A program made the translations under genes and the position numbers. DNA of 58,479 bases from a virus: positions 1-58,479 of the IMG/VR virus record IMGVR_UViG_3300009537_000011. The stretch is one strand, 5' to 3'. Below the pieces are notes generated by a model that was given only the letters and a program-made list of their open reading frames with translations, made no database searches and was not told the origin of the DNA. Numbering within the stretch: position 1 is the stretch's first letter; each line of letters begins with the position of its first letter. This document shows, one piece after another, positions 1 through 58,479 of this stretch.

Positions 1-99
1 GTCGAGGTATCCGGCGGGTGGTACGAGGGCAATAAGGGGGTGGCACGGGAGCGGGTAATCCTCTGGCGAGTAGACGCCGAGGCGGTACTTTTTCGGTTT
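1..99. repeat. Terminal direct repeat, left copy (circular closure)
   Basis: These 99 bases are identical to positions 58381-58479. Joining the copies restores an uninterrupted reading frame (58198 to 516), so the molecule is circular or circularly permuted and the unique length is 58,380 bp. A 99-bp overlap is the kind left by a de Bruijn assembler using an odd k-mer, so it is probably an assembly artefact and not a physical terminal repeat. Confidence 0.95.
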
Positions 100-516
100 G
101 CCCGACTGTGCCCCCTGGATGTGGTACATCTGTGGGATGCGCCGGAAGTGGTGATCCGATTTCTCGAAACCGGTGACGAGGCTCTGAGGGGTGCCGCTAG
201 TTATGCCGCGGATAATGCCGCGGCGCTCGCGAGTTATGCCGCGGATAATGCCGCTAGTTATGCCGCGAATAATGCCGCGAGGGCCGCGAGTTATGCCGCA
301 AGGGCCGCGAGGGACGCCGCGAGTAATGCCGCGAGGTATGCCGCGTGGGACGCCGCGCTGGCCGCGAGTTATGCCGTGAAGAATGCCGCAAGTTATACCG
401 CGAGGGATGCCGCGAGTTATGCTACGTGGGGCGCCGCACGGGACACCCAGAGCCGCCGCCTCACCGCGATGGTATGCGCTGCGCGGAGGAAGGAGGCTGC
501 CGATGACCGAGGCTGA
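1..516 (+). CDS. Alanine-rich repeat phage protein (DUF7666-like), 3' part of junction-spanning gene
   Basis: This is the C-terminal part of a 232-codon gene that starts with GTG at 58198 and crosses the circle junction. The N-terminal domain (about residues 1-90) has the pattern WHF...LRDGRPLP...GE.L.H.G...C..GLH.S followed by ..LWRVDAEAVLFRFARL. I recognise this from small phage proteins classed around DUF7666. Residues about 125-215 are a degenerate alanine-rich repeat (units like AASYAADNAA), probably a long helix or elongated solenoid. Family function is unknown. The stop overlaps the next gene. An internal ATG at 40 gives an open frame but is not the true start, because conserved sequence lies upstream of it. 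Confidence 0.8.
   Translation, partial: VEVSGGWYEGNKGVARERVILWRVDAEAVLFRFARLCPLDVVHLWDAPEVVIRFLETGDEALRGAASYAADNAAALASYAADNAASYAANNAARAASYAARAARDAASNAARYAAWDAALAASYAVKNAASYTARDAASYATWGAARDTQSRRLTAMVCAARRKEAADDRG
190..460 (+). repeat. Degenerate tandem repeat encoding alanine-rich units
   Basis: The core words are GAGTTATGCCGCG and GATAATGCCGCG, repeated about every 12-21 bases with base changes. In frame they give AASYAA, DNAA and ARDAA units. Such arrays change length by slippage or recombination, so unit number may vary between relatives. Confidence 0.85.
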
Positions 517-658
517 CCGGCTCGTCGTCCGGCTGCTCGCGGCGATCCTGCGTCGCCTTGTACGCGCCCGGCTCGGCGATCACTACCGCGACGCAGCCGA
601 GAGCGATCTCGCGCTGATCGACGAGGCGCTGAAGGAGGCCGACGATGAGCCTACGTAA
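503..658 (+). CDS. Small helical hypothetical protein (51 aa)
   Basis: Product unrecognised. The ATG at 503 follows an AGGAGG-like stretch in AAGGAGGCTGCC, and the gene overlaps both neighbours by about 14 bp, which is typical of translational coupling. The protein is predicted helical: a hydrophobic/arginine-rich N-terminal half (VVRLLAAILRRLVRARL) and an acidic C-terminal half rich in D, E and A. Signal peptide and metal-binding cysteines are absent. It belongs to the leftmost cluster of short overlapping genes. Coding status rests on the RBS, the overlaps and the strand. Confidence 0.7.
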   Translation: MTEADRLVVRLLAAILRRLVRARLGDHYRDAAESDLALIDEALKEADDEPT

Positions 659-890
659 GTACGGAGCCCGCATCTGCGATGGCGGACCAGCCACCGAGTA
701 CGATGCTCTCGTCGCCGAGCGCGACGACCTTGCCCGCCAGCTCGAAGAGGCGCGGGAGGAACGGGCTGAACTGGTGAGGCTACTGAGGGGTACCGCTTTG
801 CCGGTTGGGGTTGATACCGGAGCGATTCATTCCAGAGCGATGGCGATACGAATTCTGGAGTTTCTGGGGGAGGGCGACGACGGTGGGTAG
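645..890 (+). CDS. Small coiled-coil protein of the LARQLEEA family
   Basis: An 81-residue protein whose ATG lies within the end of the upstream gene. Residues about 27-45 (ERDDLARQLEEAREERAEL) form a heptad-like helix shared nearly word for word with the products at 56824-58065. The matching DNA is a 21-bp repeat (see 732-752). This copy lacks the Cys-Trp-Cys tail seen in some paralogues. Function unknown; coiled-coil homo- or hetero-oligomers between the paralogues are a reasonable inference. Confidence 0.72.
   Translation: MSLRKYGARICDGGPATEYDALVAERDDLARQLEEAREERAELVRLLRGTALPVGVDTGAIHSRAMAIRILEFLGEGDDGG
732..752 (+). repeat. LARQLEEA-module DNA repeat, copy 1 of 7
   Basis: The 21-bp unit GCCCGCCAGCTCGAAGAGGCG recurs, exact or with a few changes, at 57100-57120, 57190-57210, 57431-57451, 57624-57644, 57708-57728 and 57910-57930. 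All copies are on the same strand and encode ARQLEEA or a close variant. Confidence 0.9.
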
Positions 891-1191
891 CAACAAAGAG
901 ACGAGCGACCAAGAATATCCAACCATAACCGAGGAGGAGGAACTACGCAAGGCACCAGTACCAACCAAGAGAACGATCTCCGTTTCGTGGGACGCGCGCA
1001 GGCTCAAGCTCCTGTATCAAGACATGGAGACCCTGGGAATTCCCTACGTCTCCGAATACTTCCGAAGGCTCTTTGATCTGTACCGTGACGAGATGATGAG
1101 TCCGTACAAGATCAGACCAGAGGGCATCACACCAATACCGCCCGTCGTGCGGGCGCGAATGTCAAGGAAAAGGAAGAAGAAGAATGACTAA
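883..1191 (+). CDS. Hypothetical protein with basic C-terminus (102 aa)
   Basis: I choose GTG at 883, overlapping the upstream stop and preceded by GGGGGAGGG, over the frame opening at 805, whose first 26 codons only shadow the previous gene. The N-terminus is acidic (TITEEEELRK). The middle has a pattern like the start of ribbon-helix-helix proteins (KRTISVSWDARRLKLLYQ, then a helix with PYVSEYFRRLFDLY). The end is very basic (RARMSRKRKKKND), suggesting nucleic-acid binding. It sits directly before the recombination genes, overlapping the next start by 8 bp. A small DNA-binding regulator or recombination accessory is possible. Confidence 0.75.
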   Translation: MGSNKETSDQEYPTITEEEELRKAPVPTKRTISVSWDARRLKLLYQDMETLGIPYVSEYFRRLFDLYRDEMMSPYKIRPEGITPIPPVVRARMSRKRKKKND

Positions 1192-2110
1192 CACCATCGA
1201 TACCCAGAACTCACCGCCGACACAGCTCGTCGGCGTCAACGTCCTCGTCGCTACCAAGCAAATCGTCAGCGACGTCGTTCGCCGGGTCCTCCAGGAGGGC
1301 GTCCACTACGGGACCATTCCTGGCACAAAGAATCCGACCCTCTACAAGCCGGGCGCAGAGGCTCTCTTCTGCGCCCTCGGTGTCGCCCCGATGCTCGAAG
1401 TCGAGGATCTCTCTCTGGACCCGCGAGACGAGGTGCGAATTCGCGTTCTGTCTAGCGCCGTCTTCCGCAACACCGGGATCACACTGGCCCAGGGTGTCGG
1501 AGAATGCTCCAGCGACGAGGAGCGGTACAAGTGGCGCTCCGCGGTCTGCGACGAGGAGTACGAGGAGACGTCCCCGGAGCTTCGGCGGATCAAATACAAG
1601 AACAAGCGGGGAGGGGGCTTCTACACGGTCAAGCAGATCAGGACAAACCCGTCCGACTTGGCTAACACCATCCTGAAGATGGCGAAGAAGCGATCACTGG
1701 TCGATCTCGCGCTGACCGTGTCGGCTGCCTCTGACACGTTCACGCAAGACATCGAAGACCTGCCGGACTATGCGCAGGACGAGATCAAGAAGAAGGGCTA
1801 CTCGAAGCCACGCGAGTCGAAGCCTTCGCCGCCGGTCTCGGACGTTTCCGTCCCGGACCTCTTTGGCGAAATCGACAAGTCCCTGTTCCAGGAGGCTGCC
1901 AGCAAGTGGCATGACAAGGGTCACATCAGCGGAAAGCAGGAGGGTCGGCTGTTCGCGATCGCCCGAAGCAACGGATGGGAAGAGACCGAGGTGCGCGAAT
2001 GCGTGAAGCTCTTCGTCGACATGGACGTCTCCGACATTCCGTGGGGTGGCCCGTACGACGCCATCGTGTCGATCTTTGAGGAGTGCTCTCCACGAAGGGC
2101 CGGGGCCTAG
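1184..2110 (+). CDS. Candidate single-strand DNA annealing/recombination protein
   Basis: A 308-residue protein. Residues about 35-65 carry GVHYGTIPGTKNPTLYKPGA, followed by GV..MLEVED and, at about residues 155-185, NTILKMAKKRSLVDLALTV and SDTFTQDIED. I recognise this signature from a phage protein family next to exonucleases and treat it as a probable single-strand annealing protein (Rad52/RecT-like role). The assignment is from memory of context, not a proven fold. Residues 200-225 are a Pro/Ser/Lys linker. The C-terminal part (KQEGRLFAIARSNGW..) resembles a small helical domain seen at the ends of other recombination proteins. The nuclease gene follows at once. Confidence 0.6.
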   Translation: MTNTIDTQNSPPTQLVGVNVLVATKQIVSDVVRRVLQEGVHYGTIPGTKNPTLYKPGAEALFCALGVAPMLEVEDLSLDPRDEVRIRVLSSAVFRNTGITLAQGVGECSSDEERYKWRSAVCDEEYEETSPELRRIKYKNKRGGGFYTVKQIRTNPSDLANTILKMAKKRSLVDLALTVSAASDTFTQDIEDLPDYAQDEIKKKGYSKPRESKPSPPVSDVSVPDLFGEIDKSLFQEAASKWHDKGHISGKQEGRLFAIARSNGWEETEVRECVKLFVDMDVSDIPWGGPYDAIVSIFEECSPRRAGA

Positions 2111-2754
2111 CCATTCTCGTCTCGAACATCAGGATCACCGAAGACCACGAGTACCTGGCTGACGTCGAAATGCACGGTGGCGCCATCGTCACCGTGCGCC
2201 TTCCGTCTGTGACCACCATCGTTGACGACGCCGGTCTCCGACCTTTGTACGAGGGAGTTCCGGCTGGTGTTCTAAAGAGGGCCGGAGAGCGGGGGGCCGT
2301 CGTTCACAGGTGCATCGAGCTGGACTTGATGGGCAACCTGGACGACACTTCGATCGACCCGGAACTACAGGGATACATCGACTCGTGGAGGCTCTGGAGA
2401 CAGAAGCGGGAGATTGAAGTGCTCCTCCTTGAGGTCCCCATTGTCTACCCGAAGAAGCAGTTCGCCGGTACCCCGGACCTCTTCTGCAACCTCGACGGTA
2501 AATGGCACCTGATCGACTTCAAGACCAGGGACCCGGTCGAGGGCGACGGCGAGCAGCTCGTGGGCTACGTTCATCTAGTCTGTCATCATTTGCACAGGTG
2601 GCAGCTACTGAGAAAGTGTCACCTTGCGGTACTGAGTCTCGACAAGTCCGGCGATGAGGCATCGCTCCGTCGCTACGAGTTTGGAAGGCACTGCGATCAG
2701 TGGGACGCCGCGCTCAGATTATGGTGGACACGAAGGGAAAGGCGTCTGCTATGA
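2083..2754 (+). CDS. PD-(D/E)XK exonuclease (RecB/Cas4-like)
   Basis: Residues about 65-75 hold GAVVHRCIELD, and the core (about 128-170) reads AGTPDLF ... WHLIDFKTRDP ... EQLVGYVHL. These correspond to the motif order H, D, D-x-K and Q-xxx-Y of RecB-type nucleases, which cut DNA with Mg2+ and resect ends for annealing proteins. The gene overlaps the annealing candidate by 28 bp, supporting a two-component recombination module. The start is uncertain: GTG at 2083 has GAGGA almost touching it, and a later non-ATG start would also remove the overlap. After residue 170 the sequence (HHLHRWQLLRK..) is less conserved-looking. Confidence 0.82.
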   Translation: MLSTKGRGLAILVSNIRITEDHEYLADVEMHGGAIVTVRLPSVTTIVDDAGLRPLYEGVPAGVLKRAGERGAVVHRCIELDLMGNLDDTSIDPELQGYIDSWRLWRQKREIEVLLLEVPIVYPKKQFAGTPDLFCNLDGKWHLIDFKTRDPVEGDGEQLVGYVHLVCHHLHRWQLLRKCHLAVLSLDKSGDEASLRRYEFGRHCDQWDAALRLWWTRRERRLL

Positions 2755-3323
2755 TTGATGTCCCGACAGTCGATGAGACCACATCGGCCCGAGCAGAGGC
2801 TCTCGTAGAAGGTGCTCAAGACATCATCAGCGTCGACGTTTCCAGTTGGGCGCCAGAAGACTACGAAAAGGCCCTGAGGATGCTCCGGGCGATACGCAAG
2901 ACGACGAAGGTGGTATCGGACACCTTCGTTCCGATCAAGCGTGACGCCGACAGGCTAAAGAAGACGATCCTCTCGCAGGAGAGGCGCCTGGTCGTCCCGC
3001 TAAAGGAGGTCGACAGGGCTATCTCCGAGATGGTGCGGGTGTACCTTGCTGACAGTGCGGCACGGCACGCCGCCGCGTCGGCGGCATTCATGGAAGCCAC
3101 CGGATCGGATCTTCCGTCCCCGGTAGAGAAGAGCGAGGTTCACGTAGAAGGCGTGAGCTTCAGAACGCAGTGGAGGTGGGAGGTGGAGAACTTCTCCATG
3201 GTTCCTCGACGATACCTGACGACCGACGATCGAAAGATCTCGGACGAGGTGAGGAGACTCAAGGGCGAAGTCGACATCCCCGGCATCAGGTCATGGTCCG
3301 AGAAGATTCCGGTTGCCAGATAG
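2751..3323 (+). CDS. Recombination-associated coiled-coil phage protein
   Basis: A 190-residue protein. ATG at 2751 overlaps the upstream stop as ATGA and has GGGAAAGG nine bases upstream, better than an in-frame ATG at 2721. A long helical region (about 30-110; IRKTTKVVSDTFVPIKRDADR, then SQERRLVVPLKEVDRAIS) is followed by a C-terminal module WRWEVENFSMVPRRYL ... GEVDIPGIRSW. This arrangement, with VP..YL and iPGi near the end, is familiar from phage proteins beside annealing proteins (DUF1351-like). Molecular role unknown; an accessory of the recombination pair is inferred. A strong hairpin follows the stop. Confidence 0.72.
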   Translation: MIDVPTVDETTSARAEALVEGAQDIISVDVSSWAPEDYEKALRMLRAIRKTTKVVSDTFVPIKRDADRLKKTILSQERRLVVPLKEVDRAISEMVRVYLADSAARHAAASAAFMEATGSDLPSPVEKSEVHVEGVSFRTQWRWEVENFSMVPRRYLTTDDRKISDEVRRLKGEVDIPGIRSWSEKIPVAR

Positions 3324-3326
3324 AGT

Positions 3327-3356
3327 CTGGCCCAGCCGTGTTACCGGCTGGGCCAG
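3327..3356 (+). terminator. Intergenic hairpin after recombination cluster
   Basis: CTGGCCCAGCCG (3327-3338) pairs perfectly with CGGCTGGGCCAG (3345-3356) around a 6-base loop. No U-tract follows, so it may be an attenuator, an RNA-stability hairpin or a factor-dependent terminator. It splits the recombination genes from the replication genes in the only sizeable gap between 0 and 6 kb. Confidence 0.6.
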
Positions 3357-3435
3357 GGGTGTCTGGTAACCGTCCAGACTGGGACCGAGGAGGCCACGTT
3401 TCCCCCCTCACGCAAAAAGGAAGGAATCGACGTCC

Positions 3436-4332
3436 ATGAGTTTACACGCTCGACCCTGGGCTTTTCAAGTCCAAAATGAAGTCGAGGTCACAATGGCCGA
3501 GAAATTCGCCCTTGTCTGCCTCGCCAACTACTGCCAGCAAGACGGCAGGAGCACGCCGACAATCTCTGAAATCAGCTTCATGATGTCCGCGTCACGGAAG
3601 ACCGTGAAGCGGGCGTTGCAGTCCCTCGAAGAGAAGGGCCTCATCAGGCGCGAGGCGCACTTCACCGAGAGCGGGCGACAGACATCGAATACCTACTACC
3701 TCGCCCTCAACGAGGAGATCAAGCGAAGGAACAAGGCATTCGAAGACGAGGAGAAGGCGCACGAAGAGGGGGGAGGGGGTCATCCTGACCCCCCTCCCCA
3801 ATTTGGGGAGGGGGGAGGGGGTCATCCTGACCCCCCCATTAAGAGTATGTATTCTGAAGATAAGACTTCTTCTCTCCGTACTTCGTACTCCGAGAAGAAG
3901 GCGGCGTTCGCCGCCGTCTTGGACGCCTCCGGGAAGACACCGAAGGCACGGCCGCCATCCAGGCGGCAAACCTTCTCGGAGTGCCGGTCCATCGTTTTGG
4001 AGGCGTTCGCTGCTGCGGAGATAGAAACCGCACCGACAATCCCCATCATCAACAAGTGGATCAAGAAGCTGGGAACCGACCCGTCCGGCGTAGAGAAATT
4101 CATGGATTCCATTGTCGCCAGGCTTTCGACGGTTTCCGACCCGATCGTGTTCGTTCACAAGTGTGTCGACAACCAGGCAAGGGGTATCGGTCCGACAAAG
4201 AAGCGGCGCGGATTCAGGAGGCCCCTCGGAAAGCAGGAAGATCACACGATCGACGCCGTCATTGCCAAGATGAAGGCGTGCGGTGATGAAAAGAGCCTCC
4301 TGTCGCTGAAACGGGCAGGGTTCCCGGTATGA
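3436..4332 (+). CDS. Winged-helix replication initiator / replisome organiser
   Basis: A 298-residue protein. Residues about 1-95 form a winged-helix domain (AEKFALVCLANYCQ..; ISEISFMMSASRKTVKRALQ; LEEKGLIRRE; TSNTYYL), the fold of lambda O, DnaD-like and other phage initiators. Residues about 110-135 are a Gly/Pro linker with GGGGHPDPP twice, encoded by two 29-bp repeats. The C-terminal 120 residues are helical and basic and probably contact the helicase, whose ATG overlaps this stop (ATGA). Initiator plus helicase in one coupled unit, with iteron-like repeats inside the initiator gene, is the lambdoid plan. It probably binds its own gene and loads the helicase. Confidence 0.78.
   Translation: MSLHARPWAFQVQNEVEVTMAEKFALVCLANYCQQDGRSTPTISEISFMMSASRKTVKRALQSLEEKGLIRREAHFTESGRQTSNTYYLALNEEIKRRNKAFEDEEKAHEEGGGGHPDPPPQFGEGGGGHPDPPIKSMYSEDKTSSLRTSYSEKKAAFAAVLDASGKTPKARPPSRRQTFSECRSIVLEAFAAAEIETAPTIPIINKWIKKLGTDPSGVEKFMDSIVARLSTVSDPIVFVHKCVDNQARGIGPTKKRRGFRRPLGKQEDHTIDAVIAKMKACGDEKSLLSLKRAGFPV
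3766..3890. other. Candidate replication origin inside the initiator gene
   Basis: Two exact 29-bp direct repeats lie at 3766-3794 and 3808-3836 (period 42 bp). Each centres on the palindrome GGGGTCATCCTGACCCC. They are followed by an AT-rich stretch (about 3837-3880: TTAAGAGTATGTATTC...). Repeats plus an AT-rich segment within an initiator gene is the layout of lambda ori. Inferred from arrangement only. Confidence 0.5.
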
Positions 4333-5582
4333 ACGACGAAAAAATGGCCGTGGGCGCGCTTCTTCGGTTCCCCGATCTCCTAGAGGCGTGTGGCCTCATA
4401 CCGTCGGACTTTCGGGACGAAGAGGCGCGCTCTATTTTCACCGCCGTCGGCGACTCCGAGCGGAACGACTCTGGCATGGCGATACCCGACTCGGTCGCGG
4501 TGCTGTCCAAGCAGTCGGCGTCGATCGTCCTCGACTACCCGTACGCACCGAATCTCGAAGCGGCCCGCCTCAGGCTGAAGAAGATGAGGCAGGAGCGGCT
4601 TCACGAGTCGGTTCGTGGGCACCTGAAGAAGTTTGCAGCGCGCCGGGCCACCGGAGACCTCCCCGGTACGGAGCTGATCGAGGACGTCCGAAGGCTAATG
4701 GAGCAGCTCAGGGACTCAGAGCGTGAAGCGTCCTTGCCTACGATGTACGAGATTATCGGGGACTTTGTGTCCGAGCGGAGGATGAAGGGCGACGCCAACG
4801 CCGACATGAGGTTCGGACTTCCGTCGCTCGACAGGATGATCGGCGGGGTCCACCCTGGGGAGCTGTTGACGATCTGTTCTCGACCTGGGGAGGGAAAGAC
4901 GACCCTGGCCCTACAGCTGTCACTACAGTGGGCGAAAGACGGACTGACCGGCGTCTACTTCTCCGCTGAGATGTCATCCAGGGACATCGGCGAGAAGATG
5001 TCCTACCGTGCCGCAAGGGTCCCGACCATCGGAAAACTCCAGGATGAGGACCTTGAGAGGGTGCTCGAAAAGTCCCACGATCAGAAGGATCTGCTCGCCA
5101 GGGTCAAGGTGGCCGACGTGCCGTCGTTGACGATCGAGAGGATCGGCGCGTCCCTACGAAGCGAAGTCGAAAAGGGTGCCGGGTTCTTCATCGTTGACAA
5201 CCTGAAGCACGTAGACAAGCACAGCAGGGAGAAGGAGCCAGAAAGACTTGCGAAGGCCGTCAGGGACCTACGTGCGCTGGCGAAGGAGATGTCGATACCG
5301 TGCGTCATCCTTCATCACCTCAATCGCCAAGCGGAGTATGCTGAAGACAACGAAGTGCCGCACATGGGCTGGGTCAAGGGGAGCGGAGGGATCGAAGAGG
5401 AATCCGACATTCTCCTGTTTCTCGAAGGGTCACCACATGACAGCTTCGAGGGGATGAACGTCAACGGTGTAGGCTCTGTGTGGATAGTGAAGTCGCGCAG
5501 AACCGGGTGCAGGGGCCCGTGTATCCGGCTGCTGTTCGACAAGGAGTCCCAGACGTTCCGCGAACGGAAATCGAGCATATGA
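4329..5582 (+). CDS. dnaB-like: Replicative DNA helicase, DnaB family
   Basis: A 417-residue protein, close to the usual 400-470 for phage DnaB helicases. The N-terminal domain (EKMAVGALLRFPDLL..; FRDEEARSIFTAV) matches the DnaB N-terminal primase-contact region. The RecA-like motor follows: GLPSLDRMIGGVHPGEL, Walker A RPGEGKTT (about residue 187), VYFSAEMSSRDIG, Walker B FFIVDNL (about 284), the H-loop VILHHLNRQ and GSGGIEEESDILLFL. It unwinds the fork by ATP hydrolysis as a hexamer. It is translationally coupled to the initiator by ATGA. No primase or polymerase is encoded nearby, so host replisome parts are probably recruited. Confidence 0.95.
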   Translation: MNDEKMAVGALLRFPDLLEACGLIPSDFRDEEARSIFTAVGDSERNDSGMAIPDSVAVLSKQSASIVLDYPYAPNLEAARLRLKKMRQERLHESVRGHLKKFAARRATGDLPGTELIEDVRRLMEQLRDSEREASLPTMYEIIGDFVSERRMKGDANADMRFGLPSLDRMIGGVHPGELLTICSRPGEGKTTLALQLSLQWAKDGLTGVYFSAEMSSRDIGEKMSYRAARVPTIGKLQDEDLERVLEKSHDQKDLLARVKVADVPSLTIERIGASLRSEVEKGAGFFIVDNLKHVDKHSREKEPERLAKAVRDLRALAKEMSIPCVILHHLNRQAEYAEDNEVPHMGWVKGSGGIEEESDILLFLEGSPHDSFEGMNVNGVGSVWIVKSRRTGCRGPCIRLLFDKESQTFRERKSSI

Positions 5583-6010
5583 AGTATTTCGATCCCGAGG
5601 ATCAGGGCATCGACACGTTCAGGGCGACGATGGAGGCGTTCTTCCTATTCGACAGGGAGATCCTACTTTCGGCGCTGCAAGAGGTGTCCCCGGAGCATCT
5701 GGAACAGTACGAGAAGAATGTCTCCATGTACGTTGATGAGAAGGGCTTCGCGAACGAGTCCGTGAAATTCGAGATGTTCTGGGACGCCCTCCAGGGCATG
5801 CGCGATGAGATGAGCGAGGTCGCTGCGTGGAAGCGGGAGATCGAGTGGCGCCGGGCAGTAGCAGAGCACGAGCGGTACATGCGCAAGAGCTACCACGAGT
5901 CAATGAAGACGCTGATGGAGATGGCGGCAGATAACCCAGAAGAGGCGGCAGACCTCATCGAGATGCTAGAGATCGTCCATGAACCGTACGCACATTCTGG
6001 AAAGGGGTGA
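5579..6010 (+). CDS. Acidic helical hypothetical protein (143 aa)
   Basis: Function unrecognised. ATG at 5579 overlaps the helicase stop (ATGA), so translation is coupled. The chain is almost wholly helical and strongly acidic (ESVKFEMFWDALQGMRDEMSEV; ADNPEEAADLIEMLEIV). There are no cysteine clusters or membrane segments. Position after the helicase suggests a replication accessory, but nothing in the sequence proves that. A frame extending back to 5480 only shadows the helicase gene. Confidence 0.72.
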   Translation: MKYFDPEDQGIDTFRATMEAFFLFDREILLSALQEVSPEHLEQYEKNVSMYVDEKGFANESVKFEMFWDALQGMRDEMSEVAAWKREIEWRRAVAEHERYMRKSYHESMKTLMEMAADNPEEAADLIEMLEIVHEPYAHSGKG

Positions 6011-6039
6011 CGCCTTTGGAGGTGTAAAAAGCGAGCGTT

Positions 6040-6165
6040 ATGTCAAAGCTAGGATTTAGGGGCACCCCCGTCAGCGACGAAGACAACTTGAAGCCCGTTC
6101 TTTGGTTATTGAGTATTCAAGAGTCGGATATCCGTTGGAGCAACCGGGGGTGCCCCTATGTCTGA
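6040..6165 (+). CDS. Possible 41-residue leader peptide
   Basis: ATG at 6040 opens 41 codons that end at TGA 6163-6165, eight bases inside the next gene. GGAGGTG lies 15 bases upstream, a long but usable spacing. The reading frame crosses both arms of the inverted repeat at 6058-6157, so ribosomes translating it would melt that structure. It could be a leader that couples translation to the ParB gene, or a chance frame. The peptide resembles nothing I know. Confidence 0.4.
   Translation: MSKLGFRGTPVSDEDNLKPVLWLLSIQESDIRWSNRGCPYV
6058..6157 (+). promoter_or_regulatory. Inverted repeat masking the ribosome binding site of the ParB gene
   Basis: AGGGGCACCCCCG (6058-6070) is the perfect reverse complement of CGGGGGTGCCCCT (6145-6157), with 74 bases between. 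The 3' arm contains the only Shine-Dalgarno-like bases of the gene at 6158 and ends one base before its ATG. In mRNA the pairing would block initiation. Translation of the small frame at 6040, a bound protein or a small RNA could open it. Confidence 0.65.
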
Positions 6166-7009
6166 AAGTCTCGACATCAAGTACATCAACCTGAGTGACG
6201 CGATCCCGTGGGACGACAACCCAAAAGACCATGACATTGGCGCGCTCATACGCTCCATGGAGCGGTACGGCTTCAAGGATGCCCCGATCTACGACGAGAC
6301 CAAGGGTTGCGTCATAGCCGGAAACGGTCGCATCATCGCGCTCAAGGTGATGCGAGACGACGGGATGGACCCACCTCGCGGCGTCGTCGAGGAAGAGGGG
6401 GACTGGAAGATACCGATTCAGTTCGGTATCGACGCGACGAGCCCGGAGGAGGCCGAGGCTTTCGGCATCGATCACAACAACATCACCATTCTCGGCGGAA
6501 ACGTGAGCATAGACGCGGTGATGGCGATATGGAATGAGAGGCAGCTGAAAACCGTGCTAGACAGGGTAGCGGAGAAGGGGGTCATGCCGATCTCTCTGGA
6601 TTGGGACGACTACTCGGCGATGAGGTCCGAGGGCGACGGTGCCCAGCCCGACCTGGTTCCGAGTGGCTCTCCGAGTCTGAAGGAGGGCGAGAGCCTTCTG
6701 GCGCTGTCCACAACGCTCAAGCCGCCGAGACACAGCGTCCGGCATGGCGACGTGTTCGTCTTGAACAACCGACACATGTTGGCGGTCATGTCGCCGATCG
6801 ATGACCACCAGGGGTGGGTGCCGCTCTTGTCTGCGGAGGCGAGACCGATCGATCTGTTCTGCCCGTTTCCGGGGCCATACGTATCGTTATCGGAAGAGGC
6901 GAAGATCAAGAGCCTGCTCCTCGTGCAACCCGACACGTTCATAGCCGGTCACATTCTCGACAATTACGAGGCGGTCCACGGGGCCACCGCGATAGCGAAG
7001 CTCCCGTGA
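6158..7009 (+). CDS. ParB-domain protein fused to degenerate DNA methyltransferase remnant
   Basis: A 283-residue protein. Residues about 8-140 are a ParB/sulfiredoxin-type domain: AIPWDDNPKDHD, IRSMERYGFKDAP and VIAGNGRIIALKVM (the G-H/N-G-R motif), then EAEAFGIDHNNI. Residues about 190-275 align by eye with the start of methyltransferase domains commonly fused to phage ParB domains: HGDVFVLNNRHMLAVMSP stands where GD..L..HRLLCGDST is usual, and LFCPFPGPY where a DPPY motif should be. The catalytic DPPY is thus missing, and the chain ends after QPDTFIAGHILDNYEAVHG. It is probably a DNA-recognition partner, not a methylase. It overlaps the TGT-like gene by GTGA. Confidence 0.7.
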   Translation: MSESLDIKYINLSDAIPWDDNPKDHDIGALIRSMERYGFKDAPIYDETKGCVIAGNGRIIALKVMRDDGMDPPRGVVEEEGDWKIPIQFGIDATSPEEAEAFGIDHNNITILGGNVSIDAVMAIWNERQLKTVLDRVAEKGVMPISLDWDDYSAMRSEGDGAQPDLVPSGSPSLKEGESLLALSTTLKPPRHSVRHGDVFVLNNRHMLAVMSPIDDHQGWVPLLSAEARPIDLFCPFPGPYVSLSEEAKIKSLLLVQPDTFIAGHILDNYEAVHGATAIAKLP

Positions 7010-7794
7010 CGACGGGATACCTCAAGGTTGGCATGGAGCACGTCTCCAGCGCCGCCCTATCGTGTAAGCACCTGTGCATCTCGGCTGACGAACTGACGAA
7101 GGGTTACGAGTTCCCCCCGGAGCTGGACATAGGTGGCGTCCTGCTGTACTCGGGCTCGAACGCCCTCGTCACGGGGGCCATGGGTCCAGACGATTCGTTC
7201 GATGAGGTAAGGCGCAGGGACCTTGCCTCATTCGACGGGTGGGAGGAGATGCTTCATCAATATCGAGACGTTCTGGATAGATACCCGGAGCGCGCTGCGG
7301 CCATAGAGGTGGACCTCGGAGATTTCTCGTCGCGTGCGAGGTCCAGGGAGGCGCTCTCCCGACGAGGCGTCACGCCCATCTGGAGGCCATTCGACGATAC
7401 AGAGCAGCAGTTCGACGAGCTGGCCAGTGAGCACGGGGCCGTGGCGGTCGCTCCGATGGTGGGGCTTCACAGGGCGATGAGGGCAGCAATCCTCGGTTGG
7501 GTGCAGCGGAAAAGCAGGGAGGTCAAGGTTCGTGTACACTTGATGGGTGCCCATCCCAGCGATCTCCTCGTGGCTTTCCCCCCAGACAGCTATGACACGA
7601 CGTCGTGGATGTCGTCGGTGAAGTGGGATGGGCACACTCCTCGGGTCTGCATGAAAAGGTTCAGTCGTCTTGACAGGTCATTCCACTACGCAGTCGGCGA
7701 CGGCAGGCAGTGGAGCACCGGTGTGGCGATGGGCGCGTTCGGAGCATCGCTTCAGGCGCGATTCCTCGGAGGGGTGAAGGAGAGGTTCAAGTGA
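7006..7794 (+). CDS. TGT-like (DpdA-type) DNA base transglycosylase candidate
   Basis: GTG at 7006 overlaps the previous stop as GTGA; the frame opening at 6814 is a shadow. The 262-residue chain follows the order seen in phage DpdA proteins, which exchange guanine in DNA for a 7-deazaguanine: LLYSGSNALV (about 47-55), IEVDLGDF (100-107, Asp103 a candidate catalytic residue), PIWRPFDD, AVAPMVG, then VHLMGAHPSDLL (177-188) and SYDTTSW (195-201). The usual DSGAF near residue 48 reads YSGSN, a change at a normally conserved Asp. No QueC, QueD, QueE or FolE genes were recognised, so any base would come from the host. Identification is by motif order, not homology search. Confidence 0.6.
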   Translation: MTTGYLKVGMEHVSSAALSCKHLCISADELTKGYEFPPELDIGGVLLYSGSNALVTGAMGPDDSFDEVRRRDLASFDGWEEMLHQYRDVLDRYPERAAAIEVDLGDFSSRARSREALSRRGVTPIWRPFDDTEQQFDELASEHGAVAVAPMVGLHRAMRAAILGWVQRKSREVKVRVHLMGAHPSDLLVAFPPDSYDTTSWMSSVKWDGHTPRVCMKRFSRLDRSFHYAVGDGRQWSTGVAMGAFGASLQARFLGGVKERFK

Positions 7795-8117
7795 GTGTCG
7801 AAGAATACGACGACTTCATCAGGGGCCAAGTTGAGATGGTGCAAATGACACGAGACGAAGTCTCCACGATCATTCTCGGCGGGACCATCATTGCCGGTCG
7901 GGAGATGAACGAAGAAGAGATTGCGTCCACCGTAGGGTCGGCTCGGCTGTTCGTCGCCCTCGGCAGGCTCGTGACCGGGATCGTAGAGGGGAAGCTGATG
8001 ATGCTGGTCACAGACGGAGAAATGACCATAGCCGAGGCGACGGAAGAATACAGACAGTGCGCGGGGTCTGGCATAGCGGAGAAGATTGACGACTGGCTCG
8101 GATTGGTGGCAAACTAG
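7791..8117 (+). CDS. Hypothetical protein of the modification cassette (108 aa)
   Basis: Starts at GTG 7791, overlapping the TGT-like stop, with GGAGAGG upstream. The third gene of a coupled set, it is followed by a strong terminator, so the three act as one unit. The protein is helical and acidic (EEIASTVGSARLFVALGRLV; EATEEYRQCAGSGIAEKI). No known motif was seen. A regulator or subunit of the modification pair is only an inference from linkage. Confidence 0.72.
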   Translation: MSVEEYDDFIRGQVEMVQMTRDEVSTIILGGTIIAGREMNEEEIASTVGSARLFVALGRLVTGIVEGKLMMLVTDGEMTIAEATEEYRQCAGSGIAEKIDDWLGLVAN

Positions 8118-8157
8118 AGACGACGTAGCCCACCATCGCGTCGCGGCCTTCCCATGC

Positions 8158-8196
8158 GGCCCACCTGGTTCCCCTTGCCAGGTGGGCCATTTTTTT
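8158..8196 (+). terminator. Rho-independent terminator before packaging genes
   Basis: GGCCCACCTGG (8158-8168) pairs perfectly with CCAGGTGGGCC (8178-8188), followed by A and seven T. It separates the replication/modification genes from the head genes and probably ends an early or middle transcript. Confidence 0.9.
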
Positions 8197-8214
8197 ATCT
8201 GCTAGCATGAATGA

Positions 8215-8937
8215 GTGGCCAAGAGAGAGTGCGGAGCAAACCTGGCGAGCGGTAAGACCTGCAAGAGAGCCTCGGAGCCATACTCCGATCGGTGCGCCAT
8301 GCACGGCGGTCGATCACTAGCTGGCCCTGCGGCCCCGGGCTACATCGATGGTCGGGCGTCAAAGGTGATGCCGAACAGGTATTTCAAGGCTGTGAAGGCA
8401 TACCTGGCCGACCCAGACCTCATGTCCCTGAAGGAAGAGGTGGCCATTGTTTCCGCCAGGACCGAGGAGCTTCTGGCGAGGCTCTCTACCGGAGAGCACG
8501 GAGAAGTGTGGCGGGCCGCCCGGGGGGCCTTCGAGAGGCTCATGGAAGCGGCGAGACAGGGAGACGTCGAGGCACAGCAAGAATCCCTGCGCGCCCTGGA
8601 CGAGTCGATCCTTAGGGGCGAGGAGGACGAAAAGATTTGGAAAGAAATCCGCGACGTCATGCGCGACAAGGCAAACCTCGTGGACGTCCATCGCAAGCAA
8701 GAGCAGGCGCACAGGGCATATGTGACGATCGACCAGGTGACCCTGCTGGTGACGGCGATGGCAGAGATTGCTCGCGACCACATCGAAGACAGGAGGTCGC
8801 TCTCTAGCTTCATCAGGCAGCTCTACGGTATGGTCGGGTTGTGGGACGGCGCACAGCAGCCGTCCGTCGAGCGATACCTTGCAAGGCACGAAGAGAAGGC
8901 AATAGGGAGTGGAGAGGGACAACCCGCCACCGATTGA
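8215..8937 (+). CDS. terS-like: Terminase small subunit candidate with HGG zinc motif
   Basis: A 240-residue protein starting at GTG 8215, just after the terminator. The N-terminus has the small zinc-binding pattern C...C...C..HGG (CGANLASGKTC, then RCAMHGG and a Gly/Pro turn), which I know from many phage proteins directly upstream of the large terminase. The rest is helical (KAYLADPDLMSLKEEVAIV.., KIWKEIRDVMRDKANLV..) as expected for an oligomeric ring that recognises phage DNA and activates TerL. The end overlaps the terL start by 29 bp. Assignment rests on position and the HGG motif. Confidence 0.72.
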   Translation: MAKRECGANLASGKTCKRASEPYSDRCAMHGGRSLAGPAAPGYIDGRASKVMPNRYFKAVKAYLADPDLMSLKEEVAIVSARTEELLARLSTGEHGEVWRAARGAFERLMEAARQGDVEAQQESLRALDESILRGEEDEKIWKEIRDVMRDKANLVDVHRKQEQAHRAYVTIDQVTLLVTAMAEIARDHIEDRRSLSSFIRQLYGMVGLWDGAQQPSVERYLARHEEKAIGSGEGQPATD

Positions 8938-10249
8938 CCTGTCGTCACCGACGATGTTTCGGATGATGCTCGACCGGTTCAGTGAGCTGGCGCTGGACGA
9001 TGAAGACAACCTGAGGGATAACAGGCGGCCAGATCAGAGGCCGCCGGACTGGCCCTGGACCATCTGGATGCTACTGGCTGGTCGCGGGTTCGGAAAGACC
9101 TACGCGGGGGCGCACTTCGTGAACGAGTGCGAGCAGCGCGGCATCAGGCAGTTCGCTCTCATCAGTGGTACGTCGGCCGACGTGAGAGACGTAATGGTGA
9201 TGAATCCGCGCTCTGGGATCATCGCCCTGGCCCCGTTAGGGCGAAAGCCTAGGTACGAACCCTCCAAGAGGCGAATTCTCTGGCCTAGTGGCGCGACAGG
9301 TATGATTTTTTCGGCTGAGGAGCCGGAAAGGCTTCGCGGGCCGGAGCATGAGGTCATCTGGGGGGACGAAATCGACGCATGGGGAGAGAAGACGAACCCC
9401 CAGAAGGCGTTCGACACGTTCACCAACATGATGTTCGGCCTCCGAATCGGTCCCAGGCCGATGGCCATGTTGACCTCCACGCCAAAGCCCGGAAGGCTGG
9501 TGGCCAAGATGCTGAAAAGGGCGAAGGAGCGGAATGATGTTGCGGTCACTAGGGGGTCGACTCACGACAACCGAGACAACCTGAGCGAGTCCTTTTACAG
9601 CGAGGTCATCAAGGTATACGAGGGAACGAGAACGTACCGCCAGGAGGTCGAGGGAGAGCTGTTAGAGGATGTCGAAGGGGCCCTGTGGAGTCAGCACACG
9701 CTCGACGAGAACAGGATTCAGGAGTTCCCGGAGGACCTCTCGCGGGTAGTGGTGGCCATAGATCCAGCGGTCACGTCGAAGAAGGACTCTGACGAGACCG
9801 GCATTATTGTCTGCGGCGTCGACCGAGAGGGCGTGGCATACGTTCTGAAGGACGCCAGCGTGCGCGGAACGCCACTGGTATGGGTGAATACCGCGGTGAG
9901 TTGCTACGAGGCGTTCGGCGCGGACTGCATCGTCGGGGAGACGAACATGGGCGGTGACGTGATCGAGGAGATCGTCAGGGCGCACCACCCAAAGGTGCCG
10001 TTCAAGCAGGTGAAGGCGACCCGAGGAAAGGCGCTGCGCGCTGAACCGATAGCCCTCTTGTACGAGAAGGGAATGGTGAAGCACTACAAGGTGTTCGATC
10101 AGCTCGAAGACCAGATGTGCGCAATGACCGTGACGGGCTATGCAGACGTGGGATCGCCAGACAGGGTGGACGCCTTGGTCTACGCCCTAGCAGAGCTGGT
10201 GAGGCCGTTTGGAGCGAATGTCGAGATGCTCGGCAGGGCTGACTGGTGA
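8909..10249 (+). CDS. terL: Terminase large subunit (packaging ATPase/nuclease)
   Basis: A 446-residue protein. The ATPase has Walker A LLAGRGFGKTYAGA (about residues 50-63), Walker B VIWGDEIDAW (about 148) and a coupling motif near TSTPKPG. The RNase H-like nuclease has VVAIDPAVTSKKDSDETG (about 281-298), later GETNMGGDVIEEI and the terminal PDRVDALVYALAEL. It cuts the genome and pumps it into the prohead. The likely start is GTG 8909 inside terS; an ATG at 8954 would remove about 15 residues before the conserved part. The next gene starts within its stop (GTGA). Confidence 0.95.
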   Translation: MERDNPPPIDLSSPTMFRMMLDRFSELALDDEDNLRDNRRPDQRPPDWPWTIWMLLAGRGFGKTYAGAHFVNECEQRGIRQFALISGTSADVRDVMVMNPRSGIIALAPLGRKPRYEPSKRRILWPSGATGMIFSAEEPERLRGPEHEVIWGDEIDAWGEKTNPQKAFDTFTNMMFGLRIGPRPMAMLTSTPKPGRLVAKMLKRAKERNDVAVTRGSTHDNRDNLSESFYSEVIKVYEGTRTYRQEVEGELLEDVEGALWSQHTLDENRIQEFPEDLSRVVVAIDPAVTSKKDSDETGIIVCGVDREGVAYVLKDASVRGTPLVWVNTAVSCYEAFGADCIVGETNMGGDVIEEIVRAHHPKVPFKQVKATRGKALRAEPIALLYEKGMVKHYKVFDQLEDQMCAMTVTGYADVGSPDRVDALVYALAELVRPFGANVEMLGRADW

Positions 10250-10443
10250 TCGAAAGGGTAGCCGTTGCCCTTTTGCTGTTTGGGTACTGTGCAATACTGT
10301 ACGGTGTGTCAGAGTGGACACAGATGCCGAGGGTGGTGTATTCCATCGGCGCCGGAGTCGCCGCGATCGCGACGGCGGTGGCTATTTCAGCACCAGCCAT
10401 AGTCGACGAATACAGAGCGATACGGATGGGAAATGCCGAGTAG
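10246..10443 (+). CDS. Small two-helix membrane protein
   Basis: A 65-residue protein starting at GTG 10246 inside the terL stop. Two hydrophobic segments are visible: VAVALLLFGYCAILYGV (about 5-21) and VVYSIGAGVAAIATAVAISA (about 29-48), followed by a short charged tail. It overlaps the portal start by 11 bp. Size and topology would fit a holin, yet it sits between terminase and portal and a better-placed candidate exists at 39351. Function unknown. Confidence 0.7.
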   Translation: MIERVAVALLLFGYCAILYGVSEWTQMPRVVYSIGAGVAAIATAVAISAPAIVDEYRAIRMGNAE

Positions 10444-11806
10444 CATCTTCACGTCGATAGCCAGGATGTTCGCCAGCGGGGCTGGGCAGCCAGACAGGCG
10501 GAAGGACTACCTGCCATCGCACAGGCTGCTACCGCCACACATGGCGGGCCAGAAGGTCTACAGCGACTGGAGTATAGATGCGGCCATCGACGATGGCTAC
10601 AAATCAAGTGTCTATGTCTATGCTGCCCTCCGAAGGCTGGCCGAGTCCGCGGCGTCGATTCCGTGGGTAGTCAAGGAGAGGACGGAGTCCGGCTGGAAGA
10701 GAATTCCAGAACACCCACTGGAGATCCTCTGGGAGAGGGAGCCCAATGGGAAGATGTCCAGGTCGGACGTCGTCGAAAGGCTGGTGCAGAGCCTATACAT
10801 CGGGGGCAACTCGCTACTTCAGAAGGTTTTGCTGAGCAGATCCGAACCGAATGCGATGGTCGTCGGCGATGTAAAGCAGCCGTCCGTCAAGGAGATCTGG
10901 CCACTCCAGATCAACGGGTTCACTCCGATCACTAGTCGCAGGGCGTTCATCACAGAGTACGACTTCGACTTCAACGGAGTGCGGAGGAAGTTCAGGGCGT
11001 CGAGCATCATTCATGTAATGTTTCAAGATCCGTCGAACCCATACTGGGGAATGTCGCCGCTTCAGGCGATCGCCAGGGAGATCGACGTATCGGTGAGTTC
11101 CATCACATGGTCGATGAACTCGTTCGACAACAGGGCAGTTGCCGATGGGGCATTCGTTTCGTCCGACCCGCTGACAAATGAGCAGTATGCCGCGGCGAAG
11201 AGTCGCGTCAGTGAGCAGTACTCAGGAACGACAAACGCCAGAAGTCCATGGGTGCTAGGGGGAGGCTGGGAGTGGGTGCAGATGTCTCTGACCCCGATCG
11301 AGATGGACTTCATCGAATCGAGAAAGATGACGAGGGACGACATCCTGTCGGTCTTCGGTGTTCCACCGGTTGTCGCTGGATTTTTCGAAGATGCAACCCT
11401 GGCGAACGCCGAGGTCTCCAGGCGCCTGTACTGGGCAGATGCCGTCATTCCGTTGCTGACGAGGCTGGCGGCTGCGTTGAACAGAACCCTGACGCCGCAC
11501 TTTGGCGACCCGAACGACATCAGGCTGTTCTTCGACGTGAGCGGCGTGGAAGCACTGCGATTGAACAGGGAGAGCGAGTCGAGAACGTTCTTCATGCTAC
11601 AACGCGGCGGCATTCCGTATCATGAGGCCGCAGAGCTAGTAGGGCTGCGAGTCAAGAGCCAGGGAGAGGTGGGAGACGAGCCGTACGGTATCATGGCAAT
11701 GGCCCCGGGGAAGGCTAGGCAGAGCCCAGAGAGTCCGGCACAGCCAAAAGCGATGCCAGATGAAGAGTTCGATAGAATGCTTCAGGAGTTCAACCAGGAT
11801 GAGTAA
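10433..11806 (+). CDS. Portal protein (HK97 family)
   Basis: A 457-residue protein, normal length for HK97-type portals. Typical features are YVYAALRRLAESAASIPWVV (N-terminal wing), HPLEILWEREPNGKMS, YIGGNSLLQKV, IIHVMFQDPSNPYWGMSPLQA (the IxH..... G.SPL signature), SFDNRAVADGAF and DILSVFGVPPVVAGF. The dodecameric portal forms the DNA-entry channel at one capsid vertex and holds the terminase and connector. It is followed, with an 8-bp overlap, by the protease. Confidence 0.95.
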   Translation: MPSSIFTSIARMFASGAGQPDRRKDYLPSHRLLPPHMAGQKVYSDWSIDAAIDDGYKSSVYVYAALRRLAESAASIPWVVKERTESGWKRIPEHPLEILWEREPNGKMSRSDVVERLVQSLYIGGNSLLQKVLLSRSEPNAMVVGDVKQPSVKEIWPLQINGFTPITSRRAFITEYDFDFNGVRRKFRASSIIHVMFQDPSNPYWGMSPLQAIAREIDVSVSSITWSMNSFDNRAVADGAFVSSDPLTNEQYAAAKSRVSEQYSGTTNARSPWVLGGGWEWVQMSLTPIEMDFIESRKMTRDDILSVFGVPPVVAGFFEDATLANAEVSRRLYWADAVIPLLTRLAAALNRTLTPHFGDPNDIRLFFDVSGVEALRLNRESESRTFFMLQRGGIPYHEAAELVGLRVKSQGEVGDEPYGIMAMAPGKARQSPESPAQPKAMPDEEFDRMLQEFNQDE

Positions 11807-12629
11807 CACAGCACGCGGTTCGAGCTTCACGACCCTGATGGCACCGGCTGAGCTGAAGGCCGAGGCGGAGACCCGTGTGATCGAGGGTTACGCTGCCACG
11901 TTCGGAAACGTGGACCTGGTGGACGACGTGATCGACCCTGGTGCGTTCACCAAGACCATTTCAGAGCAGGGGAATAAGGAGAACCGAATCAAGGTGTTCC
12001 TCTGGCACCGCGAGCCGATCGGGATGCCGATAGAGATGCGGGAGGACGAAAGGGGCCTGTTCACCAGGAGCCGAATCACGAAAACGGAAGCGGGGGACAA
12101 GGCCCTCGCGTGGGTGAAAGATGGGATCGCCTCGCATATGTCCATCGGGTTTGACGTCATCAAGTCAGAAGAAAAGGCACGAGACGACCAGAAGATACGC
12201 CACATCAAGGAGGTCAAGCTCTGGGAGTACGGGCCGGTCGTATGGCCAGCAAACCCACAGGCAGTCATCACGTCGGTCAAGAGCGTTGGCATGGAGATGA
12301 TCCGGTCGACGTTCGGCCTCTTGCCGTTGCTGAAGAACTACATGGCGGCCCAAGGGGAAAGCCTGACCGACACCGAGGCGATGCTCCTGGAGACCGTGTG
12401 CAAGGAGATGGAGGGCATCAGCGCCGATCTCCGCAAGATGATAATCAACCACCTAGCCGGAACCAGGGAGTCGGAGCCTCGGGCCACCACTCCCGAGCCG
12501 GGCGGCGACGAACCGACTGAAAGTGTGGAGCCGGGCCACAAGGGCACCACTCTGCAAATGACAGACGACGAAGTCGAAGCGGTCCACTCAGTGGTCCTCC
12601 AGCTAAAACGACAACTCACAAACACATAA
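11799..12629 (+). CDS. Prohead maturation protease (S78 family)
   Basis: ATG at 11799 overlaps the portal stop and gives 276 residues. The core matches HK97 gp4-type serine proteases: VIEGYAATFGNVDLVDDVI, GAFTKTI, VFLWHREPIG (catalytic His), GLFTRSRI, SHMSIGFDV (catalytic Ser) and LWEYGPVVWPANPQA. It cleaves the capsid delta domain during head maturation. After residue about 165 there is a C-terminal extension (helical, then Pro/Glu-rich with EPRATTPEPGGDEPTE), which may act as scaffold. Confidence 0.94.
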   Translation: MSNTARGSSFTTLMAPAELKAEAETRVIEGYAATFGNVDLVDDVIDPGAFTKTISEQGNKENRIKVFLWHREPIGMPIEMREDERGLFTRSRITKTEAGDKALAWVKDGIASHMSIGFDVIKSEEKARDDQKIRHIKEVKLWEYGPVVWPANPQAVITSVKSVGMEMIRSTFGLLPLLKNYMAAQGESLTDTEAMLLETVCKEMEGISADLRKMIINHLAGTRESEPRATTPEPGGDEPTESVEPGHKGTTLQMTDDEVEAVHSVVLQLKRQLTNT

Positions 12630-12636
12630 CGGAGAC

Positions 12637-14142
12637 ATGATGCCCGACAACATCACTAAGCTCCTGGCGGACCTCGACGAGGTGAAGGGCGAGCTGATCC
12701 AGCGCGTCACGAAGCAGGACGAGGAAATCGCCGAGCTGAAAGAGGCCAGACCCGAGACGGCGAAGGCCATCACCAAGCTGACAGAGGACTACGACGGTCT
12801 GAAGTCCCGCATCAAGGAGGAGCAGGAGAAGCTCAGCCAGCGGGTCGACGAAGTCGAGTCTTCGGTTCAGAGAGACCTCCTGGTGGAGAGCGAGGCTCGC
12901 GAAGCCTACAAGTCCCCCGGAGAGGTGTTCACGGAGTCGGATGAATACAAGGCGATGCTAGAGCGGCGCGAGGAGAAGACCACGCCGGTCGACTTCGAGC
13001 GACTCATCTACTCCTCGTCCGAGGTGAAGACGCTGCTCACGAGCACCGTTGCCACCAGGTTCATCGAGCCGCAAAGGCTCGCGGAGCTGTTCCGGTTCTC
13101 CGACCGCAGCCTCATGGTACGGGACCTGTTTCAGGTTCGTCGCACCACGAGCAACCAGATCGAGTATCTCGAAGAGTCGGGATTCTACGATGCGGGCGCA
13201 ACCGCAACGATCACGACCGGGGTCGAGACGACCGGCACCTGTGTGCTGACCCTGGCGGTCGCCAACTCCTCGTTGGTCGAGGGGCAGCGGATCGTAGTCT
13301 CTGGTGACACGGGCGCACCGACGGTCTACAACAAGACCCACGTCATCACCAAGGTGACGTCGAGCACCGTCATCGAGATTCAGGTGGCGTCCGGCACCGG
13401 TAACATGGCCGGTACGCCGGTCTACGTCGCTGCGGACTCGGGTGGTGCAGCGGCCATGGTGGCAGAAGGCAACGCGAAGGCGGAGTCGACCGCGACCTTC
13501 GAGCTGAAGACCGCCAGCGTCCAGACCCTCGCTCACTGGCTGCCGGTGACGAGGCAGGCGGCGGCAGATCAGGCATTCCTGCGGGCGTACATCAACGACA
13601 GGCTCCTGTATGGCCTGGCGTTCGAGGAAGAGGCCCAGTTGCTGTACGGCAACGGAACGTCACCGAATCTGACCGGTCTCCTGACGAACACCGATCGTCA
13701 GACCTTCGTATGGTCGACGGACGGCGTGACTGGTGACACGAAGATCGATGCCATCAGGAAGGCGATGACGCAGGTCTGGCGGGTGAACTACGCAGCCGAT
13801 GGTTGCGTCCTCAACCCGGTCGACTGGCAGGACATCGAGCTGGAGAAGGGCTCGGACAACCACTACATCTGGGTCAACGTCCAGGAGGGTGGTTCGCCCA
13901 GGATCTGGCGACTGCCGGTGGTGGTGACCAACGCCATCAACGCCGCTCAGGGCGTCGTCGGGAACTTCCGGGTGTCATCGACACTCTGGGATCGGGAGCA
14001 GGCGTCTGTGCGGATCGCAGATCAGCACAGCACCTACTTCACCGAGAACAAGCTGGCAATCCTGGCCGAAGAGCGACTCATGCTCGCCGTCTACCGGCCC
14101 TCGGCCTACGTGGACATCAGCTTCGATTCCGCGCCTGCGTAA
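12637..14142 (+). CDS. Major capsid protein (HK97 fold) with an inserted beta domain
   Basis: A 501-residue protein, longer than the usual 380-420. Residues 1-105 form a coiled-coil delta domain (LADLDEVKGEL.., KLTEDYDGLKSRIKEE), probably removed by the upstream protease. HK97 features follow: SLMVRDLFQVRRTTSNQIEYLEE, then AMVAEGNAKAESTATFELK, HWLPVTRQAAADQAFL and GNGTSPNLTGLL. Between about residues 190 and 268, where most relatives have a few residues, lies a Thr/Val-rich beta segment (CVLTLAVANSSLVEGQRI.., HVITKVTSSTVIEIQV). It resembles beta modules otherwise found in tail fibres and may be displayed on the capsid surface. Confidence 0.93.
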   Translation: MMPDNITKLLADLDEVKGELIQRVTKQDEEIAELKEARPETAKAITKLTEDYDGLKSRIKEEQEKLSQRVDEVESSVQRDLLVESEAREAYKSPGEVFTESDEYKAMLERREEKTTPVDFERLIYSSSEVKTLLTSTVATRFIEPQRLAELFRFSDRSLMVRDLFQVRRTTSNQIEYLEESGFYDAGATATITTGVETTGTCVLTLAVANSSLVEGQRIVVSGDTGAPTVYNKTHVITKVTSSTVIEIQVASGTGNMAGTPVYVAADSGGAAAMVAEGNAKAESTATFELKTASVQTLAHWLPVTRQAAADQAFLRAYINDRLLYGLAFEEEAQLLYGNGTSPNLTGLLTNTDRQTFVWSTDGVTGDTKIDAIRKAMTQVWRVNYAADGCVLNPVDWQDIELEKGSDNHYIWVNVQEGGSPRIWRLPVVVTNAINAAQGVVGNFRVSSTLWDREQASVRIADQHSTYFTENKLAILAEERLMLAVYRPSAYVDISFDSAPA

Positions 14143-14149
14143 GGCAAAT

Positions 14150-14179
14150 GCCGGGTGGTGGCCACGGCCACCACCCGGC
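14150..14179 (+). terminator. Strong hairpin after the capsid gene
   Basis: Fourteen base pairs are perfect: GCCGGGTGGTGGCC (14150-14163) with GGCCACCACCCGGC (14166-14179). No U-run follows. Such hairpins behind capsid genes often stabilise or partly terminate the capsid mRNA so that capsid is made in excess. The next gene has its own AGGAGG at about 14190. Confidence 0.65.
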
Positions 14180-14201
14180 TCACTCTCAGGAGGACAACTG
14201 A

Positions 14202-14567
14202 ATGGCAATGCACATGAACGAGCTGGGGCGGGCCGCAGGGAGGTTTCCCAGGGCGTCGCTCCAGATCGCTGCGGATGCTCAGACACTGAGCATCGACACG
14301 CAGACCATCATCATTTCACCCGGCACCGGCAACTGGACGGCGACGCTGCCAGATCCGGCAACGAGCGGTCAGAGGCTTGCGATCATCTGCAAGGCGACTG
14401 GGGCGGGCGACGTCGACGTATCCGGTGCCTTCTTCGCCTCGGCGGGTGACAACACGGTGGTGACGCTCGCCGCAGACGAGTCGGTATACCTCATCAGCGA
14501 CGACGACGGCTCTGGTGGATTCCACTGGGTGCCGGTCGGCGCAACGGGTACGCCGGTCTACGCATGA
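14202..14567 (+). CDS. Probable head decoration or beta-rich virion protein
   Basis: A 121-residue protein with a clear AGGAGG upstream of ATG 14202. After a short N-terminal helix the chain is rich in Thr, Val, Gly and Asp with alternating strands (TIIISPGTGNWTATLPDP, VVTLAADESVYLISDDDG), as in trimeric beta virion proteins. It lies directly behind the capsid gene, where decoration (head-stabilising) proteins are usually encoded. The strands also resemble modules of tail fibres. Decoration is the best guess; no diagnostic motif is present. Confidence 0.65.
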   Translation: MAMHMNELGRAAGRFPRASLQIAADAQTLSIDTQTIIISPGTGNWTATLPDPATSGQRLAIICKATGAGDVDVSGAFFASAGDNTVVTLAADESVYLISDDDGSGGFHWVPVGATGTPVYA

Positions 14568-14797
14568 CGATCGAGGTGGTCGTCCTCACGACCTTCCGGG
14601 ACGGTAAGCAGATGTTCATTACCGGAGAGAGGCGGAAGGTCGGGAAGTTGGTGTACAAGAGGAACGAGCGGTTCTTCAGAAGGCTCGACCCGGCCCCGAC
14701 CGAGATGGGCGCCCCTGGCCCGTCGGAGGTCAAGGAGACGGCGAAGAGGGCTCCGAAGAAGAGAACCAGGAAGGCAGCGAAGAGCGCGAAGAAGTGA
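14564..14797 (+). CDS. Small protein with lysine-rich C-terminus (77 aa)
   Basis: Starts with ATG in the stop of the preceding gene and ends inside the start of the connector gene. The N-terminal half is beta-like (IEVVVLTTFRDGKQMFITG..KLVYKRNERFF). The last third is Lys/Arg/Ala-rich (AKRAPKKRTRKAAKSAKK), similar to nucleic-acid-binding or histone-like tails. In head-gene clusters such proteins may bind packaged DNA or serve as head-completion parts. A similar basic tail occurs in the product at 16551. Confidence 0.7.
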   Translation: MTIEVVVLTTFRDGKQMFITGERRKVGKLVYKRNERFFRRLDPAPTEMGAPGPSEVKETAKRAPKKRTRKAAKSAKK

Positions 14798-15387
14798 TCC
14801 TGCTCGACAAGGGCCAGATGCGACTGTACATCGGCCGAAGTGCGACCGATACGGAGCACGACGAGCTTCTCGACATGCTGGAGCACGATGGGCTTGCGCT
14901 CATCGAAAACATCACGGGCTCGTGGTGGGGCGAAGAGAAGGAGGTCGTAGAGTATCTCTCTGGCTTCGACACAGAAAGCCTCTGGCTTCGCAGCCATCCG
15001 AATAGTCCGATCACGGCTATCGAATTCCGCCCGGCATCGACATCCAGTACGGAGCTGGAGTTTCTCGTTGGAGGCAACGACTGGCAGACCCTCGTCAGCG
15101 ACCTCTCCGAGGTAGAACTTGACGGGCGACGAATCTTCTGGGGTGAAAACGTCTTTCCAGCCGGACTGAACAACCTCAGAGTGACCTACAATTCCGGGTT
15201 TGTTGCGGGGGCGGCCGACGCACCGGGCGACATCCTGTTCGCCCTAAAGGAGTTCGTCTCGCAGTCGTTCCGGGAGAGGGTGACGTCACAGCCGGTGAGG
15301 TTCAATCAGTCTAGGGGTCGGTCACAGTCAGCGAGGGACACCCTGACAGACCTCGTAAGGGGCAGGGTACTGCTGCATGGCGTATAA
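14794..15387 (+). CDS. Head-tail connector (adaptor) protein candidate
   Basis: A 197-residue protein from GTG 14794, overlapping its neighbour. The N-terminal helices (TEHDELLDMLEHDGLALIENIT), the central YNSGF near residue 128 and PGDILFALKEFVSQSFRER resemble gp6/gp15-type adaptors, in which a Y..G..~P.dl..A...lv segment is common. Position is as expected, between capsid and tail-completion genes. Adaptors form a ring under the portal. The C-terminal RFNQSRGRSQSARDTL is basic and unusual. Confidence 0.75.
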   Translation: MILLDKGQMRLYIGRSATDTEHDELLDMLEHDGLALIENITGSWWGEEKEVVEYLSGFDTESLWLRSHPNSPITAIEFRPASTSSTELEFLVGGNDWQTLVSDLSEVELDGRRIFWGENVFPAGLNNLRVTYNSGFVAGAADAPGDILFALKEFVSQSFRERVTSQPVRFNQSRGRSQSARDTLTDLVRGRVLLHGV

Positions 15388-15973
15388 GTTCGACGTGAAG
15401 TCGACCGGGATCGTCGGAAAGGGGGGCTTTCTCCAGTTCGCCACGGAGTACGCCTTCAAACTCGACAAGGGCCTGACGACCCCAACGGCGAACATGGTGA
15501 TTCAGATAGCGAGATTCGGAAACGGGAGCATTACAGAGCAATTCGCCAGAGAGGCGACGATCTTCGGATCGAACTCGGCGTCACCATGGGCTCCGCGATT
15601 CAACACTCCGCAGATGAGGTCCGTAAGTGGCAGCCTTCTCAATAGAAGCGGTGCCTACAAGAAGGCGTGGCAGGGAAAGGGGCGTGGCAGCTTCAGGTCG
15701 ACGAAGGACAAGAAGCGGGTATCGTTCGGCGTCAACAGGGGGGCCATGCCGATGGCAACGATGCATCAGAACGAAGGGGTGACAACTTATCGGTACGGGC
15801 CAAGGAGAAGGGTGGCGATCGGTATGGCGACCGGCCTGTGGCTCAGGAACCCGACGGGAGTCATCAGAACACCAGGGAGGCCCGTATCCCTGAATGACAG
15901 AATCGCCAACAGGGCGCTGGATGCGATGGCGGAGTATTTCCTGACCGGGAAGCTGACCGAGGTTTCTGGCTAG
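15377..15973 (+). CDS. Neck / head-closure or tail-completion protein candidate
   Basis: A 198-residue, strongly basic protein. It contains a region like gp10/virion-morphogenesis proteins: a helix before SPWAPRFNTPQM, S..LL.RSGAY..AWQGKGRG and KRVSFGVNR.AMPMATMHQNEG, close to the L..tG.L..s......~~~~vg....YA..hq.G pattern of neck proteins. Order (adaptor, this gene, tail terminator) supports a role at the head-tail joint. The next start (GTG) shares one base with this stop. Confidence 0.68.
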   Translation: MAYKFDVKSTGIVGKGGFLQFATEYAFKLDKGLTTPTANMVIQIARFGNGSITEQFAREATIFGSNSASPWAPRFNTPQMRSVSGSLLNRSGAYKKAWQGKGRGSFRSTKDKKRVSFGVNRGAMPMATMHQNEGVTTYRYGPRRRVAIGMATGLWLRNPTGVIRTPGRPVSLNDRIANRALDAMAEYFLTGKLTEVSG

Positions 15974-16554
15974 TGGGGACCTGGGACAGATTCTATGACC
16001 CCCTGAAAAACGGCGGCGATGACGTCGTCACGGACGGTGACGTTGCAGCGGAAGACATCCTGTGCGGACGGATCTACGAGTACCTGAGCGCAAACGCGAA
16101 GCTGTCTGAGATCTTCGAGGGTCGCATAGAAATCAAGGAGACGAGGCCACGGTTCGATTTCTCCACCTTTCCACGGCTCCAGATCTATGCATCGAGCACG
16201 TCTGAGACGGAACGGCCGACGAACGTAGACGTCAACGAGGTCAGAATTTTCGTAAACGTAAGATTCGACGCTCTCAACGTAGAAACGGTACAGCCATACC
16301 ACGCCACGCTCGCCTCGGTGCGAAAGACGATCGCGACGGAGCTGAAGAAGAGGCAGGCCCTGCTCGTGGCAACGCCAGGCAACCCGACCGTGAGGCTGTC
16401 ACACGACCTGACGCCTGGGTTCACCGTGTGGATCTGGGACCTGTCGGCAGACGAAGACAGGGTTGCTGGTAACATGGAGACCGAATGGATCTACAGAGTA
16501 GACGTCGACCGAGATAGTCAGAGGATTCTTACGCTAAAGTCGGAGCTTGGATGA
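15973..16554 (+). CDS. Tail terminator protein candidate
   Basis: A 193-residue protein from GTG 15973. The middle has the alternating strand/helix pattern of tail terminators: RPRFDFSTFPRLQIYASSTS, then VRIFVNVRFDALN, a helix YHATLASVRKTIATELKKRQ, and near the end METEWIYRVDVDR. Terminators cap the tail tube as a hexamer and join it to the head. Synteny just before the tube protein agrees. The first 45 residues are a non-conserved extension. Confidence 0.7.
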   Translation: MGTWDRFYDPLKNGGDDVVTDGDVAAEDILCGRIYEYLSANAKLSEIFEGRIEIKETRPRFDFSTFPRLQIYASSTSETERPTNVDVNEVRIFVNVRFDALNVETVQPYHATLASVRKTIATELKKRQALLVATPGNPTVRLSHDLTPGFTVWIWDLSADEDRVAGNMETEWIYRVDVDRDSQRILTLKSELG

Positions 16555-16808
16555 TGAAAAAGAAATACATCGTAAAGCTGAGAGACAGCTACCTTCCCGG
16601 CAAGAAGAGCTTCGAGACCCCACTCAAGGGTAGAATCCTATCCTGGGACAGGTTGACCGGGAAGACGGTCCAGGAGTGTGTGCTATCAGATGAAGAGTGC
16701 GCCACGCTCGGGTCATCTGGTATCGTGACCATAGAAGAAGTGAAGCCCAAGAAGATCAAGCCAAAGAAACGGGCGAAGTCTCCAGATGATGGGTCAACCG
16801 AACAGTAG
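16551..16808 (+). CDS. Small basic protein (85 aa)
   Basis: ATG at 16551 overlaps the terminator stop (ATGATGA). The N-terminus is basic (MMKKKYIVKLRDSYLPGKK), the middle has short strands, and the C-terminal third is Lys-rich (VKPKKIKPKKRAKS) ending in acidic DDGSTEQ. No family recognised. Its position between terminator and tube and its charge resemble small tail accessory proteins. The next gene has its own AGGAGG 11 bases downstream of this stop. Confidence 0.7.
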   Translation: MMKKKYIVKLRDSYLPGKKSFETPLKGRILSWDRLTGKTVQECVLSDEECATLGSSGIVTIEEVKPKKIKPKKRAKSPDDGSTEQ

Positions 16809-16818
16809 GAGGTAGAAG

Positions 16819-18198
16819 ATGCCACTTCCGTTTCTAGAGAGTGCAACCGGCGACCCCATCAACCTGAAGAGGCGGATCGCCAGGCAGGCAACGCGAGGGC
16901 TACCGGCAACGGCCAGCTTCAGCGACTTCAGGACGTACGGCGGACCGATGGTGATGGCTCCGGGGCTCATCGACCCGATGTCGATTCAGTCTGGCGGCGC
17001 TCCGCTGCGGAAGCTGCCAGGGAAGGTCGACCTGGCGAGCGGTGGGCCGCTGGCAATGGGCGACGTCGACCCGGCGGACCCCGGCCTCATCCTGTTCCTC
17101 GCGAACCTCTTCGAGAACTACACGGTCACGAGCAAGGATACGGCCGAGTGGTATCGGTGGGAATTCGCGTTGGACGCAACGACAGCGGCAGATGAATTCC
17201 TCACCATCTACAACGACACGGACGTGATCCCGAGGACCACCTTCTACGACATCATGCTCGGCGGGTTCACGGCGGCCGCGAGCCCGGGTGGCAACTTCTC
17301 GATGGACTTCCCATACGTCGCCGGTGGCTATCACTTCTTCGGTGACTGGGTAGGTGACACCTGGGCGGCGAACAACGATCCGGTCTTCAGGAAGACGTGG
17401 AGCGGCAACTGGGAAGAAACCGGTGATTTCGACATCTACATTCAGGAGCAGTCGAACGACGCGAACAGCATCACGATCAAGGTGAAGATCGGTGCGGCGG
17501 CGACGTACGACGGGGCGAACATCACTGTCAACTTCGGCGAGTGGACGAGGATCACCGACGAGAACGACGCGAGGATCGGGAAAAAGGCAGAGCAGATCGA
17601 GATCTTTCTTCCTGTCGGAACGACCGGCATCGTCGCGTCTGACACCGGCCACGTCGTCAACCGGCGCCCGAGCTGGACCCCAACGCTCGCAACGCAGCGG
17701 AAGATCTCCTCGATCAACACGACCTTTGTCGTCGACGGTGTCGAGTCGAGGGCCGAGGGTGGGTGGTCGATCGAGGCCGCATGGGCAAACCTCGAAAGCG
17801 TTCTGGACGTGGCCGGTCGACAGACTGCAACGGTGCAGCGGACTGGCGACCTGTCGGCATCGATCAGCCCGACTCGCAGGCTGGTCGATCTGGACTTCCA
17901 GAAGAAACTGCACGAGGCCGACACCATCCAGGTGTTCTTCGACGGTGAGACGGACGAGATCATCCCCGGCACCGCGAATCTCAGGCCATACCGAATGATC
18001 ATCGGTGCGCCAGCGTGTCTCTTGTCGGGTTCGATGTACGGCGTCGAGCCGGGCGGAGAGAACAAGGAAGAGGCGCTGTCGTTGATGGCCGGTCTGCCAG
18101 ATGCGGCAGTGAACTACGCAGATGGATACGGCGAGAACATCTCCTTCGGGTCACACCTGAAGGTGGTGGTCGACACCGACATCGCGGCGATTCCGTAA
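16819..18198 (+). CDS. Major tail protein (tube) candidate
   Basis: A 459-residue protein with AGGAGGTAGAAG before ATG 16819. It is beta-rich with repeated FxxD, WSGNW, VVDGVESRAEGGWSIEA and LDFQKKLHEADTIQVFF segments. An early INLKRRIARQATRG..AT.SF...R motif is like tube proteins that begin with a short helix before the barrel. At 459 residues it is larger than single-barrel tubes, so it probably carries two barrels or a surface domain (around residues 100-200). Location right before the tape measure is decisive. No -1/+1 frameshifted chaperone pair follows, only a hairpin. Confidence 0.72.
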   Translation: MPLPFLESATGDPINLKRRIARQATRGLPATASFSDFRTYGGPMVMAPGLIDPMSIQSGGAPLRKLPGKVDLASGGPLAMGDVDPADPGLILFLANLFENYTVTSKDTAEWYRWEFALDATTAADEFLTIYNDTDVIPRTTFYDIMLGGFTAAASPGGNFSMDFPYVAGGYHFFGDWVGDTWAANNDPVFRKTWSGNWEETGDFDIYIQEQSNDANSITIKVKIGAAATYDGANITVNFGEWTRITDENDARIGKKAEQIEIFLPVGTTGIVASDTGHVVNRRPSWTPTLATQRKISSINTTFVVDGVESRAEGGWSIEAAWANLESVLDVAGRQTATVQRTGDLSASISPTRRLVDLDFQKKLHEADTIQVFFDGETDEIIPGTANLRPYRMIIGAPACLLSGSMYGVEPGGENKEEALSLMAGLPDAAVNYADGYGENISFGSHLKVVVDTDIAAIP

Positions 18199-18230
18199 GG
18201 TCCGACAGGCGGACGCCCACCGCCAGAAGA

Positions 18231-18262
18231 ACCGGGGTGGGTAGTCCGCCGCCCACTCCGGT
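18231..18262 (+). terminator. Hairpin between tail tube and tape measure genes
   Basis: ACCGGGGTGGG (18231-18241) pairs with GCCCACTCCGGT (18251-18262) using one G-U, loop about 10 bases. No U-run. As a partial terminator it would lower tape-measure synthesis relative to tube protein. Confidence 0.55.
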
Positions 18263-18276
18263 GAGATAGGCGACAG

Positions 18277-21200
18277 ATGGCAGACATCACCAAGGAAGCC
18301 GCCCTCGAATTCGTTGTCGAGGTAGCAGACGCCCTCAACAGCATGGGGGCCATGGTGAGTGCTGGGCGATCGCTGAATGAAACACTGAGCAACTCCAGCG
18401 CCGCGCTTCACAATTACGGTGTAGAGCTGAGGAAGGGGCCACTGGAGTCGCAGGAGGCCCTGGGCGACGCTTTTGATATCACCGGCGAGCAGCTCAAAGA
18501 CGCCTCGGCGCTGTTCAAGGTCTATCTCACCAACCTGAAAAAGGCGGAGATCACCGAAGACGGCGTCATCGTCAACAACAAGGAACTGGCATCCTCCTTC
18601 GACGCCGTAAAGAACCAGCTAGAGACGAGCGGCGTGAGCCTTGTCAAGATAAGGCAGCTGTTCGGGGATGTCACGAGAGACATCATCAAAACGCGGGACG
18701 AGCAGGTCAGGCAGAAGGGAACCACGGAGAAGCAGCGACAGGCGTTCTCGTTTCTGACCGACGAATTGAAGAAGGTCAGCGGCGGTATGAAGTTCGCAGG
18801 TAAGGCCGCGAACAAGGCGACCAAGGAACTATCCGAGGTCACCAAGAAGCCGATTACGAATTGGGGTAAATTCACTGCTGCTGTCCAAAAGTCGAGGACC
18901 GCGGTCGGAAAATTCGGCACAGGGGTAAGGGGTGTCGGGGCGGCGCTGACGGCGCTGACGGCCGGACTAGGGGTCAGGAAGCTGGTGAGCTGGACGGCAG
19001 CAGCCGTGGAGTCAGGCAGAGAGCTGCAACGAATGCAGCGCGCCCTATTCGCCGTAACAGGAAACACGAAGGCCGCCGGTGAAGAGTTCGAATTTGTCAG
19101 GAACCTTGCGGTCAAGCTCGGCGTCGATCTTGGCACGACTGGTAAGGAGTACTCGAAGCTGGCGGCCGCGGCAAAGGCTAGCGGAGTGGCTCAAGAGGAC
19201 GTCCACGACATCTTCGCCGCCGTATCCGAGGCAAGCATCACGCTCGGGCTGTCGAATGCCCAGCTGGAGGACACGTTCGTTGCGCTCCAGCAGATCATCT
19301 CGAAGGGGAAGGTCCAAACCGAGGAGCTGAGGCGTCAGATCGGTGACCGACTGCCCGGGGCGTTCGCGATTGCCGCCAAGGCGATGAACGTAACGACGGG
19401 CAGACTCGACGAGATGCTCGAACAGGGAAAGATAACGGCGCAGGAATTCCTGCGCCCGTTCGCAAGGGAGATACGAAACGAGTTTGGTAAGGGGCTGCCG
19501 CAGGCGATTCAGTCTACGGAGGCGGCGATCGGAAGATTCCAGACGACCTTCTTCGAGCTGAAGGCGTCATTCGCCGCTGGATTTTTCGATGTCTTCAAGC
19601 AAGAGCTGAACCTCCTGTCCGAGGATCTGGAGAAGAACAAGGAGAAGGCAGAGGAGTGGGGCAAGTTTTACGGCGCATTTCTCCAGACGAAGCTGTCATC
19701 GCTCAGGGCGAAGTTGCACCTGGCGAGGGCGGGATTCAACATGATGACCGGGGACGTTGTCGACACTGGCGAGGCGCTCGATAAATTCGTGGAGTCCCAG
19801 ACGATTGCCATCGGGCGATCCGGGCAGATGAGGAACATGCTACTCGGCAATGCCGAGGCGGCCGCCGAGTACGCGGAGGCAGCCAAGTGGGCCGCGGTGG
19901 CCCTCAAGGAGCTGACAGGCGACACATCAACAATCACGGAGGCGACATGGCAAAAAATCCTGGCCATGGAGAACGCGAAGGGCCTATTGAAGGATCTTCA
20001 GGATAGATACCATGAGACGGCGCTCGCTCAGCAGAAAATGGCGGAGATGGAGCTGGCGCTCGCAGAGAACGAGAAGCTAAGACACGAGCAGATAGAGAGA
20101 GGGGAAGAGCCGGAAGAGGCGCTGATAGACAGAATCGAGCGAACCCAAAAGGCGATGGGAGAGGGAACCACCAAGCTCCGGGCGTTCATCAAGATACAGA
20201 AGGAAGACGCGGCGGCCAAGGCCGAAGCCGAGCGGCAGGCACGGAAGCTAGAGATCGCACTGCGAGACCTTCGCAAGGAGCTGGGTCTCAACGAGGAAGA
20301 CCTGGAGTTCCAGGCAGAGGCGCTCGAACAGGTGGCGCTGGAATATGAGGAGCTGGCAGCGGCCGGTAAGCTCACCCAGAATCAGCTGGAGCAGCTCCGG
20401 TTGGAGGGCGGCAAGATCCTGGACAAGTTCCGGAAGATGGGGGAGGAGATCCCGGAGAGCCTGCTCGAAGTCGCGAACAGAATGGGCATCTTCGGAGAAG
20501 AGGCCGCGAAGGCTGGCGTCGAAGTCCGAAAGGCCGTGGACGAGTGGAAGAACTACGTCATGGCCGCCGGAGAGGGCGGCGATGTCACTGACGTGGAGGC
20601 TGAGAAGATCGTCTCTGGGGCAGAGAAGATCAAGAAGTCGATCATGGAGTTGACCCCAGAAATGCAGCATCTTTTCTTCGACGACGAGAAGATGCTGGAG
20701 ACCTTTGGGGACATGTTCGAGGGGATGACGTCAAGAGTCCAGGAGAAGTTAGAAGGGCTCAAGGAAGAGTTTCTGGATTTCCAAAACGACCTCCTAGAGG
20801 CGTTTGCCCCGGACGACACCGATGCGGAGGCGCTGAAGGGCGAAGTCGCCAAGTTGGGCGAGGAGCTGGAGGGGCTCAAGAGTAAAACGCACCAGACGCA
20901 GGATGACCTGAACAGGATAGCGGAGGTCGAGGGTGAGTTAGCAGAGAAGCAGATAGCCCTGGGCAGGGCTACGAGCGACCTGAGCGACGATTTCAAGGCG
21001 TGGGGCGAGCAGACCTCGCTGAGTGCAGACCTTGTCGACGAGAAGATCACGGGCCTGATCGAGAACAATGAGGATTTCACGAACGCCTTCGCGAATCTGG
21101 ACGAGCAAAGCAAGGAAAGCATCCAGCGAATGCTGACGAACCTCAGGGGCCTTGCCGACCAGGGGGTAGCCGATTCGGGGACCGTACAGCAGACGTTCAA

Positions 21201-21633
21201 GGATATGGGGGACGTCTTCGCGAACAACGGAATAGAGATCGACGAGCTGCGAGACAGCCTGGATGCCTTCGGCGGTCATATAGACCCGGTGGAGCGGTCG
21301 ATCGAGAGACTTGGGACGGTCCAGGACAAGTCCGTTGAGCAGACGAAGAGGATGAATGCCGAGATGACGGCGCTCACCGAGGGGCTGAGGGATATACCGG
21401 ACGCGGCGAAGCAGATGTCGGACCACACCCTGATGCAGCTCGCCAGGCTCGGCGCGAAGCTGAGCGAACTCACCGACAAGGTGACGGGGCTCAACAACGC
21501 TCTGAACGAGGTGGGTGGATCGTCACCCGTTGGCGCTGCGACCCGACAACCCACCGGGATACCGCCGATAACGAACGACAACATCTCAAGCCCCGCATTT
21601 GGCGGCGGTGGAGATGTCATGGGGCCGGGCTAG
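18277..21633 (+). CDS. Tape measure protein
   Basis: An 1118-residue, mostly helical protein. Residues about 245-420 hold the tape-measure N-terminal domain: ELQRMQRALFAVTGNTKAAG, EFVRNLAVKLGVDLGTTGKEY, SKLAAAAKASG, EASITLGLSNAQLEDTFVAL, QQIISKGKVQTEELRRQIGDR. Long coiled-coil stretches follow (EEDLEFQAEALEQVALEYEE). No transmembrane patch or peptidase domain was obvious. At roughly 0.15 nm per residue this predicts a tail near 165 nm. The terminal segment is Gly/Pro-rich. The stop overlaps that of a reverse-strand HNH gene. Confidence 0.92.
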   Translation: MADITKEAALEFVVEVADALNSMGAMVSAGRSLNETLSNSSAALHNYGVELRKGPLESQEALGDAFDITGEQLKDASALFKVYLTNLKKAEITEDGVIVNNKELASSFDAVKNQLETSGVSLVKIRQLFGDVTRDIIKTRDEQVRQKGTTEKQRQAFSFLTDELKKVSGGMKFAGKAANKATKELSEVTKKPITNWGKFTAAVQKSRTAVGKFGTGVRGVGAALTALTAGLGVRKLVSWTAAAVESGRELQRMQRALFAVTGNTKAAGEEFEFVRNLAVKLGVDLGTTGKEYSKLAAAAKASGVAQEDVHDIFAAVSEASITLGLSNAQLEDTFVALQQIISKGKVQTEELRRQIGDRLPGAFAIAAKAMNVTTGRLDEMLEQGKITAQEFLRPFAREIRNEFGKGLPQAIQSTEAAIGRFQTTFFELKASFAAGFFDVFKQELNLLSEDLEKNKEKAEEWGKFYGAFLQTKLSSLRAKLHLARAGFNMMTGDVVDTGEALDKFVESQTIAIGRSGQMRNMLLGNAEAAAEYAEAAKWAAVALKELTGDTSTITEATWQKILAMENAKGLLKDLQDRYHETALAQQKMAEMELALAENEKLRHEQIERGEEPEEALIDRIERTQKAMGEGTTKLRAFIKIQKEDAAAKAEAERQARKLEIALRDLRKELGLNEEDLEFQAEALEQVALEYEELAAAGKLTQNQLEQLRLEGGKILDKFRKMGEEIPESLLEVANRMGIFGEEAAKAGVEVRKAVDEWKNYVMAAGEGGDVTDVEAEKIVSGAEKIKKSIMELTPEMQHLFFDDEKMLETFGDMFEGMTSRVQEKLEGLKEEFLDFQNDLLEAFAPDDTDAEALKGEVAKLGEELEGLKSKTHQTQDDLNRIAEVEGELAEKQIALGRATSDLSDDFKAWGEQTSLSADLVDEKITGLIENNEDFTNAFANLDEQSKESIQRMLTNLRGLADQGVADSGTVQQTFKDMGDVFANNGIEIDELRDSLDAFGGHIDPVERSIERLGTVQDKSVEQTKRMNAEMTALTEGLRDIPDAAKQMSDHTLMQLARLGAKLSELTDKVTGLNNALNEVGGSSPVGAATRQPTGIPPITNDNISSPAFGGGGDVMGPG

Positions 21634-22121
21634 CTGACGTGGGTCCAGCGTTTACGGTTGACGATCTCGAAGACTGTCTGATGACTGACACCAAACTGAA
21701 TACCAACCTCACGCATCGAGTAGTCCCCGGTACCGTAGAGGTCTCGAATCTCCCGAACCTGATCCGGGGTGAGGACACTCGCGGAGTTGCGAATCCCCGT
21801 GACCTTGCCGACGCGGCCCTTGTGGGAGGTGTCTCGATTGTTGTCGCCAACGGTGCCGATCTTGAGATGCTTAGGGTTGCAGCACGGCGGGTTGTCGCAG
21901 AGGTGCATGACGCAGAAGCCGCGAGGGATGAACCCCTTGGCAAGGCTGTACGACACCCGGTGGGCGCGGTACACCCGGCCACGAAGGGAGAATTTGCCGT
22001 AGCCCCGGTTCCGGGCCCTGGTCCATTCCCAGCACGCCTCCGGGCCTGCCACATGAATCTTGGACCAGAAGCGTCGAGCCTCGTCCCTCGTAAGTTGCGG
22101 GACCTTTGCGGTCCTGGGCAT
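21630..22121 (-). CDS. HNH endonuclease (homing-type) on the opposite strand
   Basis: Using ATG 22121 the protein has 163 residues. It has W..I...GPEACWEWT.ARNRGYGKFSLRGR.YRAHRVSYSLAKG, then CVMHLCDNPPCCNPKHLKIGT..DNNRDTS, the HNH_3-type beta-beta-alpha metal fold (H, C, NP..CCNP.HL). Residues about 120-160 (LTPDQVREIRDLYGTG.YSMREVGIQFGVSHQTV) form a helix-turn-helix for DNA binding. Such genes nick DNA and spread as free-standing homing elements. It is the only reverse gene among the structural genes and probably an insertion between tape measure and the next tail gene. A GTG at 22145 would add 8 residues. Confidence 0.92.
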   Translation of the reverse strand: MPRTAKVPQLTRDEARRFWSKIHVAGPEACWEWTRARNRGYGKFSLRGRVYRAHRVSYSLAKGFIPRGFCVMHLCDNPPCCNPKHLKIGTVGDNNRDTSHKGRVGKVTGIRNSASVLTPDQVREIRDLYGTGDYSMREVGIQFGVSHQTVFEIVNRKRWTHVS

Positions 22122-22127
22122 GTCATC

Positions 22128-22133
22128 ATTATA
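22128..22133 (-). promoter_or_regulatory. TATAAT -10 box giving a leaderless HNH transcript
   Basis: On the minus strand TATAAT is followed by GATGAC and then the ATG of the HNH gene, so a start about seven bases downstream falls on the ATG itself. No Shine-Dalgarno is present and no good -35 is seen (TACTGT at 17 bp). This suggests private expression of the endonuclease from a leaderless mRNA. Confidence 0.5.
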
Positions 22134-22138
22134 TCCAG

Positions 22139-22417
22139 ATGCCACTGTTCACAGTAGATCCGAGGCTGGACCAGCTAGATGCCCTGGGGCGGGCCATCGA
22201 CGCTGCAACTACCGAGGCGAGGGAAATGAAGGGGAAGCTCAAGGCCCTTGCGGGTAACAGGACTGCACCGGGAGGGGCAAGGGTCCTCTCCTACTCGCCG
22301 CTGACCATATACCCGCCATGGCTATTCTCGGGCTCGATCACGATAGCTGACGTTCCCGGGAGCGCAACGACAGCGGGCGGAGCGGCAGCCTCGACGCCAC
22401 CGGGCGGCGGCGGCTAG
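22139..22417 (+). CDS. Small Gly/Ala/Pro-tailed tail-region protein (92 aa)
   Basis: ATG 22139 is the best start although no clear RBS precedes it; upstream sequence belongs to the HNH gene on the other strand. The first 40 residues are helical (DPRLDQLDALGRAIDAATTEAREM), followed by a hydrophobic SPLTIYPPWLFSGSITIADV and a low-complexity end (GSATTAGGAAASTPPGGGG). Function unrecognised. If the HNH gene inserted here, it could have separated this gene from its native RBS. Confidence 0.6.
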   Translation: MPLFTVDPRLDQLDALGRAIDAATTEAREMKGKLKALAGNRTAPGGARVLSYSPLTIYPPWLFSGSITIADVPGSATTAGGAAASTPPGGGG

Positions 22418-22426
22418 GAGTGGGGA

Positions 22427-23152
22427 ATGGGTCTAGCTGAAGCTGCTGGAATGGCTGCGGCGCTGGCGAGTGCGCTGGCGCGTGGCAACCGAGAGATCGA
22501 CAAGATCGCGGAGAAGGCCGACGATTTCGCGAGGAACGTGAGTCGTCTTCAGGCGGCCCCCCAGCCCGACGTCGTCGCGAAACCGCCGCACCCACCGGCT
22601 GGACCGTCCGGTCCAGCAGCCGCCCCGCCACATGTGATACCGACCGGACCGATCGGGAGTGCGTTCGGAACGGGCGGCATCGTGGACGCATCCGGACAAT
22701 TTGTCACATCGAGCGCCGCGAGCGGCGAGGGCGGCGGCGGCGCGGGGCGGCGCGGGGTGGGCGGGAGGGAGAGCCTCTGGGCGGCTATCAGGAACAGGAT
22801 TCTGAAGGGGGGCGGCGGATTCTACGAGTTCGTCCAGGCGCTCATGGCGCACGGGCAGAGCTTCTCAATGGAGATGGCGGAGACGTTCTGGACAACCGGC
22901 GAGTTCCCTTCGGGCGGGGCGGTATTCGGGACGGCATCGTCGTCGGCCGGTGAGCCGACGACCGGAAGGATTGGCGGGCTGGACCGCCAGCCACAGCTCA
23001 CGAGCGGGTTCAGTGTGGGCGCACCAACAATGGGGTCGAGGTCGACCCAGAGGACCCTCGACACCATCTCGGACGAAATCAAGGGACTACGAAGCGACCT
23101 GAGGAAGGCCGCGTCGGCAGGAACCGAGGCAAGGAGAGACGGACTTGTCTGA
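22427..23152 (+). CDS. Low-complexity tail-tip protein (241 aa)
   Basis: ATG 22427 follows TAGGAGTGGGGA. Residues 1-40 form an Ala-rich helix (GMAAALASALARGNREIDKI). About 45-115 is a Pro/Gly/Ala linker, and 115-150 holds a more ordered segment (ESLWAAIRNRILKGGGGFYEFVQALMAHGQ). The end is helical (QRTLDTISDEIKGLRSDLRKAAS). No family recognised. Position behind the tape measure suggests a tail-tip assembly or linker protein. The next gene begins 8 bp inside it. Confidence 0.68.
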   Translation: MGLAEAAGMAAALASALARGNREIDKIAEKADDFARNVSRLQAAPQPDVVAKPPHPPAGPSGPAAAPPHVIPTGPIGSAFGTGGIVDASGQFVTSSAASGEGGGGAGRRGVGGRESLWAAIRNRILKGGGGFYEFVQALMAHGQSFSMEMAETFWTTGEFPSGGAVFGTASSSAGEPTTGRIGGLDRQPQLTSGFSVGAPTMGSRSTQRTLDTISDEIKGLRSDLRKAASAGTEARRDGLV

Positions 23153-23765
23153 CCGGGGATACAGCTACTGGGAACCGGCCTTCGACCTGGATGCACAATA
23201 TCTGAATGGGGTGACGCTCCAGGTGAAGCAGATGCCGATGGTGATGCCGGACGGTGGCGGGGCGGTGAGACTGCCGATGCACGACGGGACGGACGTCGTC
23301 TTCAACGTGTTTCGTGGGATCAACGCCTCAGACGGTTACGACAGGAAGTCGCTGAGTCTGACGTTACTCGGTCACTACCAGGAAGACTACTGGCAGTTCA
23401 AGAAAGCGAAGATGTCTGCGGCTCCGGTCTGGTACGCACCAGGCTACCGGGTGAACGACGTGTTCACGGCCGTATCCGGGAAGGGATACATCTTGAGCCG
23501 AAGGCTTGCGGACGGAATCGTCCCTGGCGTGAGCGAGGCGACCCATCCGACAAAGGTGTTTCTCGACGGTGTAGACACCCCGGGCGCCATCACCATTGGC
23601 GGGGATAAGCAGAGTATCACCGCGAACAGCACTGGTGAGATCGAGGTCAGATACATGCCGGTTCTGAGGGTCATCGTGACGTCTGTCCCAGACGTTGTCG
23701 AGGCACACAACAGACTGACCATCGATATCGAGATGGACGAAATCAGAATCGGGGATCAGGGGTAG
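23145..23765 (+). CDS. Minor tail protein / distal tail candidate (206 aa)
   Basis: Probable TTG start at 23145, preceded by AAGGAGA at suitable distance and overlapping the upstream stop. The protein is beta-rich (GVTLQVKQMPMVMPDGGGAV, KSLSLTLLGHYQEDYWQF, VRYMPVLRVIVTSV, RLTIDIEMDEIRIGDQG), with a pattern (short strands, VFLDG..., EVRYMPVLRV) resembling distal tail or minor tail proteins. It joins the larger hub gene by a one-base overlap (TAGTG). Role inferred from position and fold type. Confidence 0.62.
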   Translation: MSDRGYSYWEPAFDLDAQYLNGVTLQVKQMPMVMPDGGGAVRLPMHDGTDVVFNVFRGINASDGYDRKSLSLTLLGHYQEDYWQFKKAKMSAAPVWYAPGYRVNDVFTAVSGKGYILSRRLADGIVPGVSEATHPTKVFLDGVDTPGAITIGGDKQSITANSTGEIEVRYMPVLRVIVTSVPDVVEAHNRLTIDIEMDEIRIGDQG

Positions 23766-26173
23766 TGTCCAGTGTTGTGGCACTGGCGACGGCGACTACG
23801 ACCTTCACGCCAGGCATCCAGGCCGACGCCGAAGCTACGACGGTAGCAGCGCTCACCGGTGAGGTGTTCGAGGCCGGAGTATTCGAGGGTGGAGTATTCG
23901 GCTTCACCTACGACCCTAGCGTTGCAGATGCGACGGCGACGACGACGAACATTATCGTCGAGAACACGATTCCGATACCGAGCAGCACCGGGTTCCGCAT
24001 CGTTGCCGGGATGGAGGTGTGGGTCGACGGGGTACGGGTAGACCCGTCGAACGTGACCGGACCGATCTCCGTATCCAGGCATATTTATTCGAACATCCAG
24101 TCGGCGACGTTCGCGGTCAAGCAGGGCGCACTCGGGGACCCGTTCACAACGGGCGGCCCGCCAACGTGCAAGAAGAGCATCGACATCAAGGGCGTCTACT
24201 ACATCAACCAAGCGGCATATACATACAGCCTCCTGACCGACGGAATCGTCGACACGATGCAGGTGGCCATGGCCCCGGACGGGACCGTAGTCGAGAGATA
24301 CGACGTCCTGGACAAGGGGGCGAGGATAGCGAACGAGCTGATAACCCTCATCATTCCGCAGTGCTCCAACATGAGGCGAGACAAGTTGGTGCGAAAGATC
24401 CTCGGGCTGGCTGGGGAGACGCAGTTCCAACTGCCCCCGATGAACAGGATCAAGAAGGAGGTGCAGTACGTAGACGCAGATCCGGTGGTGTCAGCCCAGG
24501 AGCACCTGGATGTCGAGGGGTACAGGCTGTTCTGGGGGGTGGGCGGTGGGGCTCGCGTGGCGAGGATGGGCTTTAAGTCGGGTGTCAGCTATGCACCGGC
24601 TGTCACGATCAACGAGGCGGCGATCGTCGATGTTCCGCAGCCGCAGGTGCGCGTCCCGGCAGACGCGATTACGCTGATAACGGCCGAAACGAGCGGCCAG
24701 GTATTAGAGGGCGACGGGAACTGCGGAGACAAGACGGTGCGCTTGGAGTCCAAATCCGAAGCGGAGTTCGCCGTCGCGAGATACGGGTTCTCTCAGAACG
24801 GGGGAACTGGCGCCATCAGCGGATCGGCTCTGACCGAAGAGGCCAAACTGCAAAACACGAGCCTGGTGGTTTTCGAGAAGACCTTCCGATGCGGCGCCCT
24901 GGTGAGAGAAGAAACAAAGACATACAAGTGGTACAACCCAGAAACCACCAGATATAAGTACGACACTGGAACCAGTCTGTGGAAGTACGGGGTACTGGAC
25001 TTGCCACGCTTCAGGACCTCCCCAGCGGTAGACGGTGACGAGCCTGCGTTCTTGTATTGGTCGGATGAATGGCTGCTCGTGTCACACGAAACAGTGGATC
25101 ACTATTGGGACCACCCGGGGTTCACAGTAACCGGGGCTTCTGGGTTCGTGACGGCCGACGACCTGCTCATTGCAGCAGGGTTCTCAGCGTACGATCTGTA
25201 CCCCGTGACCCGTGGGCTGGAAGCAGGGCACGGCACGCATTTTCTCGGCACAAAGAGGAACAACACCATCTTCGTGACAGAGGGAATAAGGGATCAGGCA
25301 GAAAAGAGGCGGATATTCGGATTGGCCAGGGGCCTCGGATACAAGCTGGGATCCAGGCGCACACTGAGACAGTGGTACAACCCCATAAGCTCGCTGCAAC
25401 TGACGAGTGATTCAGAGCCGAGAAACGGGCAGGTCGCGACCGGTGACAAGGTTGGAAGGTCGAATGACTCCGAGCTGTTAATTCCAACGGCCGTAGAGGT
25501 CGAGGTTATAGAGACAGATGTCGACGGCAACACCAGGCAAAGAACGAACTACCAGTATGGGTGGGTCCGCAGGGCCGGTTCGACATACCTCTATCACGAC
25601 GGCACAACGAGTAGCGACCTGGATGAGGTCTTCAGCATCAAGTCGAAGACACGCGAGAAGTTCATACTGTCATCTCAGGAGCGGCACACCTCGTTCATGG
25701 TGAGCCATGACCAGAACCTCAACCTCGTCACTCAGGAGACGAACGACAAAGAGGGCGGGCCGGACGCCGCCGAGAGGCTCCCCTTCTATGACGAGGACCA
25801 GCTGATCGACATCGACATAGAGGATGTAGAGAACCTGTGCAGGCTGCCCGTTGCTGAGTCCGTTCCTCTGAGTGTTCAGGTGGAAGGCTCGGCAACGTGC
25901 TATCTCGACAACGAGGTGAAGATCTCCATACCCTACGCGGAGAACGCCGAGGAGCTAGAGGTCATAGGACGGCTGCTCATCAGCGAGTCAGGGGCGTTCC
26001 ATGTGACCGTAACGACACCGCCATTGTTTTACGTGGACATCGGAAAGGTGATCCGGGTCACCATCAGGAAGTACAACGTCGACCACGTCGCCAGGGTACA
26101 CTCGATCGAGCACAGCTGGGACGGCTCGATGGACTCGGCGATCCTGTCGGTGCTGGATCTGAGGTTGCTCTAG
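23765..26173 (+). CDS. Large tail-tip (hub-like) protein, 802 aa
   Basis: GTG 23765 overlaps the previous stop. The chain is beta-rich throughout, with VEVWVDGVRVDPSNVTGPIS (early), DLVRKILGLAGETQFQLPP, and a C-terminal SIPYAENAEELEVIGRLLI ... VTTPPLFYVDIGKVIRVT ... ARVHSIEHSWDGSMDSAIL. The last segment resembles the closing part of baseplate-hub proteins, where V..i.H.~~....~t.l~ is typical. Its size and place after the distal-tail candidate fit a tail hub. No peptidase or lysozyme motif seen. Confidence 0.6.
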   Translation: MSSVVALATATTTFTPGIQADAEATTVAALTGEVFEAGVFEGGVFGFTYDPSVADATATTTNIIVENTIPIPSSTGFRIVAGMEVWVDGVRVDPSNVTGPISVSRHIYSNIQSATFAVKQGALGDPFTTGGPPTCKKSIDIKGVYYINQAAYTYSLLTDGIVDTMQVAMAPDGTVVERYDVLDKGARIANELITLIIPQCSNMRRDKLVRKILGLAGETQFQLPPMNRIKKEVQYVDADPVVSAQEHLDVEGYRLFWGVGGGARVARMGFKSGVSYAPAVTINEAAIVDVPQPQVRVPADAITLITAETSGQVLEGDGNCGDKTVRLESKSEAEFAVARYGFSQNGGTGAISGSALTEEAKLQNTSLVVFEKTFRCGALVREETKTYKWYNPETTRYKYDTGTSLWKYGVLDLPRFRTSPAVDGDEPAFLYWSDEWLLVSHETVDHYWDHPGFTVTGASGFVTADDLLIAAGFSAYDLYPVTRGLEAGHGTHFLGTKRNNTIFVTEGIRDQAEKRRIFGLARGLGYKLGSRRTLRQWYNPISSLQLTSDSEPRNGQVATGDKVGRSNDSELLIPTAVEVEVIETDVDGNTRQRTNYQYGWVRRAGSTYLYHDGTTSSDLDEVFSIKSKTREKFILSSQERHTSFMVSHDQNLNLVTQETNDKEGGPDAAERLPFYDEDQLIDIDIEDVENLCRLPVAESVPLSVQVEGSATCYLDNEVKISIPYAENAEELEVIGRLLISESGAFHVTVTTPPLFYVDIGKVIRVTIRKYNVDHVARVHSIEHSWDGSMDSAILSVLDLRLL

Positions 26174-27475
26174 ATGCCTAGCGGTACACATGGAACCGGT
26201 ACGCCACAGAGGGTGCATGACCAGATCCGCCGGGACATGCGCGGCATCCTGGAGCGAAACAGGCAGAGAACGGCAGACAACAGATGGGTCCAGTATCTGA
26301 GGCCAGCCGGGCTGGGAAAGCACGTCGTACGTAACTTCACGAACCCCAGGCCGTACATCGTCGGATCAGCGATTCAGAGAATGACGTTCGTCCCTGGTTC
26401 CCAGGTATTGGTAGCGAGCAACACCGGAGAGCCGGGTGAAATCATCATCGGCGCGCCGTCGCCGGGGAGAAGGGGGGGCAACATCAATCCGCCAAACCTA
26501 CCCAGGGCCCCAACCGGGGCGCCGACCGGTGCCAGCGGAAGGAAGTACCTGGGTCTCAACCTGGCGAGCGGCCAATTCGAAGCCTACGACTACCTAGACG
26601 GCACCAGGGGCGACACCATCGCCATTATGTCGGATACCGGGCTCGGTGCGAACGCCCAGCTGAGGGGCGGCGCCCTGGTCTCTGCAAAGAACCCCATCAT
26701 CATTGGGATGACGTGGGAGTACACCCTCGACAGCATCATGGATGTCGTATGGTGGAACATCGATACGGCGACAGTGAGCATCATCGATCGGTGGGGGGTC
26801 CGGGCGGCATCGTTCGGGCTCGGTCCGGCGATGTCGAACTGGTCTGGCACGCTCTACTGGACCGAGGTGAAGACCTCTGGGACAGACGAGTACTACCTCA
26901 TGAGCACGAGCAATGGGACGTCAGCCGGTGAAGTCGGGGGCGGCGTCGTAGGGAACCTACCAAACGACGGAGAGGTTCCGTATCTCACCGTGCAGCCGTT
27001 TGATGGGGCGAGTGCCATGATCCCGTATGGTGACGACTGTGGAACATCGGAGAAACCGGGCTGCGTGGTCGTAGGAAGGGGAGGAGCGACATATGTACCA
27101 TCTCCGCAATGGGCGGAGGTCCCATATGCCACATGCCCGAGAGATGGCTGGGCAACAGTGGTCGGCGGGTTTGGTGGGCAATCGGTCAAAGGAAGATCTG
27201 CCGGACTCTACGCATTCAACAAGGGCGGGGTGGGCGGCTCGATCACGCTGGTGAGGGGCTCGTCATCAGCCGGACATGTGCTGGTCAAGCACGAGGACAA
27301 GATTGCTGACGGCTATTCACTCCACGCGGCCGTACCGTCACCGAGCGGCTCTGATATGGTCATTCGGAGGTCGAACGAGTTTGTAAGAGTGCCCCTATCA
27401 CCAATCGCAGACGTTGCGTCACTGCCATGGACAACCATTTCACCGACGGTGGGGTTTTTCCTGCCGGTAGATTGA
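26174..27475 (+). CDS. Minor tail protein (433 aa)
   Basis: ATG 26174 directly abuts the hub stop. The N-terminus is basic and helical (QIRRDMRGILERNRQRTADN), then comes an OB-like segment (FVPGSQVLVASNTGEPGEIIIGAPS), similar to small beta domains of baseplate proteins. The rest is Gly/Ser/Val-rich beta sequence with TMTWEYTLDSIMD-like and PYATCPRDGWATVVGGFGG segments. No enzymatic motif was found. Probably a tail-tip or fibre-attachment protein, by location. Confidence 0.6.
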   Translation: MPSGTHGTGTPQRVHDQIRRDMRGILERNRQRTADNRWVQYLRPAGLGKHVVRNFTNPRPYIVGSAIQRMTFVPGSQVLVASNTGEPGEIIIGAPSPGRRGGNINPPNLPRAPTGAPTGASGRKYLGLNLASGQFEAYDYLDGTRGDTIAIMSDTGLGANAQLRGGALVSAKNPIIIGMTWEYTLDSIMDVVWWNIDTATVSIIDRWGVRAASFGLGPAMSNWSGTLYWTEVKTSGTDEYYLMSTSNGTSAGEVGGGVVGNLPNDGEVPYLTVQPFDGASAMIPYGDDCGTSEKPGCVVVGRGGATYVPSPQWAEVPYATCPRDGWATVVGGFGGQSVKGRSAGLYAFNKGGVGGSITLVRGSSSAGHVLVKHEDKIADGYSLHAAVPSPSGSDMVIRRSNEFVRVPLSPIADVASLPWTTISPTVGFFLPVD

Positions 27476-27483
27476 GAGTCTGA

Positions 27484-28989
27484 ATGCCTCCAGCATCGGT
27501 TGAGATCTACGAGACGGACGACACGACGCTTGCCACCGGGTTCGCGTTTGGGTCGTTAGGCGCCAACGAAACGTCCTCGACGTGGACGGTACACGTCTGG
27601 AACGCGAACGGCAGCCCATCAGCCGACGAGGCTACGGATGTCACGCTCGACGTGACCGCCAGAATCTCGGGCACCGGTGACTTCGAGTCCGAGGTGTCCA
27701 TCGTTTCGAACAGGATGTTCGAGGCAAGGATCACAGGAGTGGTCGGCACGGGGATTCCACAGCAATCGACCGGGTGGCGAGAGATAGGCAGGGGAAGGGC
27801 GTTACAGCTCGACAACATCCCAGCCGACACGGCGAGAGTTGTCGAGCTGCGAATGGTGACCAACGCATCGCCTCCGAATCTGGACTGGGAGATCGCGTTT
27901 GCGGCGAACTGGGATCGCACCTCGACAGGGCAGGACCAGGGCCACTTCTACACGGGCGGCAACGGTGTCTTCACGGGTGCGGGAGACCTGCGATTCACCG
28001 AGATAGTCTGGGGTGGAGACCTGACAGAGACGGGCACGCCAGACATGAACGTGCAGGTCGCGGACCTCGCCTGGAAGCACAGGGGAATCCCCTACATCAA
28101 GCTGGCACATGCAATCCTCTATACGGCGGCGTCAACCGACAATGCCTACTGGAGCACCCTGTCGGTTGCCGCTGGAACGATAACCGTGACGAACAGCTCG
28201 GAAGAGGCGGACCCGCCGAGCGTAGATAACCGGCCAGCAGTCCCAGATGGCGAGCGACTGCTCGGCTACGTAAAGGTCAACGATACGTCGTCCATCCTCG
28301 ACGCCGACATCGACCAGTCAGATCGCGTCTTCGGTCTCGGGTACGTGTCGACGAGCGGCCTCAACGCGACCGTCCACGCAGTACAGGCCATGGTCGACGG
28401 AAACCTCGTCATCAAGAGATCGACGTCGCTGCTGACGATGCTGGCCAGCTCGGTCAACATGATTTGGCTGCTGCCAAATGGGAACGTGTCAACGACCCTC
28501 GAAGCATCCGATCCACAGGACGACCGGGCGATACCGCTGTTCAAGATCACGACGGACGGGAGCGGCGAGACCGCACGGGAAGACCTGAGGCGATGGATCG
28601 GTCCACCGAGACAAGACCTGGACTTCTTCATCGGTGGGAACCTGACGACGGGTGACAAGGCGTACGGGGTGCTGCCACGCGGGGGCTACCTGATGTTGCC
28701 GCACCCGGTGGAGTTCGCGGTACAGGACAATGGCGTGACGGGCCAGAGTAGGCTCGACGTTCAGTACAGCGAGGCTGGTGGGGCATGGACGACACTGTTC
28801 ACCGGTGGCACAGGGGATATGCCGACGATCGCCCACGATGCGGCAGACCCCATAGACATCAATGGAAAGCCGGAGATTCTGGCGATTCCATTCAACTCCA
28901 GGCTGAGAATCAACATGGACGACGTGCCTAGTGGCACACCATCCGCAGACGCGATGGTCAGGGTGAGAATCGAGGATATCCCGTCATGA
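27484..28989 (+). CDS. Minor tail / fibre protein (501 aa)
   Basis: ATG 27484. The first 180 residues read as a beta-sandwich (SVEIYETDDTTLATGFAFG..; GANETSSTWTVHVWNANGSP), a pattern of receptor-binding or baseplate proteins. The middle contains RLLGYVKVNDTSSILDADID and WLLPNGNVSTTLEASDPQDDR, as in fibre proteins describing repeated short strands. The C-terminus ends SADAMVRVRIEDIPS. It overlaps the next start by ATGA. Function inferred from fold type and neighbourhood. Confidence 0.6.
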   Translation: MPPASVEIYETDDTTLATGFAFGSLGANETSSTWTVHVWNANGSPSADEATDVTLDVTARISGTGDFESEVSIVSNRMFEARITGVVGTGIPQQSTGWREIGRGRALQLDNIPADTARVVELRMVTNASPPNLDWEIAFAANWDRTSTGQDQGHFYTGGNGVFTGAGDLRFTEIVWGGDLTETGTPDMNVQVADLAWKHRGIPYIKLAHAILYTAASTDNAYWSTLSVAAGTITVTNSSEEADPPSVDNRPAVPDGERLLGYVKVNDTSSILDADIDQSDRVFGLGYVSTSGLNATVHAVQAMVDGNLVIKRSTSLLTMLASSVNMIWLLPNGNVSTTLEASDPQDDRAIPLFKITTDGSGETAREDLRRWIGPPRQDLDFFIGGNLTTGDKAYGVLPRGGYLMLPHPVEFAVQDNGVTGQSRLDVQYSEAGGAWTTLFTGGTGDMPTIAHDAADPIDINGKPEILAIPFNSRLRINMDDVPSGTPSADAMVRVRIEDIPS

Positions 28990-29402
28990 CGCTTGTCCTG
29001 AGATCAGTCAAGGGGACGCCGATCTCGGCGGATGAGTACGACTCCACGGTCGCCTTCAAGCATACGGATACGGGCCACGGGTTGGCCATCGGGGACCTGG
29101 TGCGCCTGGATTCCGGGGCATCGCAGTGGGTGAAGGCCCAGGCAGACAGCTTCGCAAACAGGGCCAGCGGGGTGGTGGTTTTCGTGCCTGACGCAAACAA
29201 TGCGTGGGTCGCGACCCGAGACGGGACGGTATTCACCTGGACGGCTCACGGCAAGGGCGCCACGGGTACGCGGCTGTTTCTGTCCCAGGGGACCGCCGGT
29301 GATTCTGGGGCCGACCCGGTCACTGGTGTGATTCAGGAATGCCTGGTGGTCATCGACGCAAACACGATGATGCTGCACTATGGGCGGTTAGAGGAAATCT
29401 AA
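28986..29402 (+). CDS. Small beta-rich fibre-associated protein (138 aa)
   Basis: Starts within the preceding stop and ends at TAATG overlapping the next start, so it is tightly coupled. The sequence (HTDTGHGLAIGDLVRLDSGA, ASGVVVFVPDANNAWVATRDG, GTRLFLSQGTAGDSG, MMLHYGRLEEI) matches a small beta-barrel module often found in or beside phage tail fibres, where GH.~~.GD.v... is a common opening. Probably a virion adaptor or chaperone for the large fibre that follows. Confidence 0.6.
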   Translation: MTLVLRSVKGTPISADEYDSTVAFKHTDTGHGLAIGDLVRLDSGASQWVKAQADSFANRASGVVVFVPDANNAWVATRDGTVFTWTAHGKGATGTRLFLSQGTAGDSGADPVTGVIQECLVVIDANTMMLHYGRLEEI

Positions 29403-32400
29403 TGCGAGTACGGCTGTACCTCTTGATGGTCCTGATAGCCGCCGCGCTGACCGCGCAGACCCATCCGCCGGTCATCGGGGCGACGAGCCTTCCGACGTGC
29501 GACGACACGTACGAGGGTCGGATCTTCTCTATCGAGGACGCGTCCTCGACAGCAGATTGTGACAACACGGGCGGCGGTGACATCACAGCGTTTTGCATCT
29601 GCGAAGAGGACCCGTCGGCGACATTCAACTGGGTGGTCGCCGGAGGGGGAGGCGGTGCGGCGTTGACGGTGGAAGAGGCCGATGCCTCCCCGTCGGTGTC
29701 CAGTGTCGATACGGTGCAGTTCGACCAGGCGGACGGCTTCACCGTGACCGACGAAACGGGCGGGCAAGTACAGATTGATCTGACGCCGAGAGCTGGGGCC
29801 GCGTATTCGCACGCCACCGACTGCACCTCGATCACGACCGGTGTCGCGGATGACATTTGTGTCGAGCTGGACGACGAGACACTCTACTCGTGCCAGCCGA
29901 CTGCCGGTGGATGTGACACCGCCGGGGAGTGGATTCTCACCGGGGACGGCTCCGGCAGCGGGGCCTCGGCGGGAGGGACGGGTGACGTCCAGTACAGCTC
30001 GGATGGCGCGGGAGGCTTCGGTGCCGAGGCGGAGTTCGACTACGACGCCGCCACGAACATCATGGATGTCGACTACGTGCAGGCGGCCGATGGAATCAAC
30101 ACCTGCACAGCCGATGCAATCTCCTTCGGCTTTCAGACCGAAACCGACTGGGGGCTCATCCATAACGACGGACAGACGCAGGAGGCGATCAAGGTCTGCG
30201 TCAACGGCAGCGGTGAGTTCGGGTTCTTTCTGGGGGGGCCAACGCTAGCGTCCGACCAAGCGATCCGCTGGTCCAGCTCGACGGTGATTACGGGAGACAA
30301 CCCGGCGACAGATCTGTTCATGGATCGGCAGGCGGGTGGGGTGCTCGACATCTACACAACGGGGAACGACCCTGGGCAGCTGGCATTCATCGGGCACACG
30401 CAGAGTAGCGACACCATCGCAGACTCTGGTGACGGGAACCCCGCCACACTGACCCTCACGCCGACGGCCAACGTCCACAGAATCACCTGCAACGATGCAG
30501 ACGGGTGTGACATCACCCTCTCTGATGTGACCGACGGCTCGATCGATAACGTGTTCCTCGCGGTGCTCAATATCAGCGCCAACGCGATGAACTTCGACGA
30601 CAGCGCCGGGGTCCAGAACGTGGCGTGTGCGTTCTCAGGGGGGGACCAGACGTCCATATCGTTCTACAGGAACACGGTGGACGACGAGTGGTACGAGGTC
30701 GCCCGGTCCGGCTCGGAGTGCGCCGCTGGCGGCACAATCACGGTAGAGGAGGCTGACGCCTCGCCATCCGTGTCGAGCGTCAACACGGTCCAGTTCGATC
30801 AGGCGGATGGGTTCACGGTCACCGACGAGACAGGCGGACAGGTGCAGATCGACTTGAGCCCGAGGGCTGGCGCTGCATACTCCCATGCGACCGATTGCAC
30901 CGCGATCACGACTGGCGTCGCCGACGATCTTTGCGTCGAGCTGGACAGCGAGAACCTCTACAGCTGCCAGCCTACGGCGGGAGGTTGCGACACCGCAGGA
31001 GAGTGGATCTTGACCGGGGGCGGCGGTGGCAGCCCCGGCGGTAGCGACACTCAGGTCCAGTACAACGACGCGACGGCCTTCGGCGGCGACGCTGGCTTCC
31101 TGTTCGACGAAACGAACGACGAGCTGACGCTGGGTCAGGCTGGCACTCAGAGCGGCAGGTACGCACTAGCCGACTCCTCATCCAACAAGACGTGCATGGC
31201 TCAGTCTGGTGATCGCATCTTCCACGACACCGACTGCGACAACACCAAGGACGGCGGGGAGGAGTACATCGACCAGGCCCCGGCGACCTCGGCTGGCGGA
31301 CCGGATTCCCTTCTGATCGTAGACGAGAAGTCAGCGAACTCGAACGGTGGAGCGTCGACGTCCGCGACATGGAACCAGAGGACGCTCAATACGACGCGGT
31401 GGAACACCATCAACGGCGCAAGCCTTTCGTCGAATGAGATTACTCTCGCCACTGGCACCTACTACATTTACGCCTCGGCTCCGGCGTACCAGGCAGATCG
31501 GCACAAGTTGCGACTAAGGGACGCGGGCGACACGACGACCTACGTCATCGGTAGCAGCAACTTCTCTACCGGCACCGGGAACGACGCGACGATCGCAACG
31601 CTTCAGGGGGAGTTCACACTGGGCTCGTCAACGGCCCTCGTGCTGGAGCACTACACCGAGACCGGAGACGGAACCCGTGGACTAGGAGTCGAGTGCAACT
31701 GCACCGAGGTGGAGGTCTTCGCTCAGGTCTACATTGAGGACACGAACACCGGGGGCGGCCCAGGCGACGACATCACGGTGCAGAGCGCCTTCGGCAACCC
31801 CGACAGCCCGATCTTCAACGACACGGCGACGATCGGAGTGACCGCGACCGACGCAGCGCCTGATACCGTCACCTGGGACGTCGTCGACAACTCCATCGAC
31901 TGGCCGCACATCGACTACGTGACGACGCTGACCAGCGACCCCGCGCTGAACGCGGAGGAGTGCTGGTTCTCCGACTCGGGGACCGGCTCCGGCGGCTTCG
32001 CCTGCGAGGGGACCGTAGCCAACGCCAACGAGCAGCTCTACCTCTTCCCCGCGCAGGACGGCGCCGACACGATCCACACCCTCGTCACCGAGGGTCTGGC
32101 CCAGACGCTAACCAACAAGACGATCGACGTGGAGAGCACCGGCAACGACATCACGACGGTCGAGTATCTGTACTTCCAGGTCGCCGAGTGCGTCGGAGCG
32201 GCGGCTCGACTGCTCTGGAACGACGACGCGACCGGACTGACCGCACCGACCGCCGCCTGTAACGACACGGGGTCATTCCAGAGTCCATCCGCCGACTTCT
32301 CCGGCAGCGCGGTCAACTCGTTCAACATGACGCTCAGGATACCGCCAGACTGGGACAGCGCAGAGGCCGTCGACGTTTCGCTTCGGTACGTCATCAGTGC

Positions 32401-32680
32401 TGCCTCGCCGACGGGCAACGTCGAGTGGGATCTCGAAACCAGCAGTTGCAAGGGCGCCGGGCAGTCGTGGAACTCGACCTTCAACGCCGTGCAGACAATT
32501 ACCGATGCGGCAGCCGCGCAGAACGTACTCAACGACGCGGATCAGGCGAGCCTCACGATGACCGGATGCCTGGCAGACGAGGATCTTGTGCTGCGAGTCT
32601 CCCGCGACGGAACGAGCGACACGAACAACGATGACGCCAAGCTGCTCAGCGTACGGGTAACCATGAGAAGGAAGCAGTAG
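29402..32680 (+). CDS. Giant Cys-containing fibre-like protein with N-terminal signal sequence and internal duplication
   Basis: A 1092-residue protein from ATG 29402, one of the largest in the genome. Residues 1-20 (MRVRLYLLMVLIAAALTAQT) look like a Sec signal sequence or membrane anchor, unusual for a tail fibre. The rest is Thr/Asp/Gly-rich beta sequence. Residues 88-181 and 446-539 are a 94-residue duplication (about 7 differences), each with four or more cysteines (DCTxITTG, CVELD, YSCQPTAGGCDTAG). Residues about 690-790 (VIDEKSANSNGGASTSATW-like, TYYIYASAPAYQADRHKLRL) resemble TNF/C1q-like fibre heads. The paired cysteines suggest disulfides formed outside the cytoplasm. Possible roles are a fibre or an exported surface protein. 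Confidence 0.6.
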   Translation: MRVRLYLLMVLIAAALTAQTHPPVIGATSLPTCDDTYEGRIFSIEDASSTADCDNTGGGDITAFCICEEDPSATFNWVVAGGGGGAALTVEEADASPSVSSVDTVQFDQADGFTVTDETGGQVQIDLTPRAGAAYSHATDCTSITTGVADDICVELDDETLYSCQPTAGGCDTAGEWILTGDGSGSGASAGGTGDVQYSSDGAGGFGAEAEFDYDAATNIMDVDYVQAADGINTCTADAISFGFQTETDWGLIHNDGQTQEAIKVCVNGSGEFGFFLGGPTLASDQAIRWSSSTVITGDNPATDLFMDRQAGGVLDIYTTGNDPGQLAFIGHTQSSDTIADSGDGNPATLTLTPTANVHRITCNDADGCDITLSDVTDGSIDNVFLAVLNISANAMNFDDSAGVQNVACAFSGGDQTSISFYRNTVDDEWYEVARSGSECAAGGTITVEEADASPSVSSVNTVQFDQADGFTVTDETGGQVQIDLSPRAGAAYSHATDCTAITTGVADDLCVELDSENLYSCQPTAGGCDTAGEWILTGGGGGSPGGSDTQVQYNDATAFGGDAGFLFDETNDELTLGQAGTQSGRYALADSSSNKTCMAQSGDRIFHDTDCDNTKDGGEEYIDQAPATSAGGPDSLLIVDEKSANSNGGASTSATWNQRTLNTTRWNTINGASLSSNEITLATGTYYIYASAPAYQADRHKLRLRDAGDTTTYVIGSSNFSTGTGNDATIATLQGEFTLGSSTALVLEHYTETGDGTRGLGVECNCTEVEVFAQVYIEDTNTGGGPGDDITVQSAFGNPDSPIFNDTATIGVTATDAAPDTVTWDVVDNSIDWPHIDYVTTLTSDPALNAEECWFSDSGTGSGGFACEGTVANANEQLYLFPAQDGADTIHTLVTEGLAQTLTNKTIDVESTGNDITTVEYLYFQVAECVGAAARLLWNDDATGLTAPTAACNDTGSFQSPSADFSGSAVNSFNMTLRIPPDWDSAEAVDVSLRYVISAASPTGNVEWDLETSSCKGAGQSWNSTFNAVQTITDAAAAQNVLNDADQASLTMTGCLADEDLVLRVSRDGTSDTNNDDAKLLSVRVTMRRKQ
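29663..29944 (+). repeat. Intragenic duplication, copy 1 (282 bp)
   Basis: Ungapped partner of 30737-31018. The proteins are about 93% identical, yet third-codon positions differ widely. Selection has kept the sequence while the DNA drifted, so this is either an old duplication or a module recruited from a related gene. Confidence 0.9.
30737..31018 (+). repeat. Intragenic duplication, copy 2 (282 bp)
   Basis: Second copy of the module at 29663-29944, starting TVEEADASPSVSSV and ending GEWILTG. Both copies are followed by a Gly/Ser linker, as expected of a domain boundary. Confidence 0.9.
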
Positions 32681-32682
32681 CC

Positions 32683-33201
32683 ATGAAGAGATCTCTACTC
32701 CTCGCACTCCTGCTCCTGGCGGCTCCCGCCTGGGGCGGCATCACCGACAATGGCGACGGGACCAGTACGTTCTGGTTCTGCTCGACCGACGCCAACGTCG
32801 CCACGCTCCAGACGGCGCTTGAGGCGTTATCTGAGGATGAGGAAAGGGCCAGTATCTACGCGCTGTCGTCCCTCCTGCTTCTGGATGCTGTCGAGGTGAC
32901 CGTGGGCAACGATGTCATCGACACCACCTACTGCGGAGTGCTGGTGACCGGCAAGTCAGAGTGGCGGGTCACCGCCTCGAACGCGATCGCCGGACCGTGG
33001 AGGACGGCGGTGACGAATCAGCTCGGATACCTCGACGTCGAGCCCGCAGACGGCGTGGATGACAGTACCGGGGAGACGAGAAACCAGATGCTCGACCGCT
33101 CGCTGAAGCAGGGCCTGAAGGCGTTTGTCCAGGGTCGATACGTCCAGGACGCACCAGCCCCATCGGTGGCGGATGACTTCGACGATTCGCCGACCTTGTA
33201 G
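32683..33201 (+). CDS. Predicted exported protein in the fibre region (172 aa)
   Basis: ATG 32683 opens with a textbook Sec signal peptide (MKRSLLLALLLLAAPAWGG): two basic residues, a Leu/Ala core and a small-residue cleavage site near 18-19. The mature part has two cysteines (FWFCSTDAN, TTYCGVLVTG) and a helical C-terminal half (LQTALEALSEDEERASIYAL). No family recognised. Export from the infected cell or into the periplasm is predicted. It is one of three signal-peptide proteins inside the tail-fibre cluster. Confidence 0.72.
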   Translation: MKRSLLLALLLLAAPAWGGITDNGDGTSTFWFCSTDANVATLQTALEALSEDEERASIYALSSLLLLDAVEVTVGNDVIDTTYCGVLVTGKSEWRVTASNAIAGPWRTAVTNQLGYLDVEPADGVDDSTGETRNQMLDRSLKQGLKAFVQGRYVQDAPAPSVADDFDDSPTL

Positions 33202-33225
33202 ACTTGAAGAGACAGGAGAAACAGC

Positions 33226-35172
33226 ATGGCCATCGGTGACGACTTCACAATCAACGTAGCGGGGGACATCCGGGCGGATTCCCCAGCAGCCACCTACACC
33301 GTCCTGGAGTTGCACCGCTGGCTCCAGGATCTCGCCGACAACCAGTCGACGGCAGGGGCGGCAAACGACATCCTCGACATCACGAGCCTGACGCCGTCGT
33401 CGCGCTCGACCGATGAGATCATCACGCTCATCAACGGCTACAACATCGACGACGCGGCTGCGGAGTGGTTCTACGGCGGTTCGATCAAGCAGGGATCCGG
33501 TGCCACCGAGACCATCTACTCGGGACTCCGGATTCTCGGCAGCGTCATCGACACGGGGACCCAGATCCAGGTGATCCAGGACAAGGCGCTCTACGACGGA
33601 GACGTACCGTTCTGGGGCGACCAGGTCAGCCCGTTCAACGGCGGCGGAGCGGTGCTCGCCCGATTCCTGGTGAAGAGCCGGGAGAACGGCTGCGACATCG
33701 ACGAGCAGAAGATCCTCGTGCAGGCCCGCAACTACGGAGACTCCTTCTCCGAGTTCAGCGTGACGCTGGGCGAGGGTGAGGCGGTAGCAGCCATCTCAAC
33801 GGTGGACGACCCGCAGAACGACACCGCCCAGGGCACGGTGACCGCCTACACCCACGTCACCAACACCGAGGGTTTCCAGCAGATCGACATCGGTGACGGC
33901 AACGGCAATCAGCCCTACTACAGCAAGTGGACCTACGGCGCCGACACCTCGGGCGATCAACTCAAGGGCGTCTGGGAGTTCTGTAAGGATCTGGTCTCGA
34001 CCGGCACGGCCAAGACCATCCACGGCATCGACGGCGAGCTGTTCCGGGGCATCACCCACACCTATGTCTACGACAACATCAGCGGCAACTTCGCGGAAGA
34101 CGAGGAGGTGATCTGGGGCACCGGGGTGACCTACGACACGCTCGCGGGCGGCACCTTCACGGTCGGCAACTACATCCGGTTCGGCACCGGGGGAAACGCC
34201 GGTCGAATCATGTACGACAACGGCTCGACGTTCTGCATCGTCGCGCTGGAGGACATCTCCGGCACCAAGACCCCGGTGGATACCGAGGTCATGACAGAGT
34301 ACGCCGTGGGAACTGGCGCGACCGGCGTCACCGCTGCCGTCGATACCACGACGCCCGTAGCCGATCCGACGAAGGCCGGGGGCCTGGGGCTCCTCCTCGC
34401 CGACGACGAGACGGGGCTCAAGCATCACATCCAGCTACGCCTCGGCAGCGCGCCCGTCAACAACCTTCCGGTTCGCGGGCTGACCAGCGCCGCGACCGCA
34501 GACGTCAACGCAACGATCACGGCACGCACGGTCAATCCGGTGTTCCTCGGCTCCTACGTGGGCACCATGATCGGAGGCTTCGGTGTCGGATTCCTGCCAG
34601 CCGACCTCACGGCGAGCGACACGGTGATCGACCTCGACGGTGACACCAACACCCCGCCGAACAACGTCACCTGGACCCTTGGCGGACTGGTGAGCGGCGA
34701 GGACTACGTGCTCGTCGGCCCGAAGGCGGCAGGCAACGACTTCCTCTGGGCGCATCAAGCCCTGAATGCGACGATGAACACCGGCACCGAGACGAGCGTC
34801 GTGGTGACGGCGATCCCCGACAATACGCCTCAAGTCGGAACGCTACGAATCACGCTCGACGACGGGCGCAGGCGTCGGCAGGCGTACACGTCGCACAACG
34901 GCACGACCACCTACACGATCGCCAGCGCCGACTACCTGGACCCCGACGACGCGACCACGGGCAACGACGTGATGTCGAGTTATCTCGATCTGTTGGCGAC
35001 CTCGGGCGAGGAGGCGTTCACGACGATCTTCGACTCCGCCGATGTGCTGTGGGTGCGGGTCAGGGACGGAGGCGCTGGCAAGGGCGACACACCGATCAAG
35101 ACCTTCGAAGTGCAGTCCAACCTGAGCGCCACCGGCGGCTCGGCGACCGCAGTTCGGATTGAAGACGACTGA
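33226..35172 (+). CDS. Tail fibre-like structural protein (648 aa)
   Basis: ATG 33226 after GAGACAGGAGAAACAGC (good RBS). The protein is a long beta-rich chain with Thr/Asp/Gly composition. Recognisable landmarks are YTVLELHRWLQDLADN, an amphipathic helix near residue 25, then TIYSGLRILGSVI, VTYDTLAGGTFTVGNYIRFG and ITLDDGRRRRQAYTSHNGTTTYTI. I have seen the opening segment in large virion proteins of environmental phages but cannot name its function. No enzymatic motif. Probably a side fibre or tail-surface protein. Confidence 0.6.
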   Translation: MAIGDDFTINVAGDIRADSPAATYTVLELHRWLQDLADNQSTAGAANDILDITSLTPSSRSTDEIITLINGYNIDDAAAEWFYGGSIKQGSGATETIYSGLRILGSVIDTGTQIQVIQDKALYDGDVPFWGDQVSPFNGGGAVLARFLVKSRENGCDIDEQKILVQARNYGDSFSEFSVTLGEGEAVAAISTVDDPQNDTAQGTVTAYTHVTNTEGFQQIDIGDGNGNQPYYSKWTYGADTSGDQLKGVWEFCKDLVSTGTAKTIHGIDGELFRGITHTYVYDNISGNFAEDEEVIWGTGVTYDTLAGGTFTVGNYIRFGTGGNAGRIMYDNGSTFCIVALEDISGTKTPVDTEVMTEYAVGTGATGVTAAVDTTTPVADPTKAGGLGLLLADDETGLKHHIQLRLGSAPVNNLPVRGLTSAATADVNATITARTVNPVFLGSYVGTMIGGFGVGFLPADLTASDTVIDLDGDTNTPPNNVTWTLGGLVSGEDYVLVGPKAAGNDFLWAHQALNATMNTGTETSVVVTAIPDNTPQVGTLRITLDDGRRRRQAYTSHNGTTTYTIASADYLDPDDATTGNDVMSSYLDLLATSGEEAFTTIFDSADVLWVRVRDGGAGKGDTPIKTFEVQSNLSATGGSATAVRIEDD

Positions 35173-35191
35173 CACAGACAAGGACAGCGCC

Positions 35192-35701
35192 ATGAAACAG
35201 CTCGTAGCACTCCTCATCGGTCTCGCATTCACCTCCGTCGCGTGGGCGGCGGAAGACTTCATTCTGTGGAACAACGCGACCTTCACCAGTCCGTTCGACG
35301 ATGGCGTCATCGCCACCTCGGCAGAGATCGCGAACAACAACGGGCTCAACGCTGTTCGGGTGCTCATCGAATACGCGGACATCACGCCCGACGTGTGCGG
35401 CTGCAACATCACCGCCGTTCTGGAGGAGGAGATCTCCAGTGGTATCTGGGTTGCGGTAGCGGCACAGAATCAGCCCTATGGAGTCGAGGGTAACGGGCCG
35501 AGCCGAGTCATCATTCTCTCCCCGTCCGTCGTCATCAATCCCGGTAGCGATTTCGTGATCGAGGGGCCGGACGGCGATACGAAGATTAGCAGCCATCAGG
35601 GGCACGCGCCGGACAAGTTTCGCGTCCGGCTCACGATGCCCTCTCCGGGGTCGCTGACGAGCATCACCATTTCGGGCTACGGTCGGAAGTTCGAGCAGTA
35701 A
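35192..35701 (+). CDS. Predicted exported protein 2 in the fibre region (169 aa)
   Basis: ATG 35192, RBS-like AAGGACAG. Residues 1-20 (MKQLVALLIGLAFTSVAWAA) are a typical signal peptide with an A-W-A cleavage site. The mature chain is a beta-sandwich-like domain with two close cysteines (DVCGCNITAVLEEE) and strands SRVIILSPSVVINPGSDFVI and KFRVRLTMPSPG. No family recognised. It could be a periplasmic or surface protein, or a virion protein matured after export. Confidence 0.72.
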   Translation: MKQLVALLIGLAFTSVAWAAEDFILWNNATFTSPFDDGVIATSAEIANNNGLNAVRVLIEYADITPDVCGCNITAVLEEEISSGIWVAVAAQNQPYGVEGNGPSRVIILSPSVVINPGSDFVIEGPDGDTKISSHQGHAPDKFRVRLTMPSPGSLTSITISGYGRKFEQ

Positions 35702-35717
35702 AAGGGGAGTGCGCTGA

Positions 35718-37553
35718 GTGGCGCTGACGGTTGTCTTCGATGGCACGAACATCACCCAGGCAGAGGCCGCGGACAGCGCGTCCTGGGCTGAGCAGGGCGG
35801 TGGTACCGGCAGTGCCCAGGACGACGATAGTCAGCTCCAGGGCTCCGAGTGCCGAGGCCGAAAGGTATCTGGTGCCACCCTGGGGTTCGCCTTTCAGCGA
35901 GCGACGCTCGATCTCAGCGGAAGCGGCGAGCACGTAGGTATCTGGCTCTACGTCGGAACCCGTGGCGCGATCGACACCAAGGCCAACGGGGGGATGAGGG
36001 TGCGCCTCGGCGGAGGGTCCGACCCGGATACCTCACCGTGGAACGAATGGTACGTCCACGGCTCCGACACGATTCCGAAGACCAACAAGTGGATGCGCGT
36101 CTGGCTCGACGTAGATCGGGGATCGCCGGACAACTCGGCGGGTACGTTCAACGCCAACGACGTCGAGTCCTTCGGTGGCAGCTTCACGGGAGCGGCGATC
36201 ACCGGCAACTTCCGTAACTACTTCATCGACCGGATCGACCGCATGTCCGGGTCAGGAGGACTGACGGGCACGGGGACCGGGGGCACCTTCGCGGACTTCC
36301 TGACCGCCGACGTCGACACCTCGGGCAACGTCTACGGCGTCGTCGAGCGCATTCCCGGCGGGATGCAGATCAACGCTCGCGTGACGATCGGCACATCCTC
36401 CTCGGCGGTGCTGAACGACTCGGGCCTGACGATCATCTTCCAGGATGAACAGTTCTGCGAGTCTGACTTCATGGGGCTCACGTTCGATCTCCAGAACGCC
36501 AGCACCGACGTCGACCTCGCGGATATCAAGATCGCATCGGCAGGCAGCACGAACCTCGGCGACTTCATCGTGAGCGGCACGACCGGAGCCTTCGATGCGG
36601 CTCGCGTCACGATCGACAATCTGCGTATCGTCACCTTCACCAGCGCCTGCTCGTTCCTCGACGGCGCGATCTCGAATTCCGGTCAAATCACCCACGGGGG
36701 TGCAGATCTCAGCGGAACGAAGGTCAGCGGGTACGAAGGAACGGTCGATACCGGAGCCTTGACGTACAACCAGACTGCGGACCCGGACGGCGAGATGGAC
36801 AACATGTCGTTCACCAAGGGAACGGCAGCGACTCACGCCATCGAGTTCGGGACGTCGGCACCGGAGACGATGACGCTGCGCGGGATCGACTTCTCGGGCT
36901 ACAACGCGAGCGACGCCGCAACCGACTCGACGCTCTACGTCGGACGCACGACCGGCACGACGACCATCAACCTGATCGGCTGCACGGGCAACATCAGTTA
37001 CAAGTCAGCTGGCGCGACGGTGCTGCTCGTACCGGCCCCGGTGACGACGACGATCACGGTTCGAGACATCGGAGACGACTCGGTGATCCAGAATGCCGTC
37101 GTACTCCTGGTGGCGGCGAACGGCACCGGCGATTGGGACTACCAGGCCAGCGTGACGCAGATCACGCGCTCCGGCGCGGTCGCGACGGTAACGCAGACCG
37201 CGCACGCTCATACGACAGGAGACTACGTGCTCATCAAGGGCGCGACCGAGGAGGAGTACAATGGCTGCTGGCCCGTCACCGTCACCGGAGCGAATACGTA
37301 CACCTACAGCGTCCCGGGGACGCCCACCTCCCCAGCGGGCGGAACGATTGTCGCGACCGGCGGCATGTTCAACTCGCTCACCAATGCAAGCGGTGTCGTG
37401 ACCGATACCAGGAGCTTCTCTGTAGATCAGCCGTTCACCGGGGTCGTGCGAAGGTCCTCGGCGTCGCCCTACTACATCTCAGCCCCGATTGCCGACACGA
37501 TCGACAAGGATTCCGGGTTCGCACTGACGGTGAGGTTACTTCCCGATGAGTGA
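35718..37553 (+). CDS. Tail fibre / appendage protein with FCCH-like module (611 aa)
   Basis: GTG 35718 after AAAAGGGGAG. The first 200 residues form a jelly-roll-like domain (GEHVGIWLYVGTRGAIDTKAN, WMRVWLDVDRGSPDNSAG). A right-handed repetitive beta region follows (DAARVTIDNLRIVTF, GAISNSGQITHGGADLSGTK), as in appendage beta-helices. Residues about 475-550 are a small beta module (AVATVTQTAHAHTTGDYVLI, EEEYNGCWPVTVTGANTYTY) recalling FCCH-type domains of phage virions and resembling the insertion in the capsid protein. Likely a receptor-binding or adhesion protein. Confidence 0.65.
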   Translation: MALTVVFDGTNITQAEAADSASWAEQGGGTGSAQDDDSQLQGSECRGRKVSGATLGFAFQRATLDLSGSGEHVGIWLYVGTRGAIDTKANGGMRVRLGGGSDPDTSPWNEWYVHGSDTIPKTNKWMRVWLDVDRGSPDNSAGTFNANDVESFGGSFTGAAITGNFRNYFIDRIDRMSGSGGLTGTGTGGTFADFLTADVDTSGNVYGVVERIPGGMQINARVTIGTSSSAVLNDSGLTIIFQDEQFCESDFMGLTFDLQNASTDVDLADIKIASAGSTNLGDFIVSGTTGAFDAARVTIDNLRIVTFTSACSFLDGAISNSGQITHGGADLSGTKVSGYEGTVDTGALTYNQTADPDGEMDNMSFTKGTAATHAIEFGTSAPETMTLRGIDFSGYNASDAATDSTLYVGRTTGTTTINLIGCTGNISYKSAGATVLLVPAPVTTTITVRDIGDDSVIQNAVVLLVAANGTGDWDYQASVTQITRSGAVATVTQTAHAHTTGDYVLIKGATEEEYNGCWPVTVTGANTYTYSVPGTPTSPAGGTIVATGGMFNSLTNASGVVTDTRSFSVDQPFTGVVRRSSASPYYISAPIADTIDKDSGFALTVRLLPDE

Positions 37554-37833
37554 GACGACTGACGAGATCCGTACGAAGTACGAAAGGCTGAGGAGCAAGT
37601 TCGAGTCCTTGGCCTCGGCATCGCTCACGACCCAGGTGCGCCTCGCGACGCTGGAGGGGGAGATCGCACGGCTGGGGGCCGAGAACAAGCGCCTGTCCGC
37701 CGAGCTGGAAGGCCAGAAGACTCTCGTTCAGATGCTCGGAACAGACGCAAACACCAGATACGACGCCCAGAACGCGGAAGTGGAACGCCTGAGAGGCCTG
37801 CTCAGGAGCAACGGAGTGGCGATAGGGGGCTGA
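37546..37833 (+). CDS. Coiled-coil protein (95 aa)
   Basis: ATG 37546 overlaps the fibre stop by 8 bp. Almost the whole chain has heptads (TKYERLRSKFESLASASL, RLATLEGEIARLGAENKRLS, AQNAEVERLRGLLRSNG). No membrane segment. It may trimerise with the fibre or act as its assembly chaperone. It abuts the next GTG start without a gap. Confidence 0.7.
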   Translation: MSETTDEIRTKYERLRSKFESLASASLTTQVRLATLEGEIARLGAENKRLSAELEGQKTLVQMLGTDANTRYDAQNAEVERLRGLLRSNGVAIGG

Positions 37834-38370
37834 GTGGCCATCTCGATCACATGGGCCACCAAGGTCATCTACGTCCCGCAAGCCGACCTCACCTTCATCT
37901 CCGGCGTGCTCTACGAGCTGGACGTGAACGTGTTCCGACTGGCCCTCAAGGACCTCGAAGACGACGAGGAAGGCATGGCGTTCGTCGACACCCACCGGCA
38001 CAACACAGAGGTCACGCTGGGCGGCGTGACGTTCGCCAGAACCGTCGAGATCATCAACGGCTATACGGTGGAGTTCGAGGACGGTCAGTACACGGTCCGC
38101 TGCGTCGGGGCGAATCACAACATCGCTGATGTCAAAGTGGCGAACCAGGTGAGCCTCATCATTGGGAACAGCGCCGGTCTCATCGTGACAGACGCCTCCG
38201 GCCTCACGCCTGGGGAGTCGCAGAAGCTGACAGAGTTCCATCAGGCGTACGGGCTCGACGCCTCCAACCCGGTGACGCACAGGCTTACCCCGGCCCGGAT
38301 CGAGTTCGCTGGGATCACCCTGGTGCTGACCACCGACGTCGACGGCAACGTGACCGTCACGAGAAGCTGA
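37834..38370 (+). CDS. Phage virion-associated protein (178 aa)
   Basis: GTG 37834 abuts the upstream stop. The opening, ISITWATKVIYVPQADLTFI followed by YELDVNVFRLALKDLEDDEEGM.F.DTH.HNTEVTLGGVTFARTVEI, is a pattern I know from proteins near tail fibres in many phages (function unassigned). The centre holds strands and the C-terminus GITLVLTTDVDGNVTVTRS. Probably a structural tail protein. Its stop overlaps the next ATG by one base. Confidence 0.68.
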   Translation: MAISITWATKVIYVPQADLTFISGVLYELDVNVFRLALKDLEDDEEGMAFVDTHRHNTEVTLGGVTFARTVEIINGYTVEFEDGQYTVRCVGANHNIADVKVANQVSLIIGNSAGLIVTDASGLTPGESQKLTEFHQAYGLDASNPVTHRLTPARIEFAGITLVLTTDVDGNVTVTRS

Positions 38371-38543
38371 TGGGAAACGAGGCCCTACCCCTGACCCGAG
38401 CCCACTACGGCATGGGTGACGTCGCGGCTCCGTTCCAGAGAGTCCGGGCGCGGTATGGGCTCGTCAACTTCTTCAAGGCCACGGCGGGCTATCTCCTATT
38501 CACGTTCGCACGTCGCCTGATGAGGATCACCAATGGCTCGTAG
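38370..38543 (+). CDS. Small protein (57 aa) of the fibre-lysis junction
   Basis: ATG 38370 shares its A with the preceding TGA. The 57 residues include RAHYGMGDVAAPFQRVRARY and a moderately hydrophobic basic segment (FFKATAGYLLFTFARRLMRI) that might associate with membrane. No family recognised. It overlaps the next small gene by 11 bp. Coupling on both sides supports it as real. Confidence 0.6.
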   Translation: MGNEALPLTRAHYGMGDVAAPFQRVRARYGLVNFFKATAGYLLFTFARRLMRITNGS

Positions 38544-38688
38544 GTCTATAGCCTTCGTCCTCTCGGTCGGGAGGCGGGTGTCGCTCCTGCTCGCCAGTAG
38601 GAGTAGCAGTTGCAGTCTCGACCTCCGTGAGATCGGGGTCGTGTATGCTGTTCGCAGGACTGAGTTCGACTGGAAGCCGGGAGGCTGA
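38533..38688 (+). CDS. Small basic protein (51 aa)
   Basis: ATG 38533 lies inside the previous gene. The product is Arg/Ser-rich with a hydrophobic stretch (RSIAFVLSVGRRVSLLLAS) and ends VRRTEFDWKPGG. Function unrecognised. The start has GATGAGGATC upstream, a weak RBS. The three-base gap to the next ATG supports an operon position. Confidence 0.5.
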   Translation: MARRSIAFVLSVGRRVSLLLASRSSSCSLDLREIGVVYAVRRTEFDWKPGG

Positions 38689-38691
38689 GTC

Positions 38692-39015
38692 ATGGCGGAA
38701 GTAAACGAGAGATCTGCGGCACGACTGACGGTCGACTTCTACGACTTCGACAATGCGCTCTCCGCGCCGACGTCGATCACCTACGCCGTCTACGTAGAGG
38801 GAACCGAGTTCGAGCTTCGGGCCGACACCGCCGTGTCCCCAGCTTCGAGCGTGACGATCGTTCTCGACTCCACCGATACGCAGATCGTCGACGACTCCAA
38901 GGGTCGAGAGACGCACTGCGTGCTCATCAAGGCGACCTACTCTGCTGGCGACGAGGTGAACGCGACGTTCAGCTTCGACGTCGTGAATCTGAAAGTGCTG
39001 AGCGGAGTGGCGTGA
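38692..39015 (+). CDS. Hypothetical beta-rich protein (107 aa)
   Basis: ATG 38692 with GGGAGG at a proper distance. The chain looks like a small Ig-like beta sandwich (SAARLTVDFYDFDNALSAPT, YAVYVEGTEFELRADTAV, SSVTIVLDSTDTQIV, HCVLIKATYSAGDEVN). Such proteins commonly lie between fibres and lysis genes and are counted as virion accessory proteins. It overlaps the spanin-like start by four bases (GTGA). Confidence 0.68.
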   Translation: MAEVNERSAARLTVDFYDFDNALSAPTSITYAVYVEGTEFELRADTAVSPASSVTIVLDSTDTQIVDDSKGRETHCVLIKATYSAGDEVNATFSFDVVNLKVLSGVA

Positions 39016-39335
39016 ATGTGACGCTCACCGATGACAAGTGGCGAGGGACGATCATCGTCGGCGTGCTCATGCTCGTCCTGGGAGCCGGTCTCACCCAGTT
39101 CTGGTCGGTGGTGGTCGGTGGTGCTGCGCGGCAGCAGAACGTCATCGGCCTGGAGCGCGAGCTGGCGCAGGCCCGGGCGGACCTTTCCGACGCATCGGAT
39201 AACGTCGTGCGCCTACAGGAGCGGATCAGCGGCCTGGAGCGAGACATCAAGTACCTCACGCAGTCCATCGCCGAGCTGAAGTCGCAGGTCTCCGAGCTGC
39301 GGAAAGAGCTGCAGCTACTGAGGAGCAGCGAATGA
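39012..39335 (+). CDS. Rz-like inner-membrane spanin candidate
   Basis: GTG 39012 overlaps the previous stop. One N-terminal transmembrane segment (TIIVGVLMLVLGAGLTQFWS, about residues 13-32) is followed by a periplasmic coiled coil to the end (IGLERELAQARADLSDASD, LQERISGLERDIKYLTQSI, LKSQVSELRKELQLL). N-in topology plus coiled coil is the layout of i-spanins, which fuse inner and outer membranes at the last step of lysis in Gram-negative hosts. No convincing embedded Rz1 is present; two lipoproteins lie on the facing strand at 41.3-42.1 kb. Confidence 0.6.
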   Translation: MNVTLTDDKWRGTIIVGVLMLVLGAGLTQFWSVVVGGAARQQNVIGLERELAQARADLSDASDNVVRLQERISGLERDIKYLTQSIAELKSQVSELRKELQLLRSSE

Positions 39336-39350
39336 CGGGAACCCTATGAG

Positions 39351-39827
39351 ATGCACTCTGTCAGGTCGGTCATGAGAGACTTTCCGGTCCCGGTGGTCCT
39401 TTACGGGGCGCTGCTCGCCACAGAGCCCGCCCCCGCCAACGGCGTGCCGCTTCCCGTCCTCGGCGACACCCCGCTTGCGGTCACTATCGCCATCTTCCTT
39501 GCCGCTCTCGCCTATGTCGTGAAGCTGGTCTTCGAGCTGGCGCACAAGATCTCGTCCGGGAGAGACGGAACGAACGAGCGAACGACGGATCACAAGATCC
39601 TGGACCTGATGAAGACCCAGGGCCGAATCCTGGAGGCGATGGCGGATCGCGTGAGGGACCTGCACGACTGGCACAACAAGGAAGATGCTACAGAGCCCGG
39701 CGTGAAGATATGGTACGTCTCGGGCTGGATGAGGCGAATGCTCACGGATATCAAGTACTCTGTGGACAAGCTGGTCAAGGCCACGGGGACCGTGGCTGTG
39801 AGACCAGTCGACATAGACGAGAAGTAG
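39351..39827 (+). CDS. Holin candidate (158 aa)
   Basis: ATG 39351. Two hydrophobic segments, VPVVLYGALLATEPAPANG (weak) and PLAVTIAIFLAALAYVVKLV (strong), are followed by a long charged helical tail (RTTDHKILDLMKTQGRILEA) and VKIWYVSGWMRRML. It lies between the spanin candidate and the endolysin, the usual place for a holin or a membrane-bound lysis regulator. The 90-residue cytoplasmic tail is larger than in most holins. An internal ATG at 39372 is an alternative start. Confidence 0.55.
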   Translation: MHSVRSVMRDFPVPVVLYGALLATEPAPANGVPLPVLGDTPLAVTIAIFLAALAYVVKLVFELAHKISSGRDGTNERTTDHKILDLMKTQGRILEAMADRVRDLHDWHNKEDATEPGVKIWYVSGWMRRMLTDIKYSVDKLVKATGTVAVRPVDIDEK

Positions 39828-40223
39828 GTGCCCTACTTCTCCACGAGGTCGCTCATGCGGCTCAGTACGTGCGATCGCGACCTACAGATCGTCATGAACG
39901 AGGTCATCAGGCACGTCGACATCACCATTATCACCGGACATCGGAACAAAGAGGAACAGGACGAGGCATATAGGCGGGGGGCGAGTCAGAAGCCCTGGCC
40001 GGAATCTAAGCACAATGTCAGTCCGTCACTCGCGGTCGACATAGCGCCATGGCCGATCGACTGGAGCAACGAGCTTCGCTTCTGGACGGTGGGCGCGTTC
40101 GTCATGGGGGTCGGGAAGTCGATGGGCGTGGAGCTGCGATGGGGGGGGCTATGGGACCGCGGCTGGGAGCACGTAGCCGAGTCGGGGTTCAGGGATCTCG
40201 GTCACTTCGAGCTGGTTGTATGA
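39828..40223 (+). CDS. Endolysin, M15-type L-alanyl-D-glutamate peptidase
   Basis: GTG 39828 abuts the holin-candidate stop. The 131 residues match M15C peptidases: S.RSL..L..CDRDLQIVMNEVIRHVDITIITGHR, then SKHNVSPSLAVDIAPWP (H-x6-D zinc ligands), WGGLWDRGW and DLGHFEL (catalytic Glu region and third His, H-F-E-L). It cuts peptide stems of peptidoglycan. There is no signal peptide, so a holin is needed for release. The typical length is about 130, so it is complete. Confidence 0.92.
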   Translation: MPYFSTRSLMRLSTCDRDLQIVMNEVIRHVDITIITGHRNKEEQDEAYRRGASQKPWPESKHNVSPSLAVDIAPWPIDWSNELRFWTVGAFVMGVGKSMGVELRWGGLWDRGWEHVAESGFRDLGHFELVV

Positions 40224-40789
40224 ATCGACCCAGGATCATCCTGATTCATGGATGGGGGCCAGGAGGAAGTCGGGGCGCCGTACTGGTGCTGGCAGCTGCG
40301 CTGGAGAGGCTGGGGTTCCCGGTCATCTGCCCCTCGTACGGGCACGTATGGAGTCCATGGAAAACGAGGCACACGTCTCGGCGGGTGGCCAAGCAGTGGT
40401 CCAACTTCGTCAAGCCCACAGATGTCCTCATCGGTCACAGTAACGGAGCGAGGGTCGCCTGGGAGATGACCTACTACACGGGCGACAAGGTGACGCGAGT
40501 CTTCTTCATCAACGCCGCGCTGGACCACGACCTGGTGCCGGGGCCCTCGGTCGCGAGGTGCTTCATCTTTTACAACGGGGCCGACAAGGCGACGAGGCTG
40601 GCCAGGTTGATCCCGCTGTCGGATTGGGGTGACATGGGTCGCGTGGGGTACCGGGCCGACAACGGCGGGTGGGGTCCAGACCAGAGGATGGAGAATCACG
40701 AGATCGGCGTAGGCCACAGCCCCTTCAGGGACCCGGCCGTCGCGAGCACGTATGCCGTGACCATCGCCACCCTGCTGCACCGCCTATAG
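40220..40789 (+). CDS. Alpha/beta hydrolase downstream of the endolysin
   Basis: ATG 40220 overlaps the endolysin stop (ATGA). The 189 residues start IILIHGWGPGGSRGAV (HG oxyanion segment). They contain a GxSxG nucleophile elbow GHSNGARVAW (Ser near residue 76), a strand TRVFFINAALDHDL, and a terminal His candidate in GVGHSPF. It is a serine esterase or lipase fold. Position in the lysis cassette suggests it attacks lipid or ester bonds of the envelope, as LysB does in mycobacteriophages, though mycolic-acid specificity cannot be claimed. It ends the rightward unit. Confidence 0.85.
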   Translation: MNRPRIILIHGWGPGGSRGAVLVLAAALERLGFPVICPSYGHVWSPWKTRHTSRRVAKQWSNFVKPTDVLIGHSNGARVAWEMTYYTGDKVTRVFFINAALDHDLVPGPSVARCFIFYNGADKATRLARLIPLSDWGDMGRVGYRADNGGWGPDQRMENHEIGVGHSPFRDPAVASTYAVTIATLLHRL

Positions 40790-40795
40790 GTGAGT

Positions 40796-40851
40796 CCGGC
40801 CCCCGAATCGTCGCCCGCGCCTTGAGGCGTTTGCGGACTATCGGGGGCCGG
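40796..40851 (+). terminator. Hairpin ending the rightward late unit
   Basis: CCGGCCCCCGA (40796-40806) pairs perfectly with TCGGGGGCCGG (40841-40851); inside it GCGCC/GGCGT form a second stem. No U-run. It lies 7 bases after the last rightward stop and is probably a terminator or an mRNA 3'-end stabiliser. Confidence 0.6.
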
Positions 40852-41178
40852 TGTTGCCTCCAGGTCTACCGGATGGTAGAGTGGAGTTGACGTGCAACGA
40901 TGAGCACTCAACAAGAGTATCCCACAGTTGAGTACCGATGCCAAGGCGCACGCCCTGGCGAGAGGCGAGGTATAGGCGAAGCCCTGCCTCCGTCCGAGGA
41001 TCGCTGCGCGTCGACTCCGGAGGCTGGCGGCTGAAATCCGGGCGCTGATGCGGGGCGGCCCCGGTCGATGGTGGACCAGGTGTGAGGGTCGAGCCCGAGG
41101 AGTCGGTAGGAGCTGGTAGGAGCGGGGGTCACCCCCCACCCTTCCAGAGTGGGCCCCGCCACGCCCTCCGGTAGGCAC
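40852..41178. other. Convergent intergenic region with structured RNA potential
   Basis: No convincing gene is seen. A 44-codon frame from ATG 40900 lacks an RBS. An inverted repeat ACTCAAC/GTTGAGT lies near 40907-40933. GCGGGGC (41050-41056) can pair with GCCCCGC (41153-41159), closing a domain of about 110 bases that contains short direct repeats (GTAGGAGC). This would sit at the 3' end of read-through transcripts; a non-coding RNA is possible but unproven. Confidence 0.4.
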
Positions 41179-41207
41179 AAAAAAAGCCCCCCCCCGTAGG
41201 GGCGGGC
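41179..41207 (-). terminator. Rho-independent terminator of the leftward unit
   Basis: Read leftward, GCCCGCCCC, a TAC loop and a run of nine G plus C form a GC stem with one mismatch, followed by seven U. It lies ten bases beyond the last leftward gene. Confidence 0.8.
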
Positions 41208-41216
41208 TCAGTTGCT

Positions 41217-41327
41217 TCAGCTTCTGTCGGACTTGGCTATGAGGTAGGCGAGCAGGAACCCCAACACCAGGCAGATGGCCAGGGTGCCGACGAATGCCAC
41301 GGTGGCCTGTGCGACCTCTTCCAGCAC
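41217..41327 (-). CDS. 36-residue single-pass membrane peptide
   Basis: GTG at 41327 lies two bases beyond the stop of the lipoprotein gene, and the frame ends just before the terminator. The peptide has an acidic N-terminus (VLEEVAQATVAFVG), one transmembrane helix (TLAICLVLGFLLAYLIA) and a charged end (KSDRS). The RBS is weak. It might regulate lysis or protect the membrane, but this is inferred only from topology and linkage to lipoproteins. A longer frame upstream is antisense shadow. Confidence 0.55.
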   Translation of the reverse strand: MLEEVAQATVAFVGTLAICLVLGFLLAYLIAKSDRS

Positions 41328-41328
41328 T

Positions 41329-41691
41329 TCAGAAGACGTCGACGGAGTAGACCCTCGTCGGCCCGGGCTCGCCGTCCTCCAGGTACGGGGTCTGCTCGAC
41401 GCTGTACGAGGAGGCACTGAGCCCGGTGAAGGTGACCTCACCTTCTGGCTCGCTATTCTCCGAGTCGACGGTGAAGCCAGCGAGAGACCGGACGACCCAC
41501 TGGATGGTCTCCAGGCCGTAGTCACCGCCGATGACGACAGTGCTGTCCTCGCAAACGATCTGCCCCGGCAGGGCGGCGGAGCATCGTCCGTCCGTCAGAA
41601 CCCTGTCCGGCTCTGACGGAGAAGAGGAATCGAGCCAGTCGCAGGCGGCGAGTGGCAGCAGCAGGAACACGAGCAGGGCGAGCTTCTTCAT
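41329..41691 (-). CDS. Phage-encoded lipoprotein 1
   Basis: ATG 41691 with GGAG seven bases upstream. The signal MKKLALLVFLLLPLAAC is a textbook type II signal peptide: two Lys, a Leu-rich core and lipobox L-A-A-C (Cys 17 lipidated). The mature domain of about 100 residues has strands (QIVCEDSTVVIGGDYGLETI, WVVRSLAGFTVDSE, GEVTFTGLSASSYSVEQTP) and looks like a small beta sandwich. Asp at +2 (C-D-W) favours inner-membrane retention by the E. coli rule. Superinfection exclusion or outer-spanin roles are possible; neither can be shown. Confidence 0.8.
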   Translation of the reverse strand: MKKLALLVFLLLPLAACDWLDSSSPSEPDRVLTDGRCSAALPGQIVCEDSTVVIGGDYGLETIQWVVRSLAGFTVDSENSEPEGEVTFTGLSASSYSVEQTPYLEDGEPGPTRVYSVDVF

Positions 41692-42056
41692 GACTTCTCC
41701 TTTATCTTGCTCAGGATGAGCACTCCTATGTCTGTCGGTGTCCCGCTGAGTACGACGTGCTGTCCGCGCCGGAGCAGCTCGCACGATGCGGCCTCGTTGG
41801 GACCGCAGTACACCTTCGTTTCCTCTGCACCTGGGGCCGTCACACCGATGAAGCCACCGATATAGTGGGTGACCTTGGCGGTGCCGTTCTCCTGGCTGGA
41901 CGTGTACTGTAGTGGCGTGAACTCCGTCGTGACCGCACCGTCGATGGATGCGAAAGCGACGCCCTGCCGCTGCGGCAGAAATCGCCACGAGTCCCAGCTG
42001 GAGCAGCCAACAATGGTGACCGCGATGAAGACGAGTGTCAGTAGGTTGCGCTTCAT
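41688..42056 (-). CDS. Phage-encoded lipoprotein 2
   Basis: ATG 42056, RBS GGAG in GTAAGGAGAAAAC. The signal MKRNLLTLVFIAVTIVGC has lipobox I-V-G-C (Cys 18), followed by S-S-W, which would send it to the outer membrane by the +2 rule. The mature part carries two further cysteines (VYCGPNEAASCELLRRGQHV) and an SH3-like strand pattern (RGQHVVLSGTPTDIGVLIL). The stop overlaps the next lipoprotein start (ATGA), so two lipoproteins are made together. Candidates are surface exclusion of competing phages or an outer-membrane spanin partner. Confidence 0.8.
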   Translation of the reverse strand: MKRNLLTLVFIAVTIVGCSSWDSWRFLPQRQGVAFASIDGAVTTEFTPLQYTSSQENGTAKVTHYIGGFIGVTAPGAEETKVYCGPNEAASCELLRRGQHVVLSGTPTDIGVLILSKIKEKS

Positions 42057-42065
42057 GTTTTCTCC

Positions 42066-42362
42066 TTACACCTTTCGAACTGTCACAAACGCGGCGACCT
42101 CATGGAAGAGGCCGGTAATGTGGGCGGCGTCGCCGTCGTATCGTGTGCCGATGTCGAATTCGAACGGCGAATCGAAAGTGGGAAGCATCATCGCCTCGGC
42201 AATTTCGGCGGCACAGTCGTCGATCGGGCACGTACACGAGTACTTGATTTGCAGTCGAAGTTCCTGGTGGTCCGCACGGTCTACGAAGAACTCTCTGAGT
42301 GGCTCGCACTTGCAACGCTTATTCGCTGATAGCTCCATGACGAGGTGAACGAGATATGCCAT
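42066..42362 (-). CDS. Hypothetical cysteine-containing protein (98 aa)
   Basis: I start at ATG 42362, which has GGGGTGA upstream; longer frames run antisense through the neighbouring nuclease gene. The protein has four cysteines in CKCEP and CTCPIDDC, a possible metal site, with a helix AEIAEAMMLP and strands FEFDIGTRYDG, ITGLFHEVAAFVTVRKV. No family recognised. It overlaps the nuclease-like gene by 44 bp, a long overlap, so the exact start is open. Confidence 0.6.
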   Translation of the reverse strand: MAYLVHLVMELSANKRCKCEPLREFFVDRADHQELRLQIKYSCTCPIDDCAAEIAEAMMLPTFDSPFEFDIGTRYDGDAAHITGLFHEVAAFVTVRKV

Positions 42363-42744
42363 CGCGTTCACCCCGGGGTCCGAAGTTTCGGGGCTCAAGG
42401 TCTTCAATACGAACCTCGATGATTCGTGGTGTCCATAATTTTCTCTTTCCTTTCGGACCGCGCTTGGCCCAACCGACAAGCTGAAACCTGTTACCGCAGA
42501 GAAGCCACGTTCTGAGGCGTGGCTCCTCTGCGGCCTTGGCTCGCCTGGCGGAGAGGTTGCTTGTCGAGGTCGCCTGGATGCCGAGGCATCCGGTGATACC
42601 TTCGCGAATTGCTACGATATCGATGACTCCGAACAGGTCGACACGCTTACCGGCCTGTGGAATCCACCGCTCGACAACTTGCGCGGTCCAGCCTTCTTTG
42701 CGGTATAGGGCCAGGGTTCGTGACGATGGAGATGGGCCAGCCAT
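42319..42744 (-). CDS. PD-(D/E)XK-like nuclease candidate, Q-x-T variant
   Basis: ATG 42744 gives 141 residues. The order is YRKEGWTAQVVERWIPQAGK, RVDLFGVIDIVAIREG, CLGIQATSTSNLSARRAK, WLLCGNRFQLVGWAKRG, KLWTPRIIEV. This matches a small phage family I remember as restriction-endonuclease-fold proteins (D in V-D-L-F-G-x-I-D, then Q-x-T in place of E-x-K, then G...lvgW.k). They may cut junctions or host DNA. Catalytic activity is uncertain because of the QxT variant, though Q variants are active in some families. Confidence 0.65.
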   Translation of the reverse strand: MAGPSPSSRTLALYRKEGWTAQVVERWIPQAGKRVDLFGVIDIVAIREGITGCLGIQATSTSNLSARRAKAAEEPRLRTWLLCGNRFQLVGWAKRGPKGKRKLWTPRIIEVRIEDLEPRNFGPRGERDGISRSPRHGAISE

Positions 42745-42773
42745 GACTCAATCATACACTTACCCCGTGACAG

Positions 42774-42968
42774 CTACTTACAGCTGACCCAGGATTCGCA
42801 GGTTTGCACGAGGTGGTCATAGTCGCTAGACATGGCCTCCTCGAAGAACTCGTCGATCTCGTCCTGGTCGACATCGTTTCGTCGAAGTGCCTTGCTGACG
42901 ATACCGAGCAGTCTGTAGGCGTTGTCACCGTAGGGCAGTCGAACGGTGATCTCCGGGTATCTGGGCAT
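42774..42968 (-). CDS. Small acidic hypothetical protein (64 aa)
   Basis: ATG 42968 with GAGGAGATAACG upstream. The sequence contains ITVRLPYGDNAYRLLGIVSKALRR followed by DQDEIDEFFEEAMSSDYDHL, and two cysteines near the end. The first half resembles the first strand and helix of small alpha/beta proteins that modulate partners. No homologue recalled. Gene spacing (2 bp from the next) supports co-transcription. Confidence 0.68.
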   Translation of the reverse strand: MPRYPEITVRLPYGDNAYRLLGIVSKALRRNDVDQDEIDEFFEEAMSSDYDHLVQTCESWVSCK

Positions 42969-42970
42969 CG

Positions 42971-43261
42971 TTATCTCCTCTCGCGTATGGTCGGATCACC
43001 GACAACGGACCGAACGTCTGTTGAGGCATGGGCGTCCGCGACGTTGTTGAGGGCTTGCTCCAGACCTGGATCGGTTCTGCAACGCTTCAGGATGAGCATG
43101 GCCATTGCCCGCGTCGGCTCTTCAGCGACGAGCGAGCCCTCAGCGACGGAGTAGACGAACGTGAGCAGTAGGGCGAGCGCCTCTACGGGGCTCACTGGCC
43201 CATCAGTCTCCTGAAGAACGAGGAGCGCGTCCACGACACTCTCGGTGGTCCACTTACTCAT
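42971..43261 (-). CDS. Helical hypothetical protein (96 aa)
   Basis: ATG 43261 lies within the end of the upstream gene. The product is nearly all helix (TESVVDALLVLQETDGPVSP, EALALLLTFVYSVAEGSLV, TRAMAMLILKRCRTDPGLEQA). No motifs or membrane segments were identified. The upstream frame to 43429 is antisense shadow. Position only suggests membership of the early accessory set. Confidence 0.68.
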   Translation of the reverse strand: MSKWTTESVVDALLVLQETDGPVSPVEALALLLTFVYSVAEGSLVAEEPTRAMAMLILKRCRTDPGLEQALNNVADAHASTDVRSVVGDPTIRERR

Positions 43262-43607
43262 CGGGGTCGACCAATCTGTACTCGAAGAGGCGCGAGTCCT
43301 CGATTCGCCGCTTCTCGAACGTACACCCGATCTGACGAATCTCTCGCAGGCGCCGGAGACCCTCGGATGCTTCCTGGTCTCCTCCTCCTGCGGCGAGGCG
43401 AATGGCGCTGGCCGAATGCCAGCGCCCATCCTTCATCAGGAGGTAGACCCGACGGCAGCCAGCCGTCAGGTCCTCCAGCTCGTCTTGGAAGATCGGCCCG
43501 TCGTTGGCCCCGAGCATGGCGAGCCTGCGACGTTCGTTGATGTCGGCGATGTCCCTCGATGGGTCGCCACCGAGATTTGCCGTTCGGTAGAGTGACTTCT
43601 GCTTCAT
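43254..43607 (-). CDS. Winged-helix DNA-binding protein (117 aa)
   Basis: ATG 43607 with AAAGGA upstream. The C-terminal 70 residues have the winged-helix pattern RRVYLLMKDGRWHSASAIRL, AAGGGDQEASEGLRRLREIR, IGCTFEKRRI.DSRLFEYRL, in which a Gly/Ala-rich turn before a recognition helix and two strands forming the wing can be followed. I know similar short phage proteins. It may regulate the leftward or another promoter by binding DNA. The first 45 residues are unconserved-looking and basic. Confidence 0.7.
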   Translation of the reverse strand: MKQKSLYRTANLGGDPSRDIADINERRRLAMLGANDGPIFQDELEDLTAGCRRVYLLMKDGRWHSASAIRLAAGGGDQEASEGLRRLREIRQIGCTFEKRRIEDSRLFEYRLVDPDE

Positions 43608-43611
43608 CTGT

Positions 43612-43845
43612 CTATCCTTTCTCATAGCGGGCGACCGGCACTCCGCAGATGGCTTCGATGGTCTCTCGTACGTCGAGCTGTTCACCGTCGGTCATGATGA
43701 GGCACGAGCCGACCGCCTCTCCCTGCGGCCCGACATGTCGGTACATGCGGGCGATGGTCGCAGGGTTGACAACGACGATCGAGAGGTCGTCGTCGAAGCC
43801 GCGAACGGGTTCGCGTGTGAGCCACAGGAAATCGAGCACCATCAT
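43612..43845 (-). CDS. Hypothetical protein (77 aa) after the DUF932 gene
   Basis: ATG 43845 overlaps the DUF932 stop (ATGATGG). The protein starts MMVLDFLWLTREPVRGFDDD, then has SIVVVNPATIARMYRHVG and SCLIMTDGEQLDVRETIEAI, an alternating strand-helix design. No family recognised. The coupling suggests it works with the DUF932 protein or is simply co-expressed. A longer frame running through the neighbouring gene is a shadow. Confidence 0.66.
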   Translation of the reverse strand: MMVLDFLWLTREPVRGFDDDLSIVVVNPATIARMYRHVGPQGEAVGSCLIMTDGEQLDVRETIEAICGVPVARYEKG

Positions 43846-44951
43846 GCCACCCGGAGCGCCTTCGAGATCCGCTGCTCGGCGGTGAACCTGTCGTCGCTGT
43901 GCTGGATGTCCCTCGCGAGAGCGGTCGCTCCGTTTAGGATGTCCCACTTCGATCTCGCCTGGCCCTCTTCGTCGTATGCCCGCTTCACGATCTTCGTCGC
44001 ATCGCCTTTCGTGTAGCTGCGGTTGCGCAGGAAGGTTATGACGTCCTCGTCCGTCTTGCCAACGGTCTCAGCCTTCAGCTGAAGGATGCGCGCCTTGTCG
44101 CCCTCGGCGGAGGCGTTCGCGTAGTCGTAGAGAATCCGCGTGCCTTCGTAGAGGAACCGATCGGGCGCTCCGAGGGTGTGGCGAATTCTCAGCTCCTTGA
44201 CATCCTGCGAGCCCCAGATGATCCTGTTGTCGCAGACGACACGGTAGAGAAACGTCATCAGACCGAAGACGCACTTCCCGACCTCGCTGTTCCAGACGAT
44301 GAACCCCCGGAACAGGGTGTCTCCGTCGACCTCGATGGCGAATTCCGGGTCGACCAGGAAGATGAAGACGTCGCGGTCGCTCGCGTAGAGGGTGGTCGCC
44401 AGCTTCGGGTCCCTGTGAGCGTACGACGCTGCCGGGATCTTCCAGTTGCCATTGGCGTTGACCTTCACCACGGACTCGACGACCTGGTGATCCCAGATCC
44501 GCCCGTAACTGCCACCGGTCAGGGCCCGCAGCTCCAGGCCATCGTCGGTCTGGGTGTTCAGCGCCAGGATGGTGTTGTTCTCGTCTCGCAGGAAGTTCAG
44601 CCCGTATTGCAGGCAATCTGCGGCGAGCGCGGGGTGGATCTTCCTCATGTACGACGCCGGAGCGCCCGCCAGGGAGGACAGCTGCCCGAACGACCAGTGC
44701 GTGGGGGTGGAGACCTTACCCTCGATGTCAACGACCAGCGGCTCACCGTTGTACCCGGCGACGCCTCCGTCCGAATCCAGGACGACTTCGACGTCACCGT
44801 TCACGACCTTCAGTCGGTTGGGCATCGTCATACGCGGTGCCGATCGCTCGGCGCGACCCTTCGTGTGGCTGTAGAGATCCTCCAGGCTCAGGAATCGCTC
44901 GTCGTCCGGGCGGGTGAACCACTGCGTGCTTGCTTTGTAGATGTTTGCCAT
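43842..44951 (-). CDS. DUF932 (phage/plasmid-like TIGR03299) protein
   Basis: ATG 44951 with GAGGAG upstream gives 369 residues. Landmarks of DUF932 are LVVDIEGKVSTPTHWSFGQL, NFLRDENNTILALNTQTDDG, RALTGGSYGRIWDHQVVESV, FIFLVDPEFAIEVDGDTLFR, GFIVWNSEVGKCVFGLMTFL, RVVCDNRIIWG and the helical tail. DUF932 proteins are widespread on phages and plasmids, beside defence or recombination genes; their biochemical role is unsettled. This is the longest gene of the leftward unit. Confidence 0.88.
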   Translation of the reverse strand: MANIYKASTQWFTRPDDERFLSLEDLYSHTKGRAERSAPRMTMPNRLKVVNGDVEVVLDSDGGVAGYNGEPLVVDIEGKVSTPTHWSFGQLSSLAGAPASYMRKIHPALAADCLQYGLNFLRDENNTILALNTQTDDGLELRALTGGSYGRIWDHQVVESVVKVNANGNWKIPAASYAHRDPKLATTLYASDRDVFIFLVDPEFAIEVDGDTLFRGFIVWNSEVGKCVFGLMTFLYRVVCDNRIIWGSQDVKELRIRHTLGAPDRFLYEGTRILYDYANASAEGDKARILQLKAETVGKTDEDVITFLRNRSYTKGDATKIVKRAYDEEGQARSKWDILNGATALARDIQHSDDRFTAEQRISKALRVA

Positions 44952-45217
44952 CAGATGTAACTCCTCGTTCCAGTCGTTGTCGTAGGCTCCGCGTCCGGTT
45001 CGACCCAGACGTGAAGACACTTCGTAATTCCAGTCTTCGGGAGATAGAGACCTCCCGAACCATCGGCCATCTCGATCAGCACCTCCTCTGTTGTTTTCTG
45101 GATGACAGTTCCTTCTTTCCAGTATATCGGCGGGGTCCACCGGACACGTACCAGTGCCTCGACCTTCAGGTCGTCGTACTTCCTCAGCTCGACCCATCCG
45201 ACATCACGACTCTTCAT
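44951..45217 (-). CDS. Hypothetical protein with SH3-like strands (88 aa)
   Basis: ATG 45217. The strand-rich chain (LKVEALVRVRWTPPIYWKEG, TVIQKTTEEVLIEMADGSGG, LYLPKTGITKCLHVWVEP) resembles a small barrel of the SH3/Tudor type. There are no enzyme motifs. It is coupled to the DUF932 start by a one-base overlap and its start lies inside the preceding gene. Frames further upstream are antisense shadow. Confidence 0.66.
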   Translation of the reverse strand: MKSRDVGWVELRKYDDLKVEALVRVRWTPPIYWKEGTVIQKTTEEVLIEMADGSGGLYLPKTGITKCLHVWVEPDAEPTTTTGTRSYI

Positions 45218-45389
45218 TGTCACCCTCCATGGCTTTCCGGGCGTGCCAGATGAAGCTCCTGGCGATGCCTCGCCCGCTCCTCCATTTAGACGCCTGGCGC
45301 TTCGTGACTTCGATTCCAGCTTGGTTGCAAGCCTCGCGGAACAGCTCATCGTTGTCGGCGAATTCTCTATGTGTCATCTTTTTGCTCAC
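45204..45389 (-). CDS. Small basic protein (61 aa)
   Basis: GTG 45389, preceded by CGGAGACAAA (good RBS), is preferred over an ATG 12 bases in. The product is basic and helical (FADNDELFREACNQAGIEVT, KRQASKWRSGRGIARSFIW, HARKAME). It may bind nucleic acid. It overlaps neighbours at both ends by 4-14 bp. No family recognised. Confidence 0.66.
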   Translation of the reverse strand: MSKKMTHREFADNDELFREACNQAGIEVTKRQASKWRSGRGIARSFIWHARKAMEGDNEES

Positions 45390-45583
45390 TTTGTCTCCGT
45401 AATGACAAACGAGGAAACCCTGACGAGCGGGTTCCTCTCCTTCCATGCTCGCGATTCAGGGCACCGTGCGGCCTTGGAATGGGCGGCCTGCCTGTCGTAG
45501 GCAATGGTAGCGAGATCGACCCACTCGGCGTTTGTCGTGGTGTCCTTGCGAACGGCTATGTAGACGGTCTCTCTGGTGCTCAT
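45386..45583 (-). CDS. Small hypothetical protein (65 aa)
   Basis: ATG 45583. The chain begins MSTRETVYIAVRKDTTTNAE, with strands and then a helix (IAYDRQAAHSKAARCPESRA), ending PLVRVSSFVITETK. It looks like a small alpha/beta fold. No homologue recalled. A 62-bp gap follows towards 45646, which holds only a 19-codon frame. Confidence 0.62.
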   Translation of the reverse strand: MSTRETVYIAVRKDTTTNAEWVDLATIAYDRQAAHSKAARCPESRAWKERNPLVRVSSFVITETK

Positions 45584-45645
45584 GGCCCGTCCGTCTCAGC
45601 GGCCCGTGGCGGCGTCGTACGCCCAATGGATATGGACATACCAGT

Positions 45646-45960
45646 TCACCAATCGGCGTCCGTGTCGGTGGGTGCCCGGGCCTCGCCGCGCCGGAAGAAG
45701 TCCGCAATCTCGTATCGGATGGACTCTAACCGAGAATGTGTGTCGGCTATGGCCCCGATGAGATCTAGATTTGACTCCCGGATGGCCATGTTGGCATAAG
45801 CCTTCAGTAGGGACTCAAGTGAGACGAAATAACCGAGAGGCTCCCGGTCGTCTACGCTGTTTCCCTGCTTGTCTTTCCGTTTGCCTCTGATGCGGACGAG
45901 GGTGAAGGACACGCCGTCGTGGGAGATGGCCAGGTCCTTCTCCAGGTAGTAGTCCTTCAT
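45646..45960 (-). CDS. Hypothetical protein (104 aa)
   Basis: ATG 45960 overlaps the stop of the ParB-like gene (ATGA). The N-terminal half has strands (YYLEKDLAISHDGVSFTLVR), the centre a helix pair (LESLLKAYANMAIRESNLDL, IGAIADTHSRLESIRYEIAD), and the C-terminus is acidic. Phages often encode similar short proteins of the form 'F.L.r....e..~~~~~' with unknown role. Coupled to the gene upstream. Confidence 0.66.
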   Translation of the reverse strand: MKDYYLEKDLAISHDGVSFTLVRIRGKRKDKQGNSVDDREPLGYFVSLESLLKAYANMAIRESNLDLIGAIADTHSRLESIRYEIADFFRRGEARAPTDTDADW

Positions 45961-46925
45961 GAGGTCGGCCTCTGGTCACTACCCAGAAGGACATCGGTCG
46001 TGGAGGGCGTGGTCCAGTCGAACGGGATCGACGGGAAGGAATGGCGCGGCGGATGGTAGTCGAGACGCCGAACCGCCTCGTGCGCCCTGGACTTCTCCCA
46101 TGCCCTGGAGATGAGCCCGTGCCTCTGGTCCTTGCCGAGCGAGGTCTTCACCGAGGAGAGATCCCTGAGGAGGTGGTTCCGCAGGTGGTAGACGGGGTGA
46201 AGGTCGTGGAGCATGGTCCCGGTACGCAGGGACTCGACGAAGTCGACGGCCAGGCCCGGGTCGTAGTTCGAGCAGACGTAGGACCAGAAGCCGATCTCGC
46301 TGACCCGGACCAGGCCGTTCGGAACGCTCAGCCTGTTCGCTGCGTAGTTGGTGCAATCGACGAGGCGTGGATGGTCGCGAAGGAGGCCCATCAGCTGTCC
46401 GAAGGTGGGCGTGTCGCGCTGGTGGATGCTGGCGCTCGGCTTTCCCAGCTCGCGGAATTTCCAGAAAAGCGTCGTCACCGCCGACAGAGCGCAATAGTTC
46501 GAGAGCCCGTGCATCGCGAGGTAGTCCGCGAAGGACCGCTTCTTCAACACGTCGAGAAACTCGAAAGATGCGCTGGACACCCCCCTGACGACGTTGAGGT
46601 AAACGGCTGCACCAGAGTCGATGATCGACTGCAAGCGATGCCTGCCGTTGACCAGGCTCCCATCCGTATCGAAGTGGATCGGGATGCTCGCATCCCAGAG
46701 GCCGGACACCATCAGAGAGCCGTAGCGAGTGGTCTGGTGCCGGGAGATGGGCCGATGGCGTAGCCCTCCAGGGATCATCTTCAGGAATCGCGCTGCCAGC
46801 TCCGGGGTAATCAGCTCGCAGTTGATGTCCAGGTCGACGGGGTCGTTGACGATGGGGTACTCCATATCCCCGGACGTCACGGTGAGTTCGTGCTCCTCGG
46901 TCAGTGTCACTTTACTTTGTGGCAT
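45957..46925 (-). CDS. ParB-like domain protein (322 aa)
   Basis: ATG 46925 follows GAGGAGG. Residues about 35-125 contain LITPELAARFLKMIPGGLRH, RHQTTRYGSLMVSGLWD, IPIHFDTDGSLVNGRHRLQS, IIDSGAAVYLNVVRGVSS and FLDVLKKRSFADYLAMHG. The G-R-H-R-L motif is the nucleotide-binding signature of ParB/sulfiredoxin-fold domains, here of a phage/actinobacterial subfamily. The rest is helical. Function of the subfamily is unknown; CTPase, nuclease or regulator roles are known for relatives. It is the second ParB-type protein in the genome. Confidence 0.78.
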   Translation of the reverse strand: MPQSKVTLTEEHELTVTSGDMEYPIVNDPVDLDINCELITPELAARFLKMIPGGLRHRPISRHQTTRYGSLMVSGLWDASIPIHFDTDGSLVNGRHRLQSIIDSGAAVYLNVVRGVSSASFEFLDVLKKRSFADYLAMHGLSNYCALSAVTTLFWKFRELGKPSASIHQRDTPTFGQLMGLLRDHPRLVDCTNYAANRLSVPNGLVRVSEIGFWSYVCSNYDPGLAVDFVESLRTGTMLHDLHPVYHLRNHLLRDLSSVKTSLGKDQRHGLISRAWEKSRAHEAVRRLDYHPPRHSFPSIPFDWTTPSTTDVLLGSDQRPTS

Positions 46926-46957
46926 GAAGCCTCCTCGTTTTCGATGAAAAGCAGAAT

Positions 46958-47007
46958 GCTCATCATCATTCTGTGGCGTGACCTCCCTCCGTCACTCCGT
47001 CTCAAAG
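46958..47007 (-). repeat. 50-bp intergenic repeat unit E3
   Basis: In the leftward reading: CTTTGAGACGGAGTGACG, then GTCAC eight bases after GTGAC, then AATGATGATGAGC at the end. It aligns without gaps with E2 and E1. GTGAC...GTCAC makes a dyad. See the finding on this repeat family. Confidence 0.85.
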
Positions 47008-47024
47008 AAGACGGAGAGAGGAAT

Positions 47025-47074
47025 CGTCATCATCATTTTTTTTCGTGACGGCTCGGCGTCACGGCGTCTCAAGG
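47025..47074 (-). repeat. 50-bp intergenic repeat unit E2
   Basis: Leftward: CCTTGAGACGCCGTGACG, CCGAGC, CGTCAC, a poly-A stretch and ATGATGATGACG. GTGACG and CGTCAC are a perfect 6-bp inverted repeat with a 6-base spacer, like an operator. Confidence 0.88.
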
Positions 47075-47094
47075 CAGAACGAAAAACGTAAGGT

Positions 47095-47144
47095 CGTCAT
47101 CATTATTTTTTCTCAAGGACCAGGCCCGTCATGCCCCCTCAAGG
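47095..47144 (-). repeat. 50-bp intergenic repeat unit E1
   Basis: Leftward: CCTTGAGGGGGCATGACG, then CTTGAGAAAAA and ATAATGATGACG. The dyad is degenerate here. Units are 67 and 70 bp apart, roughly six to seven helical turns. Confidence 0.82.
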
Positions 47145-47149
47145 AAGAT

Positions 47150-47175
47150 CCCACCCGCCAGAATTGGCGGGTGGG
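47150..47175 (-). terminator. Hairpin downstream of the 47189 gene
   Basis: CCCACCCGCCA and TGGCGGGTGGG pair perfectly over 11 bp around a GAAT loop. It lies 13 bases after the end of the leftward gene at 47189 and just before the E repeats. No U-run follows. Confidence 0.65.
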
Positions 47176-47188
47176 AACATGGGGCGTG

Positions 47189-47368
47189 CTACCCAGAACG
47201 TCCGGTGAGCATCGCGAGCAGCGCAGCGGGTACCAAAACCATCAGGATCGGCACAGCACTCGCGAACAGAACCACGGCGCCCGCCACCGCGACAATCCAT
47301 ATGCAGATCCGGATTGACAGAATGATGGCGCCGCGAAGCTCAGCAGCCGACTGGTTACTCCTCGTCAT
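47189..47368 (-). CDS. Small two-segment membrane protein (59 aa)
   Basis: ATG 47368 lies inside the preceding gene. After MTRSNQSAAELRGAI come ILSIRICIWIVAVAGAVVLF and SAVPILMVLVPAALLAM, two closely spaced hydrophobic segments, ending TGRSG. Small membrane proteins of this type can block host functions or superinfection, but no homology is apparent. It ends the transcript before the hairpin at 47150. Confidence 0.68.
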   Translation of the reverse strand: MTRSNQSAAELRGAIILSIRICIWIVAVAGAVVLFASAVPILMVLVPAALLAMLTGRSG

Positions 47369-47669
47369 CGGAACTCTCTGCTTTGTAGAGCGTGAAGTAC
47401 GGGCACGTACCACCGTCCGACGTAGGCCCATCGATCGTGATGTACCAGCCGTCGCCGCCTATGTCCCACGGCCCCTCGGTGGTCCAGATGAGATCCGCGT
47501 CGAATAGCGCCCTCACGACGTCGTGGTCGTTGTCCGCGTCGCGAATCGCCAGCGTGACGCTCAGGCGCATGGAGTCGTTGACGCATGGCACTCCGTCCAC
47601 CCACCAGATGTCGTAGTGATCTACGACGGTCCAATGGGTTGTCGGGTCGAGGCGGAACTCAGACTCCAT
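47355..47669 (-). CDS. Hypothetical protein (104 aa)
   Basis: ATG 47669 is inside the end of the upstream gene. The sequence reads as a beta-rich fold (HWTVVDHYDIWWVDGVPCVN, MRLSVTLAIRDADNDHDVVR, DADLIWTTEGPWDIGGDGW, YITIDGPTSDGGTCPYFTLY) with an acidic end. No family recognised. The extension up to 47714 belongs to antisense of the next gene. Confidence 0.66.
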   Translation of the reverse strand: MESEFRLDPTTHWTVVDHYDIWWVDGVPCVNDSMRLSVTLAIRDADNDHDVVRALFDADLIWTTEGPWDIGGDGWYITIDGPTSDGGTCPYFTLYKAESSDDEE

Positions 47670-48012
47670 CGGAACGCTCCCGCAAGCTGGTGCTAGCGCC
47701 GTAGCCGAGGTCACCGCAGAACGACGGGTCGCTCACAACGGCGATGTATTTCGCTACCTCGTCCGGAAGGACCCAGCCCTTCACGGTGTCGTAGTAGGAG
47801 ATTTGTAGAAACACGCCACGCGGATCGAGGACGGCGATCTCGGCGTTCTCACAGGTCACACTCTGTCCGTGAAACGGACGCTCCGAGCGGTTCTCGCAGT
47901 AGTTGCCAGTACCGAACTGGACGCTCAGGGTGTAGCCGTTACCGAACGTGATATGGAACCCGGCGATGGTGCCCTCGCGCGCCAGGCCAACGCTAAATTT
48001 CGCCCTGGTCAT
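47659..48012 (-). CDS. Hypothetical protein (117 aa)
   Basis: ATG 48012 overlaps the upstream stop. Strand-rich, with cysteines at GNYCENRSERPF, SVTCENAEIAVLDPRG and PSFCGDLGYG. The first part (AKFSVGLAREGTIAGFHIT) may be a small barrel. No recognised family. Tight overlaps with both neighbours (4 and 11 bp) support expression. Confidence 0.66.
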   Translation of the reverse strand: MTRAKFSVGLAREGTIAGFHITFGNGYTLSVQFGTGNYCENRSERPFHGQSVTCENAEIAVLDPRGVFLQISYYDTVKGWVLPDEVAKYIAVVSDPSFCGDLGYGASTSLRERSDGV

Positions 48013-48260
48013 GTGGTCTCCTCTCTCGGTAGGTCGGACACGGGCCCCCTGTAGAGGGTCACCGAGTGACGCAGGTAGCTATGCGGGTGGTTCTCGGAGG
48101 AAATCTCCACCATGTCGACGCCCTCCTCTGTGGCCCACATGCGGACGGTCACAGCGCCGCCCCACGCCATCGTGCATGTCCGCAGGCCGGACGCCTTGCT
48201 TCCGATGCGCGACGCCTCGTTGGTCGCCTGTCCCGCGATGGTTCCGTAGAATCGTGCCAT
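48009..48260 (-). CDS. Hypothetical protein (83 aa)
   Basis: ATG 48260 directly follows the stop of the upstream gene. The sequence IAGQATNEASRIGSKASGLR, TCTMAWGGAVTVRMWATEEG, VDMVEISSENHPHSYLRHS, VTLYRGPVSDL resembles a phage family of small proteins with N-terminal 'ATR.G....gl.~....W.G.v.v......g.d...v.' of unknown function. No catalytic motif seen. Confidence 0.68.
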   Translation of the reverse strand: MARFYGTIAGQATNEASRIGSKASGLRTCTMAWGGAVTVRMWATEEGVDMVEISSENHPHSYLRHSVTLYRGPVSDLPREETT

Positions 48261-48590
48261 TTAATACAGGTCCTCGTAGTCGTCGGGGTCCGAGTCCTCT
48301 TCGGGCTCGTCCTCCCATGGGTTACCGTATGCAGCCCTCAGCTCTGTGCCGCAGTGCGCGCACAGGGCTGTCGGCCCCTCGAAGTAGATGTCAGCGCCGT
48401 CGATCCTCCACCCGTCGGCATCGCCGTCGAAGTGGATCTCGGGCTCCAGGTTCATGCAGCCCGCGCAGATCATCTCGCAGTCGTCCGCGTAATAGACGAT
48501 CAGGTAGCCACCCGGCCACGCGAACTCGGGCCACGAGCCCAACTCTTCACGCTGCCGTTTCAGGGTATCCAGAAATCGCGGTGCGCTCAT
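48261..48590 (-). CDS. Zinc-ribbon-like acidic protein (109 aa)
   Basis: ATG 48590 overlaps the upstream stop. Two C-x2-C pairs (MICAGCMN and ALCAHCGTEL) about 40 residues apart form a probable zinc ribbon, while the last 20 residues are very acidic (EDEPEEDSDPDDYEDLY). This could be a DNA mimic-like tail or a protein-binding adaptor. No family recognised. Confidence 0.68.
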   Translation of the reverse strand: MSAPRFLDTLKRQREELGSWPEFAWPGGYLIVYYADDCEMICAGCMNLEPEIHFDGDADGWRIDGADIYFEGPTALCAHCGTELRAAYGNPWEDEPEEDSDPDDYEDLY

Positions 48591-49381
48591 GACGCCTCCT
48601 CCTTTCGCAGGTAGTCTCCATGTAGCTCCTTTGCGTGTTCGTAGCCGCTGTAGAAGTCGGCCAGGTCCTCCATCGCTTCACGGACCGAGCCGCTGTACTC
48701 TTCCTTGCACTGTCGGTAGAAGAGCAGCCAGCGGTGCATGTAGGCCCCGTCGATCAGGGGCTTGTCCTCGGTGACGTCCACGGCGTACTCCACGGCGCCA
48801 CGGAGATACTGCCCGGCGGCGAACTCCGACGCCCCGTAGAGCGCCGGACCCTCGGAGGTCATCTCGTAGGCGTTGTGGCTGACTTCCTTGTACAGCTCGA
48901 AGATGCCCCACTTGCCGACGGTGTCGAACAAAGCCTCACGCTCCTCGAACGTCGGCCCGCCGGGTTGTCGCATGACGTCTTCGTAGCCCCAGGATTCCCA
49001 GGACTCCGTAAACTGCTCGATCTCCAGATGGCTGTACAGCGCATCGTCGAGGATCGGGTAGTCGGAGAGTGAGCGCATCAGCTCGTGGATGGCAACGAAG
49101 ACGGCGGTGACTTCACCGTCGGCTCCGTAGGGCTTCACCCAGAGACCGGTCTCGCCGTCCCAGTCCCATTCTCCGTCGTCACTGGAGTCGAACGGGAGAA
49201 GGATCTCGGAGACGCTCTCTTCGTTGGCCCTGTCAATCAGCTCGTCACCGGTTCCGAAGTCGATCCTCGCCCACTCGTCGGGCGGGTCCGGTTCGTAGGG
49301 AGAGAAGAAGTAGCGGTTGCGAGCCCAGAGGCCCACCTCCTGTTTGGCGTATTCGTCTACGTTGTCAGGTACGTAGTCCAT
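48587..49381 (-). CDS. Large acidic early protein (264 aa)
   Basis: ATG 49381 has AAGGAG seven bases upstream, so the longer frame to 49471 is rejected. The protein is acidic, with segments ARNRYFFSPYEPDPPDEWA, LSDYPILDDALYSHLEIEQF, YEDVMRQPGGPTFEEREALF and PLIDGAYMHRWLLFYRQC. The DYP.LDD..YS..E motif occurs in a common phage family of unknown function. Acidic charge would fit DNA mimicry or host-protein binding, but this is a guess. Confidence 0.7.
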   Translation of the reverse strand: MDYVPDNVDEYAKQEVGLWARNRYFFSPYEPDPPDEWARIDFGTGDELIDRANEESVSEILLPFDSSDDGEWDWDGETGLWVKPYGADGEVTAVFVAIHELMRSLSDYPILDDALYSHLEIEQFTESWESWGYEDVMRQPGGPTFEEREALFDTVGKWGIFELYKEVSHNAYEMTSEGPALYGASEFAAGQYLRGAVEYAVDVTEDKPLIDGAYMHRWLLFYRQCKEEYSGSVREAMEDLADFYSGYEHAKELHGDYLRKEEAS

Positions 49382-49778
49382 GGTCACTCCTTTTGTGCCA
49401 ACGGCGAACGATACAAAGCACTTCGATAGCCTTCGCTGCCACGACTTCGTCATTTGTCGATGGCGATACACCGACCAGAATCGATTGATGCGGCAGTATG
49501 CGAATCAGTAGCTCGGCCGACTGGTCGTATTGGGATGCAGAGGGCCTTGCAGCTCTGGGGTACCGATACATGTAGAAGCCAGCCCCCGTCTTGTCGTGCT
49601 TCACCGTGCCGAGTGTGTAACGCTTGGTGAAGCCGGAAAAGCCGGGCCAGGATGACCGATAACTGGGGAGATACCGCGACAGGAACGTCTTCGGCGACTC
49701 AGTCGGCCGCACGTCCTTGTAGCAGTAAAGGTCCTCGTCCAGCCAGACTTCACGCGGATTGAGGATGCACATGTTCAC
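49365..49778 (-). CDS. Hypothetical protein (137 aa)
   Basis: GTG 49778 overlaps the upstream stop by GTGA; an ATG two codons in is also possible. The chain contains PREVWLDEDLYCYKDVRPTE, FTKRYTLGTVKHDKTGAGFY and ELLIRILPHQSILVGVSPST, an alpha/beta pattern. No recognised family. It overlaps the acidic protein's ATG by 17 bp. Confidence 0.64.
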   Translation of the reverse strand: MNMCILNPREVWLDEDLYCYKDVRPTESPKTFLSRYLPSYRSSWPGFSGFTKRYTLGTVKHDKTGAGFYMYRYPRAARPSASQYDQSAELLIRILPHQSILVGVSPSTNDEVVAAKAIEVLCIVRRWHKRSDHGLRT

Positions 49779-50017
49779 TCGTCTCCGTAGTCATCCTCGA
49801 ATGCCCGGATGATGTCGTTGTTGTAGTACTCCCTCAGGAGGCCCATGACGCCCGGAATGCTGAGGATGACCTCAACGCCGTCGGCGTGTGCCATCTCGAC
49901 GAGGTAGTCGTTGAAGACTTCGTCCGTCAGCTCCAACGGCTCGTCGTCATCGTAGGCCCCAGCGGCGCGCTCGATGTGCTCCAGGGTGCAGCCGGGTGGC
50001 AGGTTGTATCCGCTCAT
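49775..50017 (-). CDS. Acidic hypothetical protein (80 aa)
   Basis: ATG 50017 with AAGGAG in GTAAAGGAGAACTC. The protein is strongly acidic (GAYDDDEPLELTDEVFND, RAFEDDYGDE) and helical. A short segment VEVILSIPGVMGLLREYYNN is more hydrophobic. No homologue recalled. Acidic small proteins in early regions can be anti-restriction mimics, but no feature proves this. Confidence 0.66.
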   Translation of the reverse strand: MSGYNLPPGCTLEHIERAAGAYDDDEPLELTDEVFNDYLVEMAHADGVEVILSIPGVMGLLREYYNNDIIRAFEDDYGDE

Positions 50018-50027
50018 GAGTTCTCCT

Positions 50028-50243
50028 TTACCATTTCAGGTGCTCTGGGATGAGCTGGTAGATGCGATCGCAGGCGTCCTCCAGCCGTTGCGCCCGCTGG
50101 ACGAATCCGAGGCGCCGTAGCCCAGAGGCATCGATCTTGATGACCGCATAGGCCAGTTGCCAGTGGTGTGGGGGGTCGTCAAACGATGCGCTGATGCGGC
50201 AGAGCGCCGCCTCATGCTCATCGTCCAGGTTGTGAACCGTCAC
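50028..50243 (-). CDS. Hypothetical protein (71 aa)
   Basis: GTG 50243 with AGGGAGG upstream. The product (DDEHEAALCRISASFDDPPH, LAYAVIKIDASGLRRLGFVQ, RAQRLEDACDRIYQLIPEHL) is helical with one strand. No family recognised. It shares 26 bp with the upstream 54-codon gene, so one of the two starts may be wrong. Confidence 0.6.
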   Translation of the reverse strand: MTVHNLDDEHEAALCRISASFDDPPHHWQLAYAVIKIDASGLRRLGFVQRAQRLEDACDRIYQLIPEHLKW

Positions 50244-50382
50244 TCGTCACCTCCCTCGCGCGAAGCTCTTCGAGCTTCCGGATCTCACGGACGGCTTGCT
50301 TGACTTCCATCCAGCAGCCGTGACGGCTGGCCGTGCCCTTCATGGCCCGCCAGTAGCAGAGCCTTTCCTCGGTGCCGAACAT
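50218..50382 (-). CDS. Small basic protein (54 aa)
   Basis: ATG 50382 follows GGAGGGCGCATCGTGACG, with an RBS about 12 bases away. The peptide (TEERLCYWRAMKGTASRHGC, WMEVKQAVREIRKLEELRAR) is basic and helical with two cysteines. It fills the otherwise empty gap between 50243 and 50385. No family recognised. Confidence 0.55.
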   Translation of the reverse strand: MFGTEERLCYWRAMKGTASRHGCWMEVKQAVREIRKLEELRAREVTSDGSQPGR

Positions 50383-50384
50383 CG

Positions 50385-50981
50385 TCACGATGCGCCCTCC
50401 TCGTCTCCGGACGTCTCACGAAATGCCAGCTCATCCGGTTCGGGCTCTCCGCAGCGAACCTCCATCACGGGCGTGGCCTCGACGCCGACCTGCACGTATC
50501 GGCAGGTGGAGTCGGAGGGCTCGCTCGTGTGGACGATGAACTTGATATGGACTGGCACGGAACCTGGAACCAGGTGCCGGTTCTCGTCCATCCGTTGCAT
50601 GATCCAGCTGTGGGTGTTCCCAGATGTCACCTTTTTACGAATCGGCCGGTAGCCGAGGGTGCGAAGCTCCCGTGCGAATTCCCCGCACGCTCCGTACGGA
50701 TCGAACCAGAGCTTGCGCGTGGACTGCTCGAAGATGACGGCGATATAGGGGGGGCGAGCCCACTCCTCGACGCGCATCCGAACGCCGTCGTACTGGTAGT
50801 CGGCGTGAGAGCCGTACAGCAGACCGCGAAACGCCAGAAGGCCCTCCACGAGGCTCGCGTCGAACTCGGCAGCGTAGATGGATCGGAGCGTCTCTTCCAG
50901 GGACGAGAGCTTCACCCTCACGCATTTCGGGGTGTCGTCGGTGACGGTGATAGTGACAGTTTCGGTGATGTTGGTCGTCAT
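50385..50981 (-). CDS. Hypothetical protein (198 aa)
   Basis: ATG 50981 with GAGGAGGCTGACAC upstream. It starts with a Thr-rich strand (NITETVTITVTDDTPKCVRV), then a helix (SLEETLRSIYAAEFDASLVE). The centre is alpha/beta (EWARPPYIAVIFEQSTRKLW) and the end acidic. A region RPIRKKVTSGNTHSWIMQRM is basic and could bind nucleic acid. No family recognised. Second largest of the unidentified leftward genes. Confidence 0.68.
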   Translation of the reverse strand: MTTNITETVTITVTDDTPKCVRVKLSSLEETLRSIYAAEFDASLVEGLLAFRGLLYGSHADYQYDGVRMRVEEWARPPYIAVIFEQSTRKLWFDPYGACGEFARELRTLGYRPIRKKVTSGNTHSWIMQRMDENRHLVPGSVPVHIKFIVHTSEPSDSTCRYVQVGVEATPVMEVRCGEPEPDELAFRETSGDEEGAS

Positions 50982-50999
50982 GTGTCAGCCTCCTCGTGG

Positions 51000-51209
51000 C
51001 TAGCTGTTGAGTTCGATGCAGGTTTTGCAGGTGGCGGTTTCGGGATGGTGCGGATCAGCGATGGGCCAGCAAGAGGCGTCGAGATCCAGCAGTCGCTCCC
51101 CCGCTTTGCAGGAAGGGAAGCTCATACCGGCGTTCACGAAGAGCCTCAGGTCGCGGATGTGTACGGTTGACAGGCCGGACGGGTTGGCCCTCAGCCATGT
51201 CTCACTCAT
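51000..51209 (-). CDS. Small Cys-containing protein (69 aa)
   Basis: ATG 51209 overlaps the upstream stop by 8 bp. The last third, FPSCKAGERLLDL..SCWPIADPHHPETATCKTC, carries four cysteines and two histidines, a probable zinc site. The first third is a short strand-helix (VHIRDLRLFVNAG). No family recognised. Confidence 0.64.
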   Translation of the reverse strand: MSETWLRANPSGLSTVHIRDLRLFVNAGMSFPSCKAGERLLDLDASCWPIADPHHPETATCKTCIELNS

Positions 51210-51492
51210 ACTTGGTGCTCACTGTCCCCATGAGTTCGATTTCCACATAGACGATTGCCTCGGCGTTGGCCCAGAACCTCGGGTCCGAGCAGTGCCCCTC
51301 GGAAAGCCTTTCCTTGATCCAGTCATGTGACTCCCTGGTTAGCTCCATGGTGAGCTGAATCGAGCTGGAATCATGCTGGACTCCGAGAAACGGAGGAGTC
51401 GGCTCCCCATCGACGGTAATCATCATGTCCACCGGCTCCGCAAACTGTGACGAATTGCTGCGGTAAATGACTTCAATCTCCCTCTGGTACAC
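51202..51492 (-). CDS. Hypothetical beta-rich protein (96 aa)
   Basis: GTG 51492, RBS GGGGGTGAGAG. Strands dominate (QREIEVIYRSNSSQFAEPVD, MMITVDGEPTPPFLGVQHDS, SIQLTMELTRESHDWIKERL, IVYVEIELMGTVSTKYE). Possibly a small sandwich protein. No family recognised. Confidence 0.64.
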   Translation of the reverse strand: MYQREIEVIYRSNSSQFAEPVDMMITVDGEPTPPFLGVQHDSSSIQLTMELTRESHDWIKERLSEGHCSDPRFWANAEAIVYVEIELMGTVSTKYE

Positions 51493-51495
51493 CTC

Positions 51496-51651
51496 TCACC
51501 CCCTGAAACTGACAATGGTGGCTCCATGGTCCTCAGCCTTTTCCAGGTTCTTCTCGGTAGGTCTCGCACCTCTCGGGAAGTTGGCCGCGAAGATGTCAAC
51601 CTGGTACTGGCAGGCTCCCGATTTCAGCAGCATGTCTACTGTAACGATCAT
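51496..51651 (-). CDS. Small hypothetical protein (51 aa)
   Basis: ATG 51651; upstream TGAGACG is a weak RBS, and four bases separate it from the preceding stop. The product (MIVTVDMLLKSGACQYQVD, ANFPRGARPTEKNLEKAED) is alpha/beta. A longer frame to 51693 shadows the next gene. Coding is plausible from spacing alone. Confidence 0.55.
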   Translation of the reverse strand: MIVTVDMLLKSGACQYQVDIFAANFPRGARPTEKNLEKAEDHGATIVSFRG

Positions 51652-51655
51652 CGTC

Positions 51656-51895
51656 TCAGTCGTCCTGGACGGTGAGCGCGGCCAGCGCGTCACGGGCGGC
51701 GATCCGGGCCAGTCGCCGGATTTCGCCAGGGTGGATGTAGGTGTTGCTCTGCGCCTCCGCCCACTTGATCAGCTGGACGAGACGAAGCCCGGACTCGGCA
51801 GCCGTCTGCGAGAGTCTCCGTAGCCGTATCGTCTGGCTGGATCGCTGGACGCCAGGGTAGGGAATGTGATGGGGAAGATTGGTGTCGTACGCCAT
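51656..51895 (-). CDS. Hypothetical helical protein (79 aa)
   Basis: ATG 51895, RBS GAGGAGGCGACG. After an N-terminal loop (DTNLPHHIPYPGVQRSSQTI) the chain is basic-amphipathic helix (RLRRLSQTAAESGLRLVQLI, GEIRRLARIAARDALAALT). First gene downstream of the 52.2-52.4 kb control region, so probably expressed from the promoter at 52318-52346. Possibly DNA-binding. Confidence 0.66.
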   Translation of the reverse strand: MAYDTNLPHHIPYPGVQRSSQTIRLRRLSQTAAESGLRLVQLIKWAEAQSNTYIHPGEIRRLARIAARDALAALTVQDD

Positions 51896-52204
51896 GCTCG
51901 TCGCCTCCTCTTGTCGGTGACTTTTGCGGTGTGTTAGCTCAAATCAGCGGTCTGGTCATGAGTGTGGCTCGGGCGATCGGCCTCACAGCAGCCTTTCGTG
52001 CCTCACCAGGTGGGCCCCTTTCTGTATCGGTGTTCTTCCGTCTTTTGTGCTACGTAGCCACCGAACAGGTGGGGGTCGTTCCGCAAACTTGGCGCGTCAC
52101 GAGCTGTCAGGCTCACGACACGGCACCGCCTTCGCTTGCTAGCGGAGGCTACGCCGCACGATGTACCGGTGGGGATATCCGACCGGTAACAGTCAATCTT
52201 CAAG
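51896..52204. other. Untranslated leader of the 51.9-kb leftward gene set
   Basis: About 310 bases without a supportable gene. Read leftward it lies between the structured RNA candidate and ATG 51895. It contains short inverted repeats (GCTAGCGGAGGC region, CACCAGGTGGGCCC) but no strong promoter or terminator. Possible roles are a long 5' leader or a hidden small RNA. Confidence 0.4.
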
Positions 52205-52317
52205 GAACACAACGTAGCGGTGCGGGATTCGAACCGAGCCACCGCCACGGGCGGAGAGCCGCTCACCCGGGTATACCGTACCGGGTGAGCGGGCCGCCTT
52301 CCCGACCCGTCACATGT
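52205..52317 (-). ncRNA. Candidate structured RNA with T-arm-like loop
   Basis: Directly downstream of a good leftward promoter. Leftward the sequence holds a 12-bp perfect hairpin (CCGCTCACCCGG with CCGGGTGAGCGG), enclosed by ACGGGTCGG with CCGCCCGT. A second hairpin follows with stem GCGGTG/CACCGC and an inner GGTTCGAATCC, the hallmark of a tRNA T-loop. The T-stem and acceptor do not fit a canonical tRNA (two mismatches), and no anticodon arm is recognisable. It could be a tRNA mimic, a degenerate tRNA or a regulatory RNA. Confidence 0.45.
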
Positions 52318-52346
52318 AGCTTACCGGAAAGCGCACCGAGAGTCAA
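52318..52346 (-). promoter_or_regulatory. Sigma70-like promoter, leftward
   Basis: Leftward TTGACT (52346-52341), 17-base spacer, TAAGCT (52323-52318). It lies just upstream of the structured RNA candidate and 34 bases downstream of GTGTACA iterons. Confidence 0.65.
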
Positions 52347-52379
52347 GGGCAGAGCAAGCCGTGAGAGACTGATCCAAGG

Positions 52380-52408
52380 GTGTACAGAGGTGTACATTGA
52401 GTGTCCAG
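52380..52408. promoter_or_regulatory. Helically phased GTGTACA repeats
   Basis: GTGTACAGAG, GTGTACATTG and AGTGTCCAGT follow at 10-11 bp steps, so the sites face the same side of the helix. They lie upstream of the promoter at 52318-52346. The same word forms palindromes at 52599 and 55954. Confidence 0.6.
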
Positions 52409-52856
52409 TGAGAAAAAGGAGGGTGGGGAGGAGGGTCCTCACTGGTTATAACCCCTGGATTGCCAGATAAATAGCGAAAAATACAAGGCAGGGAAAGGGC
52501 AGGTGACGAGTAGCAGGAACGGGTGAAAGCGTCAGAAGTTGGGCGAAAAGGGGGTAGGGGGGGGCGGCAAGTCTCGTGCCAGCAACACTTAGGGCCCAGT
52601 GTACATAAAATGTACACCCCCCCTCCCTGGGGTGTACTGGAAGAGCCCACCAGCGATCTTACCAGACCAAAGAACCACCATGACACACGGGAGCGCACCC
52701 ATAACCGCACCCGTCATCATTATCTCCCCAGTTTTCTCACCTGTCACTGCGGCGCTGCCCGCGCCGCAGGCGCGGGCTTCCTGGGGGTGAGGGTTGTAGC
52801 GTGCAGACCTCGAGGTCTCACGCTGTATCCAGTTTCCTCCTCATCACCATTATTTT
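52409..52856. other. Non-coding control region
   Basis: No gene is supportable; open frames here lack RBS and have biased, low-complexity products. It contains an AT-richer stretch near 52447-52490 (GTTATAACC, AGATAAATAGCG), homopolymer G/C blocks, the palindrome at 52599-52617, an ATGATG-type repeat at 52713-52724 and a GC hairpin near 52755-52785. An origin, a divergent control region or both are possible. Confidence 0.5.
52599..52617. promoter_or_regulatory. 19-bp palindromic operator candidate
   Basis: GTGTACATAAAATGTACAC has arms of 8 bp around AAA. Another GGTGTACTGG lies at about 52630. Sites of this shape bind dimeric repressors. Confidence 0.6.
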
Positions 52857-52922
52857 CATCATCATCCCGGGGGGCGTCCGCCTGCAACAGGCGGACGCTT
52901 AGGGCCGTGACGGTCGCCTCGG
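52857..52922 (-). repeat. Hairpin-bearing ATGATG element, copy at 52.9 kb
   Basis: Leftward: GAGGCGACCGTCACGGCC, a hairpin GCGTCCGCCTG/CAGGCGGACGC, then GATGATGATGA. It is separated by only a few bases from the terminator at 52926. Shares the order GTCACG, hairpin, ATGATGATGA with copies at 53.5-54.9 kb. Confidence 0.7.
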
Positions 52923-52925
52923 CAC

Positions 52926-52959
52926 AAAAAAAAGGGACCGGGTCGTCAGACCCAGTCCC
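52926..52959 (-). terminator. Rho-independent terminator after the 53009 gene
   Basis: Leftward GGGACTGGGTC pairs with GACCCGGTCCC (one G-U), loop TGAC, followed by eight U. Confidence 0.9.
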
Positions 52960-53008
52960 AGAAGCCTTCAGACCAGTAGAGTGTGAACTCCGGCCTGAGC
53001 GGTGACTC

Positions 53009-53389
53009 TCAATCGAAGTCGGGGGCCTCCCACTCCTGCGCCTCCTCGATGAGCGCGCCCAGGGCCACCGCCTCGTCCTCGTTCAGCTCCCGCACCGTTT
53101 CGTACGCCTCCGGATCCGTGTGGACGTAGAGCGCGGTCCGGACCGAAGCCTGCGACGGCAGCTTGTGAGGACGGAACCCCGACGGCTCGGAGTCGAAGAG
53201 GATCATCGCGACCGCGACCGCCGTGTCCAGCGCCTCCTCGCCGTTCTCGCACGCGCGCCCCACGTTGACGAACAACTCCTTCAGCGTGAGCCGGAACCGC
53301 TCGCCCAGGATTGCCACGATCCGCCCCGACCCCCCGCGCATCCCGATCATCGCCTTGACCTGCTCTTCGATGCTCTTGACCTTGGCCAT
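53009..53389 (-). CDS. Hypothetical helical protein (126 aa) with its own promoter and terminator
   Basis: ATG 53389 with GAGGAGG upstream. The protein is mainly helical (VKSIEEQVKAMIGMRGGSGR, LKELFVNVGRACENGEEALD, VALGALIEEAQEWEAPDFD) and acidic at the end. Codons look more GC-rich than in its neighbours to the right. No family recognised. A consensus promoter (53434-53462) and a strong terminator (52926-52959) make it a single-gene transcript, so it is probably needed early or at a special level. Confidence 0.76.
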   Translation of the reverse strand: MAKVKSIEEQVKAMIGMRGGSGRIVAILGERFRLTLKELFVNVGRACENGEEALDTAVAVAMILFDSEPSGFRPHKLPSQASVRTALYVHTDPEAYETVRELNEDEAVALGALIEEAQEWEAPDFD

Positions 53390-53433
53390 GCTGGCCTCCT
53401 CTCGTTGGTGCCGGGGTAACTCCCGACTCCTGA

Positions 53434-53462
53434 AGACTATCAGCTTGCGCACCACTTGTCAA
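53434..53462 (-). promoter_or_regulatory. Strong sigma70-like promoter
   Basis: Leftward TTGACA (perfect -35), 17-base spacer, TAGTCT (-10). It is 45 bases upstream of ATG 53389. The promoter at 54653-54682 has the same two boxes. Confidence 0.78.
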
Positions 53463-53533
53463 CCCCCAGTTTCACCTCGAGCGCCCCGCGCGCACCGGGT
53501 GCTCGGGCTCGGGACCTCGTCATCATTCTCGGG

Positions 53534-53594
53534 CCATCATCATCATTCCGGCGCGGACCGCCTCGCTTCGCTCGGCGGGCCATGCTGCCATGAC
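53534..53594 (-). repeat. Hairpin-bearing ATGATG element
   Basis: Leftward: TGTCATGGCAGCATGG, a hairpin built on CCGCCGAGCGAAGCGAGGCGG, then CCGCGCCGGAATGATGATGATGG. Same order as the copies at 53619 and 54831. Confidence 0.7.
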
Positions 53595-53618
53595 AGGTCG
53601 TCATCACCATTCTCTACC

Positions 53619-53676
53619 AGTCATCATCATTCCGGCGCGGGCTCGGCAGTCCCTGCCGAGCCCCTACGGGCGTGAC
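53619..53676 (-). repeat. Hairpin-bearing ATGATG element
   Basis: Leftward: GTGTCACGCCCGTAG, then a perfect 11-bp hairpin GGGCTCGGCAG/CTGCCGAGCCC with loop GGA, then GCGCCGGAATGATGATGAC. Without the hairpin it reads like repeat E3 at 46958. Confidence 0.75.
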
Positions 53677-53718
53677 ACTCACAACATAAAGGTTTCTGAA
53701 ATTTATTCATTCACTCGC

Positions 53719-53751
53719 AAAAAACCCGCCGGTGAATAATTCACCGACGGG
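53719..53751 (-). terminator. Rho-independent terminator after the 53777 gene
   Basis: Leftward CCCGTCGGTGAA pairs with TTCACCGGCGGG (one G-U), loop TTA, followed by six U. Confidence 0.9.
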
Positions 53752-53776
53752 CGCCGAGACCACCTGAGTGAATACT

Positions 53777-53989
53777 TCAGGCTGAATACTTTCGTATCAG
53801 TTTTTTCAGTAACCCCGCCAGGTCGGGCGGCAGTGAATCGTTCACTCGCTGACCCCCTATCTCGGCCAGTGCCGCGGTCGCGAGAATTTCATTTACCACG
53901 CCGTCACGCGTGAGGCTGGGGCGCTCGGTCATTCGAATGGAAATCCATTCGTCCACAACCGGAAGAAGATCGATTCGTCTTGTCGCCAT
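53777..53989 (-). CDS. Small protein, possible ribbon-helix-helix regulator (70 aa)
   Basis: ATG 53989, RBS GGGAG in CAGGGAGTTTGAC. The product starts ATRRIDLLPVVDEWISIRMT, then RPSLTRDGVVNEILATAALA and PPDLAGLLKKLIRKY. A short N-terminal strand followed by two helices is compatible with a ribbon-helix-helix repressor, but the match is weak. This and the next two genes are visibly richer in AT and in words like GAATNATTC than the rest of the genome, suggesting recent acquisition. Confidence 0.62.
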   Translation of the reverse strand: MATRRIDLLPVVDEWISIRMTERPSLTRDGVVNEILATAALAEIGGQRVNDSLPPDLAGLLKKLIRKYSA

Positions 53990-53990
53990 G

Positions 53991-54257
53991 TCAAACTCCC
54001 TGCTCGTTCCGAATGATTCGAAAGGCTTCCTTGGTTACCACCAGCGGCATGAACGATCCACGAATGCGACCGATGCGTACGCGCGCATCGGGCACCAGGA
54101 CGTTGGCGACCGCCTTGAAAGCCTCTGCGTCATCGTAGGTTGCGAAGAACGAAACGACTCCACTCACCAGCGCCCACGCGCTGAAGTTCTTGTGAAAGTT
54201 TTCACCCGAGATCGCCACTGCGGGCGCCCATGTGTTCGCGTTGAATAATTTGGCCAT
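53991..54257 (-). CDS. Hypothetical protein (88 aa)
   Basis: ATG 54257 with GAGGAGGCAAACTG. The chain (MAKLFNANTWAPAVAISGEN, FHKNFSAWALVSGVVSFFAT, DDAEAFKAVANVLVPDARVR, SFMPLVVTKEAFRIIRNEQG) is alpha/beta and moderately hydrophobic without a clear membrane segment. It shares one base of context with the next gene and, like it, begins M-(A/G)-K-(L/F)-(F/I). No family recognised. Confidence 0.66.
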   Translation of the reverse strand: MAKLFNANTWAPAVAISGENFHKNFSAWALVSGVVSFFATYDDAEAFKAVANVLVPDARVRIGRIRGSFMPLVVTKEAFRIIRNEQGV

Positions 54258-54601
54258 CAGTTTGCCTCCTCTTGTTTCGAAACGTTTTCGAACGATCCGT
54301 CTTCCAGCTTGACGCCCCACGTCGAAACGCGGCCGCTGAGGTCATGCATGTAATGGCGAACAATCCAGCCGTTGAGGGCTGAATTATTCAACGCTTCCTC
54401 GATCGCGCTCTCAGGAGAGAGCCATCGTTCCGTTGCCTCGAATTCGGAGAATCCCTGCATCGCGCTGTAGTCTTCGCGAACGACTAAATACATTCCGGTC
54501 GCAACGTGGTAGCCGCTGGCGGTGGTGAATTCTTCGTGGGGCAGGTAGTAAACTGCTACGCCCCACGCCGTGGTCAGAATCGTCTGAATAAATTTTCCCA
54601 T
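54257..54601 (-). CDS. Hypothetical protein (114 aa)
   Basis: ATG 54601, RBS GGGGAAAGC. Sequence landmarks are MGKFIQTILTTAWGVAVYYL, PHEEFTTASGYHVATGMYLV, YSAMQGFSEFEATERWLSPE, AIEEALNNSALNGWIVRHYM. This resembles short phage proteins with a Tyr-rich alpha/beta fold of unknown function. First gene behind the promoter at 54653; its frame beyond 54601 is not used. Confidence 0.68.
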   Translation of the reverse strand: MGKFIQTILTTAWGVAVYYLPHEEFTTASGYHVATGMYLVVREDYSAMQGFSEFEATERWLSPESAIEEALNNSALNGWIVRHYMHDLSGRVSTWGVKLEDGSFENVSKQEEAN

Positions 54602-54652
54602 GCTTTCCCCTTTCGAAATGGTTTCCGTTCGGCGGTCTCTTGGCATACCCTA

Positions 54653-54682
54653 AGACTACCACATATCCCCCCCGCTTGTCAA
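54653..54682 (-). promoter_or_regulatory. Sigma70-like promoter
   Basis: Leftward TTGACA, 18-base spacer, TAGTCT. It is about 50 bases upstream of ATG 54601 and shares both boxes with the promoter at 53434. Confidence 0.75.
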
Positions 54683-54830
54683 GCTCTAAGTCCTTTGTTT
54701 GCTATGACTTACGAGAGGCTCCCAGCAGGTCAACCCACTTGCGCACCCGCGCGCCCGTTCAGAAAGGGTTTCTGCTTCAGAAAGGTTTTTCATCATTATT
54801 CACCCGAAAGTATTCACTCGAAATTATTCA

Positions 54831-54906
54831 CATCATCATCATCATCGCGGCGGGCCGCCCGCCGAGCTTCGCTCGGCGGGCTATAGCGCCGTGACGCCTC
54901 GCCGCC
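54831..54906 (-). repeat. Hairpin-bearing ATGATG element
   Basis: Leftward: GGCGAGGCGTCACGGC, then CCCGCCGAGCGAAGCTCGGCGGG (10-bp stem, GAA-type loop), then GATGATGATGATGATG. It lies six bases from the next element. Confidence 0.72.
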
Positions 54907-54912
54907 GCCGCT

Positions 54913-54990
54913 ATCACCATCATCATCATCATTATCACTCCGGCGTGGGCGACGCGAAGCGAGCCCATACCGGCGTGATGCCTCGCCGGG
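54913..54990 (-). repeat. Hairpin-bearing ATGATG element
   Basis: Leftward: CCGGCGAGGCATCACGCCGG, an imperfect hairpin GGGCTCGCTTCGCGTCGCCC, then GTGATAATGATGATGATGATG. Closely similar in layout to the copy at 54831. Confidence 0.72.
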
Positions 54991-55149
54991 GGGGCCGTTT
55001 TTGCGCCCGGGCGGGGTAGGGGTCGGGTGGGGCAGTGACGGCGTGGCGGGGCGCCAGAACGGCAAGGCGCCCCGCCCGTGTTAGGGGCGGGGCGCTGTAG
55101 GGGCGGGGTTCTGGCGGGCGCTAGCGGGGCTCTGGAGGGGCTCTGAAGG

Positions 55150-55695
55150 CTAATACTGGTACAGCGGGTTTCCTGCCCAACGTTGCTCGACAGCGTCCGC
55201 ACAGGTGTCGCACAGCCTGCCGTGCGGAGTGTAGTCTGGCAGGCTCAGGTCGCACGTCGAGCAACGGCAGTCTAGCGGGTCGGGCGAAAGCTGCTGGTCC
55301 CCCATGGGGGGAATAGCGTCGGGGAGGTCGGGTTCGGCGTCGGGCTCACCCCAGTGACACGACGGGCAACGACAGTAGCCGTGCTCTGCCAGCCCGGGGC
55401 GGTGGCGTGGGCGAACGTCACGTGGCTCCCCCGCCCCCCCCTCTATGACTCGCCCAATGGCGATGAGGTCCGCCTCTAGGGCCGTCCGCGGTTCCACGCC
55501 GGGGTCAGCCACGCCGACTCTCCTAAGAGCCAACGCGAACCCCGCGAGAAAGGCTACCCTCTGCGACACCGTAGGGAACCGCTGAGGGTAGCGCGGAACG
55601 AGGGTGCCCAACGCACGTTCGAAGTGTCCTTGGTCGACAGCGTGGTCCAGGGCCGCTGCTGTCTCACTCGCCTTGCTAATCTCGGAATGGTGCAT
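55150..55695 (-). CDS. Cys-rich zinc-binding protein (181 aa)
   Basis: ATG 55695, RBS AAAGGGGACGAGC. The first 90 residues are helical (SKASETAAALDHAVDQGHFE, FLAGFALALRRVGVADPGVE). The second half has three Cys groups: YCRCPSCHWGEP, DCRCSTCDLSLP and LCDTCADAVEQRW, enough for two zinc sites. The C-x2-C-[DH] knuckles resemble those in the rightward small proteins at 56.8-57.8 kb. No family recognised; an adaptor or nucleic-acid-binding role is likely. Confidence 0.74.
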   Translation of the reverse strand: MHHSEISKASETAAALDHAVDQGHFERALGTLVPRYPQRFPTVSQRVAFLAGFALALRRVGVADPGVEPRTALEADLIAIGRVIEGGAGEPRDVRPRHRPGLAEHGYCRCPSCHWGEPDAEPDLPDAIPPMGDQQLSPDPLDCRCSTCDLSLPDYTPHGRLCDTCADAVEQRWAGNPLYQY

Positions 55696-55707
55696 GCTCG
55701 TCCCCTT

Positions 55708-55908
55708 TCAGAACGGCAGGCGCGCTATGATGCGCGCCCGTTGGTCGGTAGTGGTGGTGGTGGTGGCCACGTTAGCCTTCACCGCGTTGTAAGGTAGCTC
55801 CACCGCGTCACAGAATCCCTGCGCGGTGGCCAACTGTCGGAAGGCGAACAGCATCCCGTCGTACTCGACAGTGAACGGAAGGGGGTGAACGGACCGTGGC
55901 TTCGACAT
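55708..55908 (-). CDS. First leftward gene; hypothetical protein (66 aa)
   Basis: ATG 55908 with AAGGAG upstream. The protein (HPLPFTVEYDGMLFAFRQLA, TAQGFCDAVELPYNAVKANV, TTTTTTDQRARIIARLPF) is short alpha/beta with a Thr run encoded by ACC/ACT codons. It is the first gene behind the promoter at 55954, hence probably among the earliest made. Function unknown. Confidence 0.7.
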   Translation of the reverse strand: MSKPRSVHPLPFTVEYDGMLFAFRQLATAQGFCDAVELPYNAVKANVATTTTTTDQRARIIARLPF

Positions 55909-55953
55909 GAGGCTAGCTCCTTCTGGTCGTGGGTAAGGCTCTTTGCACTCCCA

Positions 55954-55982
55954 AGTGTACACCCACTAGACAACCAACGCAA
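55954..55982 (-). promoter_or_regulatory. Leftward early promoter with GTGTACAC operator
   Basis: Leftward TTGCGT, 17-base spacer, TACACT. The -10 lies inside the palindrome GTGTACAC, the same word as in the 52.4-52.6 kb sites, so a dimeric repressor could shut this promoter. Confidence 0.65.
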
Positions 55983-56194
55983 CCCCCATCTCGTGGTCGA
56001 CCCCCCCATGTGCCAATCGCCACCCGGCCCGAATAGCGGTAGCCCGCTCCCACTACAGGAAGACTCAGACTTTCAGGTATACCTACTCTGTAGGGGCTTA
56101 CCCTTTACATAGACATATAAGTATTTATATATATAAGACTTATAAGAGCAAGTTGTGTGCCAACGCTCCTCGGCCCCCGGGTCGTAGCGGCAGA

Positions 56195-56224
56195 TTGACC
56201 CCCTGGGGGCCGTTCCGGTATACT
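56195..56224 (+). promoter_or_regulatory. Rightward early promoter
   Basis: TTGACC, 18-base spacer, TATACT. CGGCCCCC (56171-56178) and GGGGGCCG (56205-56212) form an inverted repeat that spans the -35 box. Confidence 0.72.
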
Positions 56225-56232
56225 CAGGGTAA

Positions 56233-56250
56233 GCTCTGCCATGGCAGAGC
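56233..56250 (+). promoter_or_regulatory. 18-bp perfect palindrome at the transcription start
   Basis: GCTCTGCCATGGCAGAGC begins about 8 bases after the -10 box, covering the expected +1 to +20. This is a classic repressor position; it would also form a hairpin at the very 5' end of the mRNA. Confidence 0.65.
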
Positions 56251-56298
56251 GCTGTGATCTCGCGGAACCGGTTGACAGACGGCGGAAAGGAGTGTCAG

Positions 56299-56643
56299 AT
56301 GAAAGTTACCAAAAGCGACCCACCAGAGGCCCTGGGGTGGCAGCACCACGGGAGGGACCGCAACCCGCTCATGGTCGCCCTGCTGAAAGCAGAACACGGA
56401 GAATGGCTCTGCGTCGAGTTCGACTCCGTGAAACGAGCGCGCGACGTCCGTAGCTCCGTCCTCGGCAGCCTGCGGCGTAGCCGCACCGTCCGACACTGGT
56501 CGAACTACCAGGGCATCTCCGCCAGAACACGCGTCATCCGCGAACAAGGCGAAGGCGGCGGTGACGTCGTAAAACTCTACGTGCAGAAGCTCGTGGACGG
56601 CGAAGACACGGTCGGGATGAAGCGCCGACCCATCACCAAGTGA
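56299..56643 (+). CDS. First rightward gene; hypothetical basic protein (114 aa)
   Basis: ATG 56299 with AAGGAG nine bases upstream; the frame from 56254 is an extension without RBS. Sequence: KVTKSDPPEALGWQHHGRDR, NPLMVALLKAEHGEWLCVEF, VKRARDVRSSVLGSLRRSRT, then strands ISARTRVIREQGEGGGDVVK. Basic and alpha/beta, resembling small phage proteins in which a 'W.~V.~....r.~.s~~~~l..~' segment recurs. It is the first product of the rightward unit; function unknown. Confidence 0.72.
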   Translation: MKVTKSDPPEALGWQHHGRDRNPLMVALLKAEHGEWLCVEFDSVKRARDVRSSVLGSLRRSRTVRHWSNYQGISARTRVIREQGEGGGDVVKLYVQKLVDGEDTVGMKRRPITK

Positions 56644-56663
56644 GTGAACCCAGGAGACCGCAC

Positions 56664-56837
56664 ATGACCTCACCAGACACGAACCCGATCGCCACCATCC
56701 AGGAAGAGCTGCAACGACAACGCAACTGGCTCGCGGACGAGGTCGCCGACCTGCGGGCTACCCTGCAAGCCATCCGACTCGCGCTCCTCGGCCCGGAAGA
56801 CGACGACCCGGATACCGGACACGATGGCGAAGAATGA
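56664..56837 (+). CDS. Small coiled-coil protein (57 aa)
   Basis: ATG 56664 with CAGGAGACC upstream. One amphipathic helix (IATIQEELQRQRNWLADEVA, DLRATLQAIRLALLG) is followed by an acidic tail (PEDDDPDTGHDGEE). It starts the run of overlapping coiled-coil genes. No family recognised. Confidence 0.66.
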   Translation: MTSPDTNPIATIQEELQRQRNWLADEVADLRATLQAIRLALLGPEDDDPDTGHDGEE

Positions 56838-57303
56838 AGCCGACTACGAGTGGGCACGGGAAGAGATCCGGTATCTGCATAACCCAGAGGGATACGAGCC
56901 CTGCGACTGCCACTGGTGCGAGGAGGCTACGATGAGTGAGGCCGAACGAATCGCCAGGCTGTTTCACGAAACCTATGAGCGCCTCGCGCCGGAGTACGAG
57001 TACCAGACCAGGGCCCGGTCGGCGAAACCCTGGGGGCAGCTTCCCGACGACAACCGGCGGCTGATGATCGCGACCGCTGAGGTAGTACTGGGCGATGTCG
57101 CCCGCCAGCTCGAAAGGGCGCGGGGCGCGAGACATGAAAACCACGGCACTCATGTCGAGCGGTGTCCGAAGCACCCCATGAGCCACCTCGCCCGCCAGCT
57201 TGCCGAGGCGTTGGAGGAGATTAGCGAGTGCCACCTGTGGCTGGGCTACCACTGCGCGACTGATGGGTGTAAGTGGTGTAAGGAGGCCGACGACGATGAG
57301 TGA
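56824..57303 (+). CDS. LARQLEEA-family protein with two Cys/Trp/Cys knuckles (159 aa)
   Basis: ATG 56824 overlaps the previous gene. N-terminal knuckle CDCHWCEEA (about 31-39), an in-frame MSEAERIAR start that could make a shorter product, two ARQL heptad segments (VARQLERARGARH; HLARQLAEALEEI), and a C-terminal SECHLWLGYHCATDGCKWCK. The CDCHWC and HCATDGCKWC motifs look like zinc-binding knuckles. It shares its modules with the next two genes. Role unknown. Confidence 0.72.
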   Translation: MAKNEADYEWAREEIRYLHNPEGYEPCDCHWCEEATMSEAERIARLFHETYERLAPEYEYQTRARSAKPWGQLPDDNRRLMIATAEVVLGDVARQLERARGARHENHGTHVERCPKHPMSHLARQLAEALEEISECHLWLGYHCATDGCKWCKEADDDE

Positions 57304-57541
57304 AGTGACGCGATGCGTGCCATGTGCTCGCTGCGGCTGCTCGATGGGTTGGGACGATAGCGAGCACGATGGGGAGGTGTGCGAGGACTGCGTGACGGTC
57401 AAGCAAGTCACCGAGGAGCGTGACGACCTCGCCCGCCAACTCGAAGAGGCGAAGGAGGAGATCAGCGAGTGTCATCTGGGGCTGGGCTACCACTGTGCGA
57501 CTGATGGGTGCCGCTGGTGCGAGGAGGATGACAATGGGTGA
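57296..57541 (+). CDS. LARQLEEA-family zinc-knuckle protein (81 aa)
   Basis: ATG 57296 overlaps the previous stop. N-terminal RCVPCARCGCSMGW...CEDCV (a CxxC ribbon), then ERDDLARQLEEAKEEI and SECHLGLGYHCATDGCRWCE, a near copy of the end of the preceding protein. The DNA of the last 40 codons is also a close repeat, so recent duplication is likely. Confidence 0.74.
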   Translation: MSEVTRCVPCARCGCSMGWDDSEHDGEVCEDCVTVKQVTEERDDLARQLEEAKEEISECHLGLGYHCATDGCRWCEEDDNG

Positions 57542-57839
57542 GTTCGTCTACGTGCCCGAGCCTGGGGCTGTGCAGTGTGAGTGTGGGGAGTGGTGCGACG
57601 AGGCCCCGTGTCGTGAGTGCCTCGCCCGCCAGCTCGAAGAACGCACTGAGCAGCGCGACGAGCACGAGTTGCGATATGTCGAGGCAGCGCGGATTATTGC
57701 CGCCCTCGCCCGCCAGCTCGCCGAGGCGAAGGAGGAGATACGGGCAGCCCATGGCATGGCTAGGGAGTCTGCCGGTGCCGGATCGTGCGGCGTCGGGCGC
57801 TGTGATTGCCGCTGGTGTGTGGAGGCCGACGATGAGTGA
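57534..57839 (+). CDS. LARQLEEA-family protein with two coils (101 aa)
   Basis: ATG 57534 overlaps the preceding stop. It begins GEFVYVPEPGAVQCECGEWC, DEAPCRECLARQLEERTEQR, followed by a second ARQLAEAKEEIRAAHG and an end GVGRCDCRWCVEADDE. Cys pairs CECGEWC, CREC and CDCRWC can bind zinc. It is built from the same parts as its neighbours in another order, a sign of module shuffling. Confidence 0.72.
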   Translation: MGEFVYVPEPGAVQCECGEWCDEAPCRECLARQLEERTEQRDEHELRYVEAARIIAALARQLAEAKEEIRAAHGMARESAGAGSCGVGRCDCRWCVEADDE

Positions 57840-58065
57840 GACGCTGTCGGAGAAGCTGGGTCGTCTAATCGCTGACCATCGCAAGCTAGAAGCCGAGCGC
57901 GAGTGCCTCGCCCGCCAGCTCGAAGAGGCGAGGAGGGAGGTTGCATACATCGTTTCGGAGTGGAATGAGGTTGGTCCGGTCTACAACCCGTCGGTTGAGG
58001 TGATGGAGAGCCTCGGCAGAGTATTCGGCCTCGCGGTCAAGTATGGACGGGCCGACAGTGGGTAG
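57832..58065 (+). CDS. LARQLEEA-family coiled-coil protein (77 aa)
   Basis: ATG 57832 overlaps the preceding stop by 8 bp. Sequence SETLSEKLGRLIADHRKLEA, ERECLARQLEEARREVAYIV, then a helical end EVMESLGRVFGLAVKYG. It has the heptad segment but no Cys tail, like the copy at 645. The frame from 57538 is a shadow of the previous gene. Confidence 0.72.
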   Translation: MSETLSEKLGRLIADHRKLEAERECLARQLEEARREVAYIVSEWNEVGPVYNPSVEVMESLGRVFGLAVKYGRADSG

Positions 58066-58201
58066 CGGGATCGAGGGTCCGCTCCTCGACGAGCTGGACG
58101 CCTGCCTCTACGGGCGCCGTTGTCCATGTATCGCGAGGGCCATCATCCGCAGGGAGAGCGGCGAACGGTTCATCCTCTCCCCGATTGCGAGGATCAAGTG
58201 A
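58043..58201 (+). CDS. Small Cys-containing protein (52 aa)
   Basis: ATG 58043 lies inside the previous gene and the stop overlaps the GTG of the junction gene (GTGA). The product includes LDELDACLYGRRCPCIARAI and ends FILSPIARIK. The RBS is weak, but overlap on both sides favours coding. No family recognised. Confidence 0.58.
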   Translation: MDGPTVGSGIEGPLLDELDACLYGRRCPCIARAIIRRESGERFILSPIARIK

Positions 58202-58479
58202 CCAGGACAAGCCTCGGTTGGCACTTTACGGGTAACACGCTTCGCGACGGTAGGCCGCTACCCGCGGACGGAGAGGTATTGCGTCACGATGGTGAGCTGG
58301 TCATGTGCAAAAGCGGTTTGCACTACTCCAAGCGGATTATCGATGCTCTGAGGGATGCGCCCGGGTCCACTTGCCACCGTGTCGAGGTATCCGGCGGGTG
58401 GTACGAGGGCAATAAGGGGGTGGCACGGGAGCGGGTAATCCTCTGGCGAGTAGACGCCGAGGCGGTACTTTTTCGGTTT
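58198..58479 (+). CDS. 5' part of junction-spanning DUF7666-like gene
   Basis: GTG 58198 begins TRTSLGWHFTGNTLRDGRPL, followed by GEVLRHDGELVMCKSGLHYS, and runs off the window end in frame with the gene portion at 1-516. The W-H-F, L-R-D-G and C-x-x-G-L-H-x-S signatures place it with small phage proteins of unknown function around DUF7666. Confidence 0.8.
   Translation, partial: MTRTSLGWHFTGNTLRDGRPLPADGEVLRHDGELVMCKSGLHYSKRIIDALRDAPGSTCHRVEVSGGWYEGNKGVARERVILWRVDAEAVLFRF
58381..58479. repeat. Terminal direct repeat, right copy
   Basis: Identical to 1-99. It duplicates the end of the domain encoded from 58198 and should be counted once in the circular genome. Confidence 0.95.

Follow-up and report, generated by a model that had tools for sequence, protein, structure and literature searches.

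The closest described systems to the gene pair analysed here are the actinophage clusters that combine ParB, DpdA and preQ0 genes (Coffee, Finch, Sonali, Cracklewink and Megan), in which a ParB-like gene lies directly or almost directly beside the gene for DpdA, accompanied by some or all of QueC, QueD, QueE and FolE and by an intact DpdA site. A second set comprises the dpdA-only phages (group 3 of Hutinet et al. 2019, PMC6884629), such as HK106, 7-11, Orion and AH07, which carry no synthesis genes and form the largest published group, with 76 phages (PMC6884629). The DNA of Orion is unmodified and its host makes no preQ0, and traces of modified base were found in the DNA of Salmonella phage 7-11 (PMC6884629). 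Bacterial TGT uses two aspartates, Asp280 to form the covalent intermediate and Asp102 to deprotonate the base that comes in; in the QTRT2 subunit of eukaryotic TGT, which is non-catalytic, both are replaced (PMC6165067). ParB-like genes are also found with other chemistries: one belongs to a thymidine hypermodification locus (PMC11955845), and ParBc genes occur near CmoX, their role being stated as unknown for the cytosine systems (PMC12783734).

The locus studied here, encoding the ParB-like protein P0001 and the DpdA-related protein P0002, lies on a virus contig of 58.5 kb, a linear record analysed over its whole length of 58,479 nucleotides (the window). Like the actinophage clusters, it has a ParB-like gene beside a gene with the DpdA motif order, and the 4-bp overlap between the two genes is present in three of those clusters; unlike them, it has none of the synthesis genes and its active site is changed. 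The pair is of a known kind, with P0002 as a strongly diverged, putatively ParB-coupled DpdA-type protein.

Layout of the gene pair and its surroundings

The two open reading frames lie where they had originally been placed, P0001 at 6158..7009 (+ strand, 283 aa, a ParB-like head and a tail) and P0002 at 7006..7794 (+ strand, 262 aa, a derived, remote member of the TGT/DpdA superfamily), and overlap by GTGA at 7006..7009 (+), which holds the P0002 start codon GTG (7006-7008) and the P0001 stop codon TGA (7007-7009). Both frames show coding GC periodicity, and the open frame 5' of 7006 is devoid of it, supporting the GTG start at 7006. A third gene of 108 aa (7791..8117, +) overlaps the P0002 stop by another GTGA (7791-7794); searches of phrogs, Pfam and the phage collection found nothing similar to it. 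Behind it, a strong terminator-like hairpin of 12 pairs followed by a T run (8158..8188, +) marks the end of the cassette; the Rfam search returned no match at the locus. P0001 and P0002 are thus part of a GTGA-coupled cassette of three genes with an inverted repeat ahead and a hairpin behind, an arrangement that the original prediction had not described.

The inverted repeat is perfect over 14 nt. Its left arm, TAGGGGCACCCCCG (6057..6070, +), is separated by 74 nt from the right arm, CGGGGGTGCCCCTA (6145..6158, -), which ends on the A of the P0001 ATG start codon. Exact copies of the 13-mer core TAGGGGCACCCCC occur in the window only in the two arms, and the RNA of the inverted repeat folds better than all 200 of 200 shuffled sequences (z-score -4.0). 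The element at 6057-6158 could possibly serve as an operator pair or as an RNA stem sequestering the start codon.

In the left arm of the contig, genes for recombination, replication-initiation and DnaB-type helicase proteins are followed by the gene pair and then by the gene for the terminase large subunit. The nearest terminases are from Alphaproteobacteria, and the terminase relatives are alphaproteobacterial prophages, suggesting an alphaproteobacterial host. Elsewhere in the window, positions 43842-45197 on the - strand encode a DUF932-containing protein (phrog_1362).

The ParB-like protein P0001

The first protein had been predicted to have a ParB fold, and a ParB-like head was confirmed at residues 1-140 (about 6158-6577). 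This region matched phrog_620 (E 1.9e-13), the ParB part of methylase family phrog_498 (E 5.4e-13), ParB in profile-profile comparison (98%, E 5.3e-14) and ParB proteins of Microbacterium and Streptomyces phages. Spo0J/ParB in the PDB was matched at E 0.0038 by a profile that includes P0001 itself, and Pfam ddrB-ParB only at E 0.025, which falls short of the cut-off. No close relative of P0001 was found in viral contigs, nor any close homologue of its tail.

The tail (residues 186-283, 6713..7006, +) had been regarded as the relic of a methylase that might act as a sequence-recognition subunit. It has no Pfam match, and a profile built from ParB-methylases of viral contigs, applied at whole length, aligned only the ParB head of P0001. 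Against the methylase-entry region of this profile, the tail scored -0.4 bits, and 742 of 10,000 shuffled sequences scored at least as high; the tail contains neither DPPY nor the SAM motif FxGSGT. At the place where it would be expected, the string GDVFVLNNRHML is similar to the GDLWxLGxHRLL found ahead of DPPY, but the resemblance ends there. With Pfam silent and the profile score at shuffle level, the methylase relic was rejected as unsupported.

Among contigs related by their terminase, an intact ParB-methylase lies upstream of the terminase (G002, L106), and others have ParB genes without methylase (G001 and G007), so that loss of a methylase domain is conceivable. In L106 (contig IMGVR_UViG_2516493024_000003, locus positions 1471-2715), the ParB-methylase lies just upstream of the terminase genes, occupying the place that the ParB-TGT cassette has in the window.

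P0002 and its altered active site

The original prediction that the second protein follows the TGT/DpdA motif order was supported by alignments and by the profile searches it had called for. P0002 matched phrog_887, 'queuine tRNA-ribosyltransferase', at E 1.2e-4. A DpdA profile made from 14 phage DpdA proteins, P0002 excluded, scored it at 22.1 bits, compared to 4.1 bits for the best of 2000 shuffled sequences. Among the 12,694 ORFs of all loci fetched, P0002 reached E 4.6e-5 with this profile, the other matches being DpdA-type proteins only and no unrelated ORF appearing at E <= 1, and in the six frames of the window it was the sole significant match. When P0002 was used as a single query in the reverse search, the first eight ranks were all DpdA, with individually weak E-values (best 0.017) and a hypergeometric probability of 1.5e-18 for the first seven, which overstates independence since several of the top DpdA proteins are closely related. 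The crystallised DNA-guanine transglycosylase 7ui4 was matched at E 0.0022 by a profile that includes P0002. Pfam and NCBIfam gave no match for P0002; bona fide phage DpdA proteins, that of phage 9g included, have no Pfam TGT match either, so the silence of Pfam says little.

An AlphaFold model of P0002 reached a mean pLDDT of 49 (35 from the single sequence). In BFVD it matched phage queuine tRNA-ribosyltransferases (E 6e-4 and weaker), which is partly circular because the alignment behind the model already contained DpdA, and the PDB fold search with the same model returned nothing at E <= 0.001. Taking the sequence searches together, the homology of P0002 to DpdA is secure. No close relative was found by tblastn in phages, viral contigs or species genomes, and one plasmid match was non-significant; the active-site changes described below are therefore known from a single sequence.

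In the phylogenetic tree, P0002 grouped with the DpdA proteins of preQ0-making phages (100/100), outside both the 9g-like (Queuovirinae) clade and the singleton/dpdA-only clade, and its position among the ParB-linked actinophage enzymes was without resolution. Its branch is the longest in the tree (3.71; median 0.55), and the tree program warned that such long rows are placed unsurely. The TGT superfamily is tRNA-modifying by ancestry, which would fit a P0002 that acts on host tRNA and not on DNA, with the ParB gene as an unrelated neighbour. We regard this as very improbable, given that P0002 groups with phage DNA-type DpdA in a tree from which bacterial tRNA TGTs were left out, and that ParB genes recur beside DNA-modifying genes (see below); P0002 also has no Pfam tRNA-TGT match, a point it shares with true phage DpdA.

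We then compared the active site of P0002 with those of 33 other phage proteins of the DpdA superfamily, at about 20% identity, a level that leaves residue equivalence insecure near position 50 and over 101-106. P0002 keeps the position of the catalytic nucleophile, Asp197 (7594..7596, +; YDTTSW versus DSSSW, whose Asp is invariant), together with Pro192 and the invariant His178 (7537..7539, +; H in 33/33). Four positions identical in all 33 relatives are replaced. The first is the Asp of DSGAF (D in 33/33), lost at Tyr48-Ser49-Gly50 (7147..7155, +), where it pairs with Gly50 in the MAFFT alignment and with Tyr48 in the register originally adopted. The others are the Asp of LD-V, now Glu101 (7306..7308, +; D in 33/33, register uncertain), the His of FH, now Arg127 (7384..7386, +; H in 33/33), and the first Gly of the GG loop, now Ala149 (7450..7452, +; G in 33/33). 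In either register, residues 42-61 of P0002 contain no acidic residue. The Asp-to-Tyr change originally noted in DSGAF is thus right as to the loss of the aspartate and register-dependent as to the tyrosine, and a single change understates the divergence, as three further invariant residues are replaced.

By our own assignment from motif order, Asp197 would correspond to Asp280 of bacterial TGT, and the DSGAF aspartate to Asp102 of Z. mobilis TGT. Since four invariant residues are replaced, the putative base-activating aspartate included, canonical base exchange by P0002 alone appears doubtful; two features that define a functioning DpdA, the DSGAF aspartate and the base-pocket residues, are apparently absent. 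Like QTRT2 (PMC6165067), P0002 would be a TGT relative with a replaced base-activating aspartate and a degenerate base site. Unlike P0002, which keeps Asp197, QTRT2 has also lost the nucleophile (to Glu), and it is paired with a catalytic subunit that shares its fold. A second TGT gene was considered as such a partner for P0002; the six frames of the window contain none.

These observations lead us to propose, at about an even chance, a phage DNA-modification cassette in which P0002, descended from a phage DNA-guanine transglycosylase, works with a ParB-like partner. P0001 would bind DNA and bring P0002 to phage DNA or orient it there. P0002 would still have the nucleophile for attack on the base-sugar bond and would have lost the base-activating and base-recognising residues of its relatives, so that, acting alone, it most likely does not perform the standard guanine-to-7-deazaguanine exchange. 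It may either act on another base or have become a non-catalytic subunit that binds DNA or acts as a partner, a role comparable to that of QTRT2 in eukaryotic TGT. A further reading, in which a ParB-guided enzyme with the kept nucleophile and a remodelled base site inserts a base other than a known 7-deazaguanine in place of guanine or another base, or removes bases at sites chosen by ParB and puts none back, seems quite improbable to us. Of the base-replacement system originally predicted, the pairing of ParB with TGT and the link to DNA modification are retained, on the grounds of homology and gene neighbourhoods, but replacement itself is an overstatement in view of the four changed residues.

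The original prediction also presented the absence of QueC, QueD, QueE and FolE as new. The absence holds for this record, in which family searches with detected positive controls gave no match for QueC, PTPS/QueD, FolE, radical-SAM (QueE) or Vut/YhhQ, the record being linear and possibly incomplete or a fragment; it is not new, as the dpdA-only phages share it (PMC6884629). P0002 might be a working singleton DpdA that, with ParB, puts host-supplied preQ0 or preQ1 (7-deazaguanine) into phage DNA. Alphaproteobacteria often make preQ0, and the terminase relatives of this phage are prophages of such hosts. In addition, P0002 retains the nucleophile and the order of motifs, many phages carry dpdA but no synthesis genes, and 7-11 has its traces of modified base (PMC6884629). 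Against this stand the four replaced invariant residues, among them the Asp that would activate the incoming base, the position of P0002 outside the dpdA-only clade, the lack of a preQ0 transporter gene in the record, and the unmodified DNA of dpdA-only Orion, whose host makes no preQ0 (PMC6884629). Moreover, the sampled singleton enzymes, unlike P0002, form a separate clade that keeps the residues counted here, Orion and 7-11 lying outside the alignment. On balance, we consider a working singleton enzyme a possible but fairly unlikely explanation.

The long branch of P0002 would also suit a transglycosylase that is decaying or inactive, leaving a role only for the ParB-like protein, for example as a repressor or as a packaging or partition factor, and ParB genes indeed stand upstream of the terminase without an adjacent TGT in the related phages G001, G002 and G007. 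Such a remnant is improbable, however, for a gene whose frame is intact, whose codon periodicity is normal and which is tightly coupled by GTGA to both neighbours, and whose product keeps the nucleophile and its flanking motif.

ParB-like genes beside base-modification genes elsewhere

The partnership proposed for P0001 and P0002 was considered against gene neighbourhoods in other phages. A ParB-like gene lies at most two genes from dpdA in 7/7 actinophage dpdA regions read (Megan, Finch, Sonali, Coffee, StAugustine, Cracklewink and Mufasa8), a small sample in which one case was selected from ParB matches; in Finch, Sonali and Coffee the ParB-like gene shares 4 bp with dpdA. For the 9g-like clade, a ParB-like gene was present in 0/6 regions over the stretch read. 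The precedent named in the original prediction, a ParB gene beside dpdA in Rosebush, proved accurate: in the Rosebushvirus Coffee, ParB-like gene 1 overlaps dpdA (gene 2), and in sister phages the same position carries a ParB annotation. In Microbacterium phage Megan (L084:670-2543), two tandem DpdA-like genes, both keeping the catalytic residues counted, follow the ParB gene and possibly encode a heterodimer.

Pantoea phage AH07 resembles the present locus in that its ParB gene overlaps a singleton transglycosylase gene and no synthesis genes occur in the stretch read; its ParB is of another type (HTH_ParB). Similarly, a ParB-like gene adjoins DNA base-modifying enzymes in MementoMori, MO526, SPF_0923, Tonitrus and the CmoX phages, whose thymine or cytosine hypermodification differs in chemistry, involving oxygenases, glycosyltransferases, amino acid transferases or carboxymethylation. 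In MO526, the ParB-like gene is near genes for a Tet/JBP oxygenase and an amino acid:DNA transferase, and in Salmonella phage SPF_0923 (L101:1935-3651) it precedes and overlaps a TET-associated glycosyltransferase gene.

ParB-like genes are thus found repeatedly next to DNA hypermodification enzymes of unrelated chemistry, and ParB as a general partner of these enzymes is a sound reading of this recurrence. A minimal pair of ParB and TGT without synthesis genes offers a small system for asking whether ParB targets modification. If the altered pocket of P0002 reflects a new base specificity, it would point to one more modified base; a non-catalytic P0002 would instead be the equivalent of QTRT2 in a phage.

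Only one TGT gene was found among the terminase-related phages, a singleton of another clade in G007. In the terminase-related phage IMGVR_UViG_2563366505_000004 (L099:14-2142), a DUF4942/methyltransferase-like gene overlaps a singleton TGT gene, and in a further viral contig (L183:10-4134) a singleton TGT gene, a QueD-like gene and two tandem ParB-methyltransferase genes follow one another consecutively.
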